Shown: positions 1 to 64,000 of the stretch, piece by piece
Layout of the letters: each line of letters opens with the position of its first letter
Position numbering within the stretch: position 1 is the first letter of the stretch
NCBI RefSeq assembly: GCF_024721115.1
Contig: NZ_JAMDHK010000011.1
Location: forward strand, 63,055-127,054
Direction of reading: 5' to 3'
Length of the DNA stretch: 64,000 nt
Source of the DNA: Salipiger pentaromativorans
Lineage (GTDB): Bacteria > Pseudomonadota > Alphaproteobacteria > Rhodobacterales > Rhodobacteraceae
Notes under the pieces: generated by a model
What the model was told of the DNA's origin: nothing
What the model saw: only the letters and a program-made list of their open reading frames with translations
Database searches by the model: none
Made by a program: the position numbers and the translations under genes

Positions 1-90
1 GCGATTGTCTTCATGGTGCTGGGGCTCAATCTTCTGGGCGACGGGCTGCGCGACCGGTTCGATCCGAAGCTGCGGAGCCTGCGCGCATGA
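1..90 (+). CDS. Peptide ABC transporter permease, C-terminal fragment
   Basis: Only the last 29 codons lie inside the window; the 5' part is cut off. The reading frame ends in LGDGLRDRFDPKL, the usual C-terminal signature of DppC/OppC-type inner-membrane permeases of dipeptide/oligopeptide importers. Its stop codon overlaps the start of the following ATPase gene (ATGA at 87-90), so the two are probably translationally coupled in one operon. The identification rests on this short tail plus the neighbouring double ATPase. Confidence 0.8.
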   Translation, partial: AIVFMVLGLNLLGDGLRDRFDPKLRSLRA

Positions 91-1748
91 GCGGGTCTGT
101 CGAGACGCAATCCTCCGGGGCGGCAAAGGCATTGCTGGAGATCGACCGGCTGTCTCTGAGCATTCATGGCAAACCCATCATGACGGATCTTTCGCTGAGC
201 ATCGCCCCCGGCGAGATCGTTGCGCTGACCGGCGAATCCGGATCGGGGAAATCCATGACGGCGCTGGCGGCGATGGGGCTTTTGCCCCATGCCGCGCGCT
301 GCACGGGGGCGCTGCGTCTCGATGGCACCGATCTTCTGGGGCTCTCCGAGGACAGGCTCTGCGGGATTCGCGGCCGCGAGATCGGGATGATCTTTCAGGA
401 GCCGATGACCGCGCTCAACCCGGTGATGCGGATCGGTGATCAGGTCGCGGAGACGATCCTCGTGCACCGCGCGATGGGCCGTGCCGCCGCCCGCGCCCGG
501 GCGGCGGAGGTGCTGGCGCGGGTCGGCTTGCCGCCAGAGCGGGTGCCGCCCGCGCGTTTTCCGCACGAGCTGTCGGGCGGGCAGCGGCAGCGTGTGGTCA
601 TCGCCATGGCCATCGCCCTGCGCCCGCGCCTGCTGATCGCCGACGAGCCGACGACGGCGCTGGATGTGACGACGCAGGCGCAGATCCTCGATCTGCTGCG
701 CGACCTGGTGCGCGCGGAGGGGATGGGGCTGATGATGATCACCCACGATCTGGCCGTGGTTTCGGAGATGGCCGACCGGATCGCGGTGATGCGGGGCGGG
801 GAGATCGTCGAGCAGGGCTCGACACGGGCGCTTTTCGCGCAGATGCGGCATCCCTATACGCGCCAGCTTTTCGACGCCTCGGGGCATCGCGCCGATCTGC
901 CTCAGGCGCGGGCCGGGGCGCCGCTGCTGCGCGTCGCCGAGGTCACCCGCAGCTATCCGGGGCCGCGGCGCGCGCTCTTCGCCCCGAGACCGGGGCTCAT
1001 CGCGGTGAACGGGGTGAGCTTCGACATCCGGCGCGGCGAGCGGGTCGGGCTGGTCGGGGAATCGGGCTGCGGCAAGTCCACGCTGGCGCGCGCCATCCTT
1101 GGGCTGGAGCCGGTGCAGGCCGGCGAGATCACGCTGGACGGGCAGCCGGTGCTCTCGCATGGCCGGCCGGATCCGGAGGTGCGCCGCCGTGTGCAGGTGG
1201 TGTTTCAGGATCCTTACGGGTCGTTCAACCCACGCCACAAGGTGGGCCGGCTTGTCTCCGAGCCCTTCCACCTGCTGCCGGACCCGCCCAGGGGCGCGGC
1301 GCGGGACAGGGCCATCGCCGAGGCGCTGACCGCCGTCGGGCTCGAGCCCGGCCATGCGGAGAGCTATATCCATGCCTTCTCGGGCGGGCAGCGGCAGCGC
1401 ATCGCCATCGCCCGGGCGCTGATCATCCGGCCCGAGCTGGTGATCTTCGACGAGGCGGTCTCGGCGCTGGACGTGCGGGTGCGGGCGCAGATCCTCGATC
1501 TAATCGCCGATCTGTCGCGGCAATACGGGCTCACCTATCTCTTCATTTCCCACGATCTGAGCGTGGTGCGCGGCATCACCGACCGGGTGCTTGTCATGCG
1601 CGCGGGCGAGATCGTCGAGCAGGGGCCGACCGAGGCCGTGTTTGACAAGCCCGGGCATTGGTATACCAAATCCTTGCTGGCTGCGGCGCCCATCCTGCCG
1701 CGGCTGTCGGGAGGAGGAGACAAGGATGCGGAACAGCCTGTGGCGTGA
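87..1748 (+). CDS. Dipeptide/oligopeptide ABC transporter, fused double ATPase
   Basis: This 553-aa protein holds two complete ABC ATPase domains, the arrangement of GsiA/YejF-type importers in which DppD- and DppF-like subunits are fused. The first half has Walker A GESGSGKS at about 49-56, signature LSGGQ at about 162 and Walker B LLIADEP at about 182. The second half has Walker A GESGCGKS at about 324, signature FSGGQ at about 431 and Walker B ending DEAVSALD, where DEPTSALD is usual. The oligopeptide-transporter C-terminal region (HPYTRQLF) follows the first domain. It should energise uptake of peptides or similar solutes with the upstream permease. The gene overlaps the next one by 23 nt, which suggests one operon with the aldehyde dehydrogenase. 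The exact substrate cannot be read from the sequence. Confidence 0.92.
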   Translation: MSGSVETQSSGAAKALLEIDRLSLSIHGKPIMTDLSLSIAPGEIVALTGESGSGKSMTALAAMGLLPHAARCTGALRLDGTDLLGLSEDRLCGIRGREIGMIFQEPMTALNPVMRIGDQVAETILVHRAMGRAAARARAAEVLARVGLPPERVPPARFPHELSGGQRQRVVIAMAIALRPRLLIADEPTTALDVTTQAQILDLLRDLVRAEGMGLMMITHDLAVVSEMADRIAVMRGGEIVEQGSTRALFAQMRHPYTRQLFDASGHRADLPQARAGAPLLRVAEVTRSYPGPRRALFAPRPGLIAVNGVSFDIRRGERVGLVGESGCGKSTLARAILGLEPVQAGEITLDGQPVLSHGRPDPEVRRRVQVVFQDPYGSFNPRHKVGRLVSEPFHLLPDPPRGAARDRAIAEALTAVGLEPGHAESYIHAFSGGQRQRIAIARALIIRPELVIFDEAVSALDVRVRAQILDLIADLSRQYGLTYLFISHDLSVVRGITDRVLVMRAGEIVEQGPTEAVFDKPGHWYTKSLLAAAPILPRLSGGGDKDAEQPVA

Positions 1749-3171
1749 CAGCGCCCGGATGCTGATCGGCGGCACATGGCGCGAGAGCGCCGCGACGCTG
1801 CCATTGGTCAATCCATCGACGGGAGAGGAGATCGGGCGCATCGCGCGCGGCACGGCGGCGGATATCGACGCCGCCGTGGGCGCCGCGCAGGCGGCGCTTG
1901 CGGGCGAGTGGGGCCGGAAGACGGCGCTGGAGCGCGGGCGGCTGCTGACGCGGCTTTCGGCGCTGGTGCTGGAGCAGGTCGATTTGCTGGCCGAGCTCGA
2001 GGCGATGGATGTGGGCAAGCCGCTGTCGCAGGCCCGCGCCGATGCGCTGGCGCTGGCGCGCTATTGCGAGTTCTACGGCGGCGCGGCGGACAAGGTGCAT
2101 GGCGCCACCATCCCCTATCTCGACGGCTACACCGTCTACACGCTGCGCGAACCGCATGGGGTGACCGGCCATATCGTGCCCTGGAATTACCCGATGCAGA
2201 TCATCGGGCGTTCGGTCGGCGCCGCGCTGGCCATGGGCAATGCCTGCGTGCTGAAACCGGCGGAGGATGCCTGCCTGACGGCGCTGGCCTTTGCCGAACT
2301 GGCGCAGGAGGCGGGGCTGCCCGACGGCGCGCTGAACGTGGTGCCGGGGCTGGGCGCCGAGGCGGGCGCGGCGCTCGCGGGCCATCCCGGCATCCAGCAT
2401 GTGAGCTTTACCGGCTCGGTCTGCACCGGCGCCGCCGTGCAGCAGGCGGCGGGGGCCAATGTGGTGCCGGTGACGCTGGAGCTGGGGGGCAAGTCGCCGC
2501 AGATCGTGTTCGCCGATGCCGATCTGGACGAGGCGCTGCCGTTTCTGGTGAACGCGGGGTTGCAGAACGCGGGGCAGACCTGTTCGGCCTCGTCCCGGAT
2601 TCTGGTGCAGATGCCGCTGCTGGAAGAGGTCTGCCGCCGCATGGCCGAGGCTTATGCCGCCAAACTGGTCGGCCCGGCGATGGCGGATTACGACGTGGGG
2701 CCACTGATCAGCGCGGTGCAGAAGACCCGCGTCGAGGGGTTTCTGGCGCAGGGCGCCGACCTGCCGCTGCTGGCGCGGGCGCGGCTGGCGCCGGATCTGC
2801 CGGAGGGCGGCAACTACGTGCAGCCGAGCCTCTTCGGCCCGGTGCCGCCCGACCATGTGCTGGCGCGGGACGAGGTCTTTGGCCCGGTGCAGGTCATCAT
2901 CCCCTTCACCGACGAGGAGGAGGCTCTGCGCATCGCCAACGGCACCGATTACGGGCTGGTGGCCAGCGTCTGGACCCGCGACGGGGCGCGTCAGATGCGG
3001 CTGGCGAAGAAACTGCGGGCGGGGCAGGTGTTTCTGAACAATTACGGCGCCGGGGGCGGGGTGGAGCTGCCCTTTGGCGGGGTCGGAAAATCCGGGCACG
3101 GGCGCGAGAAGGGCTTTGAGGCGCTTTACGGGTTTTCGGTGCTGAAGACGGTGGCGGCGCGGCACGGCTGA
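1726..3171 (+). CDS. NAD(P)-dependent aldehyde dehydrogenase
   Basis: A 481-aa soluble enzyme of the aldehyde dehydrogenase superfamily, oxidising an aldehyde to a carboxylate with NAD(P)+. Visible motifs are VPWNYP at about 151-156, the general-base glutamate in LELGGKSP (about E252) and the catalytic cysteine in NAGQTCSAS (about C286). The overall pattern is nearest to betaine-aldehyde/aminobutyraldehyde dehydrogenases, but the substrate is an inference. I chose the ATG at 1726 because a GGAGGAG ribosome binding site lies just upstream and the domain begins there; the frame is open further upstream but that part reads as transporter sequence in another frame. It overlaps the ATPase gene and precedes an SDR gene and a peptidase gene on the same strand, so it probably oxidises an aldehyde released from the imported solute. 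Confidence 0.93.
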   Translation: MRNSLWRDSARMLIGGTWRESAATLPLVNPSTGEEIGRIARGTAADIDAAVGAAQAALAGEWGRKTALERGRLLTRLSALVLEQVDLLAELEAMDVGKPLSQARADALALARYCEFYGGAADKVHGATIPYLDGYTVYTLREPHGVTGHIVPWNYPMQIIGRSVGAALAMGNACVLKPAEDACLTALAFAELAQEAGLPDGALNVVPGLGAEAGAALAGHPGIQHVSFTGSVCTGAAVQQAAGANVVPVTLELGGKSPQIVFADADLDEALPFLVNAGLQNAGQTCSASSRILVQMPLLEEVCRRMAEAYAAKLVGPAMADYDVGPLISAVQKTRVEGFLAQGADLPLLARARLAPDLPEGGNYVQPSLFGPVPPDHVLARDEVFGPVQVIIPFTDEEEALRIANGTDYGLVASVWTRDGARQMRLAKKLRAGQVFLNNYGAGGGVELPFGGVGKSGHGREKGFEALYGFSVLKTVAARHG

Positions 3172-3198
3172 CGCGGTGTGAGACGGGAGGAGAGGATT

Positions 3199-3939
3199 AT
3201 GAGATTGCAGGGAAAATGCGCCATCGTGACGGGCGCCGGATCGGGCTTTGGCGAGGGCATCGCCATGCGCTTTGCCGCCGAGGGCGCTCGGGTCATGCTG
3301 GCCGATATCAACATGGAGGGCGCCGAACGGGTGGCAGCCGCCTGTGGCGGCATCGCGCAGCAGGTCGATGTCGCCGACGGGGCGAGCGTGGCCGAGATGG
3401 TGGACCGGGCGCTGAGCGAGATGGGCCAGATCGACATTCTGGTCAACAATGCCGGGATCACCCATCTGCCCGCGCCCATGGAAGAGGTGAGCGAGGCGGA
3501 TTTCGACCGAGTCTTCGCGGTGAACTGCAAATCGGTCTATCTGACCGCAAAGGCGCTGGTGGGGCATATGAAGGCGCGCGGCTCCGGCACGATCCTGAAC
3601 ATCGCTTCCACGGCGGGGGTGTCGCCGCGTCCGCGCCTCAATTGGTACAACGCTTCCAAGGGCTGGATGAACACGGCCACCAAGGCGATGGCAGTGGAGC
3701 TGGCGCCCGCAGGCGTGCGGGTCAATGCGCTGAACCCGGTGGCGGGGGATACGCCGCTGCTCGCGAGCTTCATGGGGGAGGACACGCCGGAGATGCGGGC
3801 GAAGTTTCTGGCGACGATCCCGCTGGGGCGGTTCTCGACACCGGAGGATCTGGCGAATGCGGCTCTGTATCTTTGTTCCGACGAGGCCGCGATGGTGACC
3901 GGGGTCTGCATGGAGGTGGATGGCGGGCGCTGTATCTGA
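3199..3939 (+). CDS. SDR-family NAD(P)-dependent oxidoreductase
   Basis: A 246-aa classical short-chain dehydrogenase/reductase. It shows the cofactor motif TGAGSGFG at 11-18, NNAG at 83-86, the catalytic serine at about 137, and Y150-x3-K154 in YNASK. The C-terminal GxxMEVDGG motif is typical of FabG-like enzymes. ATG 3199 is chosen because GGGAGGAGAGG precedes it at good spacing; the frame extends only seven codons further upstream. It lies 27 nt after the aldehyde dehydrogenase and probably shares its mRNA. Likely role: oxidation or reduction of a hydroxyl/keto intermediate in the same catabolic pathway; the substrate is unknown. Confidence 0.92.
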   Translation: MRLQGKCAIVTGAGSGFGEGIAMRFAAEGARVMLADINMEGAERVAAACGGIAQQVDVADGASVAEMVDRALSEMGQIDILVNNAGITHLPAPMEEVSEADFDRVFAVNCKSVYLTAKALVGHMKARGSGTILNIASTAGVSPRPRLNWYNASKGWMNTATKAMAVELAPAGVRVNALNPVAGDTPLLASFMGEDTPEMRAKFLATIPLGRFSTPEDLANAALYLCSDEAAMVTGVCMEVDGGRCI

Positions 3940-4053
3940 GCGCGCGCGATTTGGCACGGGCGTGCCGTGCGTATTTGGAAAGAGAAGAAGGGCAAGGGCT
4001 TGCGCCTTGACGGCGGGCGTCGGACAACTGCGGAAAGCCTGAGGAGGAGTGCC

Positions 4054-5058
4054 ATGCGGCCCGGAGCCCGGAACCTGATCACAGATGTGCCCGGCCTGCG
4101 GGTCGGCAATGCCGAGGATGCGGCGCTGAAATCCGGCGTCAGCGTGGTGACGGCGGAGACGCCGTTCGTGGCTTCGGTGGCGGTGATGGGCGGGGCGCCG
4201 GGCACGCGCGAGACCGATCTTCTGGCCCCCGACAAGACCGCGCCGGGGGTGGATGCGCTGGTGCTCTCGGGCGGCAGCGCCTTCGGGCTGGCGGCGGCGC
4301 AGGGGGTGATGGATGCGCTGCACGAGGCCGGGCGCGGGTTCGAGGTGCTGTCGGCGCGGGTGCCCATCGTGCCGGCGGCGATCCTTTTCGACTTGCTCAA
4401 CGGCGGCGACAAGGCATGGCGCGAGAATCCCTATCCGGCACTGGGCCGCGCCGCATTGGCGGCGGCGGGCGAGGCGTTTGCGCTGGGCAGCATCGGCGCG
4501 GGCTGCGGGGCGCAGACGGCGATGCACAAGGGCGGGCTCGGCTCGGCGAGTCTGGTGCTGGAGGACGGCATCACCGTGGCGGCGCTGGTGGCGGTCAATC
4601 CGATGGGCAGCGTGACCACGCCCTCGGGGCGGTATTTCTGGGCGGCGCCCTATGAGATCGGCGCGGAGTTCGGCGGGCTGGGGAGCGACCCTGCGGGTTT
4701 TGCCGCCCTGCCGGAAAGCCGCAAGCTCTCGGCCATGGCGGGGATCGGCAATACCACGATCGCGGTGGTGGCCACCGATGCGGCGCTCGACAAGGCGCAG
4801 TGCCACCGCATGGCGGTGGCGGCGCATGACGGGATCGGGCGGGCCATCGTGCCGGCGCATTCGCCGATGGACGGGGATCTGGTCTTTGCCGCCGCCACGG
4901 GCGGGCAGGCGCTGGTGGCGCCTGCGATGCAGCTTGCCGCCATCGGCCACGCGGCAAGCGTCTGTCTGGCGCGGGCCATCGCGCGGGCGGTCTGGGAGGC
5001 GGCGCCGGCGCCGGGCGATACGTTGCCGACGCTGCGCGAGGAGCTGGGGCGCGGGTGA
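4054..5058 (+). CDS. P1-family peptidase (DmpA/NylC-like N-terminal nucleophile hydrolase)
   Basis: A 334-aa protein of the DmpA/BapA/NylC family (MEROPS S58, P1 fold), which self-cleaves into two chains and exposes an N-terminal nucleophile. The N-terminal part has the family's ITDVPGLRVGNAED opening and the GGSAFGL motif. The GIGNTTIAVVATDA block resembles the NylC-type cleavage site, which would put the processing bond between Asn233 and Thr234, making Thr234 the nucleophile (inferred from the family). Relatives cleave N-terminal beta-amino-acid or D-residue peptides, or 6-aminohexanoate oligomers. The ATG at 4054 has GAGGAGG upstream. It closes the importer/ALDH/SDR cluster, consistent with hydrolysing an imported peptide or amide. 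I see no signal peptide, so it is probably cytoplasmic. Confidence 0.88.
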   Translation: MRPGARNLITDVPGLRVGNAEDAALKSGVSVVTAETPFVASVAVMGGAPGTRETDLLAPDKTAPGVDALVLSGGSAFGLAAAQGVMDALHEAGRGFEVLSARVPIVPAAILFDLLNGGDKAWRENPYPALGRAALAAAGEAFALGSIGAGCGAQTAMHKGGLGSASLVLEDGITVAALVAVNPMGSVTTPSGRYFWAAPYEIGAEFGGLGSDPAGFAALPESRKLSAMAGIGNTTIAVVATDAALDKAQCHRMAVAAHDGIGRAIVPAHSPMDGDLVFAAATGGQALVAPAMQLAAIGHAASVCLARAIARAVWEAAPAPGDTLPTLREELGRG

Positions 5059-5104
5059 GCCCGAGGCCGGGCACCGCATGCGCCGGGCCTGGCCCGCGAC
5101 CGCG

Positions 5105-5896
5105 CTAGCGTAGGATCGGCGGGCTGTCCGGGTCGGAGCCCGGGGCGATGCGTTCCACCCGCTCGGGCTCCTGGAGTTCCGGCAGATCGAAGCGCAGGCC
5201 CACGCGGGTCAGGCTGGCCGCCAGCGGATCGCTGTCGCGGATGAACAGCACGTCGAGCGCGCCCGCCTCGATGCCGGAAAACACCAGCGCCTCGTTCACC
5301 GCGCGGGCCAGCGCGTCCTCGGCGCCGGGGACCGTGCCCGCGAAGGCCAGAAGGTGACTGCGGGTGTTGTCGGAATAGGCGACCCCCGCCAGCCAGGCGC
5401 AGCGCGCGAAACCGGCGGCGGTGGCGAGCTTGGTGTCGAGCGCCGTGACCAGCACCTCGGGCAGCCCCGCCGGGGCGGTGACCTCTTCGATATGCGCCTC
5501 GGTTTCCTGCGGCCCGTGGCCCAGCGTCTCGGCCAGCCAGTCCACCGCCTGCGCCGGCAGCAGGATCGAGGAGGGCGCGACCTCGATATTCACCGCAAGC
5601 CCGATCCCCTGCCCGGCGAGCATCGACGCCACCGCACGGCCCGACAGCGCCGCATAGGGCGCGGCCTTGCCCACGAATTGCGACAGCCGCTCTTCGCGGT
5701 CGAAGACCAGCACAAAGCTGGCGTCGGCCAGTTCGAAGAGCTCGGGCTCGATCCGGTCGCCTTCGGCCTCGCGGGTGAGCAGCAGGAACAGCTCGGAATC
5801 GGCGAGCCGTTCGTAAAAGCGCAGCCGGGCGGCATCGTCCTGCGGCGCGGCCTCCATGGCGGCATGGGCCAGATCGAGCGGGGTGTCTTCGGTCAT
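5105..5896 (-). CDS. SseB-family protein
   Basis: A 263-aa acidic protein beginning MTEDTPLDLAHAAMEAAP. The N-terminal half has the SseB-type pattern (FYERLADSELFLLL, then LFVFDREERLSQFVG, then YAALSGRAVASML). The family was named after a Salmonella SPI-2 protein, but most bacterial members are cytoplasmic and of unknown role; nothing here points to type III secretion. The start codon overlaps the stop of the upstream UDG-like gene (ATGA, 5893-5896), implying translational coupling. The C-terminal half matches nothing I recognise. Confidence 0.8.
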   Translation of the reverse strand: MTEDTPLDLAHAAMEAAPQDDAARLRFYERLADSELFLLLTREAEGDRIEPELFELADASFVLVFDREERLSQFVGKAAPYAALSGRAVASMLAGQGIGLAVNIEVAPSSILLPAQAVDWLAETLGHGPQETEAHIEEVTAPAGLPEVLVTALDTKLATAAGFARCAWLAGVAYSDNTRSHLLAFAGTVPGAEDALARAVNEALVFSGIEAGALDVLFIRDSDPLAASLTRVGLRFDLPELQEPERVERIAPGSDPDSPPILR

Positions 5897-6489
5897 TCCA
5901 GTTCCTCGCGGACGCGGGTGCGCAGGACGGGCAGCAGCTCGTCCTCGAACCACGGGTTGCGTTTCAGCCATGCCGTATTGCGCCAGGACGGATGGGGCAA
6001 GGGGATTGCGTCCGGCAGGAAGTCGCGCCAGCGCCGGACCGTCTCGGTGACGCCGGTCCTGACCCCCAGGTGATAGCGCTGCGCATAGCCGCCGACATAG
6101 ATCCGCAGCCGGACCTCTCCCAGCGCCGCGAAAAGCGCGTCGTGCCAGGTGTCGCGGCAGATCGGCGGCGGCGGCAGATCGGCGCCCCTTGCGTCGTAGC
6201 CGGGGAAGCAGAAGGCCATGGGGATGATGGCCACGCGGCTCTTGTCCCAGAAGGCGGTCTCGTCGATCCCCAGCCAGTCGCGCAGGCGGGTGCCGGAGGG
6301 ATCGTCGAAGGGGCGTCCGCGCTCGTGCACCTTCAGCCCCGGGGCCTGACCGGCGACCAGCAGCCGCGCGCCGGGGGCGAACCAGACCACCGGGCGCGGT
6401 GCGTGGCGGGTGGCCGTGGCGGCGAAGCGGTCGGCGCAGAGGCGGCAGGCAGAGAGCCGGGCGGAGAGATCGGCAAGCGTTTCGGTCAT
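5893..6489 (-). CDS. Uracil-DNA glycosylase superfamily protein
   Basis: A 198-aa protein with the UDG-fold motifs VAGQAPG at about 45-51, followed by HERGRPFDDPSG, and LPHPSWRN at about 164-171, corresponding to the two active-site loops of family 4/5-like glycosylases. Cysteines 15 and 18 (CRLC), 94 and 111 could ligate a 4Fe-4S cluster as in family 4 enzymes; this is inferred from their spacing. The likely role is removal of uracil or a related damaged base, though some members of this COG1573-type group have no proven glycosylase activity. It forms a two-gene unit with the SseB-like gene and is divergent from the ArsR gene at 6597. Confidence 0.82.
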   Translation of the reverse strand: MTETLADLSARLSACRLCADRFAATATRHAPRPVVWFAPGARLLVAGQAPGLKVHERGRPFDDPSGTRLRDWLGIDETAFWDKSRVAIIPMAFCFPGYDARGADLPPPPICRDTWHDALFAALGEVRLRIYVGGYAQRYHLGVRTGVTETVRRWRDFLPDAIPLPHPSWRNTAWLKRNPWFEDELLPVLRTRVREELE

Positions 6490-6536
6490 GTCCCGACAGG
6501 TAAGCGCGCAGGGGCCGGGGGGCCAGAGGGAAGATC

Positions 6537-6590
6537 ATTTCGAGATTTGTCGAAATAAAACTTGCGCCAGAGAATTATTTCGATAATTCT
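6537..6590 (+). promoter_or_regulatory. Double palindrome, probable ArsR-type operator
   Basis: Two inverted repeats stand in the short AT-rich gap between the divergent UDG-like and ArsR genes. The first is ATTTCGA (6537-6543) with TCGAAAT (6550-6556), spacer 6 nt. The second is AGAATTAT (6571-6578) with ATAATTCT (6583-6590), spacer 4 nt. Their centres are 34 bp apart, about three helical turns. The second ends only 6 nt before the ArsR ATG. Such AT-rich palindromes are typical of autorepressing ArsR-family regulators; binding is inferred. Confidence 0.65.
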
Positions 6591-6596
6591 AGAAAT

Positions 6597-6947
6597 ATGA
6601 AACACGACTCGTCCTCCGATCCGTCTCCCGACATGGCGCTTGAAATCGCCGCGTCGAAATTCGCCGCGCTGGGCTCGGAACAGCGCCTGAACGTTCTCAA
6701 GACGCTGGTGCGCTCCGGTCCCGAGGGGCTGAGCATCGGCGAGCTGGGCAAGCGCACCGGGGTCACCGGGTCGACGCTGACCCATCACCTGCGGATTCTG
6801 ACGCAGGCGGATCTGGTGCGGCAAAGCCGTGCCGGACGCAGCATCATCTGTGCCGCGGCGGCCTATGAAGAGGTTCGGGCGCTGTCGGCATTCCTTCTCA
6901 CCAATTGCTGTGCGGATTGCGCGGCGGCGGAGCATGACCATGGCTGA
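6597..6947 (+). CDS. ArsR-family transcriptional regulator
   Basis: A 116-aa winged-helix regulator with the ArsR pattern KFAALGSEQRLNVLKTL, the recognition helix region GVTGSTLTHHLRIL, and the wing QSRAGRSIIC. The C-terminus carries NCCADC followed by AEHDHG, a plausible thiol/metal-sensing tail. It probably represses itself and the downstream permease through the palindromes at 6537-6590 until an inducer (arsenical, Cu/Zn or a thiol-reactive species) binds; the inducer is not known. No clear ribosome binding site precedes the ATG because the palindrome occupies that position, so translation may be leaderless or begin at the ATG at 6633. Confidence 0.88.
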   Translation: MKHDSSSDPSPDMALEIAASKFAALGSEQRLNVLKTLVRSGPEGLSIGELGKRTGVTGSTLTHHLRILTQADLVRQSRAGRSIICAAAAYEEVRALSAFLLTNCCADCAAAEHDHG

Positions 6948-7962
6948 TACCAGTACGCTTACAAACCGGTTGCCCCGGATCGACAAGGCCTGGGCGGCCA
7001 GCGCGGCGGTGCTCGCCGCGGTCGCGCTGATGGATACGGGCCAGGTCTGGCCCACCGCTAGCTTTGCGCTCGAGGCGCTCTGGCGCACCGCGCCCTTCAT
7101 CCTCTTCGCTGTGCTGGCGGTGGCCTATGTCAAGGCGGCGGGGGCCGAGACGCTGCTGTCGCGCGCCTTCGAGGGGCGCGAGACGCGGATGATCGTCTTC
7201 GCCGCGCTGCTGGGCGGGCTGTCGCCGTTCTGCTCCTGTCAGGTGATCCCCTTCATTGCCGCCCTGCTGGCGGTGGGGGCGCCGCTGAGTGCGGTCATGG
7301 CCTTCTGGCTGGCCTCGCCGCTGATGGATCCGGCGATGTTCCTGATCACCTCGGGCACGCTGGGCTGGGATTTCGCCGTGGGCAAGGCCGTTGCGGCGGT
7401 CGGGATCGGGCTGCTGGGCGGGGCGGGCACGATGCTGCTCAAAAGCACCCCCGTCTTTGCCGATCCGCTGCGCGCAAAGCCCAAGGTTGGCGGCTGCTGC
7501 GGCGTGCAAAAGCCCTTCCAGGGCAAACCCGTCTGGCGCTTCTGGCAGGACGGGGCGCGGCGCGAGGTGTTCCGCGACGAGGCGCTGACCAATCTGGTCT
7601 TTCTGCTGAAATGGCTGCTGCTGGCCTATCTGCTGGAATCGGTGATGCTGCGCTACATCCCGGCCGATGCCATCGCGAGCCTTCTGGGCGGCACCGGTCT
7701 CTGGCCGATCCTGCTGGGCGCCTTCGTGGGGGCGCCGGCCTATCTCAACGGCTATGCGGCGGTGCCGCTGGTCGATGCGCTGCTGGCGCAGGGTATGGCG
7801 CCGGGGGCCGCGATGAGCTTTGTCGTCGCCGGAGGCGTGAGCTGCATTCCCGCCGCCGTCGCGGTCTGGGCGCTGGTCAAGCCGCGGGTCTTTGCCGCCT
7901 ATCTCGGCTATGCTGTGCTGGGCGCGGTGATCGCCGGGCTGGTCTGGGGCGCCATCGCCTGA
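6940..7962 (+). CDS. ArsP/DUF318-type permease (SO_0444-like efflux protein)
   Basis: A 340-aa polytopic inner-membrane protein with about eight hydrophobic segments. The hallmark SPFCSCQVIPF, near residue 88, matches the PFCSC motif of the ArsP/DUF318 permeases, which export trivalent organoarsenicals or, in SO_0444-type members, Cu/Zn. A central loop contains GGCCG, another thiol pair. The ATG at 6940 is preferred because GGAG at 6929-6932 is 7 nt upstream; ATG 6934 is also possible. The gene overlaps the ArsR gene by 8 nt, making a two-gene regulator/efflux unit. The substrate cannot be decided between arsenicals and metals. Confidence 0.8.
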   Translation: MADTSTLTNRLPRIDKAWAASAAVLAAVALMDTGQVWPTASFALEALWRTAPFILFAVLAVAYVKAAGAETLLSRAFEGRETRMIVFAALLGGLSPFCSCQVIPFIAALLAVGAPLSAVMAFWLASPLMDPAMFLITSGTLGWDFAVGKAVAAVGIGLLGGAGTMLLKSTPVFADPLRAKPKVGGCCGVQKPFQGKPVWRFWQDGARREVFRDEALTNLVFLLKWLLLAYLLESVMLRYIPADAIASLLGGTGLWPILLGAFVGAPAYLNGYAAVPLVDALLAQGMAPGAAMSFVVAGGVSCIPAAVAVWALVKPRVFAAYLGYAVLGAVIAGLVWGAIA

Positions 7963-7982
7963 GCCGCCAGAAAACAGCCTTC

Positions 7983-8006
7983 GGCGGAGCCAGTTTCGGC
8001 TTCGCC
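7983..8006 (+). terminator. Hairpin after the permease gene
   Basis: GGCGGAGCC (7983-7991) pairs with GGCTTCGCC (7998-8006) with one mismatch, 21 nt after the permease stop. No T-run follows, so it is at best a weak or Rho-assisted terminator. Confidence 0.35.
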
Positions 8007-8071
8007 GCCGGGACCAAGACCCCCGGAGGGGCGCCCGGTTCCGGCATGGGCGCCGACATTTACGGCGACAA

Positions 8072-8101
8072 TTGTCCTTTGTTTCCAATTTGAGCCATAA
8101 T
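8072..8101 (+). promoter_or_regulatory. Possible sigma-70 promoter for the kpsT-like gene
   Basis: TTGTCC (8072-8077) and CATAAT (8096-8101) are separated by 18 nt in the AT-richer part of the gap upstream of the ATPase gene. The match is partial and based on visual inspection only. Confidence 0.35.
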
Positions 8102-8179
8102 ATCACCAGAATCCGCACCTAAGACATGCTTAATCAGCCTCCGTTACAAGCGGAGAGAACACGGGCCGGGGCAAGGTGG

Positions 8180-8839
8180 ATGTTAGAGTTCGATATGGTG
8201 AGCAAGTCCTTCTGGACGGGGACCAGGCGCAAGGTGATCCTTGACCGCGTGTCCTTCCGGGTGGAACTTGGCCAATCGCTGGGCATCCTCGCACCGAACG
8301 GCACCGGCAAGACCACGCTGATCCGGATGATGGCCGGGCTGGAGAAACCCGACGAGGGCGAGATCCGCCGCGGTTGCCGGGTGTCCTTTCCGCTGGGCTT
8401 CATGGGCGGGGTGATCTCCAAGATCTCGGCGCGGGAAAACGCCCGCTTCATCGCCCGGATGTACGGGATCGACCCGGATTACGTCGAAAGTTTCTGCCGC
8501 TGGCTCTGCGGGCTGGGGGAGTATTTCGACCAGCCCATCGGCACCTATTCCAGCGGCATGCGGTCGCGTTTCACCTTTTCGCTGATGCTGGCACTGGATT
8601 TCGACATCTATCTCATCGACGAGGGGATGCCGAACTCCACCGATGCCGAGTTCAACAGGAAGGCCGGCGACATCCTCGCCGAGCGGCTGCGCACGACGAC
8701 GATCATCATCGTCTCGCACCAGCCGCCGATCCTCGAGAAATTCGCGCGCAAGGCCGCAGTCCTGATGGACGGCAAGTTGCACATGTTTGAAACCTTGGAA
8801 GAAGCGAAGCAGCTCTATGACTACGAAACCCAAGGCTAA
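8180..8839 (+). CDS. KpsT-like capsular polysaccharide export ATPase
   Basis: A 219-aa ABC ATPase of the ABC-2 polysaccharide-export type (KpsT/CtrD/BexA). Walker A reads APNGTGKTT at about 38-46, the signature is the divergent YSSGMRSR at about 123-130 typical of this subfamily, and Walker B is IYLIDEGM at about 143-150. Members power export of capsule or O-antigen-like glycans with the permease KpsM. I chose ATG 8180 because AAGGTGG precedes it and the domain starts there; an ATG at 8126 is also open. The following gene encodes a KpsE-like protein overlapping by 23 nt, but no KpsM permease is adjacent. Confidence 0.85.
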   Translation: MLEFDMVSKSFWTGTRRKVILDRVSFRVELGQSLGILAPNGTGKTTLIRMMAGLEKPDEGEIRRGCRVSFPLGFMGGVISKISARENARFIARMYGIDPDYVESFCRWLCGLGEYFDQPIGTYSSGMRSRFTFSLMLALDFDIYLIDEGMPNSTDAEFNRKAGDILAERLRTTTIIIVSHQPPILEKFARKAAVLMDGKLHMFETLEEAKQLYDYETQG

Positions 8840-10496
8840 GAAGTTCCGTATCCGCCGCAACGCCGCAAGCGAGGGCGCCGCGCCCGAGGCGCAGCCCGAT
8901 CTCAGGGCGGCGCCGTCGCCGCAGGCCCAGCCGCGTCCGCAGCCCGCCGCGCCGCGCCCGGACGCCGTGCGCGCCGGCGAGGTCAGCTCTGCCGCGCAGG
9001 TGGCGGGCGAAACCGATATGGATGCCATCCGGCGCGAGGGGCTGACCGGCCGCCAGCTTCGCATGGCGCGCCGCGTGGCGCAGAAACACGGGCTCGCGCC
9101 GACCTCCGATTTCGACGCGGTGCGCCTGCTGCGTGCCCGTGGCATCGACCCGTTCCAGCGCACCAACATGCTGGAACTCGTGGTGCCGGAGACCGGGGGA
9201 GCCGGTGGCGGTGCCTCGGTGCCGCCGAGCGGCGCTCAGGCCGCGCCCACGCCGGCGCCGCGCCCCGATCCCAAGATCCAGTTGCCGCAGACGGTGCCCT
9301 CGGGCGGCAAGCCGCAGCTTCCCTCGACGCAGATGGCCAGCCCGGCCGAACGCCGCGCCGCCGAGATCATGCAGATCCAGAAGGAGCTGGCATCGCGCCG
9401 CCGCAAGAAGCTGATGCTTCTGCTGACCCGGCTGGCCTTCTTCGTGTTCCTGCCGACGATCATCGCGGGCTATTACTTTTATGTTGTCGCCACGCCGATG
9501 TTCTCGACCAAGTCGGAATTCCTGATCCTCAAGGCCGAGAACTCCGGCGGGCAGCTCGGCAGCCTGTTCTCGGGCACGCAATTCGCCACCAATCAGGATG
9601 CGATCGCGGTGCAGAGCTACCTGCTGTCCAAGGACGCGATGCTGCGCCTGGACCGCGACGAGGCGTTCAAGGCGCATTACGAGCAGGAGTGGATCGACCC
9701 GATCCAGCGGCTCGACGCCGGGGCGTCGAACGAAGAGGCCTACAAGCTCTACAAGCGCAATATCGAGATCGGCTACGATCCGACCGAAGGCGTGGTCAAG
9801 ATGGAGATCATGGCCGCCGATCCCGAAACCGCGGCGCGGTTCAGCAAGGCGCTGATCGGCTATGCCGAGGAGCGGGTCGACAACCTGTCGCTGCGCAAGC
9901 GCTCGAACGCGGTGATGGATGCCGAGACCGGGCTTGAAGATGCAGAGCAGGCCCGTTTCGACGCGCAGGAAAAGCTGGTGCGTTTGCAACAGGAGGGGGC
10001 GGTGATCGACCCCGAGGGCCGTATCGCGGCGCTGCGCGGGCAGATCAACAATGTCGAGATCCAGCTTCAGGAAAAGCGGTTGACGCTACAGGCGCTGCTC
10101 GACAACGCCCGGCCCAACCAGGCCAAGGTCGATGGCGCCCAGGGCGATGTGCGGCGGCTCGAAAACCTGCTGGCCGAGCTGAACGCCGAGATGACCACCG
10201 CCACCACGGGCGAGGATTCGCTGGCCGAGATCGCCGTGCAGATCAAGCTGGCCGAGGCCGATCTCTCGACCCGCGACCTCATGCTGCAAACTGCGCTGGA
10301 GCGGCTGGAACAGGCCCGGCGCGACGCCGACAGCCAGGCGCGCTACCTGACCACCTCGGTGGTGCCGGTCGCCTCCGAAGATCCCAGCTATCCGCGCAAG
10401 TTCGAAAACACGATCCTCGCCTTCCTGATCTTCTCGGGGATCTACCTGATGATCTCGCTCACCGCGTCGATCCTGCGGGAGCAGGTCTCGAGCTGA
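8817..10496 (+). CDS. KpsE/CtrB-like polysaccharide export inner-membrane protein with long N-terminal extension
   Basis: A 559-aa protein. Residues about 199-225 form one transmembrane helix and about 525-550 a second, flanking a periplasmic region with an extended helical coiled coil (about 390-510), the architecture of KpsE/BexC/CtrB capsule-export proteins. Typical members are about 370-400 aa. The excess here is a cytoplasmic N-terminus of about 195 residues, rich in Ala/Pro/Arg, with a compact helical stretch at about 69-112. The start overlaps the kpsT-like stop, so the pair is coupled. It probably links the inner-membrane ABC exporter to an outer-membrane channel. No kpsM, kpsD, kpsC or kpsS gene is near, so the partners must lie elsewhere. 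Confidence 0.82.
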   Translation: MTTKPKAKKFRIRRNAASEGAAPEAQPDLRAAPSPQAQPRPQPAAPRPDAVRAGEVSSAAQVAGETDMDAIRREGLTGRQLRMARRVAQKHGLAPTSDFDAVRLLRARGIDPFQRTNMLELVVPETGGAGGGASVPPSGAQAAPTPAPRPDPKIQLPQTVPSGGKPQLPSTQMASPAERRAAEIMQIQKELASRRRKKLMLLLTRLAFFVFLPTIIAGYYFYVVATPMFSTKSEFLILKAENSGGQLGSLFSGTQFATNQDAIAVQSYLLSKDAMLRLDRDEAFKAHYEQEWIDPIQRLDAGASNEEAYKLYKRNIEIGYDPTEGVVKMEIMAADPETAARFSKALIGYAEERVDNLSLRKRSNAVMDAETGLEDAEQARFDAQEKLVRLQQEGAVIDPEGRIAALRGQINNVEIQLQEKRLTLQALLDNARPNQAKVDGAQGDVRRLENLLAELNAEMTTATTGEDSLAEIAVQIKLAEADLSTRDLMLQTALERLEQARRDADSQARYLTTSVVPVASEDPSYPRKFENTILAFLIFSGIYLMISLTASILREQVSS

Positions 10497-10513
10497 GCCT
10501 CGGTCGAGGCACG

Positions 10514-10546
10514 AAAAAGGGCTGCCGGGTTTCTCCGGCAGCCCTT
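10514..10546 (-). terminator. Intrinsic terminator of the FMN reductase gene
   Basis: A perfect 12-bp stem (10517-10528 with 10535-10546, 6-nt loop) lies between convergent genes. On the minus strand it is followed by TTTTT (complement of 10514-10518), so its polarity suits the FMN reductase gene ending at 10577. It may also slow transcription coming from the kpsE-like gene. Confidence 0.8.
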
Positions 10547-10576
10547 CGCGCGTTTCCGTGAGTGGCGGAAAAATTC

Positions 10577-11143
10577 TCAGGCGCGGGCCGGCTTCAGCGC
10601 CTCGGCCCAGACAAGCAGTTCGTCGAGCATGCCTGCGGTGCCCTTGGCCACCTCGGCATTGGGCGACAGCTTGCCTTCTTCGGTGATGTCGCCAAAGACC
10701 ATCGGCATCGGCACGACCTGCTTGATCGGCATGACGTTCATGTTGGCCAGCAGCATCCGCAGCTCTTGCGCGGCGCGCATCCCGCCCGAGATGCCGCCGT
10801 AGGAGACGATGGCCGCGGGCTTGCGCGCCCATTCGACGACCAGAGCCTGGATCGCGTTCACCACGGTGGCCGGCGGGAAATAGTTGTATTCCGGGGTCAC
10901 GAAGACAAAGGCGTCGGCGTCGGCGACAGCGGCGCTCCAGGCTTTGGTGTGATCCTTGGTGTAGTTCTGCATCGCAGGGTGGTTCGGCTCGTCGAGCAGC
11001 GGCAGGCCGAAGCTGTCGAGGTCGAGGATCTCGACCTCGAACTTGCCGTGTTCGGTGGCCTGTCCGGCGACCCAATCGCTGATGATCGGGCCGATGCGGC
11101 CGGGGCGGGTGCTGGTGGTGATGACCTTGAGTTTCAGTGCCAT
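10577..11143 (-). CDS. NADPH-dependent FMN reductase-family protein
   Basis: A 188-aa flavodoxin-like oxidoreductase. The N-terminal strand-loop has TSTRPGRIGPII, the phosphate-binding loop for FMN; PEYNYFPP and SYGGISGG are the other conserved flavin-contact loops. Family members reduce FMN, quinones, azo compounds or chromate with NAD(P)H. The gene stands alone on the minus strand with its own terminator at 10514-10546. It is transcribed in the same direction as the etf genes but separated from them by a terminator. Physiological substrate unknown. Confidence 0.9.
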   Translation of the reverse strand: MALKLKVITTSTRPGRIGPIISDWVAGQATEHGKFEVEILDLDSFGLPLLDEPNHPAMQNYTKDHTKAWSAAVADADAFVFVTPEYNYFPPATVVNAIQALVVEWARKPAAIVSYGGISGGMRAAQELRMLLANMNVMPIKQVVPMPMVFGDITEEGKLSPNAEVAKGTAGMLDELLVWAEALKPARA

Positions 11144-11265
11144 GGGGCAGTCCTTTGCCTATGCGTTCGCTTGCGTTCGTTGAGGGAAAGCTAAGGGCTC
11201 GCTGCAGCGCGGCAAACGGCCCGAAGCGCACAGTGCGCGTGCATTGATGCACGCAGCGGAACGGC

Positions 11266-11296
11266 AAAGAAAAAGGCCCGCCTGAGGCGGGCCTTT
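11266..11296 (-). terminator. Intrinsic terminator of etfBA
   Basis: GGCCCGCC (11275-11282) pairs with GGCGGGCC (11286-11293), extended by three A-T pairs, with a 3-nt loop. On the minus strand it is followed by a T-rich tract (complement of 11266-11274). It stands about 35 nt beyond the etfA stop. Confidence 0.82.
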
Positions 11297-11330
11297 CCAT
11301 CGCGTCTGTCGGGGAAGTCCCCGCAGGCGC

Positions 11331-12257
11331 TCAGAGTTTTTCGGTCAGTTCCGGCACGGCCTGGAACAGATCGGCGACAAGGCCGAAATCGGCGACCTGG
11401 AAGATCGGCGCCTCTTCGTCCTTGTTGATCGCGACGATGATCTTGCTGTCCTTCATCCCGGCGAGGTGCTGGATCGCCCCCGAGATGCCCACGGCCACGT
11501 AGAGATCCGGTGCGACGACCTTGCCGGTCTGGCCGACCTGCCAGTCGTTCGGTGCAAAGCCGCTGTCGACCGCCGCGCGCGACGCGCCGACTGCCGCGCC
11601 GAGCTTGTCGGCGAGCTTCTCGATGATCGCGAAATCCTCTTCCGAGCCGACGCCGCGCCCGCCCGAGACCACGATGCCGGCCGAGGTCAGCTCGGGACGG
11701 TCGCTTTCGGCCACCTTGTCCTCGATCCATTCCGACAGGCCGGGATTCTCGCCCGCCGCCACGTCCTCGAGCGCTGCCGAGCCGCCGGTGGCGGCTGCAT
11801 CGAAGGTCGAGGTCCGGAAGGTGATGACCTTGGTCGCATCCTTGGACTTCACCGTCTGCATGGCGTTGCCCGCATAGACCGGCCGTTCGAAGGTATCCGC
11901 ATCCACCACGGCGGTGACATCGGTCAGAACCATCACGTCCAGCAGCGCGGCGACGCGCGGCAGGATGTTCTTGGCGTCCGTGGTCGCCGGGGCGACGATG
12001 TGGCTGTAACCGCCGGCCAGCGACACGATCAGCGCTGCGGTGGGTTCCGCCAGACGGTGGCCGTAAAGCGCGTCTTCGGCGACCAGAACCTTGGCCACGC
12101 CCGCGATGGTCGCGGCTTCGGCGGCGGCGTCCTTGGCAGAGGAGCCCACGGCCAGAACCGTCACCTCGCCCAGAGGCTGCGCGGCGGAAACGGCCTTGGC
12201 GGTGGCGTCCATTGCCAGTGCGCCGTCGTTGATTTCTGCAAGAAGGAGTACAGCCAT
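11331..12257 (-). CDS. etfA: Electron transfer flavoprotein, alpha subunit
   Basis: A 308-aa protein with the ETF-alpha C-terminal FAD domain: SGGRGVGS at about 198-205, [10 protein letters not shown] at about 241, [13 protein letters not shown] at about 256-268 and the FGLVADLF block at about 291. With EtfB it accepts electrons from acyl-CoA and other dehydrogenases and passes them to ETF-ubiquinone oxidoreductase. Its start overlaps the etfB stop by one base (TGATG), indicating coupling. Length and order match the standard aerobic (group I) etfBA operon, not the Fix type. Confidence 0.97.
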
Positions 12258-13015
12258 CAGATCGCCCCCGCGTCTTTCAGTTTCGCCACCAGCTCATCGA
12301 CCGAGCCGACCATGATGCCCGCGGCACGTTCCGCCGGCTCTGCGGTCTTGACGATCTCGAGCCGGGGCGCGGTATCGACGCCGTAATCGGCGGCGGTCTT
12401 CTCATCGAGCGGCTTTTTCTTCGCCTTCATGATGTTCGGCAGCGACGCATAGCGCGGCTCGTTGAGGCGCAGGTCGGTGGTGACGATGGCGGGCAGCGTG
12501 ACCTTGATGGTTTGCAGACCGCCGTCCACCTCACGCGCCACAATGGCGGCATCGCCGTCGACTTCCAGCGTGTTGGCATTGGTCGCCTGGGCAAATCCGG
12601 TGAGCGCCGCCAGCATCTGGCCGGTGGCGTTCAGGTCGTTGTCGATGGCCTGCTTGCCGCAGATCACCAGACCCGGCTCTTCTTCCTTGACGATGGCGGC
12701 GAGGATCTTGGCCACGGCCAGAGGCTCGATGTCCTCGTGCACATCGTCGGCGGCGACCACGAGGATGGCGCGATCGGCGCCCATGGCGAGCGCGGTGCGC
12801 AGGGTTTCCTGCGCCTGTTTCACACCGATGCTGACCGCGATCACTTCGCTGGCCTTGCCGGCTTCTTTCAGACGGATCGCCTCTTCCACGGCGATCTCGT
12901 CGAACGGGTTCATAGACATCTTCACATTCGCAAGATCGACACCGCTCCCGTCCGCTTTCACGCGAACCTTCACGTTGTAGTCGATCACACGCTTGACAGG
13001 CACCAGGACCTTCAT
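12257..13015 (-). CDS. etfB: Electron transfer flavoprotein, beta subunit
   Basis: A 252-aa protein starting [20 protein letters not shown], with the beta-subunit signature [19 protein letters not shown] and the AMP-binding region (GADRAILV, then [19 protein letters not shown]). It forms the heterodimer with EtfA, holding AMP while FAD is bound mainly by alpha. The gene is first of the two-gene operon; the promoter should lie in 13016-13190. The in-frame extension further upstream is arginine/proline-rich, does not look like protein, and was excluded. Confidence 0.97.
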
Positions 13016-13199
13016 ATGCGGTTCTCTCCCTTGTGTGTGTCGTGCCTTGGCACGGCTCCTGAAAATTGCTCTCCCACGGGGTGATAACGAAGTGAACGCG
13101 AGGGAAACAGGTCTAAAACGACGTGTTAGCGCCAAAGGGACGCCGCGTTTCGTCACGAAACCTGCGGTTGCCCCCGGGCGGGGGCTGCGCCGCAGAGAC

Positions 13200-14330
13200 T
13201 CAGCCGCGGTCCTTGCAAATCGTGCGCAGCGCCTGCCAGTCGGCGGTGCCGAGCGCCGGGCGGTGCGGGGTCTCTTGCGGCGAGGCGGCATTGGCGGCGT
13301 CGATGCGGGTGGCGAGCCGGGGGTGCGAGGCGAAATGCGCCATCGGGCCCTCGACATCGCCAAATTCCTTGCGGAAGGTCTCGAACATCTCGGCCAGCGC
13401 CGAAGGCGGCAGCCCCGCCGCGATCAGCATGTCATAGGCATATTGATCGGCCTTGGCCTCGGCGTCCTGGCTGTAGCTGGCATTGATCAGCCGTTCGGCC
13501 AGCAGCACCATCACCGTGCCGCCGGTGAAATCGCCGAAGACCAGCCCCAGAAGCCCGACAGAGCCGGCGGTGCGCAGCGCGTGGCGGGTGGGGTCGCGAT
13601 GCACCACATGGCCGATCTCATGCGCCAGAACGGCGGCCACCACATCGGGGCTTTGGGCCTTGTCGAGCAGCCCGCGCAGCACGACGATCTGCCCGCCGGG
13701 CGCGGCGAAGGCATTCATCATCTTGTGGTCGATGACCGACACGGAGAGCGGATAACCCAGATCCTGCCCGCCGGTCAGCCGCGCCACCATGCGGTCGAGC
13801 GCGGCGCGCCCGGCGGGGGCATCGCAATCGAGCGCGCCCAGTTCGCTGGCGCCGAGAAAGCGCTCCATCTGCGCCTTGACCCCCTGACCGAAGGCGATTT
13901 CCTTATCCAGCGGCAGGAGACCGGCCAGCGTGTTGGCCAGCGCCGGGAGGATGACGAAGATCATCGCGGCCACCGCCGCCAGCGCGCCGCCGAGCCGCAG
14001 CGCGATCCGCCGCCCGGTGCCGTCGCGCAGATCCTTGCGGTGCAGGCGCGGGCGGGTCCGGTGCAGCCAGGCGACCATCTCGGGGTCTTCCACCACCAGC
14101 CGCGCCGGATCGCGCGGGGATTCGTCGGGCGTGTCGAGATGGCGGGTGAGCACGATCTGCGAGGGGTCGGCGTGATCGCCAAGCGCGCGCAGATCCGGCA
14201 GCGGCCAGACCACTGGGGCAGCAAGGCTGTCGCCGGTGATCACCAGCGCGTTGCGGTCCTCCGACAGATCCACCTGCACCGCGTGCCGGGCCGCCGACTG
14301 GCCGTCATAGAGATGGGCGTTGCCCTTCAT
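13200..14330 (-). CDS. M48-family metalloprotease
   Basis: A 376-aa membrane-anchored zinc protease. Residues about 1-105 form an N-terminal soluble domain of a type often preceding M48 peptidases, about 111-133 is a transmembrane helix, and the catalytic domain follows with HEIGH at 237-241 and the downstream glutamate in SQDAEAKAD (about E291) as third zinc ligand. Relatives (HtpX, BepA, Oma1) handle misfolded or assembly-stalled proteins in the envelope. Its start is 3 nt from the stop of the DUF898 gene, and this pairing of YjgN/DUF898 with an M48 protease suggests a joint envelope role. Substrates unknown. Confidence 0.9.
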
Positions 14331-14333
14331 GGC

Positions 14334-15557
14334 TCAGATCGCCCCGCCGATGTCGAGCGCATCGGCAAAGCCTTCGGCATCGGCGCCGGGATCGGCCAGA
14401 CGCTGGTGGATCTCGGCCAGCGCCTCGATATTGATCACCGTCAGGCTCTGCACGTAATGGCGCAGGATCGGCTGGGTGATCAGCGCTAGCGCGCCCGCCT
14501 GCGCGGCGATCAGCGTCAGCAGATAGCCCGCGACCGAGATCACGATGGGCGGGATCATTCCGGGTTCGAACGTGCTGTCCGGTGCCGTGAGATCGAGCCC
14601 CGACAGCATCAGCGCCGCGATGCCGCCGAACACCGCGACCGCAACGGAGAGCAAGAGGCTGAGGATCAGGCTGCCGACGATATAGGTGCCGATCACTTTT
14701 GCGGTGCGGGGCTGGGCGTGGAAGGCGATCTTGCCCATCAGCATCTTGTGCCGGGTCAGATAGGCAAAGCACTGCACGCGGTAGGAAATCACCCCGATGA
14801 CGAACCAGACGAGCCCCGTGGGGATCGCCAGAACCGCCAGCATCGTGAGCAGCGAGGCGGGCTCTTCGATGAAGGCGGCGGCGGTGCCGCCCAGAGCCAT
14901 CAGCACCAGGCCGATGAAGATGTGCTTCATCTTGGCGTAAAGCGCGGTCCAGCGGCCTTGCTGTTCGAATTGCGCATCGCCGAACCAGGACCGGTCGGTC
15001 ATGTATTTTTCCAGCCGGAAGGTCATCAACGGGGTCAGCAGACCCAGGCTGATCAGGGTCAGAAGCCAGTATCCGAGGGCACGGAAGGCATAGCCCCAGG
15101 CGGCCTTGTCCATGCCGAACCGGATGCCGCGCCAGCGCGAGCGGGCGAGCTTGTAGCGGCGGGCGCGGTAGATGGCGAAGAAGATGAAGGGCATCAGCGC
15201 AAGGGCCGAGACCGAGAAGCCCGCGGTCTGGGCGAGGGCCTGTTCGGGTGTCTGCGGCGCGGCAAAGATCCGCAGGCCGAAATAGAACAGCACGATCTGG
15301 ATCAGCCCCAGATAGACCGCGAGGAACACCACGGCGAGCAGGAAGCCGAGGAATTTCTCCAGCCCGGTGCCGGTATATTCGAAGCGCGATCCGTCGAGCC
15401 GGGCAGAGGACCAGATATAGCGGCGGATGCGGGTCTTGGCCCAGAAGCGGTAGATCCCGAGGGTGAGGAGGGTCAGCAGCCCGGTGCACAACGCCAGCCA
15501 GAACAGCGCCTTGCCGTGACCGGTGTAATCGCCATGGGCATAGTTGCCGTCGCTCAT
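14334..15557 (-). CDS. DUF898 (YjgN-type) membrane protein
   Basis: A 407-aa polytopic protein with about ten hydrophobic segments in two similar halves. The repeated motif FWAKTRIRRYIWSSARLDGSRFEYTG near residue 30 is characteristic of DUF898/YjgN, and a second related copy (DRSWFGDAQFEQQGR) follows near the middle. The function of the family is unknown. ATG 15557 was chosen because the conserved part begins shortly afterwards; the open frame runs further but is arginine-rich. It is probably co-transcribed with the M48 protease gene 3 nt downstream. Confidence 0.82.
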   Translation of the reverse strand: MSDGNYAHGDYTGHGKALFWLALCTGLLTLLTLGIYRFWAKTRIRRYIWSSARLDGSRFEYTGTGLEKFLGFLLAVVFLAVYLGLIQIVLFYFGLRIFAAPQTPEQALAQTAGFSVSALALMPFIFFAIYRARRYKLARSRWRGIRFGMDKAAWGYAFRALGYWLLTLISLGLLTPLMTFRLEKYMTDRSWFGDAQFEQQGRWTALYAKMKHIFIGLVLMALGGTAAAFIEEPASLLTMLAVLAIPTGLVWFVIGVISYRVQCFAYLTRHKMLMGKIAFHAQPRTAKVIGTYIVGSLILSLLLSVAVAVFGGIAALMLSGLDLTAPDSTFEPGMIPPIVISVAGYLLTLIAAQAGALALITQPILRHYVQSLTVINIEALAEIHQRLADPGADAEGFADALDIGGAI

Positions 15558-15603
15558 CGCTTCTGCCGTTCGGTTACGCGCCCTGCCGGGCCCACGGGAA
15601 ACA

Positions 15604-15627
15604 GATCCCGCCCGGGGGGGCGGGATC
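15604..15627 (-). terminator. Terminator overlapping the parC stop
   Basis: GATCCCGCCC (15604-15613) pairs with GGGCGGGATC (15618-15627), a perfect 10-bp stem with a 4-nt G loop. On the minus strand it overlaps the parC stop codon and is followed by TCTGTTTCCC, a weak U-rich tail. Confidence 0.6.
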
Positions 15628-18049
15628 AGGTAAAGGTATTGTCCCTCGGGAAGCCGCGCGGCGCCATGCGCCCCGTCCCGGCGCGTTTGCCGATCCATTC
15701 GTCAAGCGCCGTTTCGGTGCGGGTGCGGCCCGCCGGATCGTGCCACGAGAGCCCGTCGGCCAGCGTGAAGGTGGTGGCGTCGGACAGGCCGCCATCCTTG
15801 TATTTTTGCAGCCGCACACCCTTGCCGCGGCCCATTTCAGGCAGCTCGTCGGCCATGAAGACCAGCACCTTGCGGTTCTCGCCCACCACGGCCACCGCAT
15901 CGCCCGCGACCGGCTTGCAGATCTTGGCCTTCACCCCGTCCTTGACGTTCAGAACCTGCTTGCCGGAGCGGGTCTGCGCCAGCACCTCGTTTTCCGGCAC
16001 GACAAAGCCGTCGCCCGCTGAGGAGGCGACCAGCAGCCGCCGGTCGGGCACGTGGATGAAGATGTCAACGATCTCCACATCGTTGGGCAGATCGACCATG
16101 ATGCGCAGCGGCTCGCCCATGCCGCGCCCGCCGGGCAGGTTGGCGGCAGAGACGGTGTAGAAGCGCCCGTTGCTGCCGAAGACCAGCAGCCGGTCGGTGG
16201 TTTCGGCGTGGAAGATGAAGCGCGGGCCGTCGCCATCCTTGAACTTCAGTTCGCGGGTGAGGTCGATATGGCCGGTCATGGCGCGGATCCAGCCCATCTG
16301 GGAGCAGACCACGGTGATCGGCTCGCGCTCGATCATCGCCTCGAGCGGCACCTCTTCGGCTTCGCCGGCCTCGGCAAAGGAGGTCAGACGGGCGCCACGC
16401 TCCAGATCCTTGGCGAATTTCTTGCGCGTGTCGCGGAGCTGCTCGGAGATCTGCTTCCATTGCAGATCGTCGCTGTCGAGCAGATCTTCGAGCCCGGCGC
16501 GCTCTTCCATCAGCTTGTCGCGCTCGTTGACCAGCTCCAGCTCTTCGAGGCGGCGCAAGCTGCGCAGGCGCATATTGAGGATCGCCTCGGCCTGCACGTC
16601 CGAGAGCCCCTCGGACCGGCCGATGAAGCGGTGCGGGATCTGCGCCGGGCCGCCCTCGTCGGCCAGCACGCCGCGCGCCACAGCCTCGGGATCGGGTTGC
16701 AGCTCCAGCGACTTGACGTCGATGCCGGTCAGCGGCGAGCGGTAATCGCTTTCATCCGTGGCGCGGGCGATGGTGGCCTGGTGCGGTTTCGACCAGTCCT
16801 CGTACATCAGCGCGGCCTTGGGGTCGTCGTCGTAGCGGATGATGTCGATCACCCGGTCGAGGTTCAGGAAGGCGACGATCAGGCCCTCGAGCACCTCCAG
16901 CCGGTTGTCGATCTTGGCCATGCGGTGGCGCGCCCGCCGGACCAGCACGTCGCGGCGGAAATCGAGGAAGGCGCGCAGCACCTCTTTCAGCGAGCAGACC
17001 CTGGGGGTGAGCCCGTCGATCAGCACGTTCATGTTCAGTGAGAAGCGGATTTCCAGATCGGAGTTGCGGAACAGCATGTTCATCAGAACATCCGGGTCCA
17101 CGTTCTTGGTCTTGGGTTCCAGCACCATGCGGATGTCTTCGGCGCTCTCGTCGCGGATGTCGGCGAGGATCGGCACCTTCTTGGTCTGGATCAGCTCCGC
17201 CAGACGTTCGACCAGCTTGGATTTCTGCACCTGATAGGGGATCTCGGTGACCACGGCCTGCCATTGGCCGCGGCCCAGGTCCTCGACCTCCCATTTGGCG
17301 CGCAGGCGGATGCTGCCGCGCCCGGTGCGATAGGCTTCGGCGATGTTCTCGCGCGGCTCGACGATGACCCCGCCGGTGGGGAAATCGGGGCCGGGGACGT
17401 AGTTCAAAAGGGTTTCGTCGCGGGCATCGGGGGTCTTGATCAGATGCAGGCAGGCGTCGATCAGCTCGCCGATATTATGCGGCGGGATGTTGGTGGCCAT
17501 GCCCACCGCGATGCCGGATGCGCCGTTCGCCAGCAGGTTCGGATAGGAGGCGGGCAGCACCACCGGTTCTTCGAGGCGGCCGTCGTAGTTGGGGCGAAAA
17601 TCGACGGCGTTTTCGTCGAGCCCCTCCAGCAGCGCCTCGGACATGATGGTCATGCGCGCTTCGGTATAGCGTGAGGCCGCTGGGTTATCGCCGTCGATAT
17701 TGCCGAAATTGCCCTGACCGTCGACCAGCGGGTAGCGGATCACGAAATCCTGCGCCAGACGCGCCATGGCGTCGTAGATTGCGGCGTCGCCATGGGGGTG
17801 GAAGTCGCCCATCGTGTCGCCGCTGATCTTGGCGGATTTCAGGAAACCGCCCGACGAGCTGAGCCGCAGCCGCCGCATGGCGTAGAGAATCCGCCGGTGC
17901 ACCGGCTTCAGCCCGTCGCGCGCGTCGGGCAGGGCGCGGTTCATGATCGTCGAGAGCGCGTAGGTCAGATAGCGCTCGCCAATGGCGCGGCGCAAAGGCT
18001 CGGCCACGTCACGGGGGTTCATGTTGGGGTCATCGACGATGTCGCTCAT
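15626..18049 (-). CDS. parC: DNA topoisomerase IV subunit A
   Basis: An 807-aa type IIA topoisomerase A subunit that decatenates daughter chromosomes with ParE. The N-terminal breakage-reunion domain has [15 protein letters not shown] at about 42-56 and the catalytic tyrosine in [10 protein letters not shown] (about Y128). The C-terminal beta-pinwheel blades are those of ParC rather than GyrA: there is no GyrA box. The quinolone-determining region reads [12 protein letters not shown], so the position equivalent to E. coli ParC Ser80 is Ala89 and Glu84 is Asp93. The promoter region (18050-18228) is shared with the divergent SH3 gene. Confidence 0.96.
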
Positions 18050-18228
18050 AGATGCTGTGATACCTCTGTGGCCCGGAGCGGTAAAGCGATCCTCTGTGAC
18101 GGGGGAAAAATTTTCGGCATTTCCCTTCGGTATTATGGGGGAATCGGATAAGACAAGAGCAACGCCGCGTAGTCTGCCTGCGGCGATGTGACATTTTAGG
18201 AAGAGTTCGGTGGGGGGCCGCGTTCGAT

Positions 18229-18777
18229 ATGACGCGCTTTATTCTTTTGACGTTCGGATTTCTTGGCTGGGCCTGGTACGAAATGTCCGGCGGAGCAGGG
18301 TTTGAAGCGGGCACGCCGCTGGAGCCCGTCGCGTCGCTCGAAGAAGACCGTCTGCCCGAAGTCGCCCGCGCGGAGACCGGCGCGGCCGACCTGACCTCGG
18401 TCGCACAGACCCGCGCCAAACCGGCGATTGCGCCTGTCCCCAAGCTCGACATCACGCTGGTTGCGGCCAAGCCCGTGGAGCTGCCCTCGGCGGCGCCGGT
18501 CCGCGCCGTCGATGTGGCGGCCGCGCCGGTGGTGAGCGATGCCGCGCCGGTTGTGCCCGCGCTGGAGAGTCTGCCCGATCTGCGTCTGGTCACCGGCAGC
18601 CGCGTCAACATGCGCAACGGGCCGGGCACCGGGTTTTCGGTGGTCAGCCGGCTGGTGCGCGGCGACAAGGTCGAGGTGCTGGCCGATCCGGGGCAGGGCT
18701 GGGTCAAGCTGAAGGTTGTCGAGACCAACCGCATCGGCTGGATGTCCGACGATTTCCTGCGCGTCGCGGTGAACTGA
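18229..18777 (+). CDS. Membrane-anchored bacterial SH3-domain protein
   Basis: A 182-aa protein. Residues 1-17 are a hydrophobic signal/anchor ([16 protein letters not shown]), followed by an Ala/Pro/Val-rich linker of about 90 residues and a C-terminal SH3b domain (about 117-180; [40 protein letters not shown]). SH3b domains bind peptidoglycan peptides or act as envelope adaptors, so this is probably a periplasmic cell-wall-associated protein. It is divergent from parC, and AGGAAGAG upstream provides a spaced ribosome binding site. Confidence 0.85.
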
Positions 18778-18840
18778 GCGCGGCTTGCCCCGCTCGGCGC
18801 TTTCGCTTAGGCGAGGCGAAACGGGCAGGGAAAGACGCGC

Positions 18841-19674
18841 ATGACCGGCAAATCCGTTCTGATCACGGGCTGTTCCTCGGGGATCGGCTATGACGCCGCG
18901 CAGGGGCTGCGCGCGCGGGGCTGGCGGGTCTTCGCCGCCTGCCGTCAGGAGGCCGATTGCGAACGGCTGCGCGGCGAGGGGTTCGAAAGCCCGCAGCTCG
19001 ATTATACCGACGAGGCGAGCATTTTGCGCGCGCTGGACGAGGTGCTGGCGGCCACCGGTGGCACGCTGGATGCGCTTTACAACAACGGCGCCTTTGCGGT
19101 GCCGGGCGCGCTGGAGGATCTGCCGACCGGCGCGCTGCGCGAGATCTTCGAGGGTAATCTCTTTGGCTGGCACACGCTGACGCGCGCGGTGATTCCGGTG
19201 ATGCGGGCGCAGGGGCATGGGCGGATCGTCAACTGCTCCTCGGTGCTGGGGCTGGTGCCGATGCCCTGGCGCGGGGCTTATGTTTCGACCAAATTCGCGC
19301 TTGAGGGGCTCACCGATGTGCTGCGGATCGAGATGCGCGACACACCCATCAAGGTGATCCTGATCGAGCCGGGGCCGATCACCTCGCGCATCCGGGCAAA
19401 CTCGGTGCCCTATTTCGAGAAATGGGTGAACTGGCAGGGCTCGCCGCGCAAGGCGCAATACGAGGCCTCGCTGCTGAAGCGGCTTTATGCGGCGCCCTCG
19501 AAAGACAGTTTCGAGCGACCGCCCTCTGCCGTGACCGCCAAGCTGGTGCAGGCGCTGGAGCATCCGCGCCCGCGACCGCGCTATTACGTGACCTTTCCCA
19601 CCCATCTCATGGGGCGGCTGCGGCGGATCCTGCCGACCGCCGCGCTGGATGCGCTGATCGACCGCGCGCGATAG
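18841..19674 (+). CDS. SDR-family oxidoreductase
   Basis: A 277-aa classical SDR with TGCSSGIG at about 9-16, a variant NNGA in place of NNAG at about 81-84, the catalytic serine in NCSSVLG (about 133) and Y147-x3-K151 in YVSTK. The C-terminal extension (HPRPRPRYYVTFPTHLM) is seen in retinol-dehydrogenase-like SDRs acting on lipophilic alcohols or aldehydes. Substrate unknown. It stands 63 nt after the SH3 gene and 58 nt before the HIG1 gene, so co-transcription is possible but unproven. Confidence 0.88.
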   Translation: MTGKSVLITGCSSGIGYDAAQGLRARGWRVFAACRQEADCERLRGEGFESPQLDYTDEASILRALDEVLAATGGTLDALYNNGAFAVPGALEDLPTGALREIFEGNLFGWHTLTRAVIPVMRAQGHGRIVNCSSVLGLVPMPWRGAYVSTKFALEGLTDVLRIEMRDTPIKVILIEPGPITSRIRANSVPYFEKWVNWQGSPRKAQYEASLLKRLYAAPSKDSFERPPSAVTAKLVQALEHPRPRPRYYVTFPTHLMGRLRRILPTAALDALIDRAR

Positions 19675-19732
19675 GCGTTCGCTTTTTGCCGGCGACCGGC
19701 TATGTCAGGGGCAAAGCCCGGAAGGAGACGAG

Positions 19733-19933
19733 ATGAAAGACGATCCGCTGTTCCTCGTGATGGCCGCCGCCATGCTGGCGGTGGTCGCGGTGCTGCTCTT
19801 CGGCATCGGGTCCTTTGCCAAGGGCGGAGAGTTCAACAAGAAATATGCGAACAAGGCGATGCGCTGGCGCATCATCGCGCAATTCGTCGCGGTGGTGCTG
19901 ATCGTGTTGTTCGTTCTGATCCGCAGGGGCTGA
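19733..19933 (+). CDS. Twin-transmembrane HIG1-domain protein
   Basis: A 66-aa protein with two hydrophobic helices (about 8-26 and 45-62) separated by a short polar loop (FAKGGEFNKKYANKAMRWR). The NKxMRWRxxxQ pattern is that of the HIG1/hypoxia-induced domain family, alphaproteobacterial relatives of mitochondrial HIG1/Rcf1 assembly factors for respiratory complex IV. GGAGACG provides a well-placed ribosome binding site. It ends 2 nt before the adenosyltransferase start, so they form a unit. Confidence 0.85.
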   Translation: MKDDPLFLVMAAAMLAVVAVLLFGIGSFAKGGEFNKKYANKAMRWRIIAQFVAVVLIVLFVLIRRG

Positions 19934-19935
19934 CC

Positions 19936-20508
19936 ATGGTTGTTCTGAACAAGATCTACACCCGCACCGGCGACAAGGGCGAAACCGCGCTGGTCAACGG
20001 CACCCGCGTGCCGAAATACGCCGCGCGGGTCGAGGCTTATGGCACCACCGACGAGCTGAACTCGGTCGTGGGGCTGGCACGGCTGCACGCCGAAGGCGAT
20101 CTGGACGCGGCGCTGGCACGGATCCAGAACGATCTGTTCGATCTGGGTGCAGACCTCGGTCGGCCCGAGATGGAGAAGGATGCCGAGGCGGGCTATCCCG
20201 TGCTGCGCATCATCGCCACGCAGGTGGACCGGCTGGAAGCGGAAATCGACGCGATGAACGCCAAGCTGGAGCCGCTGCGCAGCTTCGTGCTGCCGGGCGG
20301 CTCGGCGGCGGCGGCCTTTCTGCACCAGTGCCGCACGGTGGCACGCCGCGCCGAGCGTCGGGCGGTCGAGCTGGCCTCGGTCGAGGATGTGAACGAGCAC
20401 GCGGTGAAGTATCTCAACCGGCTCAGCGACTGGTTCTTCGTCGCCTCGCGCATCGCCAATGACGATGGCCGGGCGGATGTGCTCTGGGTGCCGGGAGCGA
20501 ACCGCTAG
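19936..20508 (+). CDS. PduO-type cob(I)yrinic acid a,c-diamide adenosyltransferase
   Basis: A 190-aa ATP:cob(I)alamin adenosyltransferase of the PduO/MMAB type, making adenosylcobalamin. The N-terminal TRTGDKGET binds ATP, EAYGTTDELNSVVGLAR is the subunit-interface/ATP motif, and FVLPGGSAAAAFLHQCRTVARRAER with LNRLSDWFF is the cobalamin site. It is co-directional and nearly contiguous with the HIG1 gene. The enzyme supports B12-dependent steps such as methylmalonyl-CoA mutase, none of which lie in this window. Confidence 0.95.
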   Translation: MVVLNKIYTRTGDKGETALVNGTRVPKYAARVEAYGTTDELNSVVGLARLHAEGDLDAALARIQNDLFDLGADLGRPEMEKDAEAGYPVLRIIATQVDRLEAEIDAMNAKLEPLRSFVLPGGSAAAAFLHQCRTVARRAERRAVELASVEDVNEHAVKYLNRLSDWFFVASRIANDDGRADVLWVPGANR

Positions 20509-20530
20509 ACGGTTCCCGGACCCGCGCGGC

Positions 20531-20755
20531 TCAGCGGATCATCTCTCCGATCACGCCATAGACGGCAGTCGGGATGTCGGTGAGCCGATAGCCGCCGGGC
20601 TGCTTGGTGTTGCCGTGCAGCAGGACCGCGGCGGCGGCGACCGCAACCACGGCGCCGACGCGCGGCGGGCGGCTGTCGGAATAGGCCGAGATGATCGCGG
20701 GAATCGCGATCACCGCCAGGAACAGGCCGAGGACAAGATACTGATCCGGGTGCAT
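20531..20755 (-). CDS. Small conserved-type membrane protein
   Basis: A 74-aa protein with one clear hydrophobic helix at about 6-24 and a second at about 33-46, ending in a polar tail (DIPTAVYGVIGEMIR). I do not recognise a named domain; the organisation resembles small Rhodobacterales inner-membrane proteins of unknown role. It stands between the convergent adenosyltransferase and pyk, with its stop 22 nt from the neighbouring stop. Codon use is normal for the window. Confidence 0.65.
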   Translation of the reverse strand: MHPDQYLVLGLFLAVIAIPAIISAYSDSRPPRVGAVVAVAAAAVLLHGNTKQPGGYRLTDIPTAVYGVIGEMIR

Positions 20756-20904
20756 GTTGGCCCAATCCGCCGCGTGAGAAATGCATTCTGCGACGTCAGG
20801 TTAGCACGGAACGGGGGGCCGTGACAGCGGGCGCTGTCATCGTCGCTTTCGGCTGGCCGCAGGCGCAGGTCAACATGGGACATGTGCCGCAGCCGCGGAG
20901 AGCG

Positions 20905-20939
20905 GCGGGGCCACGATTCGCGCGTTGCGCGGGCCCCGC
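20905..20939 (-). terminator. GC hairpin after pyk
   Basis: GCGGGGCC (20905-20912) pairs with GGCCCCGC (20932-20939), a perfect 8-bp stem with a 19-nt loop starting 7 nt beyond the pyk stop. No T-run follows, so its role as terminator is uncertain. Confidence 0.4.
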
Positions 20940-20945
20940 GCCGGA

Positions 20946-22391
20946 TCACTCCGGATCGGTGGAGTAGATCATCCGTTCGTCGCAGGGCGCGACGCGCAGG
21001 ATGTTCGTGGTCCCCGGCATGTTGAAGGGCACGCCGGCGGTCACCACGATCTGATCCTCGGACCCGGCATAGCCCTGCGCCCGCGCGGCCCGCGCCGCGT
21101 TCACCACGGCCTGCTTGAAGCGCTCCAGCTCGCCGGTCATCACGCAGTTCACCCCCCAGGTCAGCGACAGCCGCCGCGCGGTGCCGCGCAGCGAGGTCAT
21201 GGCGATGATCGGCACGCGGGGCCGTTCGCGCGCCACCTTGGCCACGGTGGTGCCCGAGGAGGTGAAGCAGCAGATCACCTTGATATTCGCGGTCTCGGCG
21301 ATCTCGCGCGCCGCGGCGACGATGCCGTCGGCGACGCTGACGCGGTCGATGTTGCGGCTGGCCTCGATGATCTCGGTATAGGTCGGGTCCTTCTCGACGC
21401 CCACGGCGACATTGTTCATCGTCGTGACCGCCTCGACCGGGTATTGCCCCGCCGCCGATTCCGCCGAGAGCATGATCGCGTCGGAGCCTTCGTAGATGGC
21501 GGTGGCCACGTCCGAGACCTCGGCCCGCGTGGGCATCGGGCTTTCGATCATGCTTTCCAGCATCTGGGTGGCCACGATCACCGGCTTGCCCGCCTTGCGG
21601 CAGGCGCGGATCAGGCGTTTCTGGATCGGCGGCACCGCCTGCACCGGCAGTTCCACCCCGAGATCGCCGCGCGCCACCATGATGCCGTCGGACACTTCGA
21701 GGATCTTGTCGAAGGCTTTCACGGCAGAGGGTTTTTCGATCTTGGAGAGGATGGCGGCGCGCCCGTCGCAGAGCTTGCGCGCCTCTTCCACGTCCTCGGG
21801 GCGCTGCACAAAGCTCAGCGCCAGCCAGTCGACGCCCAGAGCGGCGGCGAATTCCAGATCCTTGCGGTCCTTTTCCGACAGTGCCGCCAGCGGCAGCACC
21901 ACATCGGGCACGTTCACGCCCTTGCGGTTCGAGATCGTGCCGCCGGCCTCGACCACGCAATTGGCGAAGTCGGGGCCGCATTCCTCGACCCGCAGGCGGA
22001 TCTTGCCGTCATTCACCAGCAGATGCGCGCCCACGCCGAGCGCCTGGAAGATCTCGGGATGCGGCAGGCAGACGCGCTTCTTGTCGCCTGGTGCCGGATC
22101 GAGATCGAGCCGGAACGTGTCGCCCCAGTCGAGCTCTTCGGTGCCGTTCGCGAACTCGCCCACGCGCAGCTTGGGCCCCTGGAGGTCGGCCAGGATGGCG
22201 ATCGGGCTGTCGAGATCCTTTTCCACCTGACGGATCAGCCGGTGCATCTTGGTGATGTCCTCGTGGCTGCCGTGGCTCATGTTGAGACGGAACACATCGG
22301 CGCCGGCCTCGTGAAGCGTGCGGATCGTCTCGTATGTGTTGCTGGACGGGCCCAGCGTGGCCACGATCTTGACTTTGCGCAAACGTCTCAT
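20946..22391 (-). CDS. pyk: Pyruvate kinase
   Basis: A 481-aa glycolytic enzyme converting phosphoenolpyruvate and ADP to pyruvate and ATP. It starts MRRLRKVKIVATLGPSS, carries the active-site stretch with catalytic lysine ILSKIEKP, then DGIMVARGDLGVELP, the MLESMIESPMPTRAEVSDVA block and a C-terminal regulatory domain. ATG 22391 is chosen because GGGAGACC precedes it; the frame extends 13 codons further without a better site. Length is standard. It is divergent from the N-formylglutamate amidohydrolase gene. Confidence 0.96.
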   Translation of the reverse strand: MRRLRKVKIVATLGPSSNTYETIRTLHEAGADVFRLNMSHGSHEDITKMHRLIRQVEKDLDSPIAILADLQGPKLRVGEFANGTEELDWGDTFRLDLDPAPGDKKRVCLPHPEIFQALGVGAHLLVNDGKIRLRVEECGPDFANCVVEAGGTISNRKGVNVPDVVLPLAALSEKDRKDLEFAAALGVDWLALSFVQRPEDVEEARKLCDGRAAILSKIEKPSAVKAFDKILEVSDGIMVARGDLGVELPVQAVPPIQKRLIRACRKAGKPVIVATQMLESMIESPMPTRAEVSDVATAIYEGSDAIMLSAESAAGQYPVEAVTTMNNVAVGVEKDPTYTEIIEASRNIDRVSVADGIVAAAREIAETANIKVICCFTSSGTTVAKVARERPRVPIIAMTSLRGTARRLSLTWGVNCVMTGELERFKQAVVNAARAARAQGYAGSEDQIVVTAGVPFNMPGTTNILRVAPCDERMIYSTDPE

Positions 22392-22536
22392 CTTGGTCTC
22401 CCTGCTCCGGTGCGATGGCGCCGGCCCCATTGTTCACCCTTAAACCAGTTACCGCTAACGCCCCTTTGCGGTATTGCCCAATTCCCTTCGCGGTGCAACT
22501 GCACTAAGTGAAGCAGGCAGGAATAAGACAAGAGCC

Positions 22537-23274
22537 ATGACCTACACGCCATACCATATCGAGGGAGGGGGCCGGAAAGGACGGTTTCTGGTCACCTGCG
22601 ATCATGCGACGAATACCGTGCCGCCCGATCTGGGGGGAAGCCTTGGGCTGCCCGAAGAGGACATGGCGCGGCACATTGCCTATGATGTAGGCGCTCTGGG
22701 GGTTGCGCAGGCCCTTGCCGAAGCGCTGGACTCGCCGCTGATCTGGGCGGATTTCTCGCGTCTGGTGATCGACCCGAACCGTGGCGAGGACGATCCGACG
22801 CTGCTGATGCGGCTTTATGACGGGTCGGTCATCCCGGGCAACCGGCAGGCTTGCGGAGTGGAAAAGGAGCGCCGGCTCAACGCCTATTACCGACCGTATC
22901 ACGGCGCGCTGGAATCGCTTGCGGCGTCGCGGCGGGAGGTCGCCATCGTGGCGGTGCATTCCTTCACCCGACAGCTTCGCGGCCGGCCATCGCGGCCCTG
23001 GCATGTGGGCATCCTGCATGCCTGGGATGCGCGGCTGTCGGATCCGCTGATCGCAAGGCTCGAAGCCGAGCCGGATCTGACCGTGGGTCGCAACGAGCCT
23101 TATCCCGGGCATCTGCCGGGGGATTCGATCGACCGCCACGCATTGCGCCATGGGCGGGTGAACACGCTGATCGAGCTGCGCAACGATCTGATCGAAACCG
23201 GTCAGACGCAGAAACAGTGGGGAGAGCGCCTGGCGCCGGTGCTGGACGCGGCGCTCGACGAGGTGCCGGAATGA
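22537..23274 (+). CDS. N-formylglutamate amidohydrolase family protein
   Basis: A 245-aa metallohydrolase of the HutG/FGase fold. Conserved elements are CDHATNTVP at about 22-30, the VHSFTRQLRGRPRPW-like metal/substrate segment near 145, and LIELRNDLIET near the C-terminus. In histidine catabolism HutG releases formate from N-formylglutamate, but no hut genes are near, so another N-formyl or N-acyl amino acid substrate is possible. ATG 22537 begins the conserved region. Its stop overlaps the alternative start of the following gene (ATGA, 23271-23274). Confidence 0.88.
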   Translation: MTYTPYHIEGGGRKGRFLVTCDHATNTVPPDLGGSLGLPEEDMARHIAYDVGALGVAQALAEALDSPLIWADFSRLVIDPNRGEDDPTLLMRLYDGSVIPGNRQACGVEKERRLNAYYRPYHGALESLAASRREVAIVAVHSFTRQLRGRPSRPWHVGILHAWDARLSDPLIARLEAEPDLTVGRNEPYPGHLPGDSIDRHALRHGRVNTLIELRNDLIETGQTQKQWGERLAPVLDAALDEVPE

Positions 23275-23285
23275 CGGAGGACAAG

Positions 23286-23600
23286 ATGGACGACCAGACC
23301 CGGATCGAGATCGAGGCAGCCGCCTTTCGCCGGCTGCGCAAGCATCTGATGGAAGACCGTGCCGATGTGCAAAATATCGACCTGATGAACCTGGCGGGGT
23401 TCTGCCGCAACTGCCTGTCGCGCTGGTATCAGGAAGCCGCCGCCGAGCGGGGCATCGAGATCGGCAAGGCCGAGGCGCGTGAGATCTATTACGGCATGCC
23501 CTATGACGACTGGAAGACACAGCACCAGAGCGAGGCGGACGAGGCCAAGAAAGCCGCGTTCGAGGTCGCGTTCCGCGAGAACGTCGGCAAGGACGGCTGA
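23286..23600 (+). CDS. DUF1244 family protein
   Basis: A 104-aa protein with the DUF1244 core LAGFCRNCLSRWYQEAAAERG, containing a CxxC pair, followed by EAREIYYGMPYDDWK. The family is widespread in alphaproteobacteria and has no established function. I prefer ATG 23286 because GGAGG at 23276-23280 lies 5 nt upstream; an ATG at 23271 overlapping the previous stop is the alternative and adds five residues. It is probably co-transcribed with the amidohydrolase. Confidence 0.9.
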   Translation: MDDQTRIEIEAAAFRRLRKHLMEDRADVQNIDLMNLAGFCRNCLSRWYQEAAAERGIEIGKAEAREIYYGMPYDDWKTQHQSEADEAKKAAFEVAFRENVGKDG

Positions 23601-23654
23601 GACCTCAGGCGGTGCCCCGGGCGGGGCGCTGCAACGCGGGTCGGGCGGGAATGC

Positions 23655-24185
23655 TTAGAGCTTGCTGTCGCGGCCGCGAAGCTGGCGGGCCCGGGTCAGG
23701 ATGGCATCCTCGACCGCGCGCACGGTGGCGGCATCGGCAGGGCCCGAGCGAGTCATGATGGCGACATTGAGCGAACGGGCGTCAAGCGCGGGATCCGAGA
23801 CATAGACCGTCGCGCGATAGGCGCGTCCGCCGCCGGGCGGGGTGCCGTAACCGGTGGTGATCACGCCGGTAAACGGATCGACCGATTCTACCGGCAGGAA
23901 ATCCAGCACCTCGAGCGAGGCGTTCCAGATATACTTGTTCACCGCGCCGACCTTGCCGGCATCCTCGCGCGCGCGGAAGATGTCCCAGATCGTGGATCTG
24001 GGGCGCCCCTCGCGGCCGTAAAGCTCGTTCTCGATGATTTCCTGGGACCGTTCGGCATTGCCGGGAGGCACCGTCTGCGTGTCCGAGCCCTGGCCGTCGA
24101 ACCAGCCACGAACCGTGCCGCAGCCCGACAGAACCAGCATTGCGCCGATCAGGCCGACTCTCGCTGCCTTCCGCATGTCTTTCAT
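23655..24185 (-). CDS. DUF3576-type lipoprotein
   Basis: A 176-aa predicted lipoprotein. The signal MKDMRKAARVGLIGAMLVLSGCG ends in the lipobox LSGC, so the mature protein begins at Cys22 and is probably anchored at the outer membrane. The body contains STIWDIF, LGAVNKYIWNASLEVLDFLPV-like sequence and PFTGVITTGYGTPPGGGRAYRATVYV, the DUF3576 core of alphaproteobacteria; function unknown. GGAG stands about 10 nt before this ATG; a second ATG three codons later is possible. It is divergent from the porin gene. Confidence 0.85.
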   Translation of the reverse strand: MKDMRKAARVGLIGAMLVLSGCGTVRGWFDGQGSDTQTVPPGNAERSQEIIENELYGREGRPRSTIWDIFRAREDAGKVGAVNKYIWNASLEVLDFLPVESVDPFTGVITTGYGTPPGGGRAYRATVYVSDPALDARSLNVAIMTRSGPADAATVRAVEDAILTRARQLRGRDSKL

Positions 24186-24367
24186 CCGCCCAAGCTCCTG
24201 CCCGTCCCGTCTCTTCTGCCCCCTGCATACTCGGCGGCAGGGCGCGCGACAAGACGTCAATACCTATGGAGTCAGGCGCTTTGCGCGGCATCTCTCCGGG
24301 GTGTCCGGATTTTTGTGGCAATTGCGCATCACTGCCCGCCTTGTTCGGCGGCCCGTCTAGCGACCGG

Positions 24368-24397
24368 TTGCAAACGCGGCGGGGGAAAGCGCATAGA
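24368..24397 (+). promoter_or_regulatory. Possible porin promoter
   Basis: TTGCAA (24368-24373) and CATAGA (24392-24397) are 18 nt apart, 62 nt before the porin ATG. This is the best sigma-70-like pair I see in the 273-bp gap, judged by eye only. The rest of the gap holds nothing else I can name. Confidence 0.25.
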
Positions 24398-24458
24398 AGC
24401 GTCATCAAGGCCGGGCTACCCGGATTGGTACGTGCCTTACGAACACATGAGGGAAACA

Positions 24459-25547
24459 ATGAAAAAGATTCTGTTTGCTACCACTGCGCTGGTTGCAACC
24501 GCAGGCGTCGCCTCGGCAGAGATCGCGCTGACCGGGATGGCCGAAATGGGCATCTACGACAACGGCAACGACGACACCCAGTTCTTCACCGACATCGACG
24601 TCACCTTCACCATGTCCGGTGAAGCCGACAACGGCCTGACCTTCGGTGCCAACGTCGACCTCGACGAGTCGGACGGTTCGGGCTCGGCCGCTGGCTCCTG
24701 TGAAACCCGCACCGCAGGCGTTGACCTGAACGGCGGCGGCGTGATCGGCGTCAACGACGACTACAGCCTCTGCACCCCGGGCACCTGGGCCGTGAACGGC
24801 GCTTCGGGCTCGTTCTCGGGCAACACCCAGGGCGGCGAAGCCATCTTCATCTCCTACGGTGGCGCGACCCTGACCATGGGCGACACCGACGGTGCATATG
24901 ACGCGGCTCTGCCCGAAATGGCGCTGGCCGGCGGCTCGCTGAACGACGACGAAACCGTCCACCTCGGCTTCAACCACGCTGACGGTGACGGCGGCGCGCT
25001 GGGCCTCGACGGCTTCGGCGACGGTCAGATCGCTCGCTTCGACTACGCCTACAACGGCTTCACCTTCTCGCTGTCGGCTGAACAAGTCGCAGACGGTGCC
25101 GACGTTCCGGGCATGGGCGAAACCATCTGGGGCCTGGGTGTGACCTGGAGCGGCCAGCTGAGCGCCGTGGACCTGACCGTTGGTCTGGGCTACCAAGCTC
25201 TGGACGACTGGGGCAGCATCGTGGGCGTCGCGGCCACCGGCGGCTTCGCCAACGGCATCTCGGCCGGTCTGACCTACTCGAACTTCGACAGCGATCTGGC
25301 TGGCGTGGATGACATCGAGCACGTCGGTGTTGGCTTCGGCTACGAAATGAACGCCCTGGCCGTTGGCCTGAACTGGGGTCGTTTCGAGCAGGGCGGCGAC
25401 GAGACCTCCGGCTGGGGTCTGGCAGCTACCTATGACCTCGGCGGTGGCCTGGAAGCCCGCTTCGGCTACGGCTACTCCGACTTCGACATCGGCGGCGTGA
25501 CCGGCGATTTCGACACCTACTCGCTGGGTCTGCGTATGAACTTCTAA
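24459..25547 (+). CDS. Outer-membrane porin
   Basis: A 362-aa porin. Residues 1-20 (MKKILFATTALVATAGVASA) are a Sec signal peptide cut after ASA. The mature protein is Asp/Gly-rich with alternating beta strands and ends in LGLRMNF, the C-terminal phenylalanine recognised by the BAM machinery. It fits the Rhodobacteraceae general porin family (trimeric, 16-stranded, cation/small-solute diffusion). Codons are strikingly biased to GGC, GAC, CTG, ACC and AAC, unlike its neighbours, the mark of a very highly expressed gene. Two cysteines (SCETRT and SLC) in an early loop may form a disulfide. A strong terminator follows. Confidence 0.93.
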   Translation: MKKILFATTALVATAGVASAEIALTGMAEMGIYDNGNDDTQFFTDIDVTFTMSGEADNGLTFGANVDLDESDGSGSAAGSCETRTAGVDLNGGGVIGVNDDYSLCTPGTWAVNGASGSFSGNTQGGEAIFISYGGATLTMGDTDGAYDAALPEMALAGGSLNDDETVHLGFNHADGDGGALGLDGFGDGQIARFDYAYNGFTFSLSAEQVADGADVPGMGETIWGLGVTWSGQLSAVDLTVGLGYQALDDWGSIVGVAATGGFANGISAGLTYSNFDSDLAGVDDIEHVGVGFGYEMNALAVGLNWGRFEQGGDETSGWGLAATYDLGGGLEARFGYGYSDFDIGGVTGDFDTYSLGLRMNF

Positions 25548-25570
25548 TCTCCCCGGAGATTGAGGTAAGG

Positions 25571-25600
25571 AAAGAGCGGGCATTCGCCCGCTCTTTTCTT
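25571..25600 (+). terminator. Strong intrinsic terminator of the porin gene
   Basis: AAAGAGCGGGC (25571-25581) pairs perfectly with GCCCGCTCTTT (25586-25596) around a 4-nt loop and is followed by TCTTTT. It lies 24 nt after the porin stop. Confidence 0.95.
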
Positions 25601-25628
25601 TTGTCACACAGCCAAGGTGTCCGATCCG

Positions 25629-27104
25629 ATGCTGCCCCTTTCCGCCGCAACGAAAGCCCGGCTGTTCCAGCAGGCCACCGCCCATATGGCCCAAGGCCGC
25701 TTCGCGCAGGCAAAAGCCGCGCTGACGCAGCTTGCCGCCGCCGATCCGACGCGGCCGGAATTCGTTTTTCATCTCTCGAGAATCGCCTTTGAAGAGGGCG
25801 ACCGCGAGGCTTGTCTGGCCAATCTACGCAAGGCCGTGGCGTTGGCGCCCTCCCATCCCAAGGTGACGCAGCACGCCGCCGAACGGTTCCGGTATTTCGG
25901 CTGCGCCGAAGAGGCGCTTGCCGCCTATGATCGGCTGATCGCCGAGGGCAGCCAGGTGCTGAAGGCCCGCGCCGACAAGGCGCATTATCTGCAATTGCTC
26001 GGCCGGTTCGACGAGGCCGAGAAGATTTTCCGCAAGCTGATCCGCCAGCATCCGGACGAGGCGCAGCTCTACCGGATCTTCCTCACCACCAAGACGCTCC
26101 GGTCCGGGGATCCGCTGCTGCAAGCGATGGAGCGGCTTTGGCCGCGCAAGGATCTCAGCGACGAACGGCGCATTCACCTGGGCTATGCGCTGGGAAAGGC
26201 GCTGGAGGAAACCGGGCAGCCGGCCCGTGCTTTTGCCTGTTTCAAGCGCGCCAATGCGTTGCAGCGCAAGGCCGCGCCGTTCGACAATGCCGCGCAGGAC
26301 CGGGAATTTGCCGGTGTGCTTGCGGCGCAGGAAGGGCTGGACCCCGGGGCACCGCTTCGGGGCGCGCCGTTGTCGCCGCGCCCGATCTTCGTGACCGGCA
26401 TGCCGCGTTCGGGCACGACGCTGGTCGAACGCATTCTCGCCGCCCACAGCGATGTCGCGGCGGGCAACGAGCTGGGGCTGGCGCTCAAGCTCGCCTACGG
26501 CATGTTCGGGGTGGGCGAAGACATGCGCCCGCTCGCGGCGGAGCCCCCCGAGGCCCTGCGCGCCTTTGCCGAGCGCTATTCGCTGCTTGCGCGCCGCGAT
26601 GTGCCGGGCGAGAGCCCGGTGATCACCGACAAGTCGATCCTGTCCTATCTCATCGTCGGGCTGCTGCATCACAGCTTGCCCGGCGCGCGCTTTATCGTGG
26701 TGCAGCGTGACCCGCGGGACATCGCCCTTTCGATTTACAAGAACTTCTTTGCGACCGGCACCCACCGTTACGGGAACGATCTGGCCGACATCGCGCATGC
26801 GATCAAACGGTTCCGCGACATGATCGGCCATTGGAAAACCCGCTTGCCGGGGGTGATCCACGAAATCCGCTACGAGGATCTAGTGGCCGATCCCGAGCCG
26901 CAATCGCGGGCGCTGGTGGCCGCCGCGGGGCTTGACTGGCAGGACGCCTGCCTTGATTTCCACAAGAACACCGACGCCGTGAAGACGTTGAGCGTCAGCC
27001 AGGTGCGCCAGCCGATCTATCGCGGATCGGCGCGGGCCTGGGCGAAATACGAGCGAGAGCTGGAACCCTTCATCGAGGCCTGGGGAGACGAACCATGGGA
27101 CTGA
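25629..27104 (+). CDS. TPR-containing sulfotransferase
   Basis: A 491-aa two-part protein. Residues about 1-230 are tetratricopeptide-like helical repeats (AHMAQGRFAQAKAALTQLAAADP, and LGRFDEAEKIFRKLI). Residues about 250-480 are a sulfotransferase domain with the PAPS-binding loop FVTGMPRSGTTLVERIL and the 3'-phosphate motif QRDPRDIALSIYK. The architecture resembles bacterial TPR-sulfotransferases thought to sulfate surface glycans, lipids or tyrosines; the acceptor here is unknown. ATG 25629 is preceded by AAGGTG at 9-nt spacing; a GTG at 25617 is the alternative. The last 10 nt overlap the YggS gene. Confidence 0.9.
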   Translation: MLPLSAATKARLFQQATAHMAQGRFAQAKAALTQLAAADPTRPEFVFHLSRIAFEEGDREACLANLRKAVALAPSHPKVTQHAAERFRYFGCAEEALAAYDRLIAEGSQVLKARADKAHYLQLLGRFDEAEKIFRKLIRQHPDEAQLYRIFLTTKTLRSGDPLLQAMERLWPRKDLSDERRIHLGYALGKALEETGQPARAFACFKRANALQRKAAPFDNAAQDREFAGVLAAQEGLDPGAPLRGAPLSPRPIFVTGMPRSGTTLVERILAAHSDVAAGNELGLALKLAYGMFGVGEDMRPLAAEPPEALRAFAERYSLLARRDVPGESPVITDKSILSYLIVGLLHHSLPGARFIVVQRDPRDIALSIYKNFFATGTHRYGNDLADIAHAIKRFRDMIGHWKTRLPGVIHEIRYEDLVADPEPQSRALVAAAGLDWQDACLDFHKNTDAVKTLSVSQVRQPIYRGSARAWAKYERELEPFIEAWGDEPWD

Positions 27105-27748
27105 CCGACATCCGCGACCGCGTTGCCAAAGCCGAGGCCGCCGCAGGCCGCGCGCCGGGATCGGTGCAATTGATCGCGGTCAGCAAGGTGCAGCCGCTGG
27201 AGCGGGTCGAGGCGGTGCTGGAACAGGGCCACCGGGTCTTTGGCGAGAACAAGGTGCAGGAGGCGCGCGGCAAATGGCCGGCCTTCATGGAGCGCTTCGA
27301 GGGCGTGTCCGTGCATCTCATCGGCCCGTTGCAGACCAACAAGGCGCGGCAGGCGATGGAGCTGTTTTCGGCGATTCACTCGGTGGACCGGCCCAAGCTG
27401 GCGCAGACGCTGGCGCGGCTGGCGCAGGAAACAGGGGCCTGTCCCGATCTCTTCATCCAGGTGAATACCGGAGAGGAAGAGCAGAAGGCCGGCATTCTGC
27501 CGGGCGAGGCGGATGCGTTCATCGCCGAGGTGCGGGCGCTGGACCTGCCGCTGAAGGGGCTGATGTGCATTCCGCCGGTGGACGAGACCCCGTCGCTGCA
27601 TTTTGCGCTTCTGGGCAAGATCGCCGCCCGCAACGGGCTCGAGGGGCTGTCGATCGGGATGAGTTCGGATTTCGAAGAGGCCATCGCGTTCGGAGCGACC
27701 CATGTGCGCGTCGGCTCGGCGATTTTCGGCGAGCGCGATTACGGCTGA
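27095..27748 (+). CDS. YggS/PROSC-type pyridoxal phosphate homeostasis protein
   Basis: A 217-aa PLP-binding protein with the fold of the alanine racemase N-terminal barrel. IAVSKVQP contains the PLP lysine (about K31), FGENKVQEA follows, and the C-terminal [28 protein letters not shown] is the phosphate-binding end. Family members buffer PLP and affect amino-acid and keto-acid pools; they have no known catalytic reaction. It overlaps the sulfotransferase gene by 10 nt and converges on acpS with a 10-nt 3' overlap. The PLP-synthesis gene pdxJ lies 0.9 kb away on the other strand. Confidence 0.93.
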
Positions 27749-28170
27749 GCCTCGGGCGCCGGGCGCTTGCCGGCGACCGGCCGCGCCTCGATCACCACGA
27801 ACGCCTGCGCCCAGGGGTGATCGTCGGTCAGGGTCACATGGATGATGGCCTCGTGCCCGGGCGGGGTCATCGCGTCCAGCCGCTCCCTGGCCCATCCGGT
27901 CACATGCATCACCGGCTGGCCGGTGCGCAGGTTGGTGACCGCCATGTCCTTCCACGAGATGCCCATGCGCAGCCCGGTTCCCAGCGCCTTGGAACAGGCC
28001 TCTTTCGCCGCCCACCGCTTGGCATAGGTGCCGGCGGTATCGGCGCGGCGCTCGGCCTTCTGCTGCTCGGCCTCGGTGAAGACGCGGTTGCGGAACCGGT
28101 CGCCGAAGCGCGCCAGCGTCTTTTCGATCCGCTCGATATTCGCCAGATCGGTGCCGATTCCGAGGATCAT
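27739..28170 (-). CDS. acpS: Holo-[acyl-carrier-protein] synthase
   Basis: A 143-aa 4'-phosphopantetheinyl transferase that activates acyl carrier protein from CoA. It has the Mg-binding opening [16 protein letters not shown] and the central [25 protein letters not shown] motif. Length is standard for alphaproteobacteria. It lies downstream of pdxJ and the exported unknown gene on the minus strand; a pdxJ-acpS order is common in proteobacteria. Its 3' end overlaps yggS by 10 nt on the opposite strand. Confidence 0.96.
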
Positions 28171-28179
28171 CCGGGCCGC

Positions 28180-28623
28180 CTAGCGCGCCAGCCGTGGGGT
28201 GACCGCTCCGGTGGCCTGGTTCACCGTCACCGAAAGCGCGGCCCGGCCGAACCCGGCGGTGGCCTGATTGTAGAGCTGCACCGGCAGGGTGAAGGTCAGA
28301 CCCCGCGCGGGATCGTAGCTGGCGCCGAGATCGGCAAGGCTCATGCCCGAGAACCCGCCGCCGTTATAGCCGACGACACGGCATTGCCGGTCGCCAAGCT
28401 CGTTATAGGGCGGCGACAGGATCAGCAGCCAGAAGGCGCCCGCCGCGGGCTCGATCGTGTCGAGCACCGCCAGCCGGACCGCGCCATTGGCGAAGGTCCG
28501 GGTGTTCTGCTCCCAGGGTTCGGCGATGGCGTTGGCCCGGGCCTGCCACTCGCAGGGCAGGACCTCTTGCGCGGCGAGCGGTGTGGCCAGCGCGATCAGG
28601 GCGAGACCGGCGGCGCGCAGCAT
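28180..28623 (-). CDS. Exported protein of unknown function
   Basis: A 147-aa protein with a Sec signal peptide (MLRAAGLALIALATPLAAQ, cut after about residue 18). The mature part has two cysteines (PCEW near the N-terminus and RQCRVVGYN in the middle) that could form a disulfide, and reads as mostly beta. I recognise no named domain. It sits tightly between pdxJ (one-base TGATG overlap) and acpS (9-nt gap), so it is co-transcribed with both. Placement in a housekeeping operon suggests conservation, but no function can be assigned. Confidence 0.75.
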   Translation of the reverse strand: MLRAAGLALIALATPLAAQEVLPCEWQARANAIAEPWEQNTRTFANGAVRLAVLDTIEPAAGAFWLLILSPPYNELGDRQCRVVGYNGGGFSGMSLADLGASYDPARGLTFTLPVQLYNQATAGFGRAALSVTVNQATGAVTPRLAR

Positions 28624-29375
28624 CAGGCGCGGGCCTCGTCCATCAGGCGGCGCATCTCGGAGATGGCCGGGCCGAGGCCGCGAAAGATCGCCTCGCCGAT
28701 CAGGAAATGGCCGATGTTCAGCTCCATCACCTCGGGGAAGGCGGCGATGGGCGCGACCGTTTCATAGGTCAGCCCGTGGCCGGCATGCACCTCGAGCCCC
28801 AGCGAATGGGCGAAGGCGGTCATCTCGCGCAGACGCTCCAGCTCGGCGTCGCGTTCGTCGAACCTGCCCTCGTAATGCAGATCGCAATACGCGCCGGTGT
28901 GCAGTTCGACCACCTGGGCGCCGATGCGGGCCGAGGCCTCGACCTGCGGCTTGTCGGCGCCGATGAACAGCGACACGCGGCAGCCCGCCGCGCGCAGCGG
29001 TGCGATGAAATGCGCCAGGCGGTTCTCGTCCTTGGCCACTTCGAGCCCGCCCTCGGTGGTGCGCTCCTCGCGCTTTTCCGGCACGATGCAGACCGCATGC
29101 GGCTTGTGGCGGAGCGCGATGGCCTGCATCTCGTCGGTGGCCGCCATCTCGAGGTTCAGCGGCAGGGTCAGCGTGTCCATCAGCCCGTCGATGTCGGTAT
29201 CCGAGATATGCCGGCGGTCTTCGCGCAGATGCGCGGTGATGCCGTCGGCGCCGGCCTCTTCGGCGATCTTCGCGGCGCGCAGCGGATCGGGGTAGGCGCT
29301 GCCGCGTGCGTTGCGCACGGTGGCGACGTGGTCGATGTTGATGCCAAGCCGCAGGCGTCCGGCATAATCGGTCAT
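28623..29375 (-). CDS. pdxJ: Pyridoxine 5'-phosphate synthase
   Basis: A 250-aa TIM-barrel enzyme closing the ring of pyridoxine 5'-phosphate from 1-deoxyxylulose 5-phosphate and 3-amino-2-oxopropyl phosphate. Clear motifs are LGINIDHVATVRNAR at the N-terminus, DGITAHLREDRRHI, ELHTGAYCD and the C-terminal MELNIGHFLIGEAIFRGL. ATG 29375 begins the conserved domain. It is first in the run pdxJ, exported unknown, acpS. The 214-bp gap to cydD holds the divergent promoters and no further gene that I can see. Confidence 0.97.
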   Translation of the reverse strand: MTDYAGRLRLGINIDHVATVRNARGSAYPDPLRAAKIAEEAGADGITAHLREDRRHISDTDIDGLMDTLTLPLNLEMAATDEMQAIALRHKPHAVCIVPEKREERTTEGGLEVAKDENRLAHFIAPLRAAGCRVSLFIGADKPQVEASARIGAQVVELHTGAYCDLHYEGRFDERDAELERLREMTAFAHSLGLEVHAGHGLTYETVAPIAAFPEVMELNIGHFLIGEAIFRGLGPAISEMRRLMDEARA

Positions 29376-29589
29376 GGAATCCTCATGAGGCGCAGGGTTT
29401 GCGCGGACAGTAGACCGCAAACCGCGAGGGGGAAACCGGTTTTCACGCAGAACGCCACCGGGCGCGGCGCAGGCGCGTTGCGTGGCTGGCGAGAGGCGCC
29501 GGGGTGGCGGAGTGACGCGGGCTGCGGGTTTGCCTTGCTCCCGCGCGGGGGCTAAGACGATCCGATAAGGGACATCTTCGGGGATTTTC

Positions 29590-31242
29590 TTGGCCAAACG
29601 CTCGTCACCGGACCGCCTGCTGCCGAAGCAGGCCCAGAGCACGCTGCGTCGCGCCGCCCTGCTGTCGGCTGTCGCCGCGGCCCTCTGGCCGTTGCAGGCG
29701 CTGGCGCTGGCCTGGGGGATCGGCGGCTGGGTCGCGGGCGCCGGGCCGCAGGCGGGCTTCGTGGCGGCGGGCTGTTTCGCGCTGCTGGGTGTGGTCCGCG
29801 CGGTGATCGACCGTGTCGCGGCGCGGCTTGCGTTCCACGCGGCCGATGGGGTCATCCACGACCTGCGCCAGAGCCTGCTGACCCGCGAGGCGCGCCGGCC
29901 GGGGGCGGCGGCCTCCTCCGCCGCGCTGGCGGCGATGCTCACCGAAAAGCTCGCCATTCTCGGCCCCTGGATCACCCGTTACCGCCCGGCCATGGCGCGC
30001 ACGAAGCTGGTGCCGCTGCTGATCCTTGCGCTCGCCTTCTATGTCTCCTGGGCGGTCGGGGTGATCTTTCTGGTCGCCGGGCCGCTGATCCCGGTCTTCA
30101 TGGCGCTGGTTGGGATGGCCGCGAAAGAGGCGAGCACCCGCCAGATGGTCGAGATCGGCGATATGAACACGCTGCTGATCGACCGCATCGCCGCGCTGCC
30201 CGACATTTTGCTGCTGAACGCCGGCGACGCCTCGCGCGCCGCCTTCGAGGCGCGGGCCGAGGGGCTGCGGGCGCGTACCATGGCGGTGCTGCGCGTGGCC
30301 TTCCTGTCCTCGACCGTGCTGGAGCTTTTCTCGGCCATCGGCGTGGCGCTGGTGGCGGTCTATGTGGGGTTTTCGCTGCTGGGAGAGCTGAATTTCGGCA
30401 CCTGGGGCACCGGGCTGACGCTGGGCGAGGGGGTGTTCCTGCTGCTGCTCGCGCCGGATTATTTCCAGCCGCTGCGCGATCTGGCCGCCGGCTGGCACGA
30501 CAAGGCCGCCGCCGAGGCGGTGGCCGACGAACTGGACGCGCTGGAGGCGGACGAGACCACGCCGGTGCTGGGGCAGGGCGCGCGGGCCGAACCGCTGGCC
30601 GGCCCGGCCTCGGTCGTGCTGAGCGGTGTCGCGGTCACCCGCGGAACGCTGGCGCTGCGCCTGCCCGATCTTGCGGTGGCGCCGGGAGAGAGCGTGGCAT
30701 TGTCCGGGCCGAGCGGGGTGGGCAAATCCACCGCGCTCGATCTGATCGCCGGGCTGCTGACCCCCGCCGAAGGGCAGGTTACGGTCGCCGGTCAGGTCCT
30801 TGGCTGCGAGATCGCCGATGCCTGGCGCGCCCGCGTCGCCTATGTGCCGCAAAGCGTGCATGTGCCGGATATGACCCTGCACCGCTTCCTCGATCCGCAC
30901 GATCTGGGCGCCGATCTGGAAGCCGCGCTGCGCAAGGCTCGGGCCGAGGGCATCGTCGCCGCCTTGCCGGAGGGGCTGGAGACCGTTCTGGGGGAAACCG
31001 GCGCTGGCGTCTCGGGCGGCGAAGCGCGGCGGCTGCTGCTGGCGCGGGCCTTCCTGACCGGGGCGGACGTGATCCTGGCCGACGAACCGACGGCGGATCT
31101 GGATGCCGCGAACGGCGCCGCGATCATCGAGGCGCTGGCCGCACTCGCGGCCGAGGGGCGCACGGTGATCGTGGCCACGCATGATCCGGCGCTGGCGGCG
31201 GCCATGGGACGGGTCGTGCGGTTCGGGGAGGATGCGGCATGA
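29590..31242 (+). CDS. cydD: Thiol reductant ABC exporter subunit CydD
   Basis: A 550-aa half-transporter. Residues about 1-320 form six transmembrane helices, about 330-550 an ABC ATPase with Walker A SGPSGVGKST, signature VSGGEARRLLLARAF and Walker B VILADEPTADLD. With CydC it exports glutathione and cysteine to the periplasm, needed to assemble cytochrome bd and c-type cytochromes. The start is a TTG at 29590; there is no in-frame ATG before the first membrane helix, so initiation may be weak. It overlaps cydC by 4 nt and precedes cydAB on the same strand. Confidence 0.93.
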   Translation: MAKRSSPDRLLPKQAQSTLRRAALLSAVAAALWPLQALALAWGIGGWVAGAGPQAGFVAAGCFALLGVVRAVIDRVAARLAFHAADGVIHDLRQSLLTREARRPGAAASSAALAAMLTEKLAILGPWITRYRPAMARTKLVPLLILALAFYVSWAVGVIFLVAGPLIPVFMALVGMAAKEASTRQMVEIGDMNTLLIDRIAALPDILLLNAGDASRAAFEARAEGLRARTMAVLRVAFLSSTVLELFSAIGVALVAVYVGFSLLGELNFGTWGTGLTLGEGVFLLLLAPDYFQPLRDLAAGWHDKAAAEAVADELDALEADETTPVLGQGARAEPLAGPASVVLSGVAVTRGTLALRLPDLAVAPGESVALSGPSGVGKSTALDLIAGLLTPAEGQVTVAGQVLGCEIADAWRARVAYVPQSVHVPDMTLHRFLDPHDLGADLEAALRKARAEGIVAALPEGLETVLGETGAGVSGGEARRLLLARAFLTGADVILADEPTADLDAANGAAIIEALAALAAEGRTVIVATHDPALAAAMGRVVRFGEDAA

Positions 31243-32909
31243 GGCGGCTCTGGCAGGTTCTGCGGCTGTTGTGGCGGGCCGAGCCCTGGGCGATGTGGCG
31301 CGGTGCGGCACTGGCGGTGGCGGTGCTGATCATGGGCGCCGCGCTGCTGGGGCTGTCGGGCTGGTTCATCACGGCCACCGGCATCGCCGGGATTGCCGGG
31401 ATCGGCATCGCCTTCGACGTGTTCCGCCCCTCGGCGGGCGTGCGCTTTCTGGCGCTGGGCCGCGCGGCGGCGCGCTATGGCGAGCGGCTGCTGACTCATG
31501 ATGCCACGTTGCGGGCGCTGGCGCGGCTGCGGGTGACGCTGCTGCAACGGCTGGAGCGGTTCTCCATGCCCGATCTGCGGCGCCTGCGCGGGGCTGCGGC
31601 GCTGACCCGGATCACCGCCGATGTCGATGCGCTCGACGGGGTCGTGCTGCGGCTGGCCTTGCCGGTGGCGGCGGCGCTGATCACCCATGGCGCGGCCTTT
31701 GTGGCGCTCTGGGCGCTGACCTCGCACGCCATCGCGGCCTCGGTCGCGCTGGGCTACCTGCTGGGCGGCGGTGTGGTGCTCTGGCGCGTGGGGCGCGCGA
31801 CGCTGGCGCCCTCCAGCCTGGCCGAAGAGGCGATGCAGACCCTGCGTCAGCGGGCCATCGGGCTGTTCCGGGGCCGGCGCGAGGCGATCCTCCAGGGCAC
31901 GCTGCCGCGCTGGCGGGCGGCGCTGGATACGACCGAACAGGAGGCGCGCGGCGCGATGGACCGGCTCGATGCCATCGACACCGGTGCCGGGATGATCCTT
32001 GCGATCATCGTGACGCTGGTGACGGCGGCGGCCTTTGCGCTGGCGGGCTGGCTGGTGGCGGGCAGCGGGCTCGATCCGGCGCTGGCCGCGATTGGCGTCT
32101 TCGTGTCGCTGTCGCTGGCCGAGACATTGCTGCCGCTGCGCCGGGGCATGGCCGAGATCGGCCGGATGCGCGACGCCGCCGAGCGTGTGATGGCCGAGCC
32201 GGCGCCGCATGCGCTGCCCAGGCGCAGCGGCCCGGCCGAGCCCGCCGTCGCCGGCGCGGCGTTGGAAGTGCGGCATCTGTCGCTGGCGCGGCCGGGCTGG
32301 ACGCGGCTTTTGCTGCACGATCTGTCCTTTGCCGTGATGCCGGGCGAGATGCTCGCCATCCGGGGCGAAAGCGGCGCGGGCAAGAGCACGCTTCTCGACG
32401 TGCTGGCGGGGCTGGAACCCGCGACGGCGGGCGAGGCGCTGCTGCTGGGCAAGCCGCTGCCGTCGTGGGAAACGGTGGCGCTGCGCGACGCGCTGACGCT
32501 GGTGCCGCAGCGCGCGGCGCTGCTGTCGGGCAGCATTCTGGAAAACCTCGCGCTCGCCGATCCGGGTTTGACCGAGGACAAGGCCCGCGCGGTGCTGCGC
32601 GCCGTCGCGCTGGACGAGACCGTTTCCGCCCGTGGCGGGTTGCAGTCACAACTGGGTGAGGGCGGCGCCGGGCTGTCCGGCGGACAGGCCCGCAGGCTGG
32701 TTCTGGCGCGGGCGCTGCTGCGCGCGCCGGCGGTGCTGCTGCTGGACGAGCCGACCGAGGGGCTCGACGGACCGACCGCCCGCCAAGTGCTTTCGGGCGT
32801 TAAGGAATTTCTGCCTTCGGCGGCGATTGTCACGGCGTCGCACCGGGCTGCCGAGCTTGAGGCCGCGGATCGGGTCCTGACCCTCGAAAGCTACATTCCG
32901 AAAATATGA
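31239..32909 (+). CDS. cydC: Thiol reductant ABC exporter subunit CydC
   Basis: A 556-aa partner of CydD. The N-terminal six-helix domain is followed by an ATPase with Walker A RGESGAGKST, signature LSGGQARRLVLARAL and Walker B VLLLDEPTEGLD. The start ATGA overlaps the cydD stop (31239-31242). The C-terminal end (LESYIPKI) is close to the FNR box, which begins only 6 nt past the stop; cydDC could therefore be transcribed from upstream while cydAB responds to FNR. Confidence 0.94.
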   Translation: MRRLWQVLRLLWRAEPWAMWRGAALAVAVLIMGAALLGLSGWFITATGIAGIAGIGIAFDVFRPSAGVRFLALGRAAARYGERLLTHDATLRALARLRVTLLQRLERFSMPDLRRLRGAAALTRITADVDALDGVVLRLALPVAAALITHGAAFVALWALTSHAIAASVALGYLLGGGVVLWRVGRATLAPSSLAEEAMQTLRQRAIGLFRGRREAILQGTLPRWRAALDTTEQEARGAMDRLDAIDTGAGMILAIIVTLVTAAAFALAGWLVAGSGLDPALAAIGVFVSLSLAETLLPLRRGMAEIGRMRDAAERVMAEPAPHALPRRSGPAEPAVAGAALEVRHLSLARPGWTRLLLHDLSFAVMPGEMLAIRGESGAGKSTLLDVLAGLEPATAGEALLLGKPLPSWETVALRDALTLVPQRAALLSGSILENLALADPGLTEDKARAVLRAVALDETVSARGGLQSQLGEGGAGLSGGQARRLVLARALLRAPAVLLLDEPTEGLDGPTARQVLSGVKEFLPSAAIVTASHRAAELEAADRVLTLESYIPKI

Positions 32910-32914
32910 TATTT

Positions 32915-32928
32915 TTGATCCAGATCAA
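32915..32928 (+). promoter_or_regulatory. FNR/FnrL box of cydAB
   Basis: TTGAT-CCAG-ATCAA is a perfect match to the FNR-family consensus TTGAT-N4-ATCAA, 164 nt before the cydA ATG. If it activates as a class II site (-41.5) the start site would be near 32963, with GTAGCA at 32951-32956 as a weak -10. The same 17 bases (TTTTTGATCCAGATCAA) recur at 58233-58249. Confidence 0.88.
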
Positions 32929-32989
32929 ATCATGACCCTTTGAGTCGGGTGTAGCACGAGCCCAAATCTGACTCTGCAAAATAGGTTTA

Positions 32990-33048
32990 TGGCGCAGATA
33001 TAAACATGAATCTGTGGCGCATCTTTGTTCGTAAAGCTGAAACAGCTT
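32990..33048 (+). promoter_or_regulatory. Repeats and hairpin in the cydA leader
   Basis: TGGCGCA occurs twice (32990-32996 and 33015-33021, 25 bp apart), CAGAT (32995-32999) faces ATCTG (33010-33014), and AAGCTG (33034-33039) faces CAGCTT (33043-33048) with a 3-nt loop. These lie between the FNR box and the ribosome binding site and may be a second operator or an mRNA leader structure; no binder is known. Confidence 0.35.
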
Positions 33049-33091
33049 CGTGCAACACAGAGATGAGCCACGTAAACCGAGGAGACTAGAA

Positions 33092-34732
33092 ATGGAGCTC
33101 GATCTCGTCGAGCTGTCGCGCCTGCAATTTGCGATGACGGCGATGTATCACTTCCTCTTCGTGCCGCTGACGCTGGGTCTGTCGATCCTCGTGGCGATCA
33201 TGGAGACGGTCTATGTGATGTCGAACCGCCCGATCTGGCGGCAGATGACGAAGTTCTGGGGTACGCTGTTCGGCATCAACTTTGTGCTGGGCGTCGCAAC
33301 AGGCATCACCATGGAATTCCAGTTCGGCATGAACTGGAGCTACTACAGCCACTATGTCGGCGACATTTTCGGCGCGCCGCTTGCGGTCGAGGGGCTGATG
33401 GCCTTCTTCCTCGAGGCGACCTTTGTGGGGCTGTTCTTCTTCGGCTGGGACAAGCTGTCGAAGGTGGCGCATATGATCGTCGCCTGGCTGGTCGCCATCG
33501 GGTCGAACTTCTCGGCGCTGTGGATCCTGATCGCCAACGGCTGGATGCAGAACCCGGTGGGCGCCGAGTTCAACCCCGACACCATGCGGATGGAGATGAC
33601 CTCGTTCTTCGAGGTGGTGTTCAACGAGGTGGCGCAGGCGAAATTCGTGCATACCGTGTCCGCCGGCTACGTGACCGCCTCGGTCTTCGTGCTGGGCGTT
33701 TCGGCCTGGTACATGCTGAAGGGCCGCCATATCGAGCTGGCCCGCCGCTCCATCGCGGTGGCCGCGAGCTTCGGTCTTGCCTCGGCGCTGTCGGTTGTGG
33801 TTCTGGGCGATGAGTCCGGCTACTCCGCCTCGCATACCCAGAAGATGAAACTCGCCGCCATCGAGGCGATGTGGGAAACCCATGACGCGCCGGCCCCCTT
33901 CACGCTGGTCGGCTTCCCGGACAAGGAAGCGCGCGAAACCCACTATGCCGTCGAGATCCCCTGGGCGATGGGGCTGATCGGTACGCGATCGCTGACCAAG
34001 GAGATCCCGGGCATCAACGATCTGGTGGAACAGGCCGAGGAGAAGGTGCGCTCGGGGATCATCGCCTATGACGCGCTGATGACCATCCGCGAGCAGCGCG
34101 ACGCAACTCCGGAAGCGGTGCGGCTCTCCTTTGAAGAGCATTCCGCCGATCTGGGCTTTGCCTTCCTGCTGAAACGCTATGTGGACGATCCGCGCGAGGC
34201 GACCGAAGCGCAGATCGCACAGGCCGCCGAGGACACGATCCCCGGTGTGGCACCGCTGTTCTGGGCGTTCCGGATCATGGTGGGGCTGGGCTTCAGCTTC
34301 ATCGCGGTGATGGCCTATTTCTTCTTCATGGCCAATTTCCGCACCATGCAGTTCCCGCGCTGGGCGCTGCGGCTGGCGGTCATCATCATCCCGACGCCCT
34401 GGCTTGCCGCCGAACTGGGCTGGTTCGTGGCCGAGTTCGGCCGTCAGCCCTGGACCGTGGACGGCGTGCTGCCGACGGCGCTCTCGGCCTCGCATCTTTC
34501 GGTGGGCGATCTGCTGATCACGCTGGCGGGCTTTGTCACCTTCTATTCGGTGCTCTTCGTCATCGAGATGAGCCTGATGGTCAAATACATCCGCAAAGGC
34601 CCGTACATGGATGTCGCGGAAACCGACGCGTGGATGGAGCGGCATGAACACCGGCTGCGCACCCACGATGGCAAAGGGCCCTTTGCCGATCCTTCTGATC
34701 CGCGCACCTCTGGTGCGACCCCTGCGGAGTAA
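33092..34732 (+). CDS. cydA: Cytochrome bd ubiquinol oxidase subunit I
   Basis: A 546-aa, nine-helix quinol oxidase subunit carrying hemes b558, b595 and d. The heme b595 ligand corresponds to His20 in AMYHFLFVP; the Q-loop region has KLAAIEAMWET and the diagnostic GRQPW lies near residue 449. The GRQPW motif makes it a true bd subunit; I read the length as the long-Q-loop type, but that assignment is inferred. ATG 33092 is preceded by GGAG in CGAGGAGACT. With CydB and CydX it reduces oxygen at low tension and is known as a family for tolerance to sulfide, cyanide and NO. Expression is probably FNR-controlled. Confidence 0.97.
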   Translation: MELDLVELSRLQFAMTAMYHFLFVPLTLGLSILVAIMETVYVMSNRPIWRQMTKFWGTLFGINFVLGVATGITMEFQFGMNWSYYSHYVGDIFGAPLAVEGLMAFFLEATFVGLFFFGWDKLSKVAHMIVAWLVAIGSNFSALWILIANGWMQNPVGAEFNPDTMRMEMTSFFEVVFNEVAQAKFVHTVSAGYVTASVFVLGVSAWYMLKGRHIELARRSIAVAASFGLASALSVVVLGDESGYSASHTQKMKLAAIEAMWETHDAPAPFTLVGFPDKEARETHYAVEIPWAMGLIGTRSLTKEIPGINDLVEQAEEKVRSGIIAYDALMTIREQRDATPEAVRLSFEEHSADLGFAFLLKRYVDDPREATEAQIAQAAEDTIPGVAPLFWAFRIMVGLGFSFIAVMAYFFFMANFRTMQFPRWALRLAVIIIPTPWLAAELGWFVAEFGRQPWTVDGVLPTALSASHLSVGDLLITLAGFVTFYSVLFVIEMSLMVKYIRKGPYMDVAETDAWMERHEHRLRTHDGKGPFADPSDPRTSGATPAE

Positions 34733-34737
34733 GTCAC

Positions 34738-35901
34738 ATGATCCTGCATGAATTTCTGAGTTTCGAGCTTCTGCGCGTGGTCTGGTGGGCGCTGCTGGGC
34801 GTGCTGCTGATCGGCTTCGCGCTGACCGACGGGTTCGACATGGGGGTGGGCGCGCTCCTGCCCTTCGTCGGCCATAACGATGTGGAGCGGCGCGTGGTGA
34901 TCAACACCATCGGGCCGGTCTGGGAAGGCAACCAGGTGTGGTTCATCCTGGGCGGCGGTGCGATCTTTGCCGCCTGGCCGCCGCTCTATGCGGTCAGCTT
35001 CTCGGGCTTCTACCTGGCGATGTTCGCCGTGCTCGCGGCGCTGATCCTGCGGCCCGTGGGGTTCAAGTACCGCTCCAAGCGCGACAGCCAGCGCTGGCGC
35101 AACGGCTGGGACTGGGCGCTTTTCGTGGGCGGCGCGGCGCCTGCGCTGCTCTTCGGTGTGGCGGTGGGCAACGTGCTGCTGGGCGTGCCCTTCCATCTGA
35201 CCGAAGATCTGATGCCGATGTATGACGGCACCTTCTACGGCAAGTTCCTGGGCCTGCTGCACCCCTTCGCCATCCTCACCGGCGTGGTGTCGCTGTCGAT
35301 GCTGCTGATGCATGGCGCCGCCTGGCTGACGCTGAAGACCGAGGGCATGGTGCAGATCCGCGCCCGCAACATCGGCACCATCGCCGGGATCGTGGCCGCC
35401 GTGACCTATGCGCTCGCCGGTGTCTGGCTGGCCTTCGGCATCGACGGTTTCCAGATCGTCGGCGAAGTGGTCAAGGACGGCCCGTCGAACCCGCTGCATT
35501 CCGAAGTGACGCGCGGGGGATCCTGGCTTGCGGCCTATACCGCCCGCCCGTGGATCGCCATCGCGCCGATCATGGGCTTTGCCGGCATCGCCCTGGCGGT
35601 GCGCGGGCTGCGCGAGGGCTTTGAAGTCTCGACCCTGCTGTGGTCGAAGCTGGCGATCACCGGCATCATCGCCTCGGTCGGTCTGACCATGTTCCCCTTC
35701 ATCCTGCCCTCGACGGTGGATCCCAACAGCTCGCTGACGGTGTGGGACAGCTCGTCTTCGCATCTGACGCTTTTCGTGATGCTGGTGATGGCGCTGATCT
35801 TCATGCCGATCATCCTGGCCTACACGGCCTGGGTCTACAAAGTGCTCTGGGGCAAGGTCACCGAAGAGGATGTGACCGGCCATTCCGACAGCGTCTACTG
35901 A
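34738..35901 (+). CDS. cydB: Cytochrome bd ubiquinol oxidase subunit II
   Basis: A 387-aa membrane protein with about eight or nine helices. ALTDGFDMGVGALLPF at about 27-42 and TIGPVWEGNQVWFILGGG at about 60-77 are CydB hallmarks. It stabilises the heme-bearing CydA and forms the pseudo-symmetric heterodimer. It starts 5 nt after the cydA stop and is followed by cydX 15 nt downstream. Confidence 0.97.
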   Translation: MILHEFLSFELLRVVWWALLGVLLIGFALTDGFDMGVGALLPFVGHNDVERRVVINTIGPVWEGNQVWFILGGGAIFAAWPPLYAVSFSGFYLAMFAVLAALILRPVGFKYRSKRDSQRWRNGWDWALFVGGAAPALLFGVAVGNVLLGVPFHLTEDLMPMYDGTFYGKFLGLLHPFAILTGVVSLSMLLMHGAAWLTLKTEGMVQIRARNIGTIAGIVAAVTYALAGVWLAFGIDGFQIVGEVVKDGPSNPLHSEVTRGGSWLAAYTARPWIAIAPIMGFAGIALAVRGLREGFEVSTLLWSKLAITGIIASVGLTMFPFILPSTVDPNSSLTVWDSSSSHLTLFVMLVMALIFMPIILAYTAWVYKVLWGKVTEEDVTGHSDSVY

Positions 35902-35916
35902 GAAAGGAGAGACGAT

Positions 35917-36054
35917 ATGTGGTATTTCGCCTGGCTTCTCGGCCTGCCGCTGGCCGCCCTGTTCGCGGTTCTGAACGCGATGTGGCTGGAACTGCGTGTG
36001 GACGCCTGCTTCACCGACGAAGGGGATTGCCCCGTCGGCGAGCACAAGCGCTGA
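35917..36054 (+). CDS. cydX: Cytochrome bd small subunit CydX
   Basis: A 45-aa single-helix protein: MWYFAWLLGLPLAALFAVLN, then AMWLELRVDACF and a polar tail with two cysteines. The MWYFAWLLG opening and the Asn-Ala-Met-Trp at the end of the helix are the CydX/CbdX (YbgT) signature. It is needed for stability and activity of the bd oxidase. GAAAGGAGAG at about 35901-35910 is a strong ribosome binding site. The C-terminal extension TDEGDCPVGEHKR is longer than in the E. coli 37-residue protein. Confidence 0.93.
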   Translation: MWYFAWLLGLPLAALFAVLNAMWLELRVDACFTDEGDCPVGEHKR

Positions 36055-36102
36055 GGTTCCGAGTTCTGCTGTCACTTCGTCCCTGACAGCGGGAGCAAGG
36101 GC

Positions 36103-36129
36103 GGGGCGGGCCCGTGTGCGGCCCGCCCC
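36103..36129 (+). terminator. GC hairpin after cydABX
   Basis: GGGGCGGGC (36103-36111) pairs with GCCCGCCCC (36121-36129), 9-nt loop, 49 nt after cydX. A smaller hairpin (CTGTCA 36069-36074 with TGACAG 36084-36089) precedes it. No T-run follows, so partial termination between the cyd genes and the sqr gene is more likely than a full stop. Confidence 0.55.
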
Positions 36130-36167
36130 ATCTCATCGGAAAGAAAAGAAGCAAAGAAAACTCGACT

Positions 36168-36181
36168 TTGATCTGGGTCAT
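36168..36181 (+). promoter_or_regulatory. Degenerate FNR/DNR-like box upstream of sqr
   Basis: TTGAT-CTGG-GTCAT keeps a perfect left half and three of five bases of the right half of the FNR consensus, 53 nt before the sqr ATG. It could place sqr under the same regulator as cydA, but the match is imperfect. Confidence 0.3.
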
Positions 36182-36233
36182 CGTGAGTCCGGATCGAAAA
36201 TTCGAAAAAAGCGATGTGTCGAGGAGGGTAACA

Positions 36234-37553
36234 ATGACCGACATCAGAGATTTCATGCCCAGCCGACGGGGTTTCCTGGGGCTGGCAGCCGGCGCGGGGG
36301 CGCTGGCCGCAGCGGGGGCCGCTGAAGAGGCGCAGGCGCAGGTCGCCACCAACGCCCATATCGTCATTCTGGGTGCGGGTGCCGCCGGCACCGCGCTGGC
36401 CAACCGGCTAGTGCGTCGCTTGGATGGCGCCAAGATCACCATCGTGGATGGCCGCAAGGAGCACTGGTATCAGCCGGGCTTTTCGCTGATCGCGGCGGGC
36501 CTCAAGGCGCCGAACTATTCCGTGAGCCAAACCACCGACTGGCTGCCGTCGGGCGTGGAGCTGAAGCAGGACTTCGCCGCCAATATCGACCCCGAGGCCA
36601 AGACCGTCGCGCTGCAAGGCGGCGAGGTGCTGAGCTACGATTACCTCGTGGTCGCCACCGGCCTGACGCTGGACCATGCCGCCATCGAGGGGTTCGACCT
36701 CGATCTGGTGGGCAAGGAGGGCATCGGCGCGCTTTATGCGGGGCCGGAATACGCCGCGCGAACCTGGGAGGCCGCGCGGGCCTATACCGAGACCGGCGGC
36801 GTGGGGCTTTTCACCCGCCCGGCGACCGAGATGAAATGCGCCGGCGCGCCGCTCAAGCACACCTTCCTGATCGACGACATCGCCCGCAAGGCCGGTGGCC
36901 GCTCGAAGATGGATGTGCATTACATGGCGCAGAACGACACGCTGTTCGGCGTGCCGATCGTGTCGGAAAAGGTGCGGATGCTGTTCGGTCAGCGCCAGAT
37001 CACCCCGGAATATTCGCATGTGCTGAAGGCGATGGATCCGGGCGCCAAACGCGCCACCTTCGCCACGCCGCAGGGCGATGTGGAGATGGATTACGACTAT
37101 ATCCACGTCATTCCGCCGCAGCGCGCGCCGCAGGTCGTCCGTGACAGCGGGCTGAGCTGGGCCGACAAATGGGTCGGCGAGGGCTGGATGGAGGTCGATA
37201 TGGCCAATCTCCGCCACCTCCGCTACCCCGAGGTCTTTGCGCTGGGCGATGTGGCGGGCGTGCCGAAAGGCAAGACCGCGGCCTCGGTCAAATGGCAGGT
37301 GCCGGTGGTCGAGGATCACCTCGTGGCGCAGATCGAGGGCACGACCTCCGACAGCGCCTATGATGGCTATACCTCCTGCCCGATGATCACCCGCGTGGGC
37401 CGCGCCATGCTGGTCGAGTTCGACTATCACAACAACCTCGTGCCCAGCTTCCCCGGCATCATCGCGCCGCTCGAAGAGCTGTGGGTGAGCTGGCTGATGA
37501 AAGAGATCGCGCTCAAGGCGACCTATAACGCCATGCTGCGTGGCCGGGCCTGA
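36234..37553 (+). CDS. sqr: Sulfide:quinone oxidoreductase with Tat signal
   Basis: A 439-aa FAD protein. Residues 10-36 are a twin-arginine signal (SRRGFLGLAAGAGALAAAG, ending AQA), so it should be folded and exported. The FAD-binding GAGAAG is at 47-52. The two redox cysteines sit in KCAGAPLK (C202) and YDGYTSCPM (C382), both diagnostic of SQR, and there are no other cysteines; the C-terminal half resembles the type II SQR of mitochondria. It oxidises sulfide to sulfane sulfur and passes electrons to quinone. ATG 36234 has GAGGAGGG upstream. It lies 179 nt after cydX, suggesting that electrons reach the sulfide-tolerant bd oxidase. Confidence 0.88.
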   Translation: MTDIRDFMPSRRGFLGLAAGAGALAAAGAAEEAQAQVATNAHIVILGAGAAGTALANRLVRRLDGAKITIVDGRKEHWYQPGFSLIAAGLKAPNYSVSQTTDWLPSGVELKQDFAANIDPEAKTVALQGGEVLSYDYLVVATGLTLDHAAIEGFDLDLVGKEGIGALYAGPEYAARTWEAARAYTETGGVGLFTRPATEMKCAGAPLKHTFLIDDIARKAGGRSKMDVHYMAQNDTLFGVPIVSEKVRMLFGQRQITPEYSHVLKAMDPGAKRATFATPQGDVEMDYDYIHVIPPQRAPQVVRDSGLSWADKWVGEGWMEVDMANLRHLRYPEVFALGDVAGVPKGKTAASVKWQVPVVEDHLVAQIEGTTSDSAYDGYTSCPMITRVGRAMLVEFDYHNNLVPSFPGIIAPLEELWVSWLMKEIALKATYNAMLRGRA

Positions 37554-37565
37554 GGAGGAGAGACC

Positions 37566-37919
37566 ATGAAAGAACTTACCTTCGGCACCCTGATTGCCGT
37601 TTTCGAGGAAATCTTTGGCCAGGGCCTGTTCTGGGCGATGGTCGTGGCGGCTGTGATCGTCACGGTCGCCTATCTCTACGTGCTGATCCGCGACCGTGCG
37701 GTGAGCTGGCGCAAGTTCCTCTGGGCGCAGCTCTCCATGCCGGTGGGGGCGGTGCTGGCCGTCTGGTTCGTGCTGTTCGAAACCCGGTCGAGCCTGGCCG
37801 ATATCGGCGGGCCGATCGACGTGATCCTGCTGCTGGCGATTGCCGCCGCAGGCGCCATCGGCATCGCAATCCTGGTCTACACGCTCGAATCCCTCTTCCT
37901 GCGCAAATCGGAGGACTGA
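37566..37919 (+). CDS. Small membrane protein (DUF5368-like)
   Basis: A 117-aa protein with three hydrophobic helices (about 20-42, 58-77 and 84-106) and a conserved-looking loop RDRAVSWRKFLWAQLSMPVG. It resembles the DUF5368 family, whose function is unknown. AGGAGGAG gives a strong ribosome binding site. It is 12 nt from sqr and 3 nt from the channel gene, so the three are one operon. A role as an accessory subunit of the SQR or the channel is an inference from position. Confidence 0.7.
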   Translation: MKELTFGTLIAVFEEIFGQGLFWAMVVAAVIVTVAYLYVLIRDRAVSWRKFLWAQLSMPVGAVLAVWFVLFETRSSLADIGGPIDVILLLAIAAAGAIGIAILVYTLESLFLRKSED

Positions 37920-37922
37920 GCC

Positions 37923-38930
37923 ATGTCCGACGTCACCCCCCAAGCCTCGGGCGCGGCCGCTCAGGCCGCCGCCGTGCCGCATAGCCGGCTCGCACATTTC
38001 CCGGTTACCTTCTTCGCGTCGGTGATGGGGCTTGCGGGGTTGGCGCTGGCACTGCACCGGGCCGAACTGAGCTTTGGCTGGGCCCATTGGGCAAGCCATG
38101 CCGCGCTTTGGGCGGCGGTTGCCGACTTCCTGATGATTGCCGTCTTCTTCGCGCTCAAGGCATTGCGTGAGCCCAAGGCGTTCATGGGCGAATGGCATCA
38201 CCCGGTGAAACTTGCCTTCTTTCCGGCGATCTCGATCTCGATCCTGCTGATCGCCACGGCGATGCGGCCGGTCTCGGCCGATGCCGCGCGGGTGGTCTGG
38301 GTTGTGGGGATGCTGCTTCAGGGCACGCTGACGCTGGCGGTGCTGTCCGGCTGGATCGGGCACCGCCCGTTCCAGCATATCCATATCTCGCCGGCGTGGT
38401 TCATTCCGGCGGTGGGCAATATCGTGGTGCCGGTCGCCGGGGTCAGCCTCGGGTTTCCCGAAACCTCCTGGCTCTTCTTCTCCGCCGGGCTGGTGTTCTG
38501 GATCGTGTTGCTCACGCTGGTGATGAACCGGTTGATCTTTCACGACCCGCTGCCGGGCCGTCTGGTGCCGACCCTGGTGATCCTGATCGCGCCGCCCGCC
38601 GTCGCCTTCCTGAGCTGGCTTCAGCTCAATGGCGGCGTACTCGACGGGTTTGCGCGGGTTCTCTATTACACCACACTGGTTTTTCTGGGGCTGGTGCTGA
38701 CCCAGGCGCCGGGCATTCTGAAGCTGCCCTTCGCCATGTCCTGGTGGGCGCTGAGCTTTCCGGTTGCGGCGCTGACGATCTCGACCCTGCGCTATGCCGA
38801 GCTGGCACAGCTTCCGGCACTTGTGGCGGCGGGCGGGGTCTTTCTTGCGGTGCTGCTGGTGATCGTCGCCTATCTGATCCTCCGCACCGGTCTGGCGATC
38901 CTGCGCGGAGAGATCTGCCAGCCGGAATAG
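37923..38930 (+). CDS. SLAC1/TehA-family (TDT) anion channel or exporter
   Basis: A 335-aa membrane protein with ten hydrophobic helices, the topology of the tellurite-resistance/dicarboxylate transporter (TDT) family. Motifs include FPVTFFASVMGLAGLALALHR, the HISPAWFIPAVGNIVVPVAG stretch and FFSAGLVFWIVLL, typical of TehA/SLAC1. Family members pass chloride or nitrate (SLAC1), malate (Mae1) or sulfite (Ssu1). In an operon with sulfide:quinone oxidoreductase, export of sulfite or another sulfur oxyanion is the most attractive reading, but the sequence does not prove the substrate. Confidence 0.85.
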   Translation: MSDVTPQASGAAAQAAAVPHSRLAHFPVTFFASVMGLAGLALALHRAELSFGWAHWASHAALWAAVADFLMIAVFFALKALREPKAFMGEWHHPVKLAFFPAISISILLIATAMRPVSADAARVVWVVGMLLQGTLTLAVLSGWIGHRPFQHIHISPAWFIPAVGNIVVPVAGVSLGFPETSWLFFSAGLVFWIVLLTLVMNRLIFHDPLPGRLVPTLVILIAPPAVAFLSWLQLNGGVLDGFARVLYYTTLVFLGLVLTQAPGILKLPFAMSWWALSFPVAALTISTLRYAELAQLPALVAAGGVFLAVLLVIVAYLILRTGLAILRGEICQPE

Positions 38931-38976
38931 GCCGGCCCCGGCCCAACTGGAGACACGACGCAGCCTTCTGCGGAAT

Positions 38977-39043
38977 TTCCCTGCCCGGGCGCCCCAAACG
39001 GCCGGGCAGGGAATGGGCCCGGACGACCCTCCTGTCCGGGCCC
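38977..39043 (+). terminator. Tandem hairpins after the sqr operon
   Basis: Two perfect hairpins stand back to back. The first pairs 38977-38988 with 39002-39013 (12 bp, 13-nt loop). The second pairs 39015-39024 with 39034-39043 (10 bp, 9-nt loop). One base separates them and no T-run follows. They begin 47 nt after the channel stop and may act as a strong 3' block against exonucleases or as a Rho-assisted terminator. Confidence 0.6.
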
Positions 39044-39093
39044 GACTTATAGCAGCCTTTCCCGCATTTGTGAGGGGCAGCCGCCCCGGCCCG

Positions 39094-39146
39094 GCATTTT
39101 TGCCGAAATCCCGCGATTTCTGTCGCGGGACCACATGCATTTTTGC
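39094..39146 (+). promoter_or_regulatory. Direct repeats flanking a hairpin upstream of the Nudix gene
   Basis: GCATTTTTGC occurs at 39094-39103 and again at 39137-39146, 43 bp apart, about four helical turns. Between them CCCGCGA (39110-39116) faces TCGCGGG (39123-39129). A GATAAT with a preceding TG (39190-39195) is a candidate -10 for the Nudix gene. The repeats may be operator half-sites. Confidence 0.4.
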
Positions 39147-39215
39147 GAAACTGTCATACTTGAGTTAAGAAAACCGCATATTCCGATGTGATAATTTCGA
39201 GCGGTGTGTATTCGG

Positions 39216-39674
39216 ATGACCAAGCTAGGCGAACAGATCGCGGCTTTGCCCATGCATTGGGACAAGAAGGGCAACCTTCAGGTGCTCATGGTGACCTCGC
39301 GGGACACCGGGCGCTGGGTGATGCCCAAGGGCTGGGAGATGGACGGCAAGAAGCCTTGGCACGCAGCCGAGATCGAGGCGCTCGAAGAGGCCGGGGCGAA
39401 GGGCTATGTCAGCAGCGAGCAGATCGGCAGCTATCGTTACGGGAAACTGCTGGACGATGGCGAGGTTCTGCTTTGCGAGGTGCGGGTCTATCCGATGATC
39501 GTCGAAAAGCTGCTCCGCAACTGGAAAGAGCGCCACCAGCGCCGGCGCAAGTGGTTCACGCCCAAGGCTGCCGCCAAGCGCGTGCACGAGCCGGAATTGT
39601 CCGAGCTGCTGATGACGCTGACGAAGAAGCCCAAGAAACAACCGGTGATTCAGGGGCTCCTGCGGGTGTCGTGA
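39216..39674 (+). CDS. Nudix hydrolase (DIPP-like)
   Basis: A 152-aa Nudix-fold protein. The Nudix box begins at PKGWEMDGKKPWHAAEIEALEE and ends AGAKG; the usual Arg-Glu pair is Ile-Glu here, while the metal-binding EE before AG is kept. This variant resembles the alphaproteobacterial enzymes related to diphosphoinositol-polyphosphate or dinucleoside-polyphosphate hydrolases. The C-terminus is strongly basic (KERHQRRRKWFTPKAAAKRV). ATG 39216 is preferred; a GTG at 39204 would add four residues. It converges on the di-heme peroxidase gene. Confidence 0.85.
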   Translation: MTKLGEQIAALPMHWDKKGNLQVLMVTSRDTGRWVMPKGWEMDGKKPWHAAEIEALEEAGAKGYVSSEQIGSYRYGKLLDDGEVLLCEVRVYPMIVEKLLRNWKERHQRRRKWFTPKAAAKRVHEPELSELLMTLTKKPKKQPVIQGLLRVS

Positions 39675-39701
39675 CCTGTCCGGGCGGCGGCTGTGCGGCG
39701 T

Positions 39702-40991
39702 TTAATCGACCGGCAGGCCGCTGGGCACCGTGTCGGGCCGTCCCAGCGGGCGTTCGGCGGCGCTGGCGCCGGTGAGGGCGTGAAGAAAGGCTTCGATGTC
39801 GTCGACCTCGGCGCTGTTGAGCGGCACGCGCGGCACCTCGACGGTTTCGAGCTGTCGCGCGGTTTCCAGCCGGTCCTCCATCAGCACGAAATCATACTCG
39901 GCCAGGCGCGCGACCGTGGGCAGGTGGGCAAGTTGCGGCTGCCAGCGCATGCGTTCGCCGACCGGGTTGGCCATGTGGCGGATCATGCCGCGCAGCGTCG
40001 GGTAGGCGCCGTTATGGCCGTAAGGCGCGGTCAGGGCGACGTTGCGCAAGGGCAGGGTGCGGAAGCGATAGGCATCGTCCGGATCGTCGGTCACCCCCAT
40101 GCGTCCCACGTCGCGCGGGATCGGATCGTGTTTGCGAATCCGCCCAGGCCCGAACCCGGGCAGCCCCATCGCGTGATAGGACTGATCGCTGAACAACGGT
40201 CCGGAATGGCAGCCCGCACAGCCCGCCGCGCCGAAGAAGAGCTGCCGTCCGCGTTCGGCGGCTTCGGGCAGCGGTGTGCCGCTTTGCAGAAAGGCATCGT
40301 AGGGGCTGTCGAAGCTCTGCCACTCGGTGCCGATAAAGGCCGCAAGCGCGTTGGCAATCTGCACGATGGTGATGTCCTCGGCGCGCGCGACCTCGGGAAA
40401 GGCCGCGGCGAACAGGTCGGCATAGGCCGGGATCGCGGCAACGCGCGCGGTCAGCAGCGGCCATCCCTCCCAGACGGCGCCGGCCACCGCATCGGCCACG
40501 GGGTTTTCGCCCGGGTTGCCCGCCATCTCGAATTCGGCGGTCATCGGAAACAGCGCCTGCACGGCGAGGGCCGAGGTCAGCCCGTCCGGCAGATGCCGCC
40601 CCGCCGGGCTGGCAAAGCCGCTGGGAAAGCCCGGGTCGCGTTCGACCCGGCCGTCGTGAAACAGCACCGAGACGCTACGGTGGCCGAGGTTCCATAGCCC
40701 CGGCGCGTTGCGGGGGATGCGTTTGGCGATGTCGCCGGGGGCCCGCGCGGGGCCAAGCCCGGCGCCGCCCTCGCCGATGCCGAGGCTGAGCCGGTCGGTG
40801 CTGTTGAGATCGTGGTGATGGCAGGTGGCGCAGGCGATGTTGCGGTTGCCGCTGAGGATCTTGTCGTAGAACAGCAACTGCCCGATCCGGGCTTGCGCCG
40901 GATCGAAGGGCAGGAAATCATGGGCCTCGATGGGTTGGGCGCCGGCCCCGCCCGCGATCAGCAGCATCAGGCCCGCCAGACCATGCGCCAC
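39702..40991 (-). CDS. Di-heme cytochrome c peroxidase / MauG-family protein
   Basis: A 429-aa exported di-heme protein. Starting at GTG 40991 gives a signal peptide (VAHGLAGLMLLIAGGAGA). Two heme-c sites are visible: CATCH near residue 50 and CAGCH near residue 255. FDPAQARIGQLLFYDKILSGNRNIAC and AYRFRTLPLRNVALTAPYGHNGAYPTL are family blocks. Members reduce hydrogen peroxide with cytochrome c electrons or, like MauG, oxidise protein residues. An ATG at 40967 is possible but truncates the signal. The 5' end overlaps the divergent Sel1 gene by 9 nt. Confidence 0.87.
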   Translation of the reverse strand: MAHGLAGLMLLIAGGAGAQPIEAHDFLPFDPAQARIGQLLFYDKILSGNRNIACATCHHHDLNSTDRLSLGIGEGGAGLGPARAPGDIAKRIPRNAPGLWNLGHRSVSVLFHDGRVERDPGFPSGFASPAGRHLPDGLTSALAVQALFPMTAEFEMAGNPGENPVADAVAGAVWEGWPLLTARVAAIPAYADLFAAAFPEVARAEDITIVQIANALAAFIGTEWQSFDSPYDAFLQSGTPLPEAAERGRQLFFGAAGCAGCHSGPLFSDQSYHAMGLPGFGPGRIRKHDPIPRDVGRMGVTDDPDDAYRFRTLPLRNVALTAPYGHNGAYPTLRGMIRHMANPVGERMRWQPQLAHLPTVARLAEYDFVLMEDRLETARQLETVEVPRVPLNSAEVDDIEAFLHALTGASAAERPLGRPDTVPSGLPVD

Positions 40992-41459
40992 CTTGGCTTT
41001 GCCCTTTGCCTTCTGCTTGCGTCCCCGGCGATGGCCGGGCGCGTCGGCGAGGCGCGCGCGCTGCTGGCCGAGGGGCGGATCGAGGAGGCGCTCACGCTGC
41101 TCGATCCGGTGGCGCGGTCGGGAAATGCCGATGCCGAGGAGATGATCGGCGTCATCTACGGCATGGGGCTGGGCGGGGCCGCCGATCAGGCGCGGGCCTT
41201 CGAATGGCATCAGCGCGCCGCGCTCAAGGGCCACGCCGGCGCGCAGATGTCGCTGGGCTGGTGTTACGAGCAGGGCATGGGGCTGCCCGCCGCCGATCTC
41301 GCCCGCGCGTATCTCTGGTACAGCCTCGCGTCGATCGGAGGGCATCCGGACGGTGCCGGGGCCGTCGAGGCGCTGCGCGCGAAACTGGCGCCGGAAGAGA
41401 TCGAGAAGGCTCATGCGATGATCGCCGATTATCAGGGCTGGCTCTATCCTTACCGCTAA
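40983..41459 (+). CDS. Exported Sel1-repeat protein
   Basis: A 158-aa protein with a Sec signal (MRHLGFALCLLLASPAMA, cut after about residue 18) and three Sel1-like/TPR-related helical repeats (ARALLAEGRIEEALTLLDPVA, then DAEEMIGVIYGMGLGG, then AQMSLGWCYEQGMGL and ARAYLWYSLASIGG). Such proteins act as scaffolds in the periplasm. The frame is open upstream, but that part is antisense to the peroxidase gene and lacks a signal. The start lies inside the 5' end of the divergent peroxidase gene. Confidence 0.85.
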   Translation: MRHLGFALCLLLASPAMAGRVGEARALLAEGRIEEALTLLDPVARSGNADAEEMIGVIYGMGLGGAADQARAFEWHQRAALKGHAGAQMSLGWCYEQGMGLPAADLARAYLWYSLASIGGHPDGAGAVEALRAKLAPEEIEKAHAMIADYQGWLYPYR

Positions 41460-41495
41460 GTCTGCGCGGCTTGCCGGTTTCGGGCAAGCGCGGAA

Positions 41496-42002
41496 TCAGG
41501 GCTCTGGAACAAAGGCGCCGTAACGCCCGCCAGAGAAGATCAGCGGCTCGCCGGGCAGCGTATCGACCCGGCGCACGCGGCCGATCAGGATCGTATGGTC
41601 GCCGCCGTCATGCTCGGCCAGTTTTTCGCAGTCGAAACGCGCCAGACATCCGTCGATAAGCGGCACGCCCTCGGCGTTCGGCTGCCAGCGCGCGGCGTCG
41701 AACGACTCGCCCGACCGGGCGAAGGCCTGACAGAGCGGCGCCTGGTCCGCGCGCAGGACGTGAATTGCGAAATGAGCGGCGGCCACGAAGAACGGGTAGC
41801 GCTGCGAGCGCTTCGCGGGCGACCACAGCACCAGGGGCGGATCGAGCGATACGCTGGCAAAGCTGTTCGCGGTGATCCCCAGCGGGCCGTCCGGGGTGTT
41901 GCAGGTCACGATGGTGACGCCGGTCACGAACCGCCCCAGCGCGTCTCGGAAGGCACGGGGGTCGGCGGCGGCGGGATCGAAGCTCTCTCCCTGCGGGCTC
42001 AT
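41496..42002 (-). CDS. Flavin reductase (HpaC-like) family protein
   Basis: A 168-aa FMN-binding split-barrel protein. DPRAFRDALGRFVTGVTIVT at about 13-32, GITANSFASVSLDPPLVLW at about 42-60, FAIHVL and the closing HTILIGRVRRVDTLPGEPLIF-like region with GGRYG are the HpaC/flavin-reductase signature. It supplies reduced flavin to a monooxygenase or reduces flavins generally; no partner monooxygenase is adjacent. The start at 42002 gives the typical length, although the frame remains open to 42149. It converges on the Sel1 gene (36-nt gap). Confidence 0.88.
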   Translation of the reverse strand: MSPQGESFDPAAADPRAFRDALGRFVTGVTIVTCNTPDGPLGITANSFASVSLDPPLVLWSPAKRSQRYPFFVAAAHFAIHVLRADQAPLCQAFARSGESFDAARWQPNAEGVPLIDGCLARFDCEKLAEHDGGDHTILIGRVRRVDTLPGEPLIFSGGRYGAFVPEP

Positions 42003-42432
42003 GCGGTCCGGTCCGGTCGTGTCGGCAATGCGTCTGGCACGCTGCGTCTCCTGTCTTGGGCGATTTGCGCCATCCTTGCCGATGTGCCGCAGAGGGTCCA
42101 GATGGGGGCGCGGCGGAGGGGTCAGGGAAACGGTCATGTCTGGTCCCAATCGGGTCGGTTGCGGCGGGGTCTGCGGCCAGCGGTATTGGGTGTTTCAGAA
42201 GGGTGAAACATAAAGATGTATGTTTTCAGCATCTTATGTCTCAATTTTTGGTTGTGCTAAGCGCTGGAACTCGCTGTTGATTTTTGACAACAGCCCCCGG
42301 ATGCGGCGAGGTTTTCTGCATTCGAGCAAAATTGTCGCTGGCGAATATGGCGAAAATAAGGTAGCTGGTTACCAGAACAAAAAAGCCGCCAAAAACATAA
42401 TAATCGGCGGCCTGAGGTAGAGTGGTGTTATC
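42003..42432 (+). promoter_or_regulatory. 430-bp AT-rich control region upstream of the adhesin
   Basis: This is the second-largest gap. The left part (to about 42190) is GC-rich and could carry the flavin-reductase promoter; the right part (42195-42430) is markedly AT-rich for this genome. It contains the inverted repeat at 42208-42239, a small hairpin (GCCGCC 42385-42390 with GGCGGC 42406-42411) and GAGGT at 42414-42418 as a probable, somewhat distant, ribosome binding site. Short open frames occur but none has a convincing start or composition. Confidence 0.5.
42208..42239 (+). promoter_or_regulatory. Inverted repeat, possible operator
   Basis: ACATAAAGATG (42208-42218) faces CATCTTATGT (42230-42239) across 11 nt, differing by one inserted A. 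It lies 194 nt before the adhesin ATG and is AT-rich, as expected for a regulator site. No binder can be named. Confidence 0.45.
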
Positions 42433-45400
42433 ATGAATGCGATTGGTTTCGTAGTTCGTACCCGTGCGGGTGCGGTCTCTAAAGGTAGTGTCGGCGGCGA
42501 GGGCGAAGGGTTCCTGATCGACGCCGGAAGCGGGAACCAGGTTTCCCTCAATCTTCATCAGGCAGATGTGACGAGCTACGAGCGCTCCGGAAGCGATCTT
42601 CTGGTGACGCTGGCCGATGGCCGCGAGATCGTGCTCGAGGGCTATTTCAGCGGCGGCACGCCGGCGCAGCTTTATCTCAGTGCCGACAACGTGCTGCACG
42701 AGGTCACCTTCGTCGATAGCGGCACCGGCACGCTTTACGCGCAATACGGCAATACCGAGACCTGGGGCAAATGGAGCCCCTCCGACGACCTGCTCTTCTA
42801 CGAGCGCCCCGCCGTGGTGGCCGAGGGCTATGGCGAGGAAGAGGTCAGCATGTTCGCCCCCGGTCTGCTGGGCGCGGGGATGATGGGCGGCGCCGGCATG
42901 GGCGCGGCGGTTCTGGGCGGTGCGGCCCTGCTGGGGGCCGTCGGCGGCGGCGACAGCGGCGATGGCAGCGGCGGCGGCACCGGAGGTGGTGGCGATGACG
43001 GCGGCAGCGATGGCGGCGCCTGGATCCCCCCGACCGTCAACGACGCGAATATTCCGATCGTGGTGGGCGGCACCGACGATCCGAGGATCGTGATCACCGG
43101 CACCGGCACCCCCGGATCGACCGTGACCGTCACCATCGGAACGGCCACCGGTCAGGCGGTGGTTGATTCCGACCGAACCTGGGAAGTGGTGTTCGAAGAA
43201 GACAACATCCCCGAAGACGGCACTTATGACGACGTGAACGTCACCGTGGTCGAGCCCGACGACACCGTCACCGATCTGGATGGGCCGGACGTGACCGTCG
43301 ACCTGACTCCGCCGGATCTCGAGATCGTCGACGGGACCGTTTCGGTGGGCGATATCGTCAATGCCGAGGATTATCAGGACGGTGTGACCGTCGATGGCAC
43401 CGCCGAGGTCGGATCGACCGTCCAGATCAATCTGGGCGATTACTCCGAGACCGTCGTCGTCGGCGATGACGGCCACTGGAGCTTTACCTTCGACGGTACG
43501 GTGGTGACCGAGGGGGAATATGTCACCGACATCACCGTGTCGGCGACCGATCCCTATGGCAACACCACGGTTGTGACCGATGCGCTCGACATCGACACGG
43601 TGCCGCATCCGCTGACCATCGACCCGGTGGCCGGCGACGATCTGGTCAACGCGGCCGAGGCCGAAGAGGGCTTTGCCATCACCGGCACCTCGACCGCCGG
43701 CGCGACGGTGATCGTGGGCTTTGGCGATGCCACCTATGAAACGGTGGTCGGAGCCGATGGCATCTGGTCGGTTGCGGTCAGCGAAGAGGATTTCGCCGGC
43801 GGCGAATACATCGCGGAGATCACCGCCACCACGGTGGACCGGGCGGGGAACATCTCCAGCGCCGGGGCGGAGGTGCAGATCGACACGGTGGGCGCGCTCC
43901 AGATCACCGGCACGCCGCTGACCGGGGACGATATTTTCAACGCCGAGGAATTTGCCGGCGGTGTCACGCTGACCGGCACTTCGCAGCCCGGCTCGACCGT
44001 GATGGTCGAGATCGGCGGCATGAGCCAGGAAGCGGCGGTGGCCGCCGATGGCACCTGGTCGGTCACGGTCACCGGGCTGAGCGCGGGCACCTATGTGACC
44101 GAGGCGGTGGTCACCGCCACCGATCCCTCGGGCAATGTGGAAACAGCCAGCCATTCCTTCACCGTCGATACCGAGATCTCGGTGACGCTCGACAGCCCGA
44201 TCGCGGGCGATGGGGTGGTGAATGCCAGCGAGGCAGAGGGCGGTGTGGCCCTGACCGGCAGCGCCGAGGCCGGCGCCACGGTCACCGTCGAGATCGGCGG
44301 CACCAGCTACACCACCGTTGCGACCGATGCGGGCCTTTGGAGCGTGACCGTGCCCTCCGGTGACATCGCCGGCGGCACCTATACGACCGGGATCACCGTG
44401 AGTGCTGTGGATGTGGCGGGCAATGCCACCACGACCACCGGCACGCTCTCGGTCGATACCGAGACCAGCGTTGCCCTCACGGGCACGCCGCTGACCGGAG
44501 ACGATGTGATCAACGCCCAGGAGATGGCCGGCGGGCTGACCCTGACCGGCACTGCCGAGCCCGGCGCGACCGTCATGGTTGCCGTGGCCGGTCTGAGCCA
44601 GGAGGCCTCGGTCGATGCCAGCGGCGCCTGGACCGTCACCTTCACCGGGCTGCCGAGCGGCAGCTACGACACCGAGGCGACGGTCACCGCGACCGATGCG
44701 GCGGGCAACAGCGCGACGGCGACCCATGCGTTCGCCGTCGATACCGAGGCCGGCGTGACGCTGGATGGCGGGATCGCGGGGGATGGCGTGGTGAACGCGG
44801 TCGAAGCCGCGGGCGGCGTTGCGCTTTCGGGCAGTGCCGAGCCGGGCGCCAGCGTGGTGGTCGAGGTGGGGGGCAACAGCTACACCACCATGGCAACCGC
44901 CTCGGGCGTCTGGACGGTGACGCTGCCGGCATCGGATATTGCCTCTGGCACCTATGGATCGGCTGTGACCGTGACGGCCACCGATGCCGCCGGCAACGTG
45001 GCCACCACGTCCGGCAGCTTTGCGGTGGATACCGAAACGGCGGTCACGCTGAACGGCGGCATCGCGGGCGACGGTGTGGTGAATGCGGCGGAAGCCGCGG
45101 GCGGGGTCGCGCTTTCGGGCAATGCCGAGCCGGGCGCCAGCGTGGTCGTCGAGGTTGCAGGCACCAGCTATACCACCACGGCCACCGGCGCCGGTGTCTG
45201 GACGGTGACGGTTCCGGCGGCGGATGTCGCGGCAGGGACCTACAGCAGCGGCGTGACCGTGACGGCCACCGATGCGGCGGGCAACGTCGCCACCACCACC
45301 GGCGGCTTTGACGTCGATACCGAGACCGCTGTCGCGCTGTCCGCGACGCCGGTCGAGGGCGACGGCATCGTCAACGCGGCCGAGCGCGGCGACGGCGTGA

Positions 45401-47361
45401 CCCTTACCGGCACCGCCGAGCCGGGCGCGAGCGTCGCCGTGACGCTGGGCGCCGTGACCCATGCGGCCACCGTGGACGCTTCGGGCAATTGGGCGGTGAG
45501 CTTTGCCGCCTCCGAGATTCCCGAAGGCGAAACCACGCTGCCGGTCACTGCGGTCTCGACCGATGCGGCGGGCAACAGCGCGACCGCCAGCGGCGAGATC
45601 GCGGTGGATACGCTGGTGCGCAACTTTGGGATCGCCTCGACCCCGGGCGGTGCGGATGGTGTCATCAATGCCGAAGAGGCCGCCGAGGGGTTGACCCTCA
45701 CCGGCACCACCGAGCCGGGCGCGAGCGTGCAGATCACGCTCAATGGCCTTGCCCGGACCGCGACCGTGGATGCGGATGGCAACTGGACGGTGACCTACAG
45801 CGCCGCCGAGCTGCCTTCGGGCGAGCAGACCGTGGCGCTGACCGCGACCTCGACCGATGCGGCGGGCAACACCGAGACGCTGACCCAGAATGTCGTTATC
45901 GACACCGAGGCCGGGCTGCTGACCATCAGCCCCGATCCGGTGGAGGGCGACGATGTGGTCAATGCCGCCGAAGCCTCGGACGGTGTGGTGATCACCGGCA
46001 CCTCCACCCCCGGGCAGATGGTCGAGGTGACGATGGAAGGTGTCACCCACACGGTGCAGACCGGCAGCGATGGCGTCTGGGAGGCGCCCTTCTCTGCGGC
46101 AGAGATCGCACCGGGCACCTATACCGCCGAGATCACCGCGACGATCACGGATGCGGCTGGCAATACGCTGACCCGGACCGATACCGTTGCCGTGGATACC
46201 GAGGTGGTGAATTTCGCGATCTCCGACACACCGGTCGAGACCGACGATGTGGTGAACGCGGCCGAAGCCTCGGACGGGATCGTGCTGACCGGCACCACCG
46301 AACCGGGCAGCAGCGTCACCGTCACCTTCGAGGGCACGACCCGCACCGCCACCGTGGATGCCGCCGGCAACTGGAGCGCCAGCTTCACCGCCGCCGAGAT
46401 CCCCGACGGGCAATACGATGCGGTGGCCGAGGTCTCGACCACCGATCCGGCGGGCAACACCGCCACGGCCTCCGCCAGCTTCGCGGTCGATACCTATGTG
46501 GACAGGCTTGCCACCTCGGATGAGCCGATCACCGAGGACAACGTCCTGAACGCAGAGGAGGCGCGTGCGGGCTTTACCCTGACCGGCGTCGTCGAGGCGG
46601 GGTCGACCGTCGCGGTGACCGTCGGCGGAGTGGTGCACGAGGCGACGGTGGAGGTCTCGGGCGCCTGGAGCGTGGACATCCCCGGTGCCGTGATCCCGAC
46701 CGATGCCACCGCGCTTTCGATGCAGATCGAGGCGGTGGACGCCGCCGGCAACAGCAAGACCATCACCGAGAGCGTCGCGCTCGACACGGTGGCGCCGGAC
46801 ACGCCGGATGTGGAAAGCTATACCCGCGACCATACCGGTCTGCGCGGGATCACGCTGGAAACCGGCGAGGGCGATGTGGCGATCTCGCATGTCACCGACG
46901 AATCCGGCGCGGTGATCGAGAGCGTGGATTACGACGCCTACGACATCGCGGTGCTGGGCGAGACGGCCTATTCCTTCAAGGATGTTGTGCCGGACGGCTC
47001 GCATCTTGTGGTGACTGCCACCGACGATGCGGGCAACCTGTCGGGCACCTATCTGGTGGTCGATGACACGACCACCTCCGAGGTGACGATGACCGGCCAG
47101 CTCGCCAATGCGCTGTCCGAGTTCAATATCGAAACGATTGATCTTCAGTTCGCCGAGGAAAGCGCACTGACGATCACCGAGGCGCAGCTTGTGGCGCTTT
47201 CGTCGCATACCGACACGCTCACGGTTGAGGGTGGCAGCGACGACAGCGTGACGATCCTCGGCGCCAGCCATGTGGGTAACGATGGCGAAGGGTACAATAT
47301 TTTCTCGCTCGGTGACGCCACGCTGCGCATCGACGAGGACATTACCAACGTAGTGATCTGA
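42433..47361 (+). CDS. Giant BapA/Lap-type biofilm adhesin with Ig-like repeats
   Basis: A 1642-aa secreted adhesin with no Sec signal. Residues 1-135 form the BapA prefix-like domain (MNAIGFVVRTRAGAVSKG start, then VTLADGREIVLEGYF). A Gly/Ala-rich stretch and a Gly/Asp/Ser linker (about 143-195) follow. From about 200 to 1455 run Ig-like repeats of 94-98 residues, each with an NAxE turn and a DxxGN(V/T) end. The C-terminal 150 residues are non-repetitive and acidic and end in TNVVI, resembling an uncleaved type I secretion signal. No RTX nonapeptides are present. It is very rich in Thr, Val, Ala and Asp, almost lacks cysteine, and is followed by its own T1SS genes, so it is probably exported to the cell surface for attachment. 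Confidence 0.92.
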   Translation: MNAIGFVVRTRAGAVSKGSVGGEGEGFLIDAGSGNQVSLNLHQADVTSYERSGSDLLVTLADGREIVLEGYFSGGTPAQLYLSADNVLHEVTFVDSGTGTLYAQYGNTETWGKWSPSDDLLFYERPAVVAEGYGEEEVSMFAPGLLGAGMMGGAGMGAAVLGGAALLGAVGGGDSGDGSGGGTGGGGDDGGSDGGAWIPPTVNDANIPIVVGGTDDPRIVITGTGTPGSTVTVTIGTATGQAVVDSDRTWEVVFEEDNIPEDGTYDDVNVTVVEPDDTVTDLDGPDVTVDLTPPDLEIVDGTVSVGDIVNAEDYQDGVTVDGTAEVGSTVQINLGDYSETVVVGDDGHWSFTFDGTVVTEGEYVTDITVSATDPYGNTTVVTDALDIDTVPHPLTIDPVAGDDLVNAAEAEEGFAITGTSTAGATVIVGFGDATYETVVGADGIWSVAVSEEDFAGGEYIAEITATTVDRAGNISSAGAEVQIDTVGALQITGTPLTGDDIFNAEEFAGGVTLTGTSQPGSTVMVEIGGMSQEAAVAADGTWSVTVTGLSAGTYVTEAVVTATDPSGNVETASHSFTVDTEISVTLDSPIAGDGVVNASEAEGGVALTGSAEAGATVTVEIGGTSYTTVATDAGLWSVTVPSGDIAGGTYTTGITVSAVDVAGNATTTTGTLSVDTETSVALTGTPLTGDDVINAQEMAGGLTLTGTAEPGATVMVAVAGLSQEASVDASGAWTVTFTGLPSGSYDTEATVTATDAAGNSATATHAFAVDTEAGVTLDGGIAGDGVVNAVEAAGGVALSGSAEPGASVVVEVGGNSYTTMATASGVWTVTLPASDIASGTYGSAVTVTATDAAGNVATTSGSFAVDTETAVTLNGGIAGDGVVNAAEAAGGVALSGNAEPGASVVVEVAGTSYTTTATGAGVWTVTVPAADVAAGTYSSGVTVTATDAAGNVATTTGGFDVDTETAVALSATPVEGDGIVNAAERGDGVTLTGTAEPGASVAVTLGAVTHAATVDASGNWAVSFAASEIPEGETTLPVTAVSTDAAGNSATASGEIAVDTLVRNFGIASTPGGADGVINAEEAAEGLTLTGTTEPGASVQITLNGLARTATVDADGNWTVTYSAAELPSGEQTVALTATSTDAAGNTETLTQNVVIDTEAGLLTISPDPVEGDDVVNAAEASDGVVITGTSTPGQMVEVTMEGVTHTVQTGSDGVWEAPFSAAEIAPGTYTAEITATITDAAGNTLTRTDTVAVDTEVVNFAISDTPVETDDVVNAAEASDGIVLTGTTEPGSSVTVTFEGTTRTATVDAAGNWSASFTAAEIPDGQYDAVAEVSTTDPAGNTATASASFAVDTYVDRLATSDEPITEDNVLNAEEARAGFTLTGVVEAGSTVAVTVGGVVHEATVEVSGAWSVDIPGAVIPTDATALSMQIEAVDAAGNSKTITESVALDTVAPDTPDVESYTRDHTGLRGITLETGEGDVAISHVTDESGAVIESVDYDAYDIAVLGETAYSFKDVVPDGSHLVVTATDDAGNLSGTYLVVDDTTTSEVTMTGQLANALSEFNIETIDLQFAEESALTITEAQLVALSSHTDTLTVEGGSDDSVTILGASHVGNDGEGYNIFSLGDATLRIDEDITNVVI
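43300..46800 (+). repeat. Twelve tandem Ig-like repeats in the adhesin gene
   Basis: The conserved Asn codon of the NAxE turn falls at 43360, 43648, 43939, 44221, 44512, 44794, 45082, 45373, 45667, 45961, 46255 and 46549. Spacings are therefore 288, 291, 282, 291, 282, 288, 291, 294, 294, 294 and 294 nt. A degenerate copy precedes them (about 43030-43300). Units 3 and 5 resemble each other (GTPLTGDD), as do 4, 6 and 7 (GDGVVNA); units 6 and 7 are the closest neighbours at DNA level. The repeats are all in frame. Confidence 0.92.
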
Positions 47362-47374
47362 GTACGAGTAGACG

Positions 47375-47402
47375 TCCGGAGGCCCGGGAGCGGGCCTCCG
47401 GA
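47375..47402 (+). terminator. Hairpin between the adhesin and T1SS genes
   Basis: TCCGGAGGCCCG (47375-47386) pairs perfectly with CGGGCCTCCGGA (47391-47402), a 12-bp stem with a 4-nt loop, 14 nt after the adhesin stop. There is no T-run. It could limit read-through into the secretion genes or protect the 3' end of the adhesin mRNA. Confidence 0.6.
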
Positions 47403-47445
47403 TCCCGACATCATAATGAAAATCGGGCCGTTAACGGGGGCACGG

Positions 47446-48771
47446 ATGAGGCAGACAAGCAGGCGAAGCCTGGGCATGATCGCCGTTTTGGCGGTCTTGC
47501 CGGGGTGTATGAAGGGCACGGGCGAGGGGGTCGTCTCGCGGTTCATGGGCATGGAGCCCACCGCGACGGCGCCCGGCACCAACAGTGCCCGGCCGGTTTC
47601 GGCAAACGTGGCGGACGCATCGCCGATCATTGCGACACTTCAGGGCAGGCGCAGCGCGATCAGCCCGGGAACGCCCTATGCCCGGGTGGCCGAGGCGGTG
47701 ATTGCCAGCGATGCGCGCGTTGCCGAGGCCGAGCTGCGGGTGGCACGGCTTCGGGCCGAGGCGGCGCAAAAGAACTGGCTGCCCAAGATCGGGCCCAGCG
47801 TGTCGCTGAACTCGCTCGGCGAGTTCGTGGCCGAGCTGGTGATCGAGCAGGTGCTGTTCGACAACGGCCGCAAGATCGCCGAGCGCGACAAGGCCAAGGC
47901 CGATGTCGAAGTGGCGGCGGTGGCGCTGGTCGAGGATGGCAACACGCGCGTCTTCGAGGCGCTGTCGCTGTACCTGGTCGCCGAGGAAGGCCGCGAGGCC
48001 GGGGCGCATTTCGCGCGGGCGCACAAGGATATGGCCCAATTCGAATGGGTGATGAACGAGCGGGTGGCCGGCGGCGTGTCGGATATGTCCGACCTCAACG
48101 TGCTGCGTCAGAAGCTCGCCTCAATCATGGCGCGGCAGCAGCGCGCCGAGGAAAGCACCCGCACCGCATTGGCCGAGCTGAACGCCATGTCGTCGCGCCG
48201 GCTCGATGAGCTGCGGGGGCTGGGCGATCTGCGCGCCGCGACCGAGAACGCGCCGCTTGCGGTGCTGCGCGCCGAGGCGGAGCGCGAGGTGTCGATGGCC
48301 GAGGCCCGCATCCTGCGGGCGGGCCATCTGCCGGGGCTGGGCGCCACGGGCAGCGTCTCGAAATCCGGCGATGTGACGGGCGGGCTCGAGATCACCACCG
48401 ACTCGCTTTTCGGGCTGGGCACCATGGCCGAGCTGAACGCCATCGAGGCGGGCAAGGAAAGCGCCGACCGCCGCGTCGCGCAGGCACGCGAGACCGCCGA
48501 GCGCGAGATCGCCAGCCAGTCGCGGCAGATCGAAGCCTATCGCCGTCAATTGTCCGAGGCCCGGCTGCTGACGGTGCAGGCCAAGCAGAACCTAGACCTC
48601 TTCCAGCGCCAATACGAAGGCGGGCAGCGCCAGGTGATGGATGTGGTGGGCGTCTACGAGACCTATGCCTCGGCGCTGGAGACCGAGATCGACCTGCGCT
48701 ATCAGGCAGCCCGCTCCGAGCTGGAGCTGGCCCGTCTCAAGGGCGCGCTTGCCGAGGGGGCGAAGATTTGA
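47446..48771 (+). CDS. TolC-family outer-membrane protein of the adhesin T1SS
   Basis: A 441-aa outer-membrane efflux protein. The N-terminus (MRQTSRRSLGMIAVLAVLPGC) is a lipoprotein signal with lipobox LPGC, cysteine at 21. The rest is long alpha-helical hairpins (AEAELRVARLRAEAAQKNWLPK; ETAEREIASQSRQIEAYRRQL; YEGGQRQVMDVVGVYE), as in TolC/LapE/AggA. It should form the trans-envelope tunnel for the adhesin. ATG 47446 has GGGGG at good spacing; an ATG at 47416 is also open. Its stop overlaps the TTG start of the ABC gene. Confidence 0.88.
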   Translation: MRQTSRRSLGMIAVLAVLPGCMKGTGEGVVSRFMGMEPTATAPGTNSARPVSANVADASPIIATLQGRRSAISPGTPYARVAEAVIASDARVAEAELRVARLRAEAAQKNWLPKIGPSVSLNSLGEFVAELVIEQVLFDNGRKIAERDKAKADVEVAAVALVEDGNTRVFEALSLYLVAEEGREAGAHFARAHKDMAQFEWVMNERVAGGVSDMSDLNVLRQKLASIMARQQRAEESTRTALAELNAMSSRRLDELRGLGDLRAATENAPLAVLRAEAEREVSMAEARILRAGHLPGLGATGSVSKSGDVTGGLEITTDSLFGLGTMAELNAIEAGKESADRRVAQARETAEREIASQSRQIEAYRRQLSEARLLTVQAKQNLDLFQRQYEGGQRQVMDVVGVYETYASALETEIDLRYQAARSELELARLKGALAEGAKI

Positions 48772-50975
48772 GCGGTACGCCGCTCTCGATGCTGGCGGGC
48801 CAGGCCCGCAAGGCGGCGCTGCGTGCGGTGCCACAGGATGCCCCGGCCAATACACCGGGGCCCGCGCCGCGCCATTCCGACCGGGTGCGGGCGCGCAGCG
48901 ACCTGATCCGGGTGCTGGCGGGATTGCGGGGGATCGAGGCCAAGGCGCCCGACATCCTCGAGGCCTTGTCGCGTCACGAAGGCGCCGATGGCGGCATCGG
49001 CGCAAATGCGCTGCGCGCGGGGTTGACGGCGGCGGGGTTGCTGCCGGAAACGCAGGAGCCCGACAGACTGGTGCCCGGTCTCTGGCCGGCGCTGGCGCTG
49101 ATGACCAACGGTCAGGCAGTGCTGGTGCTGGAGCAGGAGGCGGGCGGGCTGACGATCTACGATGCCGGCGCTCCCGGCCGCCGCGCCGAGGTGCCGCTTG
49201 GCGAGTTCGCGCCCTATTTCTCGGGAACGCTGCTGCGGGCCGAGGCGCCGGTGCAGGCGCTGTCGGAGACCCATGCCGCAACGGCGGGAGAGGCGCATTG
49301 GTTCTGGGGGCAGTTCCACCGTTTTACCCGTGCCTTCGGCGAGGTGGCGCTGGGGTCGTTTGTGGCGAATCTGCTGGCGGTTTCGGTCGCGCTGTTTTCG
49401 CTTCAGGTCTATGACCGGGTGATCCCGCATCAGTCGGAAAGCACGCTTTGGGTGCTGGCCGCCGGCGCCTTCATGGCGCTGCTGCTCGAGGCTTTCCTGA
49501 AAGTCGCGCGGTCGCAACTGCTCGACGGGGCGGGGCGGCAGATCGAGATGACCGTGCAGGAGCTGCTGATGGCGCGGCTGCTGGGGATGCGCTCGGACAC
49601 GCCGGGCCGCTCGCCCGCGCAGCTTTTCTCGTCGATGCGCGAATTCGGTTCGGTGCGCGAGTTCTTTACCGCCTCCACCGTGGGGGCGCTGGCGGATATT
49701 CCCTTCATCTTTGTCTTCCTGCTGCTGGTCTGGTCCATCGCCGGGCCCGTCGTCGGGGTACTGATCCTCGGCGGCGTGCTGATGGTGCTGCCGGGGGTCT
49801 TCATGCAGAAGCGCATGATCCGCCTGACGCGGGAGATGCAGGGCGCCTCGGCCAAGCAATCGCGGCTGTTGCAGGAAACCGTGGTCGAGCTGGACACGAT
49901 CAAGTCGCAGCGCGCCGAAGACCGGTTCCGCCGGCTCTGGGAAGAGCTGACGGCGGTGCAGGCGCTGAAATCCTCCGAACAGCGCCGCCTTTCGGCGATC
50001 CTCACCTTCTGGAGCCAGGGCATCCAGCAGGCCACCTATGTCACTGCGGTGATCTCCGGCACCTATCTGGTCTTCGCGGGGGAATTCACCGTGGGCTCGA
50101 TCATCGCCACCGGCATCCTGACCTCGCGCACGCTGGCTCCGCTGACGCAGCTTTCCGGCATCATGGCGCGCTGGGGCAATGTCAAAGGCGCGCTCGACGG
50201 GCTCGACGGCATCGCCCATGCGGCGCAGGACCGCTCGGCCAGTCGCAGCTATCTGCGCCGAGACCACCTGCGCGGCCAGTACGAGCTGCGCGACGTGACG
50301 TTCCGCTACGATCCCGAGGGGGCCTCGGTGGTCGATCTGCAAACGCTCGCGATCCAGCCGGGGCAGACGCTTGCCATCCTCGGGGCGAACGGGTCGGGAA
50401 AATCGACCCTGCTCAAGATGCTCACCGGGCTTTATGCGCCGGCATCGGGCAAGCTGCTCATCGACGGCACCGAAATGGCGCAGATCGAGCCGCGCGACCT
50501 GCGCCGCTGCATCGGCTATCTGGGGCAGGACGTGCGGCTGTTTCACGGCACGCTGCGCGACAACCTGAACCTCTCGCTGCTCGAGCGCGACGACGCGCGG
50601 CTTTACGAGGCGCTGGATTTCGCGGGGCTCGGGCAATATGTGAAGGCGCATCCCAAGGGGCTCGATCTCGACATCCGCGACGGCGGCGAGGGGTTGTCGG
50701 TGGGGCAGCGGCAAAGCATCGGCTGGGCGCGGCTCTGGTTGCAGGATCCCGACATCTGCCTGCTGGACGAGCCCACCGCCGCGCTTGACCAGACGTTGGA
50801 AAAGACACTGATCTCGCGGCTCGAGGGCTGGCTGAAGGGGCGCACCGCCGTCATCGCCACCCATCGCGTGCCGATCCTGGCGCTGGCCGACCGGACCATG
50901 GTGCTGGCCCATGGCCGCCTGGCCATCGACGGGCCGCGCGACCAGGTGCTCGGCCATCTGCGCAAGGGGGCCTGA
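48768..50975 (+). CDS. Type I secretion ABC transporter, LapB/HlyB-like
   Basis: A 735-aa exporter with three parts: an N-terminal C39-like domain (about 1-160) lacking the catalytic cysteine, a six-helix membrane domain (about 180-450), and an ABC ATPase (about 490-730) with Walker A LGANGSGKST, the ABC signature in EGLSVGQRQS and Walker B DICLLDEPTAALD. A degenerate C39 domain is usual in exporters of RTX/Lap adhesins, where it binds the substrate without cutting it. The start is a TTG at 48768 overlapping the tolC stop (TTGA); ATG 48789 is the alternative. Neighbours on both sides complete the T1SS. Confidence 0.92.
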   Translation: MSGTPLSMLAGQARKAALRAVPQDAPANTPGPAPRHSDRVRARSDLIRVLAGLRGIEAKAPDILEALSRHEGADGGIGANALRAGLTAAGLLPETQEPDRLVPGLWPALALMTNGQAVLVLEQEAGGLTIYDAGAPGRRAEVPLGEFAPYFSGTLLRAEAPVQALSETHAATAGEAHWFWGQFHRFTRAFGEVALGSFVANLLAVSVALFSLQVYDRVIPHQSESTLWVLAAGAFMALLLEAFLKVARSQLLDGAGRQIEMTVQELLMARLLGMRSDTPGRSPAQLFSSMREFGSVREFFTASTVGALADIPFIFVFLLLVWSIAGPVVGVLILGGVLMVLPGVFMQKRMIRLTREMQGASAKQSRLLQETVVELDTIKSQRAEDRFRRLWEELTAVQALKSSEQRRLSAILTFWSQGIQQATYVTAVISGTYLVFAGEFTVGSIIATGILTSRTLAPLTQLSGIMARWGNVKGALDGLDGIAHAAQDRSASRSYLRRDHLRGQYELRDVTFRYDPEGASVVDLQTLAIQPGQTLAILGANGSGKSTLLKMLTGLYAPASGKLLIDGTEMAQIEPRDLRRCIGYLGQDVRLFHGTLRDNLNLSLLERDDARLYEALDFAGLGQYVKAHPKGLDLDIRDGGEGLSVGQRQSIGWARLWLQDPDICLLDEPTAALDQTLEKTLISRLEGWLKGRTAVIATHRVPILALADRTMVLAHGRLAIDGPRDQVLGHLRKGA

Positions 50976-50980
50976 CGACC

Positions 50981-52162
50981 ATGGCGACCAGTTCCACCAC
51001 TCTGTCCGCCCAGCTCTTTCGCGATCTTCGCGGGCCCTCCCTGACGGTCTGGCTCTGTGCCATTTCGGTCTGGGCCTTCATCCTCTGGGCCGCCTATGCC
51101 TGGGTCGACGAGATCGTGCGCGCCGAGGGGCAGATCATCTCGTCCTCGCGGCCGCAGATCATCCAGAACCTCGAAGGCGGCATTCTGTCCGAGCTTCTGG
51201 TCAAGGAAGGCGACGAGGTGTTGCGCGGCGACGTGCTGGCGCGGCTGCACGGCACCAAGTTCCAGTCTTCCGTGGACGATCTTCAGGACCAGATCACCGC
51301 TCTCGAGATTCGCCGACTGCGGCTCGAGGCGGAACTGGCGGGGGTCTCGGCATTCGACGTTCCCGCAGCTTTGGCACGGCGCAGCCCGGACATGGTACAG
51401 TCGGAAGGCGCGCTTCTGGCGGCGCGGCAGGACGATTTCTCGACCCGGGCCACCGGTGCGAAACGGGTGCTGGACCAGGCGTTCAACGAGCTGAAGCTGC
51501 TTGAGGATCTGCTCGACAAGAAGGTCGTGGCGCTGATCGAGGTGACCCGCGCTCGCAAGGCCTATGCCGATGCCAAGATCCGCTACGAAGAGATCGTCAC
51601 GCAGACCGAGCTGACGCGGGCGACGGAGTATTCCGACACGCTGAAGGAGCTGGCAACGCTGCGCCAGAACCTCAAGGCGTCGCAGGATCAGTTGACGCGG
51701 ACGGTTCTGGTCTCGCCCATGCATGGCGTGGTGAACGGGCTGAACGTCACCACCATCGGCGGCGTGGTGCGTCCGGGCGAAGAGATCATGCAGATCATTC
51801 CGATGGACGAAGAGCTTTTCGTCGAGGCGCAGGTGGCGCCCGAGAACATCGCCAATATCCGCCGCGGGCAGGAGGCGACGATCAAGCTCACCGCCTATGA
51901 TTACACGATCTACGGCACGCTCAAGGGCCGGGTCGATGTGATCTCGGCGGACACGTTCAAGGACGAGCGCCGCCCCGAGGCCGAGGCGCATTACAAGGTG
52001 ACGGTGCGGGTCGACCGTGCCGCGCTGACCGACCGGCAGGCGGGGATCGAGATCCGCCCCGGGATGCAGGCGCAGGTCGAGCTGCACACCGGGGAAAAGA
52101 CCGTGCTGCAATATCTTCTCAAGCCGCTCTACAAATCCCGCGAGGCGTTCCGCGAGCCCTGA
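50981..52162 (+). CDS. HlyD-family membrane fusion protein of the T1SS
   Basis: A 393-aa periplasmic adaptor. One N-terminal transmembrane helix (about 25-43) is followed by a lipoyl half-motif (IISSSRPQIIQNLEGGILSEL), a coiled-coil hairpin (about 95-230) and the C-terminal beta-barrel with LVSPMHGVVNGLNVTTIGGVV and the HlyD signature near GMQAQVELHTGEKTVLQYLLKPL. It joins the inner-membrane ABC exporter to the TolC-like tunnel, as LapC does. It starts 5 nt after the ABC gene stop. Confidence 0.93.
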   Translation: MATSSTTLSAQLFRDLRGPSLTVWLCAISVWAFILWAAYAWVDEIVRAEGQIISSSRPQIIQNLEGGILSELLVKEGDEVLRGDVLARLHGTKFQSSVDDLQDQITALEIRRLRLEAELAGVSAFDVPAALARRSPDMVQSEGALLAARQDDFSTRATGAKRVLDQAFNELKLLEDLLDKKVVALIEVTRARKAYADAKIRYEEIVTQTELTRATEYSDTLKELATLRQNLKASQDQLTRTVLVSPMHGVVNGLNVTTIGGVVRPGEEIMQIIPMDEELFVEAQVAPENIANIRRGQEATIKLTAYDYTIYGTLKGRVDVISADTFKDERRPEAEAHYKVTVRVDRAALTDRQAGIEIRPGMQAQVELHTGEKTVLQYLLKPLYKSREAFREP

Positions 52163-52193
52163 GGGGTGCGCGGCTGCCCTTGCCAATCCGGGT

Positions 52194-53189
52194 ATGAAGG
52201 CGCACATCGCGGCCATGGATGTCCGGCCCAACCCGCCTCTCGCCGCCGCGCTGACGCTGCTGGCCTCCGCCTTCGTGGCGGGGACGACGTTGCTGGCCAA
52301 GATGCTCGGCACCGAGACGCTGGGCCCGCCGCTGCACCCGTTGCAGGTCAGTCAGGGGCGGTTTCTCTTCGCGCTGATGGCGTTCTCGAGCGCGGCGCTG
52401 ATCCTGCGGCCGCGCCTGACCCGGCCCGCCTGGGCGACCCACACGCTGCGGGTGGTGTTCGGCTGGGGCGGGGTAAGTTTCATGTTCGCCGCCGCCGCTT
52501 TCATTCCGCTGTCCGATGCCACCGCCATCAGCTTTCTGAACCCGGTCGTGGCGATGTTGCTGGCGATCCCGCTGCTTGGCGAAAAGGTCGGGCGCTGGCG
52601 CGTCTCGGCTGCCGTGATCGCGGTGGTGGGCGCAATGGTGCTGCTGCGCCCGACCCCGGAGGCCTTTCAGCCGGCGGCGCTTCTGGCGCTGGGCGCGGCG
52701 CTGTCTCTGGGCTGCGAACTGGTGGTCATCAAGCGGCTGACGCAGCGCGAGGGGGCGTTCCAGATCCTGCTGATCAACAATCTGATCGGGGCGCTCATCG
52801 CCAGTGCCGCCGCCCTGGCGGTCTGGCAGGCGCCGACGCCGGGGCAATGGGCGGCGCTGGCCGGGCTCGGCCTGCTCATGGCCGCGGCGCAGGTCTGTTT
52901 CGTCAACGCGATCCGCCGCGCCGACGCCAGCTTCGTCTCGCCCTTCTGGTATGCCACGCTGGTCTTTGCCGCGCTCTACGACTACCTGATCTTCGCCGAG
53001 GCGCCGGACGCGGTGTCGGGCCTGGGCGCGGCGATCATCGTCGCGGGGGCGGCGCTGCTGGCCTGGCGCGAGGCGCGGCTCAGGCCTTCAGGCGCCAGCC
53101 CGTCCGGAACAGGCCCCATGCCGCTAGCAGCACCGCCGCCGTCGCCGCCAGAGCCACCAGAAAGCCAAAGCCCGGGGCCGCGTCGCTGA
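52194..53189 (+). CDS. DMT-family (EamA) transporter
   Basis: A 331-aa protein with ten hydrophobic helices in two EamA halves (AAFIPLSDATAISFLNPVVAMLLAIPLLGEKV in the first; FVSPFWYATLVFAALYDYLIFAEAP in the second). EamA proteins export metabolites such as amino acids; substrate unknown. ATG 52215 is an alternative start. The last 35 residues are Pro/Ser-rich and are encoded over the 3' end of the convergent ABC-2 permease gene: the 3' overlap is 110 bp, unusually long. Confidence 0.87.
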   Translation: MKAHIAAMDVRPNPPLAAALTLLASAFVAGTTLLAKMLGTETLGPPLHPLQVSQGRFLFALMAFSSAALILRPRLTRPAWATHTLRVVFGWGGVSFMFAAAAFIPLSDATAISFLNPVVAMLLAIPLLGEKVGRWRVSAAVIAVVGAMVLLRPTPEAFQPAALLALGAALSLGCELVVIKRLTQREGAFQILLINNLIGALIASAAALAVWQAPTPGQWAALAGLGLLMAAAQVCFVNAIRRADASFVSPFWYATLVFAALYDYLIFAEAPDAVSGLGAAIIVAGAALLAWREARLRPSGASPSGTGPMPLAAPPPSPPEPPESQSPGPRR

Positions 53190-53889
53190 CCCCCAGCATG
53201 CCGTAGCGGGCGCCGTCGATCAGGTAGAAGACCGGATTGAAGTGGGTGATCTCGTACAGCACCGGCGGCAGCGCCTCGACCGAATAGAAGGTCCCCGAGA
53301 GGAAGGCGAGCGGCGTCACGAGGAAATTCGTGATCGCGGCCATCTGGTCGAACTTCATCGCCCAGAGCCCGGCCAGCATTCCCAGCGCCGACAGGAAGGC
53401 CGCGCCCAGCGTCACGAAGACCAGCAGGGTCAGGGGATGCGCCGGGGTCAGCCCGGTGGCGGCCCAGAGTCCCAGGGTGATCGCCAGCGCCACCAGCAGC
53501 CCGCGCGCCACGCCGCCGGCAAGATAGCCCAGCACCAGCTCGAACGGCGCCAGCGGCGGCATCAGCGTATCGACGATATTGCCCTGCACCTTCGAGATCA
53601 CGATGGAGGAGGAGGTGTTGGCAAAGGCGTTCTGGATCACCGTCATCATCAGGATGCCCGGCGCGATGAAGCTGGTGAAGGGCACGCCCATCACATCGCC
53701 GCGCCGCGGCCCGATGGCGATGGTGAAGATCAGCAGAAACAGCCCGGCGGTCACCAGCGGCGCCAGCAGCGTCTGCGTCCAGACCGAGGTGAAGCGCAGC
53801 ACCTCGCGCCGGCAGAGCGTGTAGAGCCCCAGCCAGTTGACGCGGCCAAAGCGGCGTTCGCCGGGTGTGGGGTGGGGAATATCGGTCAT
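53080..53889 (-). CDS. ABC-2 type transporter permease
   Basis: A 269-aa inner-membrane protein with six helices and the ABC-2 signature IAPGILMMTVIQNAFAN ... LSGTFYSVEALPPVL. The FNPVFYLIDGARYGMLG segment is typical of the YadH/NodJ-like subgroup. Such permeases need an ABC ATPase (YadG/NodI-like), but none is adjacent; the partner gene must lie elsewhere. It is divergent from gcrA and converges on the DMT transporter with a 110-bp overlap. Confidence 0.86.
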   Translation of the reverse strand: MTDIPHPTPGERRFGRVNWLGLYTLCRREVLRFTSVWTQTLLAPLVTAGLFLLIFTIAIGPRRGDVMGVPFTSFIAPGILMMTVIQNAFANTSSSIVISKVQGNIVDTLMPPLAPFELVLGYLAGGVARGLLVALAITLGLWAATGLTPAHPLTLLVFVTLGAAFLSALGMLAGLWAMKFDQMAAITNFLVTPLAFLSGTFYSVEALPPVLYEITHFNPVFYLIDGARYGMLGVSDAAPGFGFLVALAATAAVLLAAWGLFRTGWRLKA

Positions 53890-54008
53890 GCGGATGCCTT
53901 TCCTCTGCGGGCTTGGCTTGTAACTCGGATGGCGATGACTACAATAGGGCCACCCGCGGAATTTCCAGGCGGCCCCGCCGTGGGCCGCTTTTTCAATAAG
54001 GAACAGCC

Positions 54009-54602
54009 ATGTCCTGGACCGATGAGCGCGTCGAGCTGCTGAAGAAGATGTGGGCGGAAGGCCAGTCCGCCAGCCAGATCGCCAAAGAGCTGGGCGGTGT
54101 CACGCGCAACGCCGTGATCGGCAAGGTCCATCGTCTGGGCCTGTCGAACCGCACCGGAGCGGCCGGTGGCGCCGCAGCGGCGGCCCCGGCGAAAGAGGTG
54201 AAGGCCCCGAAAGAGGCCAAGGCCAAGCCGGCTCCGAAGCCGGCCGAACCCGAGGTTGCCGCCAAGCCGCGCGAGCCCGCAGCGCCCGTGGCCGAAACGC
54301 GCCCGGCGACGCTGCCCGCGCGCAAGCAGATCATCCCGGCGGGCCAACCGCTGCCGCCGCAGCCCTCGGCCAACGAGATCAGCCCCGAGGCCTTGGCCAA
54401 GGTCAGCGAGATCGAGAAGAAGGCCAAGAAGCTGACGCTGATGGAGCTGACCGAGCGCACCTGCAAATGGCCGGTGGGCGACCCGGCGACCGAGGATTTC
54501 TGGTTCTGCGGGCTGCCGGTGCAGCAGGGCAAACCCTATTGCGAGGCGCATGTGGGCGTGGCCTTCCAGCCGATGTCCTCGCGCCGCGACCGGCGGCGGT
54601 GA
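54009..54602 (+). CDS. gcrA: GcrA cell-cycle regulator
   Basis: A 197-aa regulator starting MSWTDERVELLKKMW, with ASQIAKELGGVTRNAVIGKVHRLGLS, the DNA-binding part of GcrA. A Pro/Ala/Lys-rich linker follows, and the C-terminal domain carries CKWPVGDP...FWFCG...YCEAH with conserved cysteines. GcrA binds sigma-70 RNA polymerase and stimulates promoters with methylated GANTC sites, tuning cell-cycle genes in alphaproteobacteria. AAGGA precedes the ATG. A terminator follows. Confidence 0.95.
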   Translation: MSWTDERVELLKKMWAEGQSASQIAKELGGVTRNAVIGKVHRLGLSNRTGAAGGAAAAAPAKEVKAPKEAKAKPAPKPAEPEVAAKPREPAAPVAETRPATLPARKQIIPAGQPLPPQPSANEISPEALAKVSEIEKKAKKLTLMELTERTCKWPVGDPATEDFWFCGLPVQQGKPYCEAHVGVAFQPMSSRRDRRR

Positions 54603-54629
54603 CGCAATCGCCCCTTGGGGAACGACGAC

Positions 54630-54666
54630 AGCGGGGCGCCGGCGATGGCAGCCCCGCTTTGTTTTC
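54630..54666 (+). terminator. Intrinsic terminator of gcrA
   Basis: AGCGGGGC (54630-54637) pairs with GCCCCGCT (54651-54658), 13-nt loop, followed by TTGTTTTCC. It lies 27 nt after the gcrA stop and faces the convergent DUF1127 gene. Confidence 0.85.
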
Positions 54667-54694
54667 CTGGGATCGGAGCAATGCAGCTTCGTGC

Positions 54695-54919
54695 TTACCA
54701 GCCCTGCATGTTGTGCCGTGGCAGGGGGGCTTGATCCGTGTGCTGCGGAAGCGCCATGTCGTGGCGCTCGGTCTCGGTGAGACGTGCCATCCTGCGCGTT
54801 TCGCGCCAGGCGCAATCACGCTGGATCAGCCAAGCCAGACCGCGCAGAGCGATGGCGACAGGGCCCGGTGACCACCGGGTGTTGGGGGGCGTGACGCTGG
54901 AAACGGTCTGGCGGGGCAT
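54695..54919 (-). CDS. DUF1127-domain small protein
   Basis: A 74-aa protein. The segment LRGLAWLIQRDCAWRETRRMARLTETERHDMAL is a recognisable DUF1127 motif (Arg-rich helix ending in a His/Asp-Met/Ile pair). Small DUF1127 proteins in alphaproteobacteria bind RNA or affect phosphate and stress physiology. ATG 54919 is preceded by AAAGGA at good spacing; the frame continues upstream but without similarity. It converges on gcrA and is divergent from the SARP-like regulator gene. Confidence 0.72.
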   Translation of the reverse strand: MPRQTVSSVTPPNTRWSPGPVAIALRGLAWLIQRDCAWRETRRMARLTETERHDMALPQHTDQAPLPRHNMQGW

Positions 54920-55112
54920 CGTAAAGTCCTTTCGGGCTGAGGGGTGATCTGCCTTCCAGACTGACGTTCGAGCGCAAGAGATCCGCAAAATTCGGCGTCA
55001 AAGTCTCGGCAGGTTTCGCAAAACCTGCGCAATACTGCTAAGCTTTCTCCGTAAATTCTGGTTTGTCATTGTGAATGCACTGAAATCCGATGGTCATTTC
55101 CAACCGCGACCC

Positions 55113-56720
55113 ATGCTGACGATCCATCTCACAGGCCCTTTCCGGCTCACAGGTGCCGGAGCTCCGGACCAGATTTCGCGCCGGGCACAGGCGATGCTGG
55201 CCTTTCTGGCGCAGCAGCCCGGCATGCGGGCCGAACGTGGGGTGCTGGCCGATCTGCTCTGGTCGGAGCGGGCGGAAGAGCAGGCACGGGCGTCGCTGCG
55301 GCAAGAGCTTTCGGTGTTGCGCAAGATGCTGCCCGAAGGTGTGTTGGATGCTGATCGCCAGCTTGTCCGGCTCGACCCCTCGCGAGTTGCGGTCGATCGT
55401 TCCGGTTTCGGAGACTTCCTGGAAGGGTTCGACCTTGCTTCGGAACGGTTTGAGGACTGGTTGCGCCAGGAGCGTTCCGCGCAAGGGGAGCAGGCGCGCG
55501 AACGGTCCATACCGGAGCTCCCGGCACGGGAAACCCGGCCCGGTCTGGCCGTGCTGCCGTTCGAGGCATTTGGAGCGGACGACAGAGATATGTTCGCCGA
55601 CGGTGTCGTCGAGGACATCACCTCCGCGCTTTCCCGTGTTCGAGGGTTTCATGTCATCGCGCGCCAGTCAGCCTTTGCGCTGAAAGGCGAACGGCTTGAT
55701 ATTCCCGCCGCCGGCGCGCGGCTCGGGGTGAACTATGTCGTGGAGGGATCGGTGCGCCGGTCGGGCGACAGGGTGCGCATTGCGGTACAGCTTGTTGCGG
55801 CGCGTGATGGTCGAACGCTCTGGGCTGAACGGTTTGACGACCGTCTGGACGATCTTTTCGATCTACAGGATCGGATCGCGGCAAAGGTCGCCGGGCAGGT
55901 TGCCCCACATTTGCGGGCCGCCGAGATTGCGCGCGCCAACCGCCGGGTGCCCGAAGAACGCAGCGCCTACGAGATGACACTGACCGCGCTGCCGCATTTC
56001 TGGTCTCACCGGCGGGAAGAAACGCTCAAGGCCATCGGCTATCTGGATCAGGCGCTTGCGCATTCTCCCGACTATCTTCCCGCGCTGGCCTATAAGTCTT
56101 GGTGTCATGCGCATCAGTGCTGCTATCTCTGGAGTGCCGACGGACATTCCGACCGCGACACGGCGCTTTCGCTGCTGGCCCGTGCGCGTCCACTTGTGCA
56201 GGACGATGCCGCCGTTCTGGTCGCCCTTGGCGCGGTTTGCTCCATTGCAGGGAACGATTTCGAACAAGCCGAAGCCTTTGTGAACCGCGCCCTTCAGCTC
56301 GATCCGAACAATGCCTGGGGCTGGCTTCGCAAGGGTTGGAATGGGCTCTATCGCGGCAGGTTTCAGGAGGCGCTGGATGCGTTCGATCGCTGCGAACAGC
56401 TCAGCCCGCTTGACCCGTTTCACTTCAATGTCCTGTTCGGTCGCTCTGCCGTCATGCGCTCGCTGAACCGGTTCGATGAATCGATCGCCCTTGTCTATGA
56501 AGGGCTCCGGGCGGGGCCGGGAGTGACCTGGGCCTACCGCATGCTCTTCGCTACGCTCTGGATGGCTGGCCGCAAGGACGAGGCGTTGGAGGCGGGGCGG
56601 CTTTGGCGAAGCACCAATCCGGGGCTAACGCCCGAGCTAATGTCTACGCTCCTGCCCAAATGGACGCACGACCCGGAATATCTCGTTGCGCTCAAGCAGC
56701 TTTGGGAGCTCGAGGATTAG
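55113..56720 (+). CDS. SARP/AfsR-like regulator with TolB-N and TPR domains
   Basis: A 535-aa soluble protein with three parts. Residues about 1-110 are an OmpR-like winged helix of SARP type ([40 protein letters not shown]). About 145-260 is the TolB-N/FlgO-like domain ([40 protein letters not shown]) commonly found in adenylate-cyclase-like regulators. The C-terminus has TPR-like repeats ([35 protein letters not shown]). It lacks a cyclase domain. The start is uncertain: GTG 55071 adds 14 residues. It likely senses a ligand or partner via the TPRs and controls transcription; targets unknown. Confidence 0.82.
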
Positions 56721-56754
56721 GGCGGGGCTTTTCCGGCGCCACGATCCCGCTTAT

Positions 56755-58137
56755 ATGCCGCCCATGCAGAATCCCCCCGACCTGCGCCCGGATCTCGCGC
56801 GCGCCCGTATCTCCGAGACGAAACGCGACGGCCAGCCGACCATCGGCATGGTCTCTCTCGGCTGTCCCAAGGCGCTGGTCGACAGCGAGCGCATCCTCAC
56901 AAGGCTGCGCGCCGAGGGCTATGGCATCTCGCCCGATTACAGCGGCGCCGATGCGGTGATCGTCAATACCTGCGGCTTTCTCGACAGCGCCAAGGCGGAA
57001 AGCCTCGAGGCCATCGGCGAGGCGCTGAGCGAGAACGGCAAGGTGATCGTCACCGGCTGTCTGGGCGCCGAGCCCGAATATATCACCGGGGTGCATCCCA
57101 AGGTGCTGGCCGTCACCGGCCCGCATCAATACGAGCAGGTTCTGGACGCGGTGCATGGCGCCGTGCCGCCCTCGCCCGATCCCTTCGTGGATCTGCTGCC
57201 GGCGAGCGGGGTGAGCCTCACGCCGCGGCATTACAGCTATCTGAAGATCTCCGAGGGCTGCAACCACGCCTGCAAGTTCTGCATCATCCCCGACATGCGC
57301 GGCAAGCTCGTCTCGCGGCCCGCGAAGGCGGTGCTGCGCGAGGCGGAAAAGCTGGTCGAGGCGGGGGTGAAGGAGCTGCTGGTGATCAGCCAGGACACCA
57401 GCGCCTATGGCACCGACTGGAGGGACCGTGAGGAGAAATTCCCGATCCTGCCGCTGGTGCGCGATCTGGGCGGGCTCGGCGCCTGGGTGCGGCTGCATTA
57501 CGTCTACCCCTATCCGCATGTGCGCGATCTGGTGCCGATGATGATCGGCGCGGCCGAGGCCGGCGCGGGCAAGGTGCTGCCCTATCTCGACATCCCGTTC
57601 CAGCACGCCCATCCCGACACGCTGCGGCGCATGGCGCGGCCTGCGGCGGCGGCCAGAACGCTGGACGAGATCGCCGCCTGGCGGGACATCTGCCCCGACA
57701 TCGTGCTGCGTTCGACCTTCATCGTCGGCTACCCGGGCGAGACCGAGGCGGAGTTCCAGACCCTGCTCGACTGGATGGACGAGGCGCAGCTCGACCGGGT
57801 GGGCTGCTTTCAATACGAGGATGTGGCGGGGGCGCGGTCGAACGCGCTGCCCGATCATGTGGCGCCCGAGATCAAGCAGGAGCGCTGGGAGCGCTTCATG
57901 GAAAAGGCGCAGGAGATTTCGGAGGCCAAGCTGGCCGCCAAGGTCGGCAGGCGGATCGAGGTCATCGTCGATCTGGTCGAGGAGGATGCCGCCACCTGCC
58001 GGACCATGGCCGATGCGCCCGAGATCGACGGCAACCTCTTCATCGACGAGGGCCACGAGCGGCTGAGCGCCGGCGACATCGTCACCGTCGAGGTGGACGA
58101 GGCCGGGGAATACGACCTTTGGGGGCGGCTGGTCTGA
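56755..58137 (+). CDS. rimO: Ribosomal protein S12 methylthiotransferase RimO
   Basis: A 460-aa radical-SAM enzyme adding a methylthio group to Asp of ribosomal protein S12. The UPF0004 domain has cysteines 37, 73 and 102 (SLGCPKA, VNTCGF, TGCLGA) for one 4Fe-4S cluster; the radical-SAM triplet is CNHACKFC (169, 173, 176) followed by IIPDMRG. The C-terminal TRAM domain ends DLWGRLV. The start is ATG 56755 or 56764. It follows the SARP regulator by 34 nt. A second methylthiotransferase, mtaB, lies at the window end. Confidence 0.96.
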
Positions 58138-58169
58138 CGGACGCTCACGAAAGAGCGATTCGCCGGGAG

Positions 58170-58206
58170 GATTCTTTACCGTAAGGTAAAAATCGCCCAT
58201 TTTTTT
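58170..58206 (+). terminator. Terminator-like inverted repeat after rimO
   Basis: GATT-C-TTTACC (58170-58180) pairs with GGTAAA-AATC (58185-58194) with one bulged C and a 4-nt loop, and seven T residues follow at 58200-58206. It is a plausible rimO terminator; the palindrome TTTACC-gtaa-GGTAAA (58175-58190) could equally be an operator. Confidence 0.6.
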
Positions 58207-58235
58207 GGCGTCACCCCTGTCGATTCTGACAGTTT

Positions 58236-58249
58236 TTGATCCAGATCAA
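58236..58249 (+). promoter_or_regulatory. Second FNR/FnrL box
   Basis: TTGAT-CCAG-ATCAA, a perfect FNR consensus, lies 99 nt after rimO. Seventeen bases including five leading T residues are identical to the cydA box at 32912-32928. The only same-direction unit downstream before the terminator at 58495 is the candidate small RNA. Confidence 0.85.
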
Positions 58250-58328
58250 GTGAAAAAGCTGACGTTGCGTCGCTTTCGCAAAAGTTTGCCTTGGGACAAA
58301 ATCCGCCGATTTGTGCTATGATCGGGAT

Positions 58329-58526
58329 GTTCGGTCGGGTCAGCAGGGATGGACCAATCCGGTCTATTTGATCCGATCGCGTGGAGGGGACAGGGCCATT
58401 TCAGGCGTTGGTGTCACAGCCGCCTTTCCCACCATGCGTCCGTGATTGATCCTTTCGGGGGCAAGTGGTTTTGTATTTCTTTTCAGAGCGCTAGGAATGC
58501 TCCCGCATGTCGGGAGCATTCTTTTT
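58329..58526 (+). ncRNA. Candidate FNR-controlled small RNA
   Basis: The evidence is positional: a perfect FNR box upstream, an extended -10 (TG-C-TATGAT, 58314-58322), about 200 bp without a credible gene, and a perfect intrinsic terminator of matching polarity. The start is estimated at about 7 nt after the -10; if the box acts at -41.5 the start would be nearer 58284. An ATG at 58349 opens a frame, but it runs through the terminator and lacks a ribosome binding site; shorter frames have 3-14 codons. The upstream rimO gene has its own terminator-like structure, so this is unlikely to be its 3' end. No known RNA family is recognised. Confidence 0.5.
58495..58526 (+). terminator. Perfect intrinsic terminator of the candidate small RNA
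   Basis: GAATGCTCCCG (58495-58505) pairs with CGGGAGCATTC (58511-58521), an 11-bp perfect stem with a 5-nt loop followed by TTTTT. The T-run is on the plus strand only; on the minus strand the stem is followed by CTAGCGCT, so it does not serve the convergent luxR-type gene ending at 58572. Confidence 0.92.
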
Positions 58527-58571
58527 GGGGGGGCGCTCCGATGGGGCGCAGCCATTGGCGGACGGGCGCGG

Positions 58572-59456
58572 CTACAGCACCACCGTGGGGCGCAGCACGG
58601 CGCCGCCTTCGTCCATCTCGACCAGGATCTGTGCCTCGGCGTCTCCGGGGCGGTTCAGCGGATCGGGCAGCACCCCCAGCGACATGGCCAGGGCCGCGAG
58701 CTCGGCGCGCGAGGTCATTCCGGTGTTCTGCGACAGGGCGCTCAGCCGCTGGCGCACCGCCGAGACCGAGACCCGCAGCCGGTCGGCGATCTGCTTGTCC
58801 TGTAGCCCCGCGCCGATCAGTTCGAGCAGTTCGAGCTGCTTGGGGGTGATGCGGTTGCGTTCGGGGAATTCGCGGCCGAAGTGATACATGTAGCGCTGAA
58901 AGCCGGTCAGCGCGGCGGTGGTCAGCGTCCAGCCATGGGCGTTGATGATGGTCAGCATGTCGCGGCGCGAGTGATCGCCGCCGAAGGTGATCAGTGCGGC
59001 CTGCGGCGGGGCGTTGTAGCGCAGCGGTACGGAATAGCCAGCCCGCATCCCGCGCCGCGCCGCATCCCGCAGCACCTCGACCCGGGCCTCGGGCAGCGGC
59101 TTGTATTCGTCGAGAAACTCGAGCCCCACCGCGATGGGGGTGAGGTGATCCATCGCGTGGCTGCGGAAATAGGACCAGCGCGCCAGCTCGGGGTCGCTGT
59201 TATGCGCGCTGAGCCAGGAGGCATCGTAGGAGGTGCGGATGAAGCGGGTCTTCTTCCAGTCGCGCCAGGAGCTTGCGGAAATGAGATCGACGAAGGGAAG
59301 CTGCAATTCGCGCCCGAGGGCCACGATCAGACGCCATACCTCGAGTGAGCTCTCCGCCGTTTCCAGCCTGAGCAGGAAGCGCTGGAGGAGGTCGGGAACG
59401 TGACGCTCTGCCGCGCAGGTTTCGCGGCTCGGAGGCGTGGCATCAGGCAGTTTCAT
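58572..59456 (-). CDS. LuxR-family regulator with autoinducer-binding-like domain
   Basis: A 294-aa regulator. The N-terminal region (about 30-190) resembles the autoinducer-binding fold (LELPFVDLISASSW-like, SYDASWLSAHNSDPELARWSYF, GYSVPLRYNAPPQAALITFGG). The C-terminal GerE-type helix-turn-helix reads ITPKQLELLELIGAGLQDKQIADRLRVSVSAVRQRLSAL, near 215-255. No LuxI synthase gene is nearby, so this is a LuxR solo; whether it binds a homoserine lactone is unknown. Its start overlaps the stop of the CII-like gene by 14 nt, which implies coupled expression. Confidence 0.87.
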   Translation of the reverse strand: MKLPDATPPSRETCAAERHVPDLLQRFLLRLETAESSLEVWRLIVALGRELQLPFVDLISASSWRDWKKTRFIRTSYDASWLSAHNSDPELARWSYFRSHAMDHLTPIAVGLEFLDEYKPLPEARVEVLRDAARRGMRAGYSVPLRYNAPPQAALITFGGDHSRRDMLTIINAHGWTLTTAALTGFQRYMYHFGREFPERNRITPKQLELLELIGAGLQDKQIADRLRVSVSAVRQRLSALSQNTGMTSRAELAALAMSLGVLPDPLNRPGDAEAQILVEMDEGGAVLRPTVVL

Positions 59457-59970
59457 CCTCCAGATGCAGTTTCATGTCGATCAGCACTTTCTGAATGGCG
59501 AGGGTTTCCTTCAGCAGACGCCGGGCCTCGTTGGCCGAAATCACGCCATCCTCGATCGACTGGTGATATTCCGCCATCAGCATGGCAAAACGCTGGCTAA
59601 GCACGACCACATCGCTGTTGATGCCGCCGCCTTCGCGCGGCGCGTTCCGGCGCTCGCTGTCGTAATGCAGCGCGATCCCCTTCAGCTCGGCCAGGGCCGA
59701 GGTGACATGCGGATAGGAGGCGGCCTCTTCGAGCGCGGCAACGGCGTCGATCGGCATGAAGCGGTCCTCATGCTCGGGGTAGTCGGAGTAATACCGCCCC
59801 AGCGTCGCCTTGGACTTCCCTGTGAGTTTGCACGCCGGTTCGATGCCGACATCCTTCACAAGGGCTTCGGTGTGTTTCTTGAGATAACGTCCGACACTCG
59901 ACATCTGCAAAGCTCTCAGCCCCTTCTGCCCCACCGTAACCGTTGGGGAACTCTCAATATCATTTCCCAT
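59443..59970 (-). CDS. CII-like DNA-binding protein, function unknown
   Basis: A 175-aa protein. Residues about 38-85 contain a helix-turn-helix-like stretch (IEPACKLTGKSKATLGRYY) followed by RFMPIDAVAALEEAASYPHVTSALAELKG, a pattern resembling phage regulatory CII-type proteins kept in alphaproteobacterial chromosomes. The C-terminal half (SQRFAMLMAEYHQSIEDGVISANEARRLLKETLAIQKVLI) is helical and could oligomerise. No phage genes surround it. The start is ATG 59970, or ATG 59904 (MSSVGRYLKK). It is transcribed with the LuxR-type gene. Confidence 0.65.
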   Translation of the reverse strand: MGNDIESSPTVTVGQKGLRALQMSSVGRYLKKHTEALVKDVGIEPACKLTGKSKATLGRYYSDYPEHEDRFMPIDAVAALEEAASYPHVTSALAELKGIALHYDSERRNAPREGGGINSDVVVLSQRFAMLMAEYHQSIEDGVISANEARRLLKETLAIQKVLIDMKLHLEDETA

Positions 59971-60122
59971 TAAACGAGCCGGAAGGAAATGTCATTCCGA
60001 TACCTGCCGGTTCGCCGGCTGTACGAGTGGCCGATGCCCAACATCGGTGCAAGGGTAAGATGGCGGCGCCCGTTCCGTGAGGCCGGGGCGGTCTGCCGTC
60101 AGGAAAAGAACTGGCGCGGTGG

Positions 60123-60158
60123 AGGCCGGAGACCCCCGGGGGCATGCCCCCACGGCCT
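60123..60158 (+). other. Nested inverted repeat in the tdk leader
   Basis: AGGCCG (60123-60128) faces CGGCCT (60153-60158), and inside is the perfect palindrome GGGGGCATGCCCCC (60138-60151), overlapping CCCCCGGGGG (60133-60142). It lies about 90 nt before the tdk ATG in a 274-bp gap that otherwise shows no gene. It could be a structured mRNA leader or simply a GC-rich repeat element. Confidence 0.35.
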
Positions 60159-60244
60159 GCCCATCGCGCCGCTTTTTCCGTTGGCGAAAGGACGCAGCCT
60201 TTCCCGCTTGCGCGGCGGCGTGGGCTGCGGCATGGCTCTGCCCC

Positions 60245-60835
60245 ATGGCCAAGCTCTATTTCAACTATTCCACCATGAACGCCGGCAAATCGACCCTGCT
60301 CTTGCAGGCGGCGCACAACTATGGCGAACGCGGGATGGAGGTCTATCTGCTGACCGCCCGGCTCGACACACGGGCAGGCGAGGGGCGGATCGGATCGCGC
60401 ATCGGGCTGGGGCGCCCGGCGGATACCTTCACCCCGACGGACGATCTCTTTGCGCGGCTTGCGGCGCGTCAGGCCGAGGGGCCGGTCGCCTGCGTCTTCG
60501 TGGACGAGGCGCAGTTTCTGACCGAGGCACAGGTCTGGCAACTGGCGCGGGTGGCCGACGATCTGGGGATTCCGGTGATGGCCTACGGGCTGCGGGTGGA
60601 TTTCCGCGGGCAGCTTTTTCCGGGCTCGGCGGTGCTGCTGGCGCTGGCCGACACGCTGCGCGAGGTGCGCACGATCTGCCATTGCGGGCGCAAGGCGACC
60701 ATGGTGATCCGCCAGGATGCCGAGGGGACGCCGGTGATCGACGGCGATCAGGTGCAGATCGGCGGCAACGAGACCTATGTCTCGCTCTGCCGCAGGCATT
60801 GGCGCGAGGCGGTGGGCGACCGGGTGCCGGAGTAG
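60245..60835 (+). CDS. tdk: Thymidine kinase
   Basis: A 196-aa type II thymidine kinase salvaging thymidine to dTMP. The P-loop is STMNAGKST at about 9-17, the Mg-binding FVDEAQFL follows near 85, and zinc ligands occur in CHCGRKA and SLCRRHW. The closing NETYVSLC is the thymidine-binding lasso region. Length is typical. No obvious ribosome binding site precedes ATG 60245, though the conserved sequence begins exactly there. Confidence 0.95.
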   Translation: MAKLYFNYSTMNAGKSTLLLQAAHNYGERGMEVYLLTARLDTRAGEGRIGSRIGLGRPADTFTPTDDLFARLAARQAEGPVACVFVDEAQFLTEAQVWQLARVADDLGIPVMAYGLRVDFRGQLFPGSAVLLALADTLREVRTICHCGRKATMVIRQDAEGTPVIDGDQVQIGGNETYVSLCRRHWREAVGDRVPE

Positions 60836-60874
60836 GCGCGGGGCGGGCGGTGGGCAAGATTGCCCACCCTACGG

Positions 60875-61567
60875 TCAGGCGCGCCTTGGCAGGATCTGCT
60901 GCGCGATGCCGGCGAAGATCAGATAGAGCGAAGTGGCGACCAGCCCCCAATGCGCCCAGCTTTCGGGGTGGAAATCCACCCAGGCGGCCCAGCCGGCAAA
61001 GAAGGTCCAGGCCAGGGCCACCGGCAGCGACAGGCGCCGCCAGCGCTCTGTCCGGACGGGATGGATGAACTTCAGCGGCAGGAACATGGCCACGGCCAGC
61101 AGCGTGACCAGCGACAGGATCACCCAGAAATTCGGCTGGATCGCGAAGAGCACCAGCACAAGCATGTTCCAGCAGCCGGGGAAGCCGTGAAAGGAATTGT
61201 CCTCGGTCTTCATCCGGCTGTCGGCGAAATACAGCGCGCTGGCGAAGGTGATGACGATGATCGCCAGCCAGCCGGTCCAGCCCGGCAGCAGCCCGGAGTG
61301 GAACAGCGCGAAGGCCGGGATGAAAACGTAGGTCAGGTAGTCGATGATCAGATCCAGCAAGACGCCGTCGAAGCGCGGCGCGTTGGTCTTGACGTCGTAT
61401 CTGCGCGCCAGCGGCCCGTCGAGCCCATCGACGAAGAACGCCACCACCAGCCACAGAAACATGACCGACCAGCGTTCCTGAGCGGCGGCCAGCAGGGCAA
61501 GCATCGCGAAGACGGCGCCGGTCGCGGTGAAGAGATGGACGAGCAGGGCCTGTGAGGTGCGTGACAT
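60875..61567 (-). CDS. pcs: Phosphatidylcholine synthase
   Basis: A 230-aa polytopic membrane enzyme that condenses CDP-diacylglycerol with choline. The CDP-alcohol phosphotransferase motif is DGLDGPLARRYDVKT, then PRFDGVLLDLIID, with the 12-residue spacing between AR and G typical of Pcs. The downstream ADSRMKTEDNSFHGFPGCWNML is another Pcs hallmark. About eight helices are predicted. ATG 61567 was chosen; ATG 61585 would add six residues. It is the last gene of the minus-strand run mtaB, CPT-like, PaiB-like, pcs, 106 nt after the PaiB-like gene. Confidence 0.95.
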   Translation of the reverse strand: MSRTSQALLVHLFTATGAVFAMLALLAAAQERWSVMFLWLVVAFFVDGLDGPLARRYDVKTNAPRFDGVLLDLIIDYLTYVFIPAFALFHSGLLPGWTGWLAIIVITFASALYFADSRMKTEDNSFHGFPGCWNMLVLVLFAIQPNFWVILSLVTLLAVAMFLPLKFIHPVRTERWRRLSLPVALAWTFFAGWAAWVDFHPESWAHWGLVATSLYLIFAGIAQQILPRRA

Positions 61568-61673
61568 GCGCGTGTCATGAAGCATCCGGGCCGCAATCGC
61601 AAACCAAGTTTGCGCGGGGAAGGCCCTTCCCGGCACCGATCCGGAGGGTTTTCCACCGTGCCCGGAGAGGCGC

Positions 61674-62294
61674 TCAGCTTTCCGGCGGGGTGCGCATGAG
61701 CTGCGCCAGCGCGGCGAGTTCCTGGCCGATACCGCCCTCGACCGCTTCGGCCGCGGCAAGGCGCCCGGGTTCGGGCTTGTTCTGGCCGAGCTTCCAGGTG
61801 CTATCGACCGTCTCGATCTCGAGCCGGAAGGGCAGGATCATGCGCAGCAGCTTGCGCTTGGCCTCGTCCGACATCTTGTCGAGCGTCCAGGGCGTCTTGG
61901 GCAGGCGGGTCTCGAAGCCGGCGGATTGCGCGGCGAGCATCGGCTCCAGCGTTTCGGTTGGCAGCGGGATCAGCCGCCCGGTCAGATGCACCGCCACATA
62001 ATTCCAGGTCGGCACCTGCTCGGGGCCCAGGGCGTACCAGTCGGGTGAGACATAGCCGTCGGGGCCGTTGACGGCGAGTCGCGCGGGCAGCGCGTCCCCC
62101 ATGGCGCGGCAGATGGGGTTGGAGCGCACGAGGTGAAGATCGGCATGCGTGCCATCGGCGGAGAGCAGGAAGGGCACATGGCTGAGCAGCGGCGCGCCCT
62201 GCGTCGACACCGCCAGCGTTCCGAAGGCCCGGTCGCGGACGAAGCTCAGGCTCTGCGCTTCGGGTGTGCCGCGGAAGGTCGGGTTGGGGTGCAT
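61674..62294 (-). CDS. PaiB-like FMN-binding negative regulator family protein
   Basis: A 206-aa protein starting MHPNPTFRGT. The motif set (LSHVPFLLSADGTHADLHLVRSNPI, NGPDGYVSPDWY, VPTWNYVAVHLTGRLIPL, and WTLDKMSDE) is that of the PaiB family, a split-barrel FMN-binding fold. PaiB was described as a negative regulator of sporulation and protease genes in Bacillus; in proteobacteria the role is unknown and flavin- or heme-related activity is possible. A very strong AGGAGGT ribosome binding site precedes the ATG. It lies 18 nt after the CPT-like gene. Confidence 0.88.
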   Translation of the reverse strand: MHPNPTFRGTPEAQSLSFVRDRAFGTLAVSTQGAPLLSHVPFLLSADGTHADLHLVRSNPICRAMGDALPARLAVNGPDGYVSPDWYALGPEQVPTWNYVAVHLTGRLIPLPTETLEPMLAAQSAGFETRLPKTPWTLDKMSDEAKRKLLRMILPFRLEIETVDSTWKLGQNKPEPGRLAAAEAVEGGIGQELAALAQLMRTPPES

Positions 62295-62312
62295 CGGGGA
62301 AACCTCCTGAGG

Positions 62313-62840
62313 TCAGCCGGTGAAAAAGGCCGAACGGGCCGCGCAGGGCTCAGCCAGCGCGCCCAGCACATGGCGGGCATTCGTCTCGGGCGCTGCGGTG
62401 CCGTCCAGCGTGAGATCGTAGCGCAGGCCGGCATGGATGCGCGCCGCGTCCTCGGCGGCGCTGCCGATACGGCGGTCGCCACGCGCCCGCTCGCGGCGGG
62501 CCAGGAGATCGGTCGGGGTGAAAAGCCCGACAAACAGCACCTGGTGCGCGCAAAGCAGGGTTTGCAACCGCCGGCGCCAGCCGGGCGTGTCGAGGATATG
62601 TTCGACGATCAGATTGCAGCCGCTGTCGGCAAAGCCCGCAAGGCTGCGATGCAGCCCCTCGAAGACCGCGGCGCGGATTTGTGGCCAGTCGCGGCGGTCG
62701 GGCGGCGGCAGGGCGCCGCCATCGCGGTAGGTGTCGAAGGAGAGCCGCAGGAACGGCGCGGGGGCTTGGGCCTGGAGCGCTTTGGCGAGGGTGGTCTTCC
62801 CGCTGCTCGACGCGCCGTGCAGGAGGACGATCACGCTCAT
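62313..62840 (-). CDS. Chloramphenicol phosphotransferase-like P-loop kinase
   Basis: A 175-aa P-loop kinase-like protein of the CPT family. Walker A is GASSSGKT at 9-16, then a catalytic-region aspartate in LSFDTYRD, NLIVEHILDTPGW and the lid RRERARGDRRIGSA. The Streptomyces prototype inactivates chloramphenicol by phosphorylation, but most family members phosphorylate unidentified small molecules. The ATG overlaps the mtaB stop (ATGA, 62837-62840), so it is translationally coupled to a tRNA-modification gene; a housekeeping role is more likely than antibiotic resistance. Confidence 0.85.
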   Translation of the reverse strand: MSVIVLLHGASSSGKTTLAKALQAQAPAPFLRLSFDTYRDGGALPPPDRRDWPQIRAAVFEGLHRSLAGFADSGCNLIVEHILDTPGWRRRLQTLLCAHQVLFVGLFTPTDLLARRERARGDRRIGSAAEDAARIHAGLRYDLTLDGTAAPETNARHVLGALAEPCAARSAFFTG

Positions 62841-64000
62841 GCCACCAGCCGGTGGCCGTCCTGACCGGTGATCGTTGCGGTGACGATGGCCCCCTCGCTT
62901 TGCGGGCGGGTCAGCGTGACCTCGGTGAATTGCTCGGTGCGGCCCATGTCGGGGGCTTCCATCAGGATGCGATGGGTCCGGCCCTGTTGCGCGGCGAGAT
63001 GCCGCGCGACCGCCGCGGCGCCCGCCGTGCGGAGCCGGGCCGCGCGTTCCTTGATCACCCGCCCGTCCACCTGCGGCATCCGGGCCGCCGGCGTGCCGGG
63101 GCGCGGCGAATAGGGGAAGACATGCAGCCAGGTCAGCGCGCAATCCTCGACCAGCTTCAGCGAGTTCTCGAAATGCGCGTCGGTCTCGGTCGGGAAGCCT
63201 GCGATGATGTCGGCGCCAAAGGTCATGTCCGGCCGCAGCTTGCGGGCCTCTTCGCTGAAGCGAATCGCGTCGTCGCGCAGATGCCGGCGCTTCATCCGCT
63301 TGAGGATCAGATCGTCGCCATGCTGTAGCGACAGGTGCAGATGCGGCATGAGGCGCGGTTCGCTGGCGATCGCCAGCATCAGGTTTTCGTCCGCCTCGAT
63401 GCTGTCGATCGACGAGATGCGCAGCCGGGGCAGATCGGGCACCAGGCGCAGGATGCGCATCACGAGATCGCCCAGACGCGGTGTGCCCGGCAGATCGGCG
63501 CCCCAGCTCGTCAGATCGACGCCGGTCAGCACCACCTCGTTATAGCCAGATTGCACCAGCCGCTTGATCTGGTCCACCACGACGCCTGCGGGCACCGAGC
63601 GGGAATTGCCCCGGCCATAGGGGATGATGCAGAAGGTGCAGCGGTGGTCGCAGCCGTTCTGCACCTGAACATAGGCGCGGCTGCGGGTGCCGAACCCGTC
63701 GATCAGATGGCCGGCGGTTTCGGTCACCGACATGATGTCGTTGACCTGCACCTTCTCGGTGTCGCCGATGAAACTGCTGCTCAGGCCGGTCCAGGTCTCC
63801 GGCGCCATTTTTTCGGTGTTGCCGATGACCGCATCGACCTCGTCCATCCGGGCAAAGCTCTCGGGGTCGATCTGTGCCGCGCAGCCGGTGACGATGACCC
63901 GCGCCTGGGGATTCTCGCGCCGCAGGCGGCGAATCTCCTGACGGGCCTTGCGCACGGCCTCGGCGGTCACCGCGCAGGTGTTGATCACCACCGCGTCGCC
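62837..64000 (-). CDS. mtaB: tRNA (t6A) methylthiotransferase MtaB, 5' end beyond the window
   Basis: At least 387 residues lie inside the window; the N-terminus continues past base 64000. The sequence starts inside the UPF0004 domain (VVINTCAVTAEAVRKARQ, TGCAAQ), has the radical-SAM triplet CDHRCTFC followed by IIPYGRGNSRS, and a C-terminal TRAM-like region. NTCAVTAEA and the GRGNSRS signature assign it to MtaB, which converts t6A37 to ms2t6A37 in ANN-decoding tRNAs, rather than to MiaB or RimO. It is the first visible gene of the minus-strand run ending with pcs. Confidence 0.93.
   Translation of the reverse strand, partial: GDAVVINTCAVTAEAVRKARQEIRRLRRENPQARVIVTGCAAQIDPESFARMDEVDAVIGNTEKMAPETWTGLSSSFIGDTEKVQVNDIMSVTETAGHLIDGFGTRSRAYVQVQNGCDHRCTFCIIPYGRGNSRSVPAGVVVDQIKRLVQSGYNEVVLTGVDLTSWGADLPGTPRLGDLVMRILRLVPDLPRLRISSIDSIEADENLMLAIASEPRLMPHLHLSLQHGDDLILKRMKRRHLRDDAIRFSEEARKLRPDMTFGADIIAGFPTETDAHFENSLKLVEDCALTWLHVFPYSPRPGTPAARMPQVDGRVIKERAARLRTAGAAAVARHLAAQQGRTHRILMEAPDMGRTEQFTEVTLTRPQSEGAIVTATITGQDGHRLVA

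Follow-up and report, generated by a model that had tools for sequence, protein, structure and literature searches.

In enterobacteria, the small RNA (sRNA) FnrS is preceded by an FNR box and ends at its own terminator, and Rfam includes a model of it. The Qrr sRNAs of Vibrio are tied to quorum sensing and are driven by LuxO and sigma-54, not from a lux-type box. LuxR-type activators usually act from a box near -42, and the usual lux promoter differs from a layout with the box about 105 bp upstream.

According to the excerpted text of PMC4263372, which names FnrS, the alphaproteobacterial sRNAs RSs0019 and RSs2461 of R. sphaeroides have FnrL ChIP sites in their putative promoter regions; we liken them to the present locus by description only. 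The excerpted text of PMC11949849 describes Lrs1 of P. aeruginosa, an sRNA whose promoter depends on the LuxR-type regulator RhlR and has a box upstream. The locus described here likewise has an sRNA under a LuxR-type regulator with an upstream box, although the dependence is predicted. Lrs1 was found by BLASTN in P. aeruginosa only, lies in the pqsA promoter, and belongs to canonical acyl-homoserine lactone (AHL) systems, whereas here the regulator is a solo LuxR, the neighboring gene is convergent, and the arrangement extends over several genera.

The closest described relative of the regulator is LuxR solo group 5, presented in the excerpted text of Subramoni et al. 2015 (PMC4338825) as unknown LuxR solos in the order tk-luxR-rimO, occurring in Salipiger and Roseivivax at 60-62% and carrying the changes Y61E/H, D70W, P71S, W85L/V/I, and E178Q. 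That text gives neither target nor box for the group, and the main text makes no mention of small RNA, sRNA, non-coding, or intergenic; here, a candidate sRNA and a box can be named. PMC10134790 makes no mention of rimO, sRNA, or Salipiger, and a literature search over titles and abstract openings of open-licence papers returned, among the matches listed, no sRNA beside this luxR.

The window, the whole stretch of 64,000 nucleotides that was analyzed, is part of contig C2 of the genome (G000) of the marine bacterium Salipiger pentaromativorans, and “congeners” refers to the genus Salipiger. Its features are as follows.

56767..58137, plus strand: rimO, ribosomal protein S12 methylthiotransferase, the upstream neighbor (Pfam Radical_SAM, UPF0004, and TRAM_2)
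58215..58234, no strand assigned: lux-type box CCCTGTCGATTCTGACAGTT, proposed LuxR site, centered at -104.5 from the inferred start (comparison and blind scan)
58236..58249, no strand assigned: perfect FNR-type box TTGATCCAGATCAA, centered at -86.5 from the inferred start (sequence)
58293..58298, plus strand: weak -35-like hexamer GGGACA, 18-bp spacer to the -10 (promoter scan)
58314..58322, plus strand: extended -10 TGCTATGAT (TG-N-TATGAT; sequence, also listed by the promoter scan)
58329..58526, plus strand: proposed small RNA from an inferred start, about 198 nt long (fold, consensus structure, and model R1)
58495..58526, plus strand: Rho-independent terminator (stem 58495-58505 / 58511-58521, 5-nt loop, T58522-58526)
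58572..59456, minus strand: LuxR-type solo regulator gene, convergent to the sRNA
59443..59970, minus strand: orf175, a 175-aa protein before luxR and overlapping its start (without a Pfam match)

Because rimO and luxR converge, neither needs a promoter in the region between them. The LuxR protein has autoinducer-binding and GerE domains, and no luxI lies beside its gene; the genome holds a single PF00765 (luxI) match, on contig C34. The order tk-luxR-rimO is present, with the 175-aa gene here between luxR and tdk. All 25 orthologues have Q at the place of E178 and T at that of D70, the places being aligned via the genome's own C34 LuxR, with TraR itself left out of the alignment. Gene context, E178Q, and changed ligand-pocket positions are thus shared with group 5 as described in the excerpted text of PMC4338825, although among the listed residue changes only E178Q agrees letter for letter; by these features, the regulator fits that group. 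We rejected a canonical LuxR with a partner luxI, since the invariant D70 and E178 are changed and no luxI is adjacent. The predicted structure has the fold of a quorum-sensing LuxR, and a phmmer search against PDB sequences matched DNA-binding domains and nothing else. In the model, the DNA-binding domain is followed by a two-strand extension (residues from about 275 to 291) that the PDB matches do not span. Elsewhere in the genome, contig C34 carries a luxR-luxI pair (locus L153), and on contig C22 (L154) a further luxR precedes a convergent gene that looks like tsf, an arrangement resembling the published LuxR solo group 1.

The protein encoded by orf175 is a probable operon partner of luxR. 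It is about 70-85% identical in other genera, where it lies beside luxR or tdk, and has a sub-cutoff YmfL-like match (22 bits versus 90). No consistent box precedes the orf175-luxR operon in the window and 16 other loci, the best matches having 2 mismatches (L128 and L140).

An earlier note on this DNA had proposed an independent sRNA, and the sequence confirms the parts that it named: the extended -10 and the perfect 11-bp terminator with five T residues, whose plus-strand polarity is also borne out, the minus strand having no T run behind the hairpin. A U-rich stretch precedes this terminator, which a simple terminator scan did not list; GACAAA occurs at the -35-like place in L008, L009, and L015 as well. 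The RNA at 58329-58526 folds more stably than 200 of 200 shuffles (z = -4.0). As the note had held, the region contains no credible gene: the longest frames differ among copies and the nearest aligned copies differ by single-base gaps, so a coding reading was rejected, and no reading frame is conserved among the sRNA copies. In Rfam, nothing in the window reached the gathering score; relaxed limits gave only sub-threshold matches, and the six found at 58130-58600 with E up to 10 did not include FnrS.

A rimO homologue is present in all 20 genomes of the genus searched, and reading of the DNA downstream found a -10-like element and a terminator in 17 of them, in counterparts that have diverged. 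The remaining three (G007, G012, and G013) have other sequence behind rimO and no match to model R1 at E up to 1. With starts assigned by eye, and L010 doubtful, the -10 hexamer begins with TA in 16/17 loci; the terminator stem keeps an ATGC core in 17/17 and ATGCTCC in 12/17. With an E limit of 0.001, plain DNA similarity searching reached four other congeners, and matches beyond them were mostly chance. Model R1, built from nine aligned copies, recovered copies behind rimO in seven further genomes (E from 1e-8 to 0.11) and, in a local scan only, the copy of G014. A genome-wide R1 match in G014, located away from rimO, was set aside as probably chance. In other genera, R1 matches are weak and at the expected place (L046, L135, L128, L134, and L049; E from 1e-5 to 0.14 over 171 kb).

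The nine-copy alignment supports five helices with compensatory changes. Both sides had changed in 22 cells versus 9.4 in shuffles, with none of 500 shuffles as high and 4-6 cells when the structure was slid; since the structure was derived from the same nine copies, this test leans towards them. The count of further pair types was ordinary (60/500 shuffles). With counterparts behind rimO in 17 of 20 congeners and compensatory changes in nine copies, the proposal of an sRNA with its own promoter and terminator holds, and the region very probably makes a small regulatory RNA. A C-rich motif (e.g., GTTCCCCAG) is found within the first 60 nt in 10/15 RNAs from other genera (L131, L132, L134, and others) and is a possible pairing seed.

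Directly upstream of the FNR box lies a lux-type dyad, of which the earlier note made no mention. It matches the lux-type consensus, a 20-bp inverted repeat ACCTG-N10-CAGGT, with 2/10 mismatches. When 1 mismatch over 8 fixed positions is allowed, the box is present in all nine luxR-linked Salipiger copies, at -103 to -106 in eight of them and at -115 in L019, versus none of the eight copies without an adjacent luxR at that position (Fisher, 4e-5), luxR absence being judged at the sRNA locus only. Two of these eight have such matches elsewhere, at -125 and -15.

The comparison was extended to the family, where homologues of this luxR occur in 24/295 genomes at E up to 1e-40 and in 26/394, largely the same genomes, at 1e-70. 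The set used comprises 24 loci, nine from Salipiger and fifteen from other genera with a visible noncoding stretch. When these 24 regions were scanned blindly for inverted repeats, CCTGT-N8-ACAGG and ACCTG-N10-CAGGT came out on top, each in 13/24, with a maximum of 7 in shuffles (n = 40). Allowing up to 3/10 mismatches, the box lies at -107 to -103 in 22/24 luxR-linked loci, the others being L147 and L019; 300 shuffles gave a mean of 0.38 and a maximum of 3. In 12/24, a second box (up to 4 mismatches) follows exactly 31 bp downstream, against a shuffle maximum of 1. This second box is confined to other genera (12/15) and is absent from the window and the other Salipiger copies; 31 bp is about three helical turns, so both boxes would lie on the same face of the DNA. 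The starts behind these positions were assigned by eye, and L131 was reassigned after the first pass (unchanged, the counts are 21/24 first and 11 second boxes). When the loci were aligned on their best box, with the starts unused, TANNNT peaked at +93 in 15/24 loci, the mean over offsets being 0.85.

At up to 1 mismatch, 13/24 luxR-linked regions contain a box versus 4/83 rimO-downstream regions without luxR, a comparison of regions of 149-550 nt with regions of 300 nt in which the counted match of L133 lies inside the RNA. The pattern CTGNC-N6-GNCAG has 51 matches in the window at up to 1 mismatch versus 48.2 expected; alone it is no better than chance, and position and co-occurrence therefore carry the argument. 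The window's own 16-mer occurs at three places in its genome at up to 2 mismatches, versus one for the reversed pattern. Together, the comparisons support the lux-type box, which follows the adjacent luxR, and not the FNR box, as the conserved regulatory element of the sRNA.

The preferred reading, which we consider likely, is that the solo LuxR directly controls, and probably activates, the sRNA of about 198 nt, the FNR box being a species-specific extra input. A point against it is position: centers at -104 and -74 are far upstream for a LuxR-type activator.

The alternative advanced by the earlier note, by analogy with FnrS, is that low oxygen induces the RNA through FNR bound at 58236-58249. 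The sequence confirms the perfect box and its 17-bp identity (58233-58249 and 32912-32928) with a second one, which precedes an ORF that starts at 33092 and has a CydA-like N-terminus. These two are the only FNR matches in the window at up to 1 mismatch, where 0.62 would be expected; 13/100 shuffles had two or more. At the sRNA locus itself, dinucleotide shuffling of the 391-nt region produced a perfect box in 20 of 20,000 cases, about 1 in 1000, and the FnrL ChIP sites of RSs0019 and RSs2461 also speak for such an arrangement. The note had conceded that the box, some 87 bp from the start, was not ideally spaced, and its computed center is indeed -86.5, not -41.5.

The case for FNR as the driving logic finds no support in conservation. 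The window's is the only FNR box (up to 1 mismatch) in 17 Salipiger loci, and none stands in the promoters of the 15 other-genus copies, the sole match there (L139) being about 600 nt upstream of the start. The note had looked to close relatives for both box and terminator: the terminator is kept and the box is not, being absent from the two nearest, L008 and L009. L009 reads CAGTTTTTG and then other sequence at the FNR place, so the box looks recently gained. Like FnrS, the window RNA has an FNR box and a terminator, but the box is at -86.5 and not conserved. An FNR-induced sRNA seems doubtful to us; as read from these comparisons, the box is a species-specific gain that may serve as an extra oxygen input. 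Perfect FNR boxes also lie behind rimO in two other Rhodobacterales, L055 (TTGATAGTAATCAA) and L058 (TTGATCTGGATCAA), at 47 and 316 nt.

A different regulator might bind the dyad, such as the C34 LuxR that is paired with luxI. The lux-type boxes of different LuxR proteins are similar, and the genome has both that pair and another luxR. However, four genomes without a PF00765 match keep the box, and it is missing from five that have both luxI and the sRNA; among genomes with the sRNA, the box is present in 5/10 that bear luxI and 4/7 that lack it. Within L153, the 4-kb stretch with luxR and luxI, no match is better than 2 mismatches, a weak argument because the window's own box has as many. By these counts the box tracks the adjacent luxR, not luxI, and we regard another regulator as improbable. 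On the rimO tree, the luxR label needs five changes, three of them forced.

Loci beyond the main set fit to differing degrees. L176 fits: its two boxes, with 1 and 4 mismatches, are spaced by 31 bp, TAGGCT stands where the distance predicts it, and a hairpin resembling a terminator is present. Five luxR loci of other genera (L129, L137, L141, L143, and L177) have no adjacent box and sRNA, and the sequence of L142 ends 61 nt behind luxR. In genome G420, luxR (L177) lies next to a coding neighbor with rimO about 10 kb away, and a 1-mismatch box with TAATAT at the expected distance stands behind rimO (L201). G420 is the only one rescued by checking the rimO side of non-fitting loci: G039, G075, and G175 have only 2-mismatch matches and no TANNNT at the expected distance, and G337 and G021 have no box match. 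No box was found in the non-syntenic relatives L191 and L194, and L178 repeats L034. The luxR genes of L136 (G170) and L142 (G175) contain one in-frame stop each; L136 keeps its boxes and sRNA-like region despite it.

The RNA might instead act mainly in cis, as an antisense to the 3' end of the luxR mRNA. The two are convergent with a gap of 45 nt, the shared hairpin has no T run on the luxR side, and the convergent layout recurs in other genera. Against this, box and -10 persist behind rimO in G420, where luxR is about 10 kb off, and the sRNA is retained at eight Salipiger loci that have no luxR beside it; such feedback is unlikely to be the main role. The place of the RNA behind rimO on the same strand would suit mere processing from the 3' end of rimO, or a hairpin that only terminates rimO, but either is very unlikely given an extended -10 about 180 nt past rimO and at a fixed distance from the conserved box, and conserved internal helices.

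For control by the solo LuxR, the promoter, RNA structure, terminator, and fixed-spacing lux boxes are conserved among the compared sequences, and the association with this luxR recurs with them. We infer from these features transcription of the region, LuxR binding, the direction of control, and action in trans. In this model, a LuxR dimer would bind the lux-type box at -104.5, with a second, weaker box 31 bp downstream on the same DNA face in other genera (12/15 loci). Bound LuxR would regulate, most likely activate, a sigma-70-type promoter with an extended -10, and the structured RNA, ended by its own Rho-independent terminator, would most likely act in trans by base-pairing. In S. pentaromativorans, oxygen may be a further input, through the FNR box gained just after the lux box.

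For many LuxR solos no target is known, and group 5 now gains a specific, testable candidate beside its own gene, one that is a regulatory RNA. The promoter layout, with a box about 105 bp upstream and often a second 31 bp downstream, is itself directly testable. Several genera of the family share the module. It also persists in four Salipiger genomes in which no LuxI-type synthase turned up, and may therefore report signals from other producers. Tentatively, we suggest that a solo LuxR whose ligand pocket is off the AHL pattern could use one dedicated sRNA to report a signal that is non-self or not an AHL. This would be a compact receptor-to-riboregulator module with far-upstream boxes, in most other genera a pair spaced by 31 bp, in which box and regulator would have been lost together more than once and oxygen wired in separately in one species.
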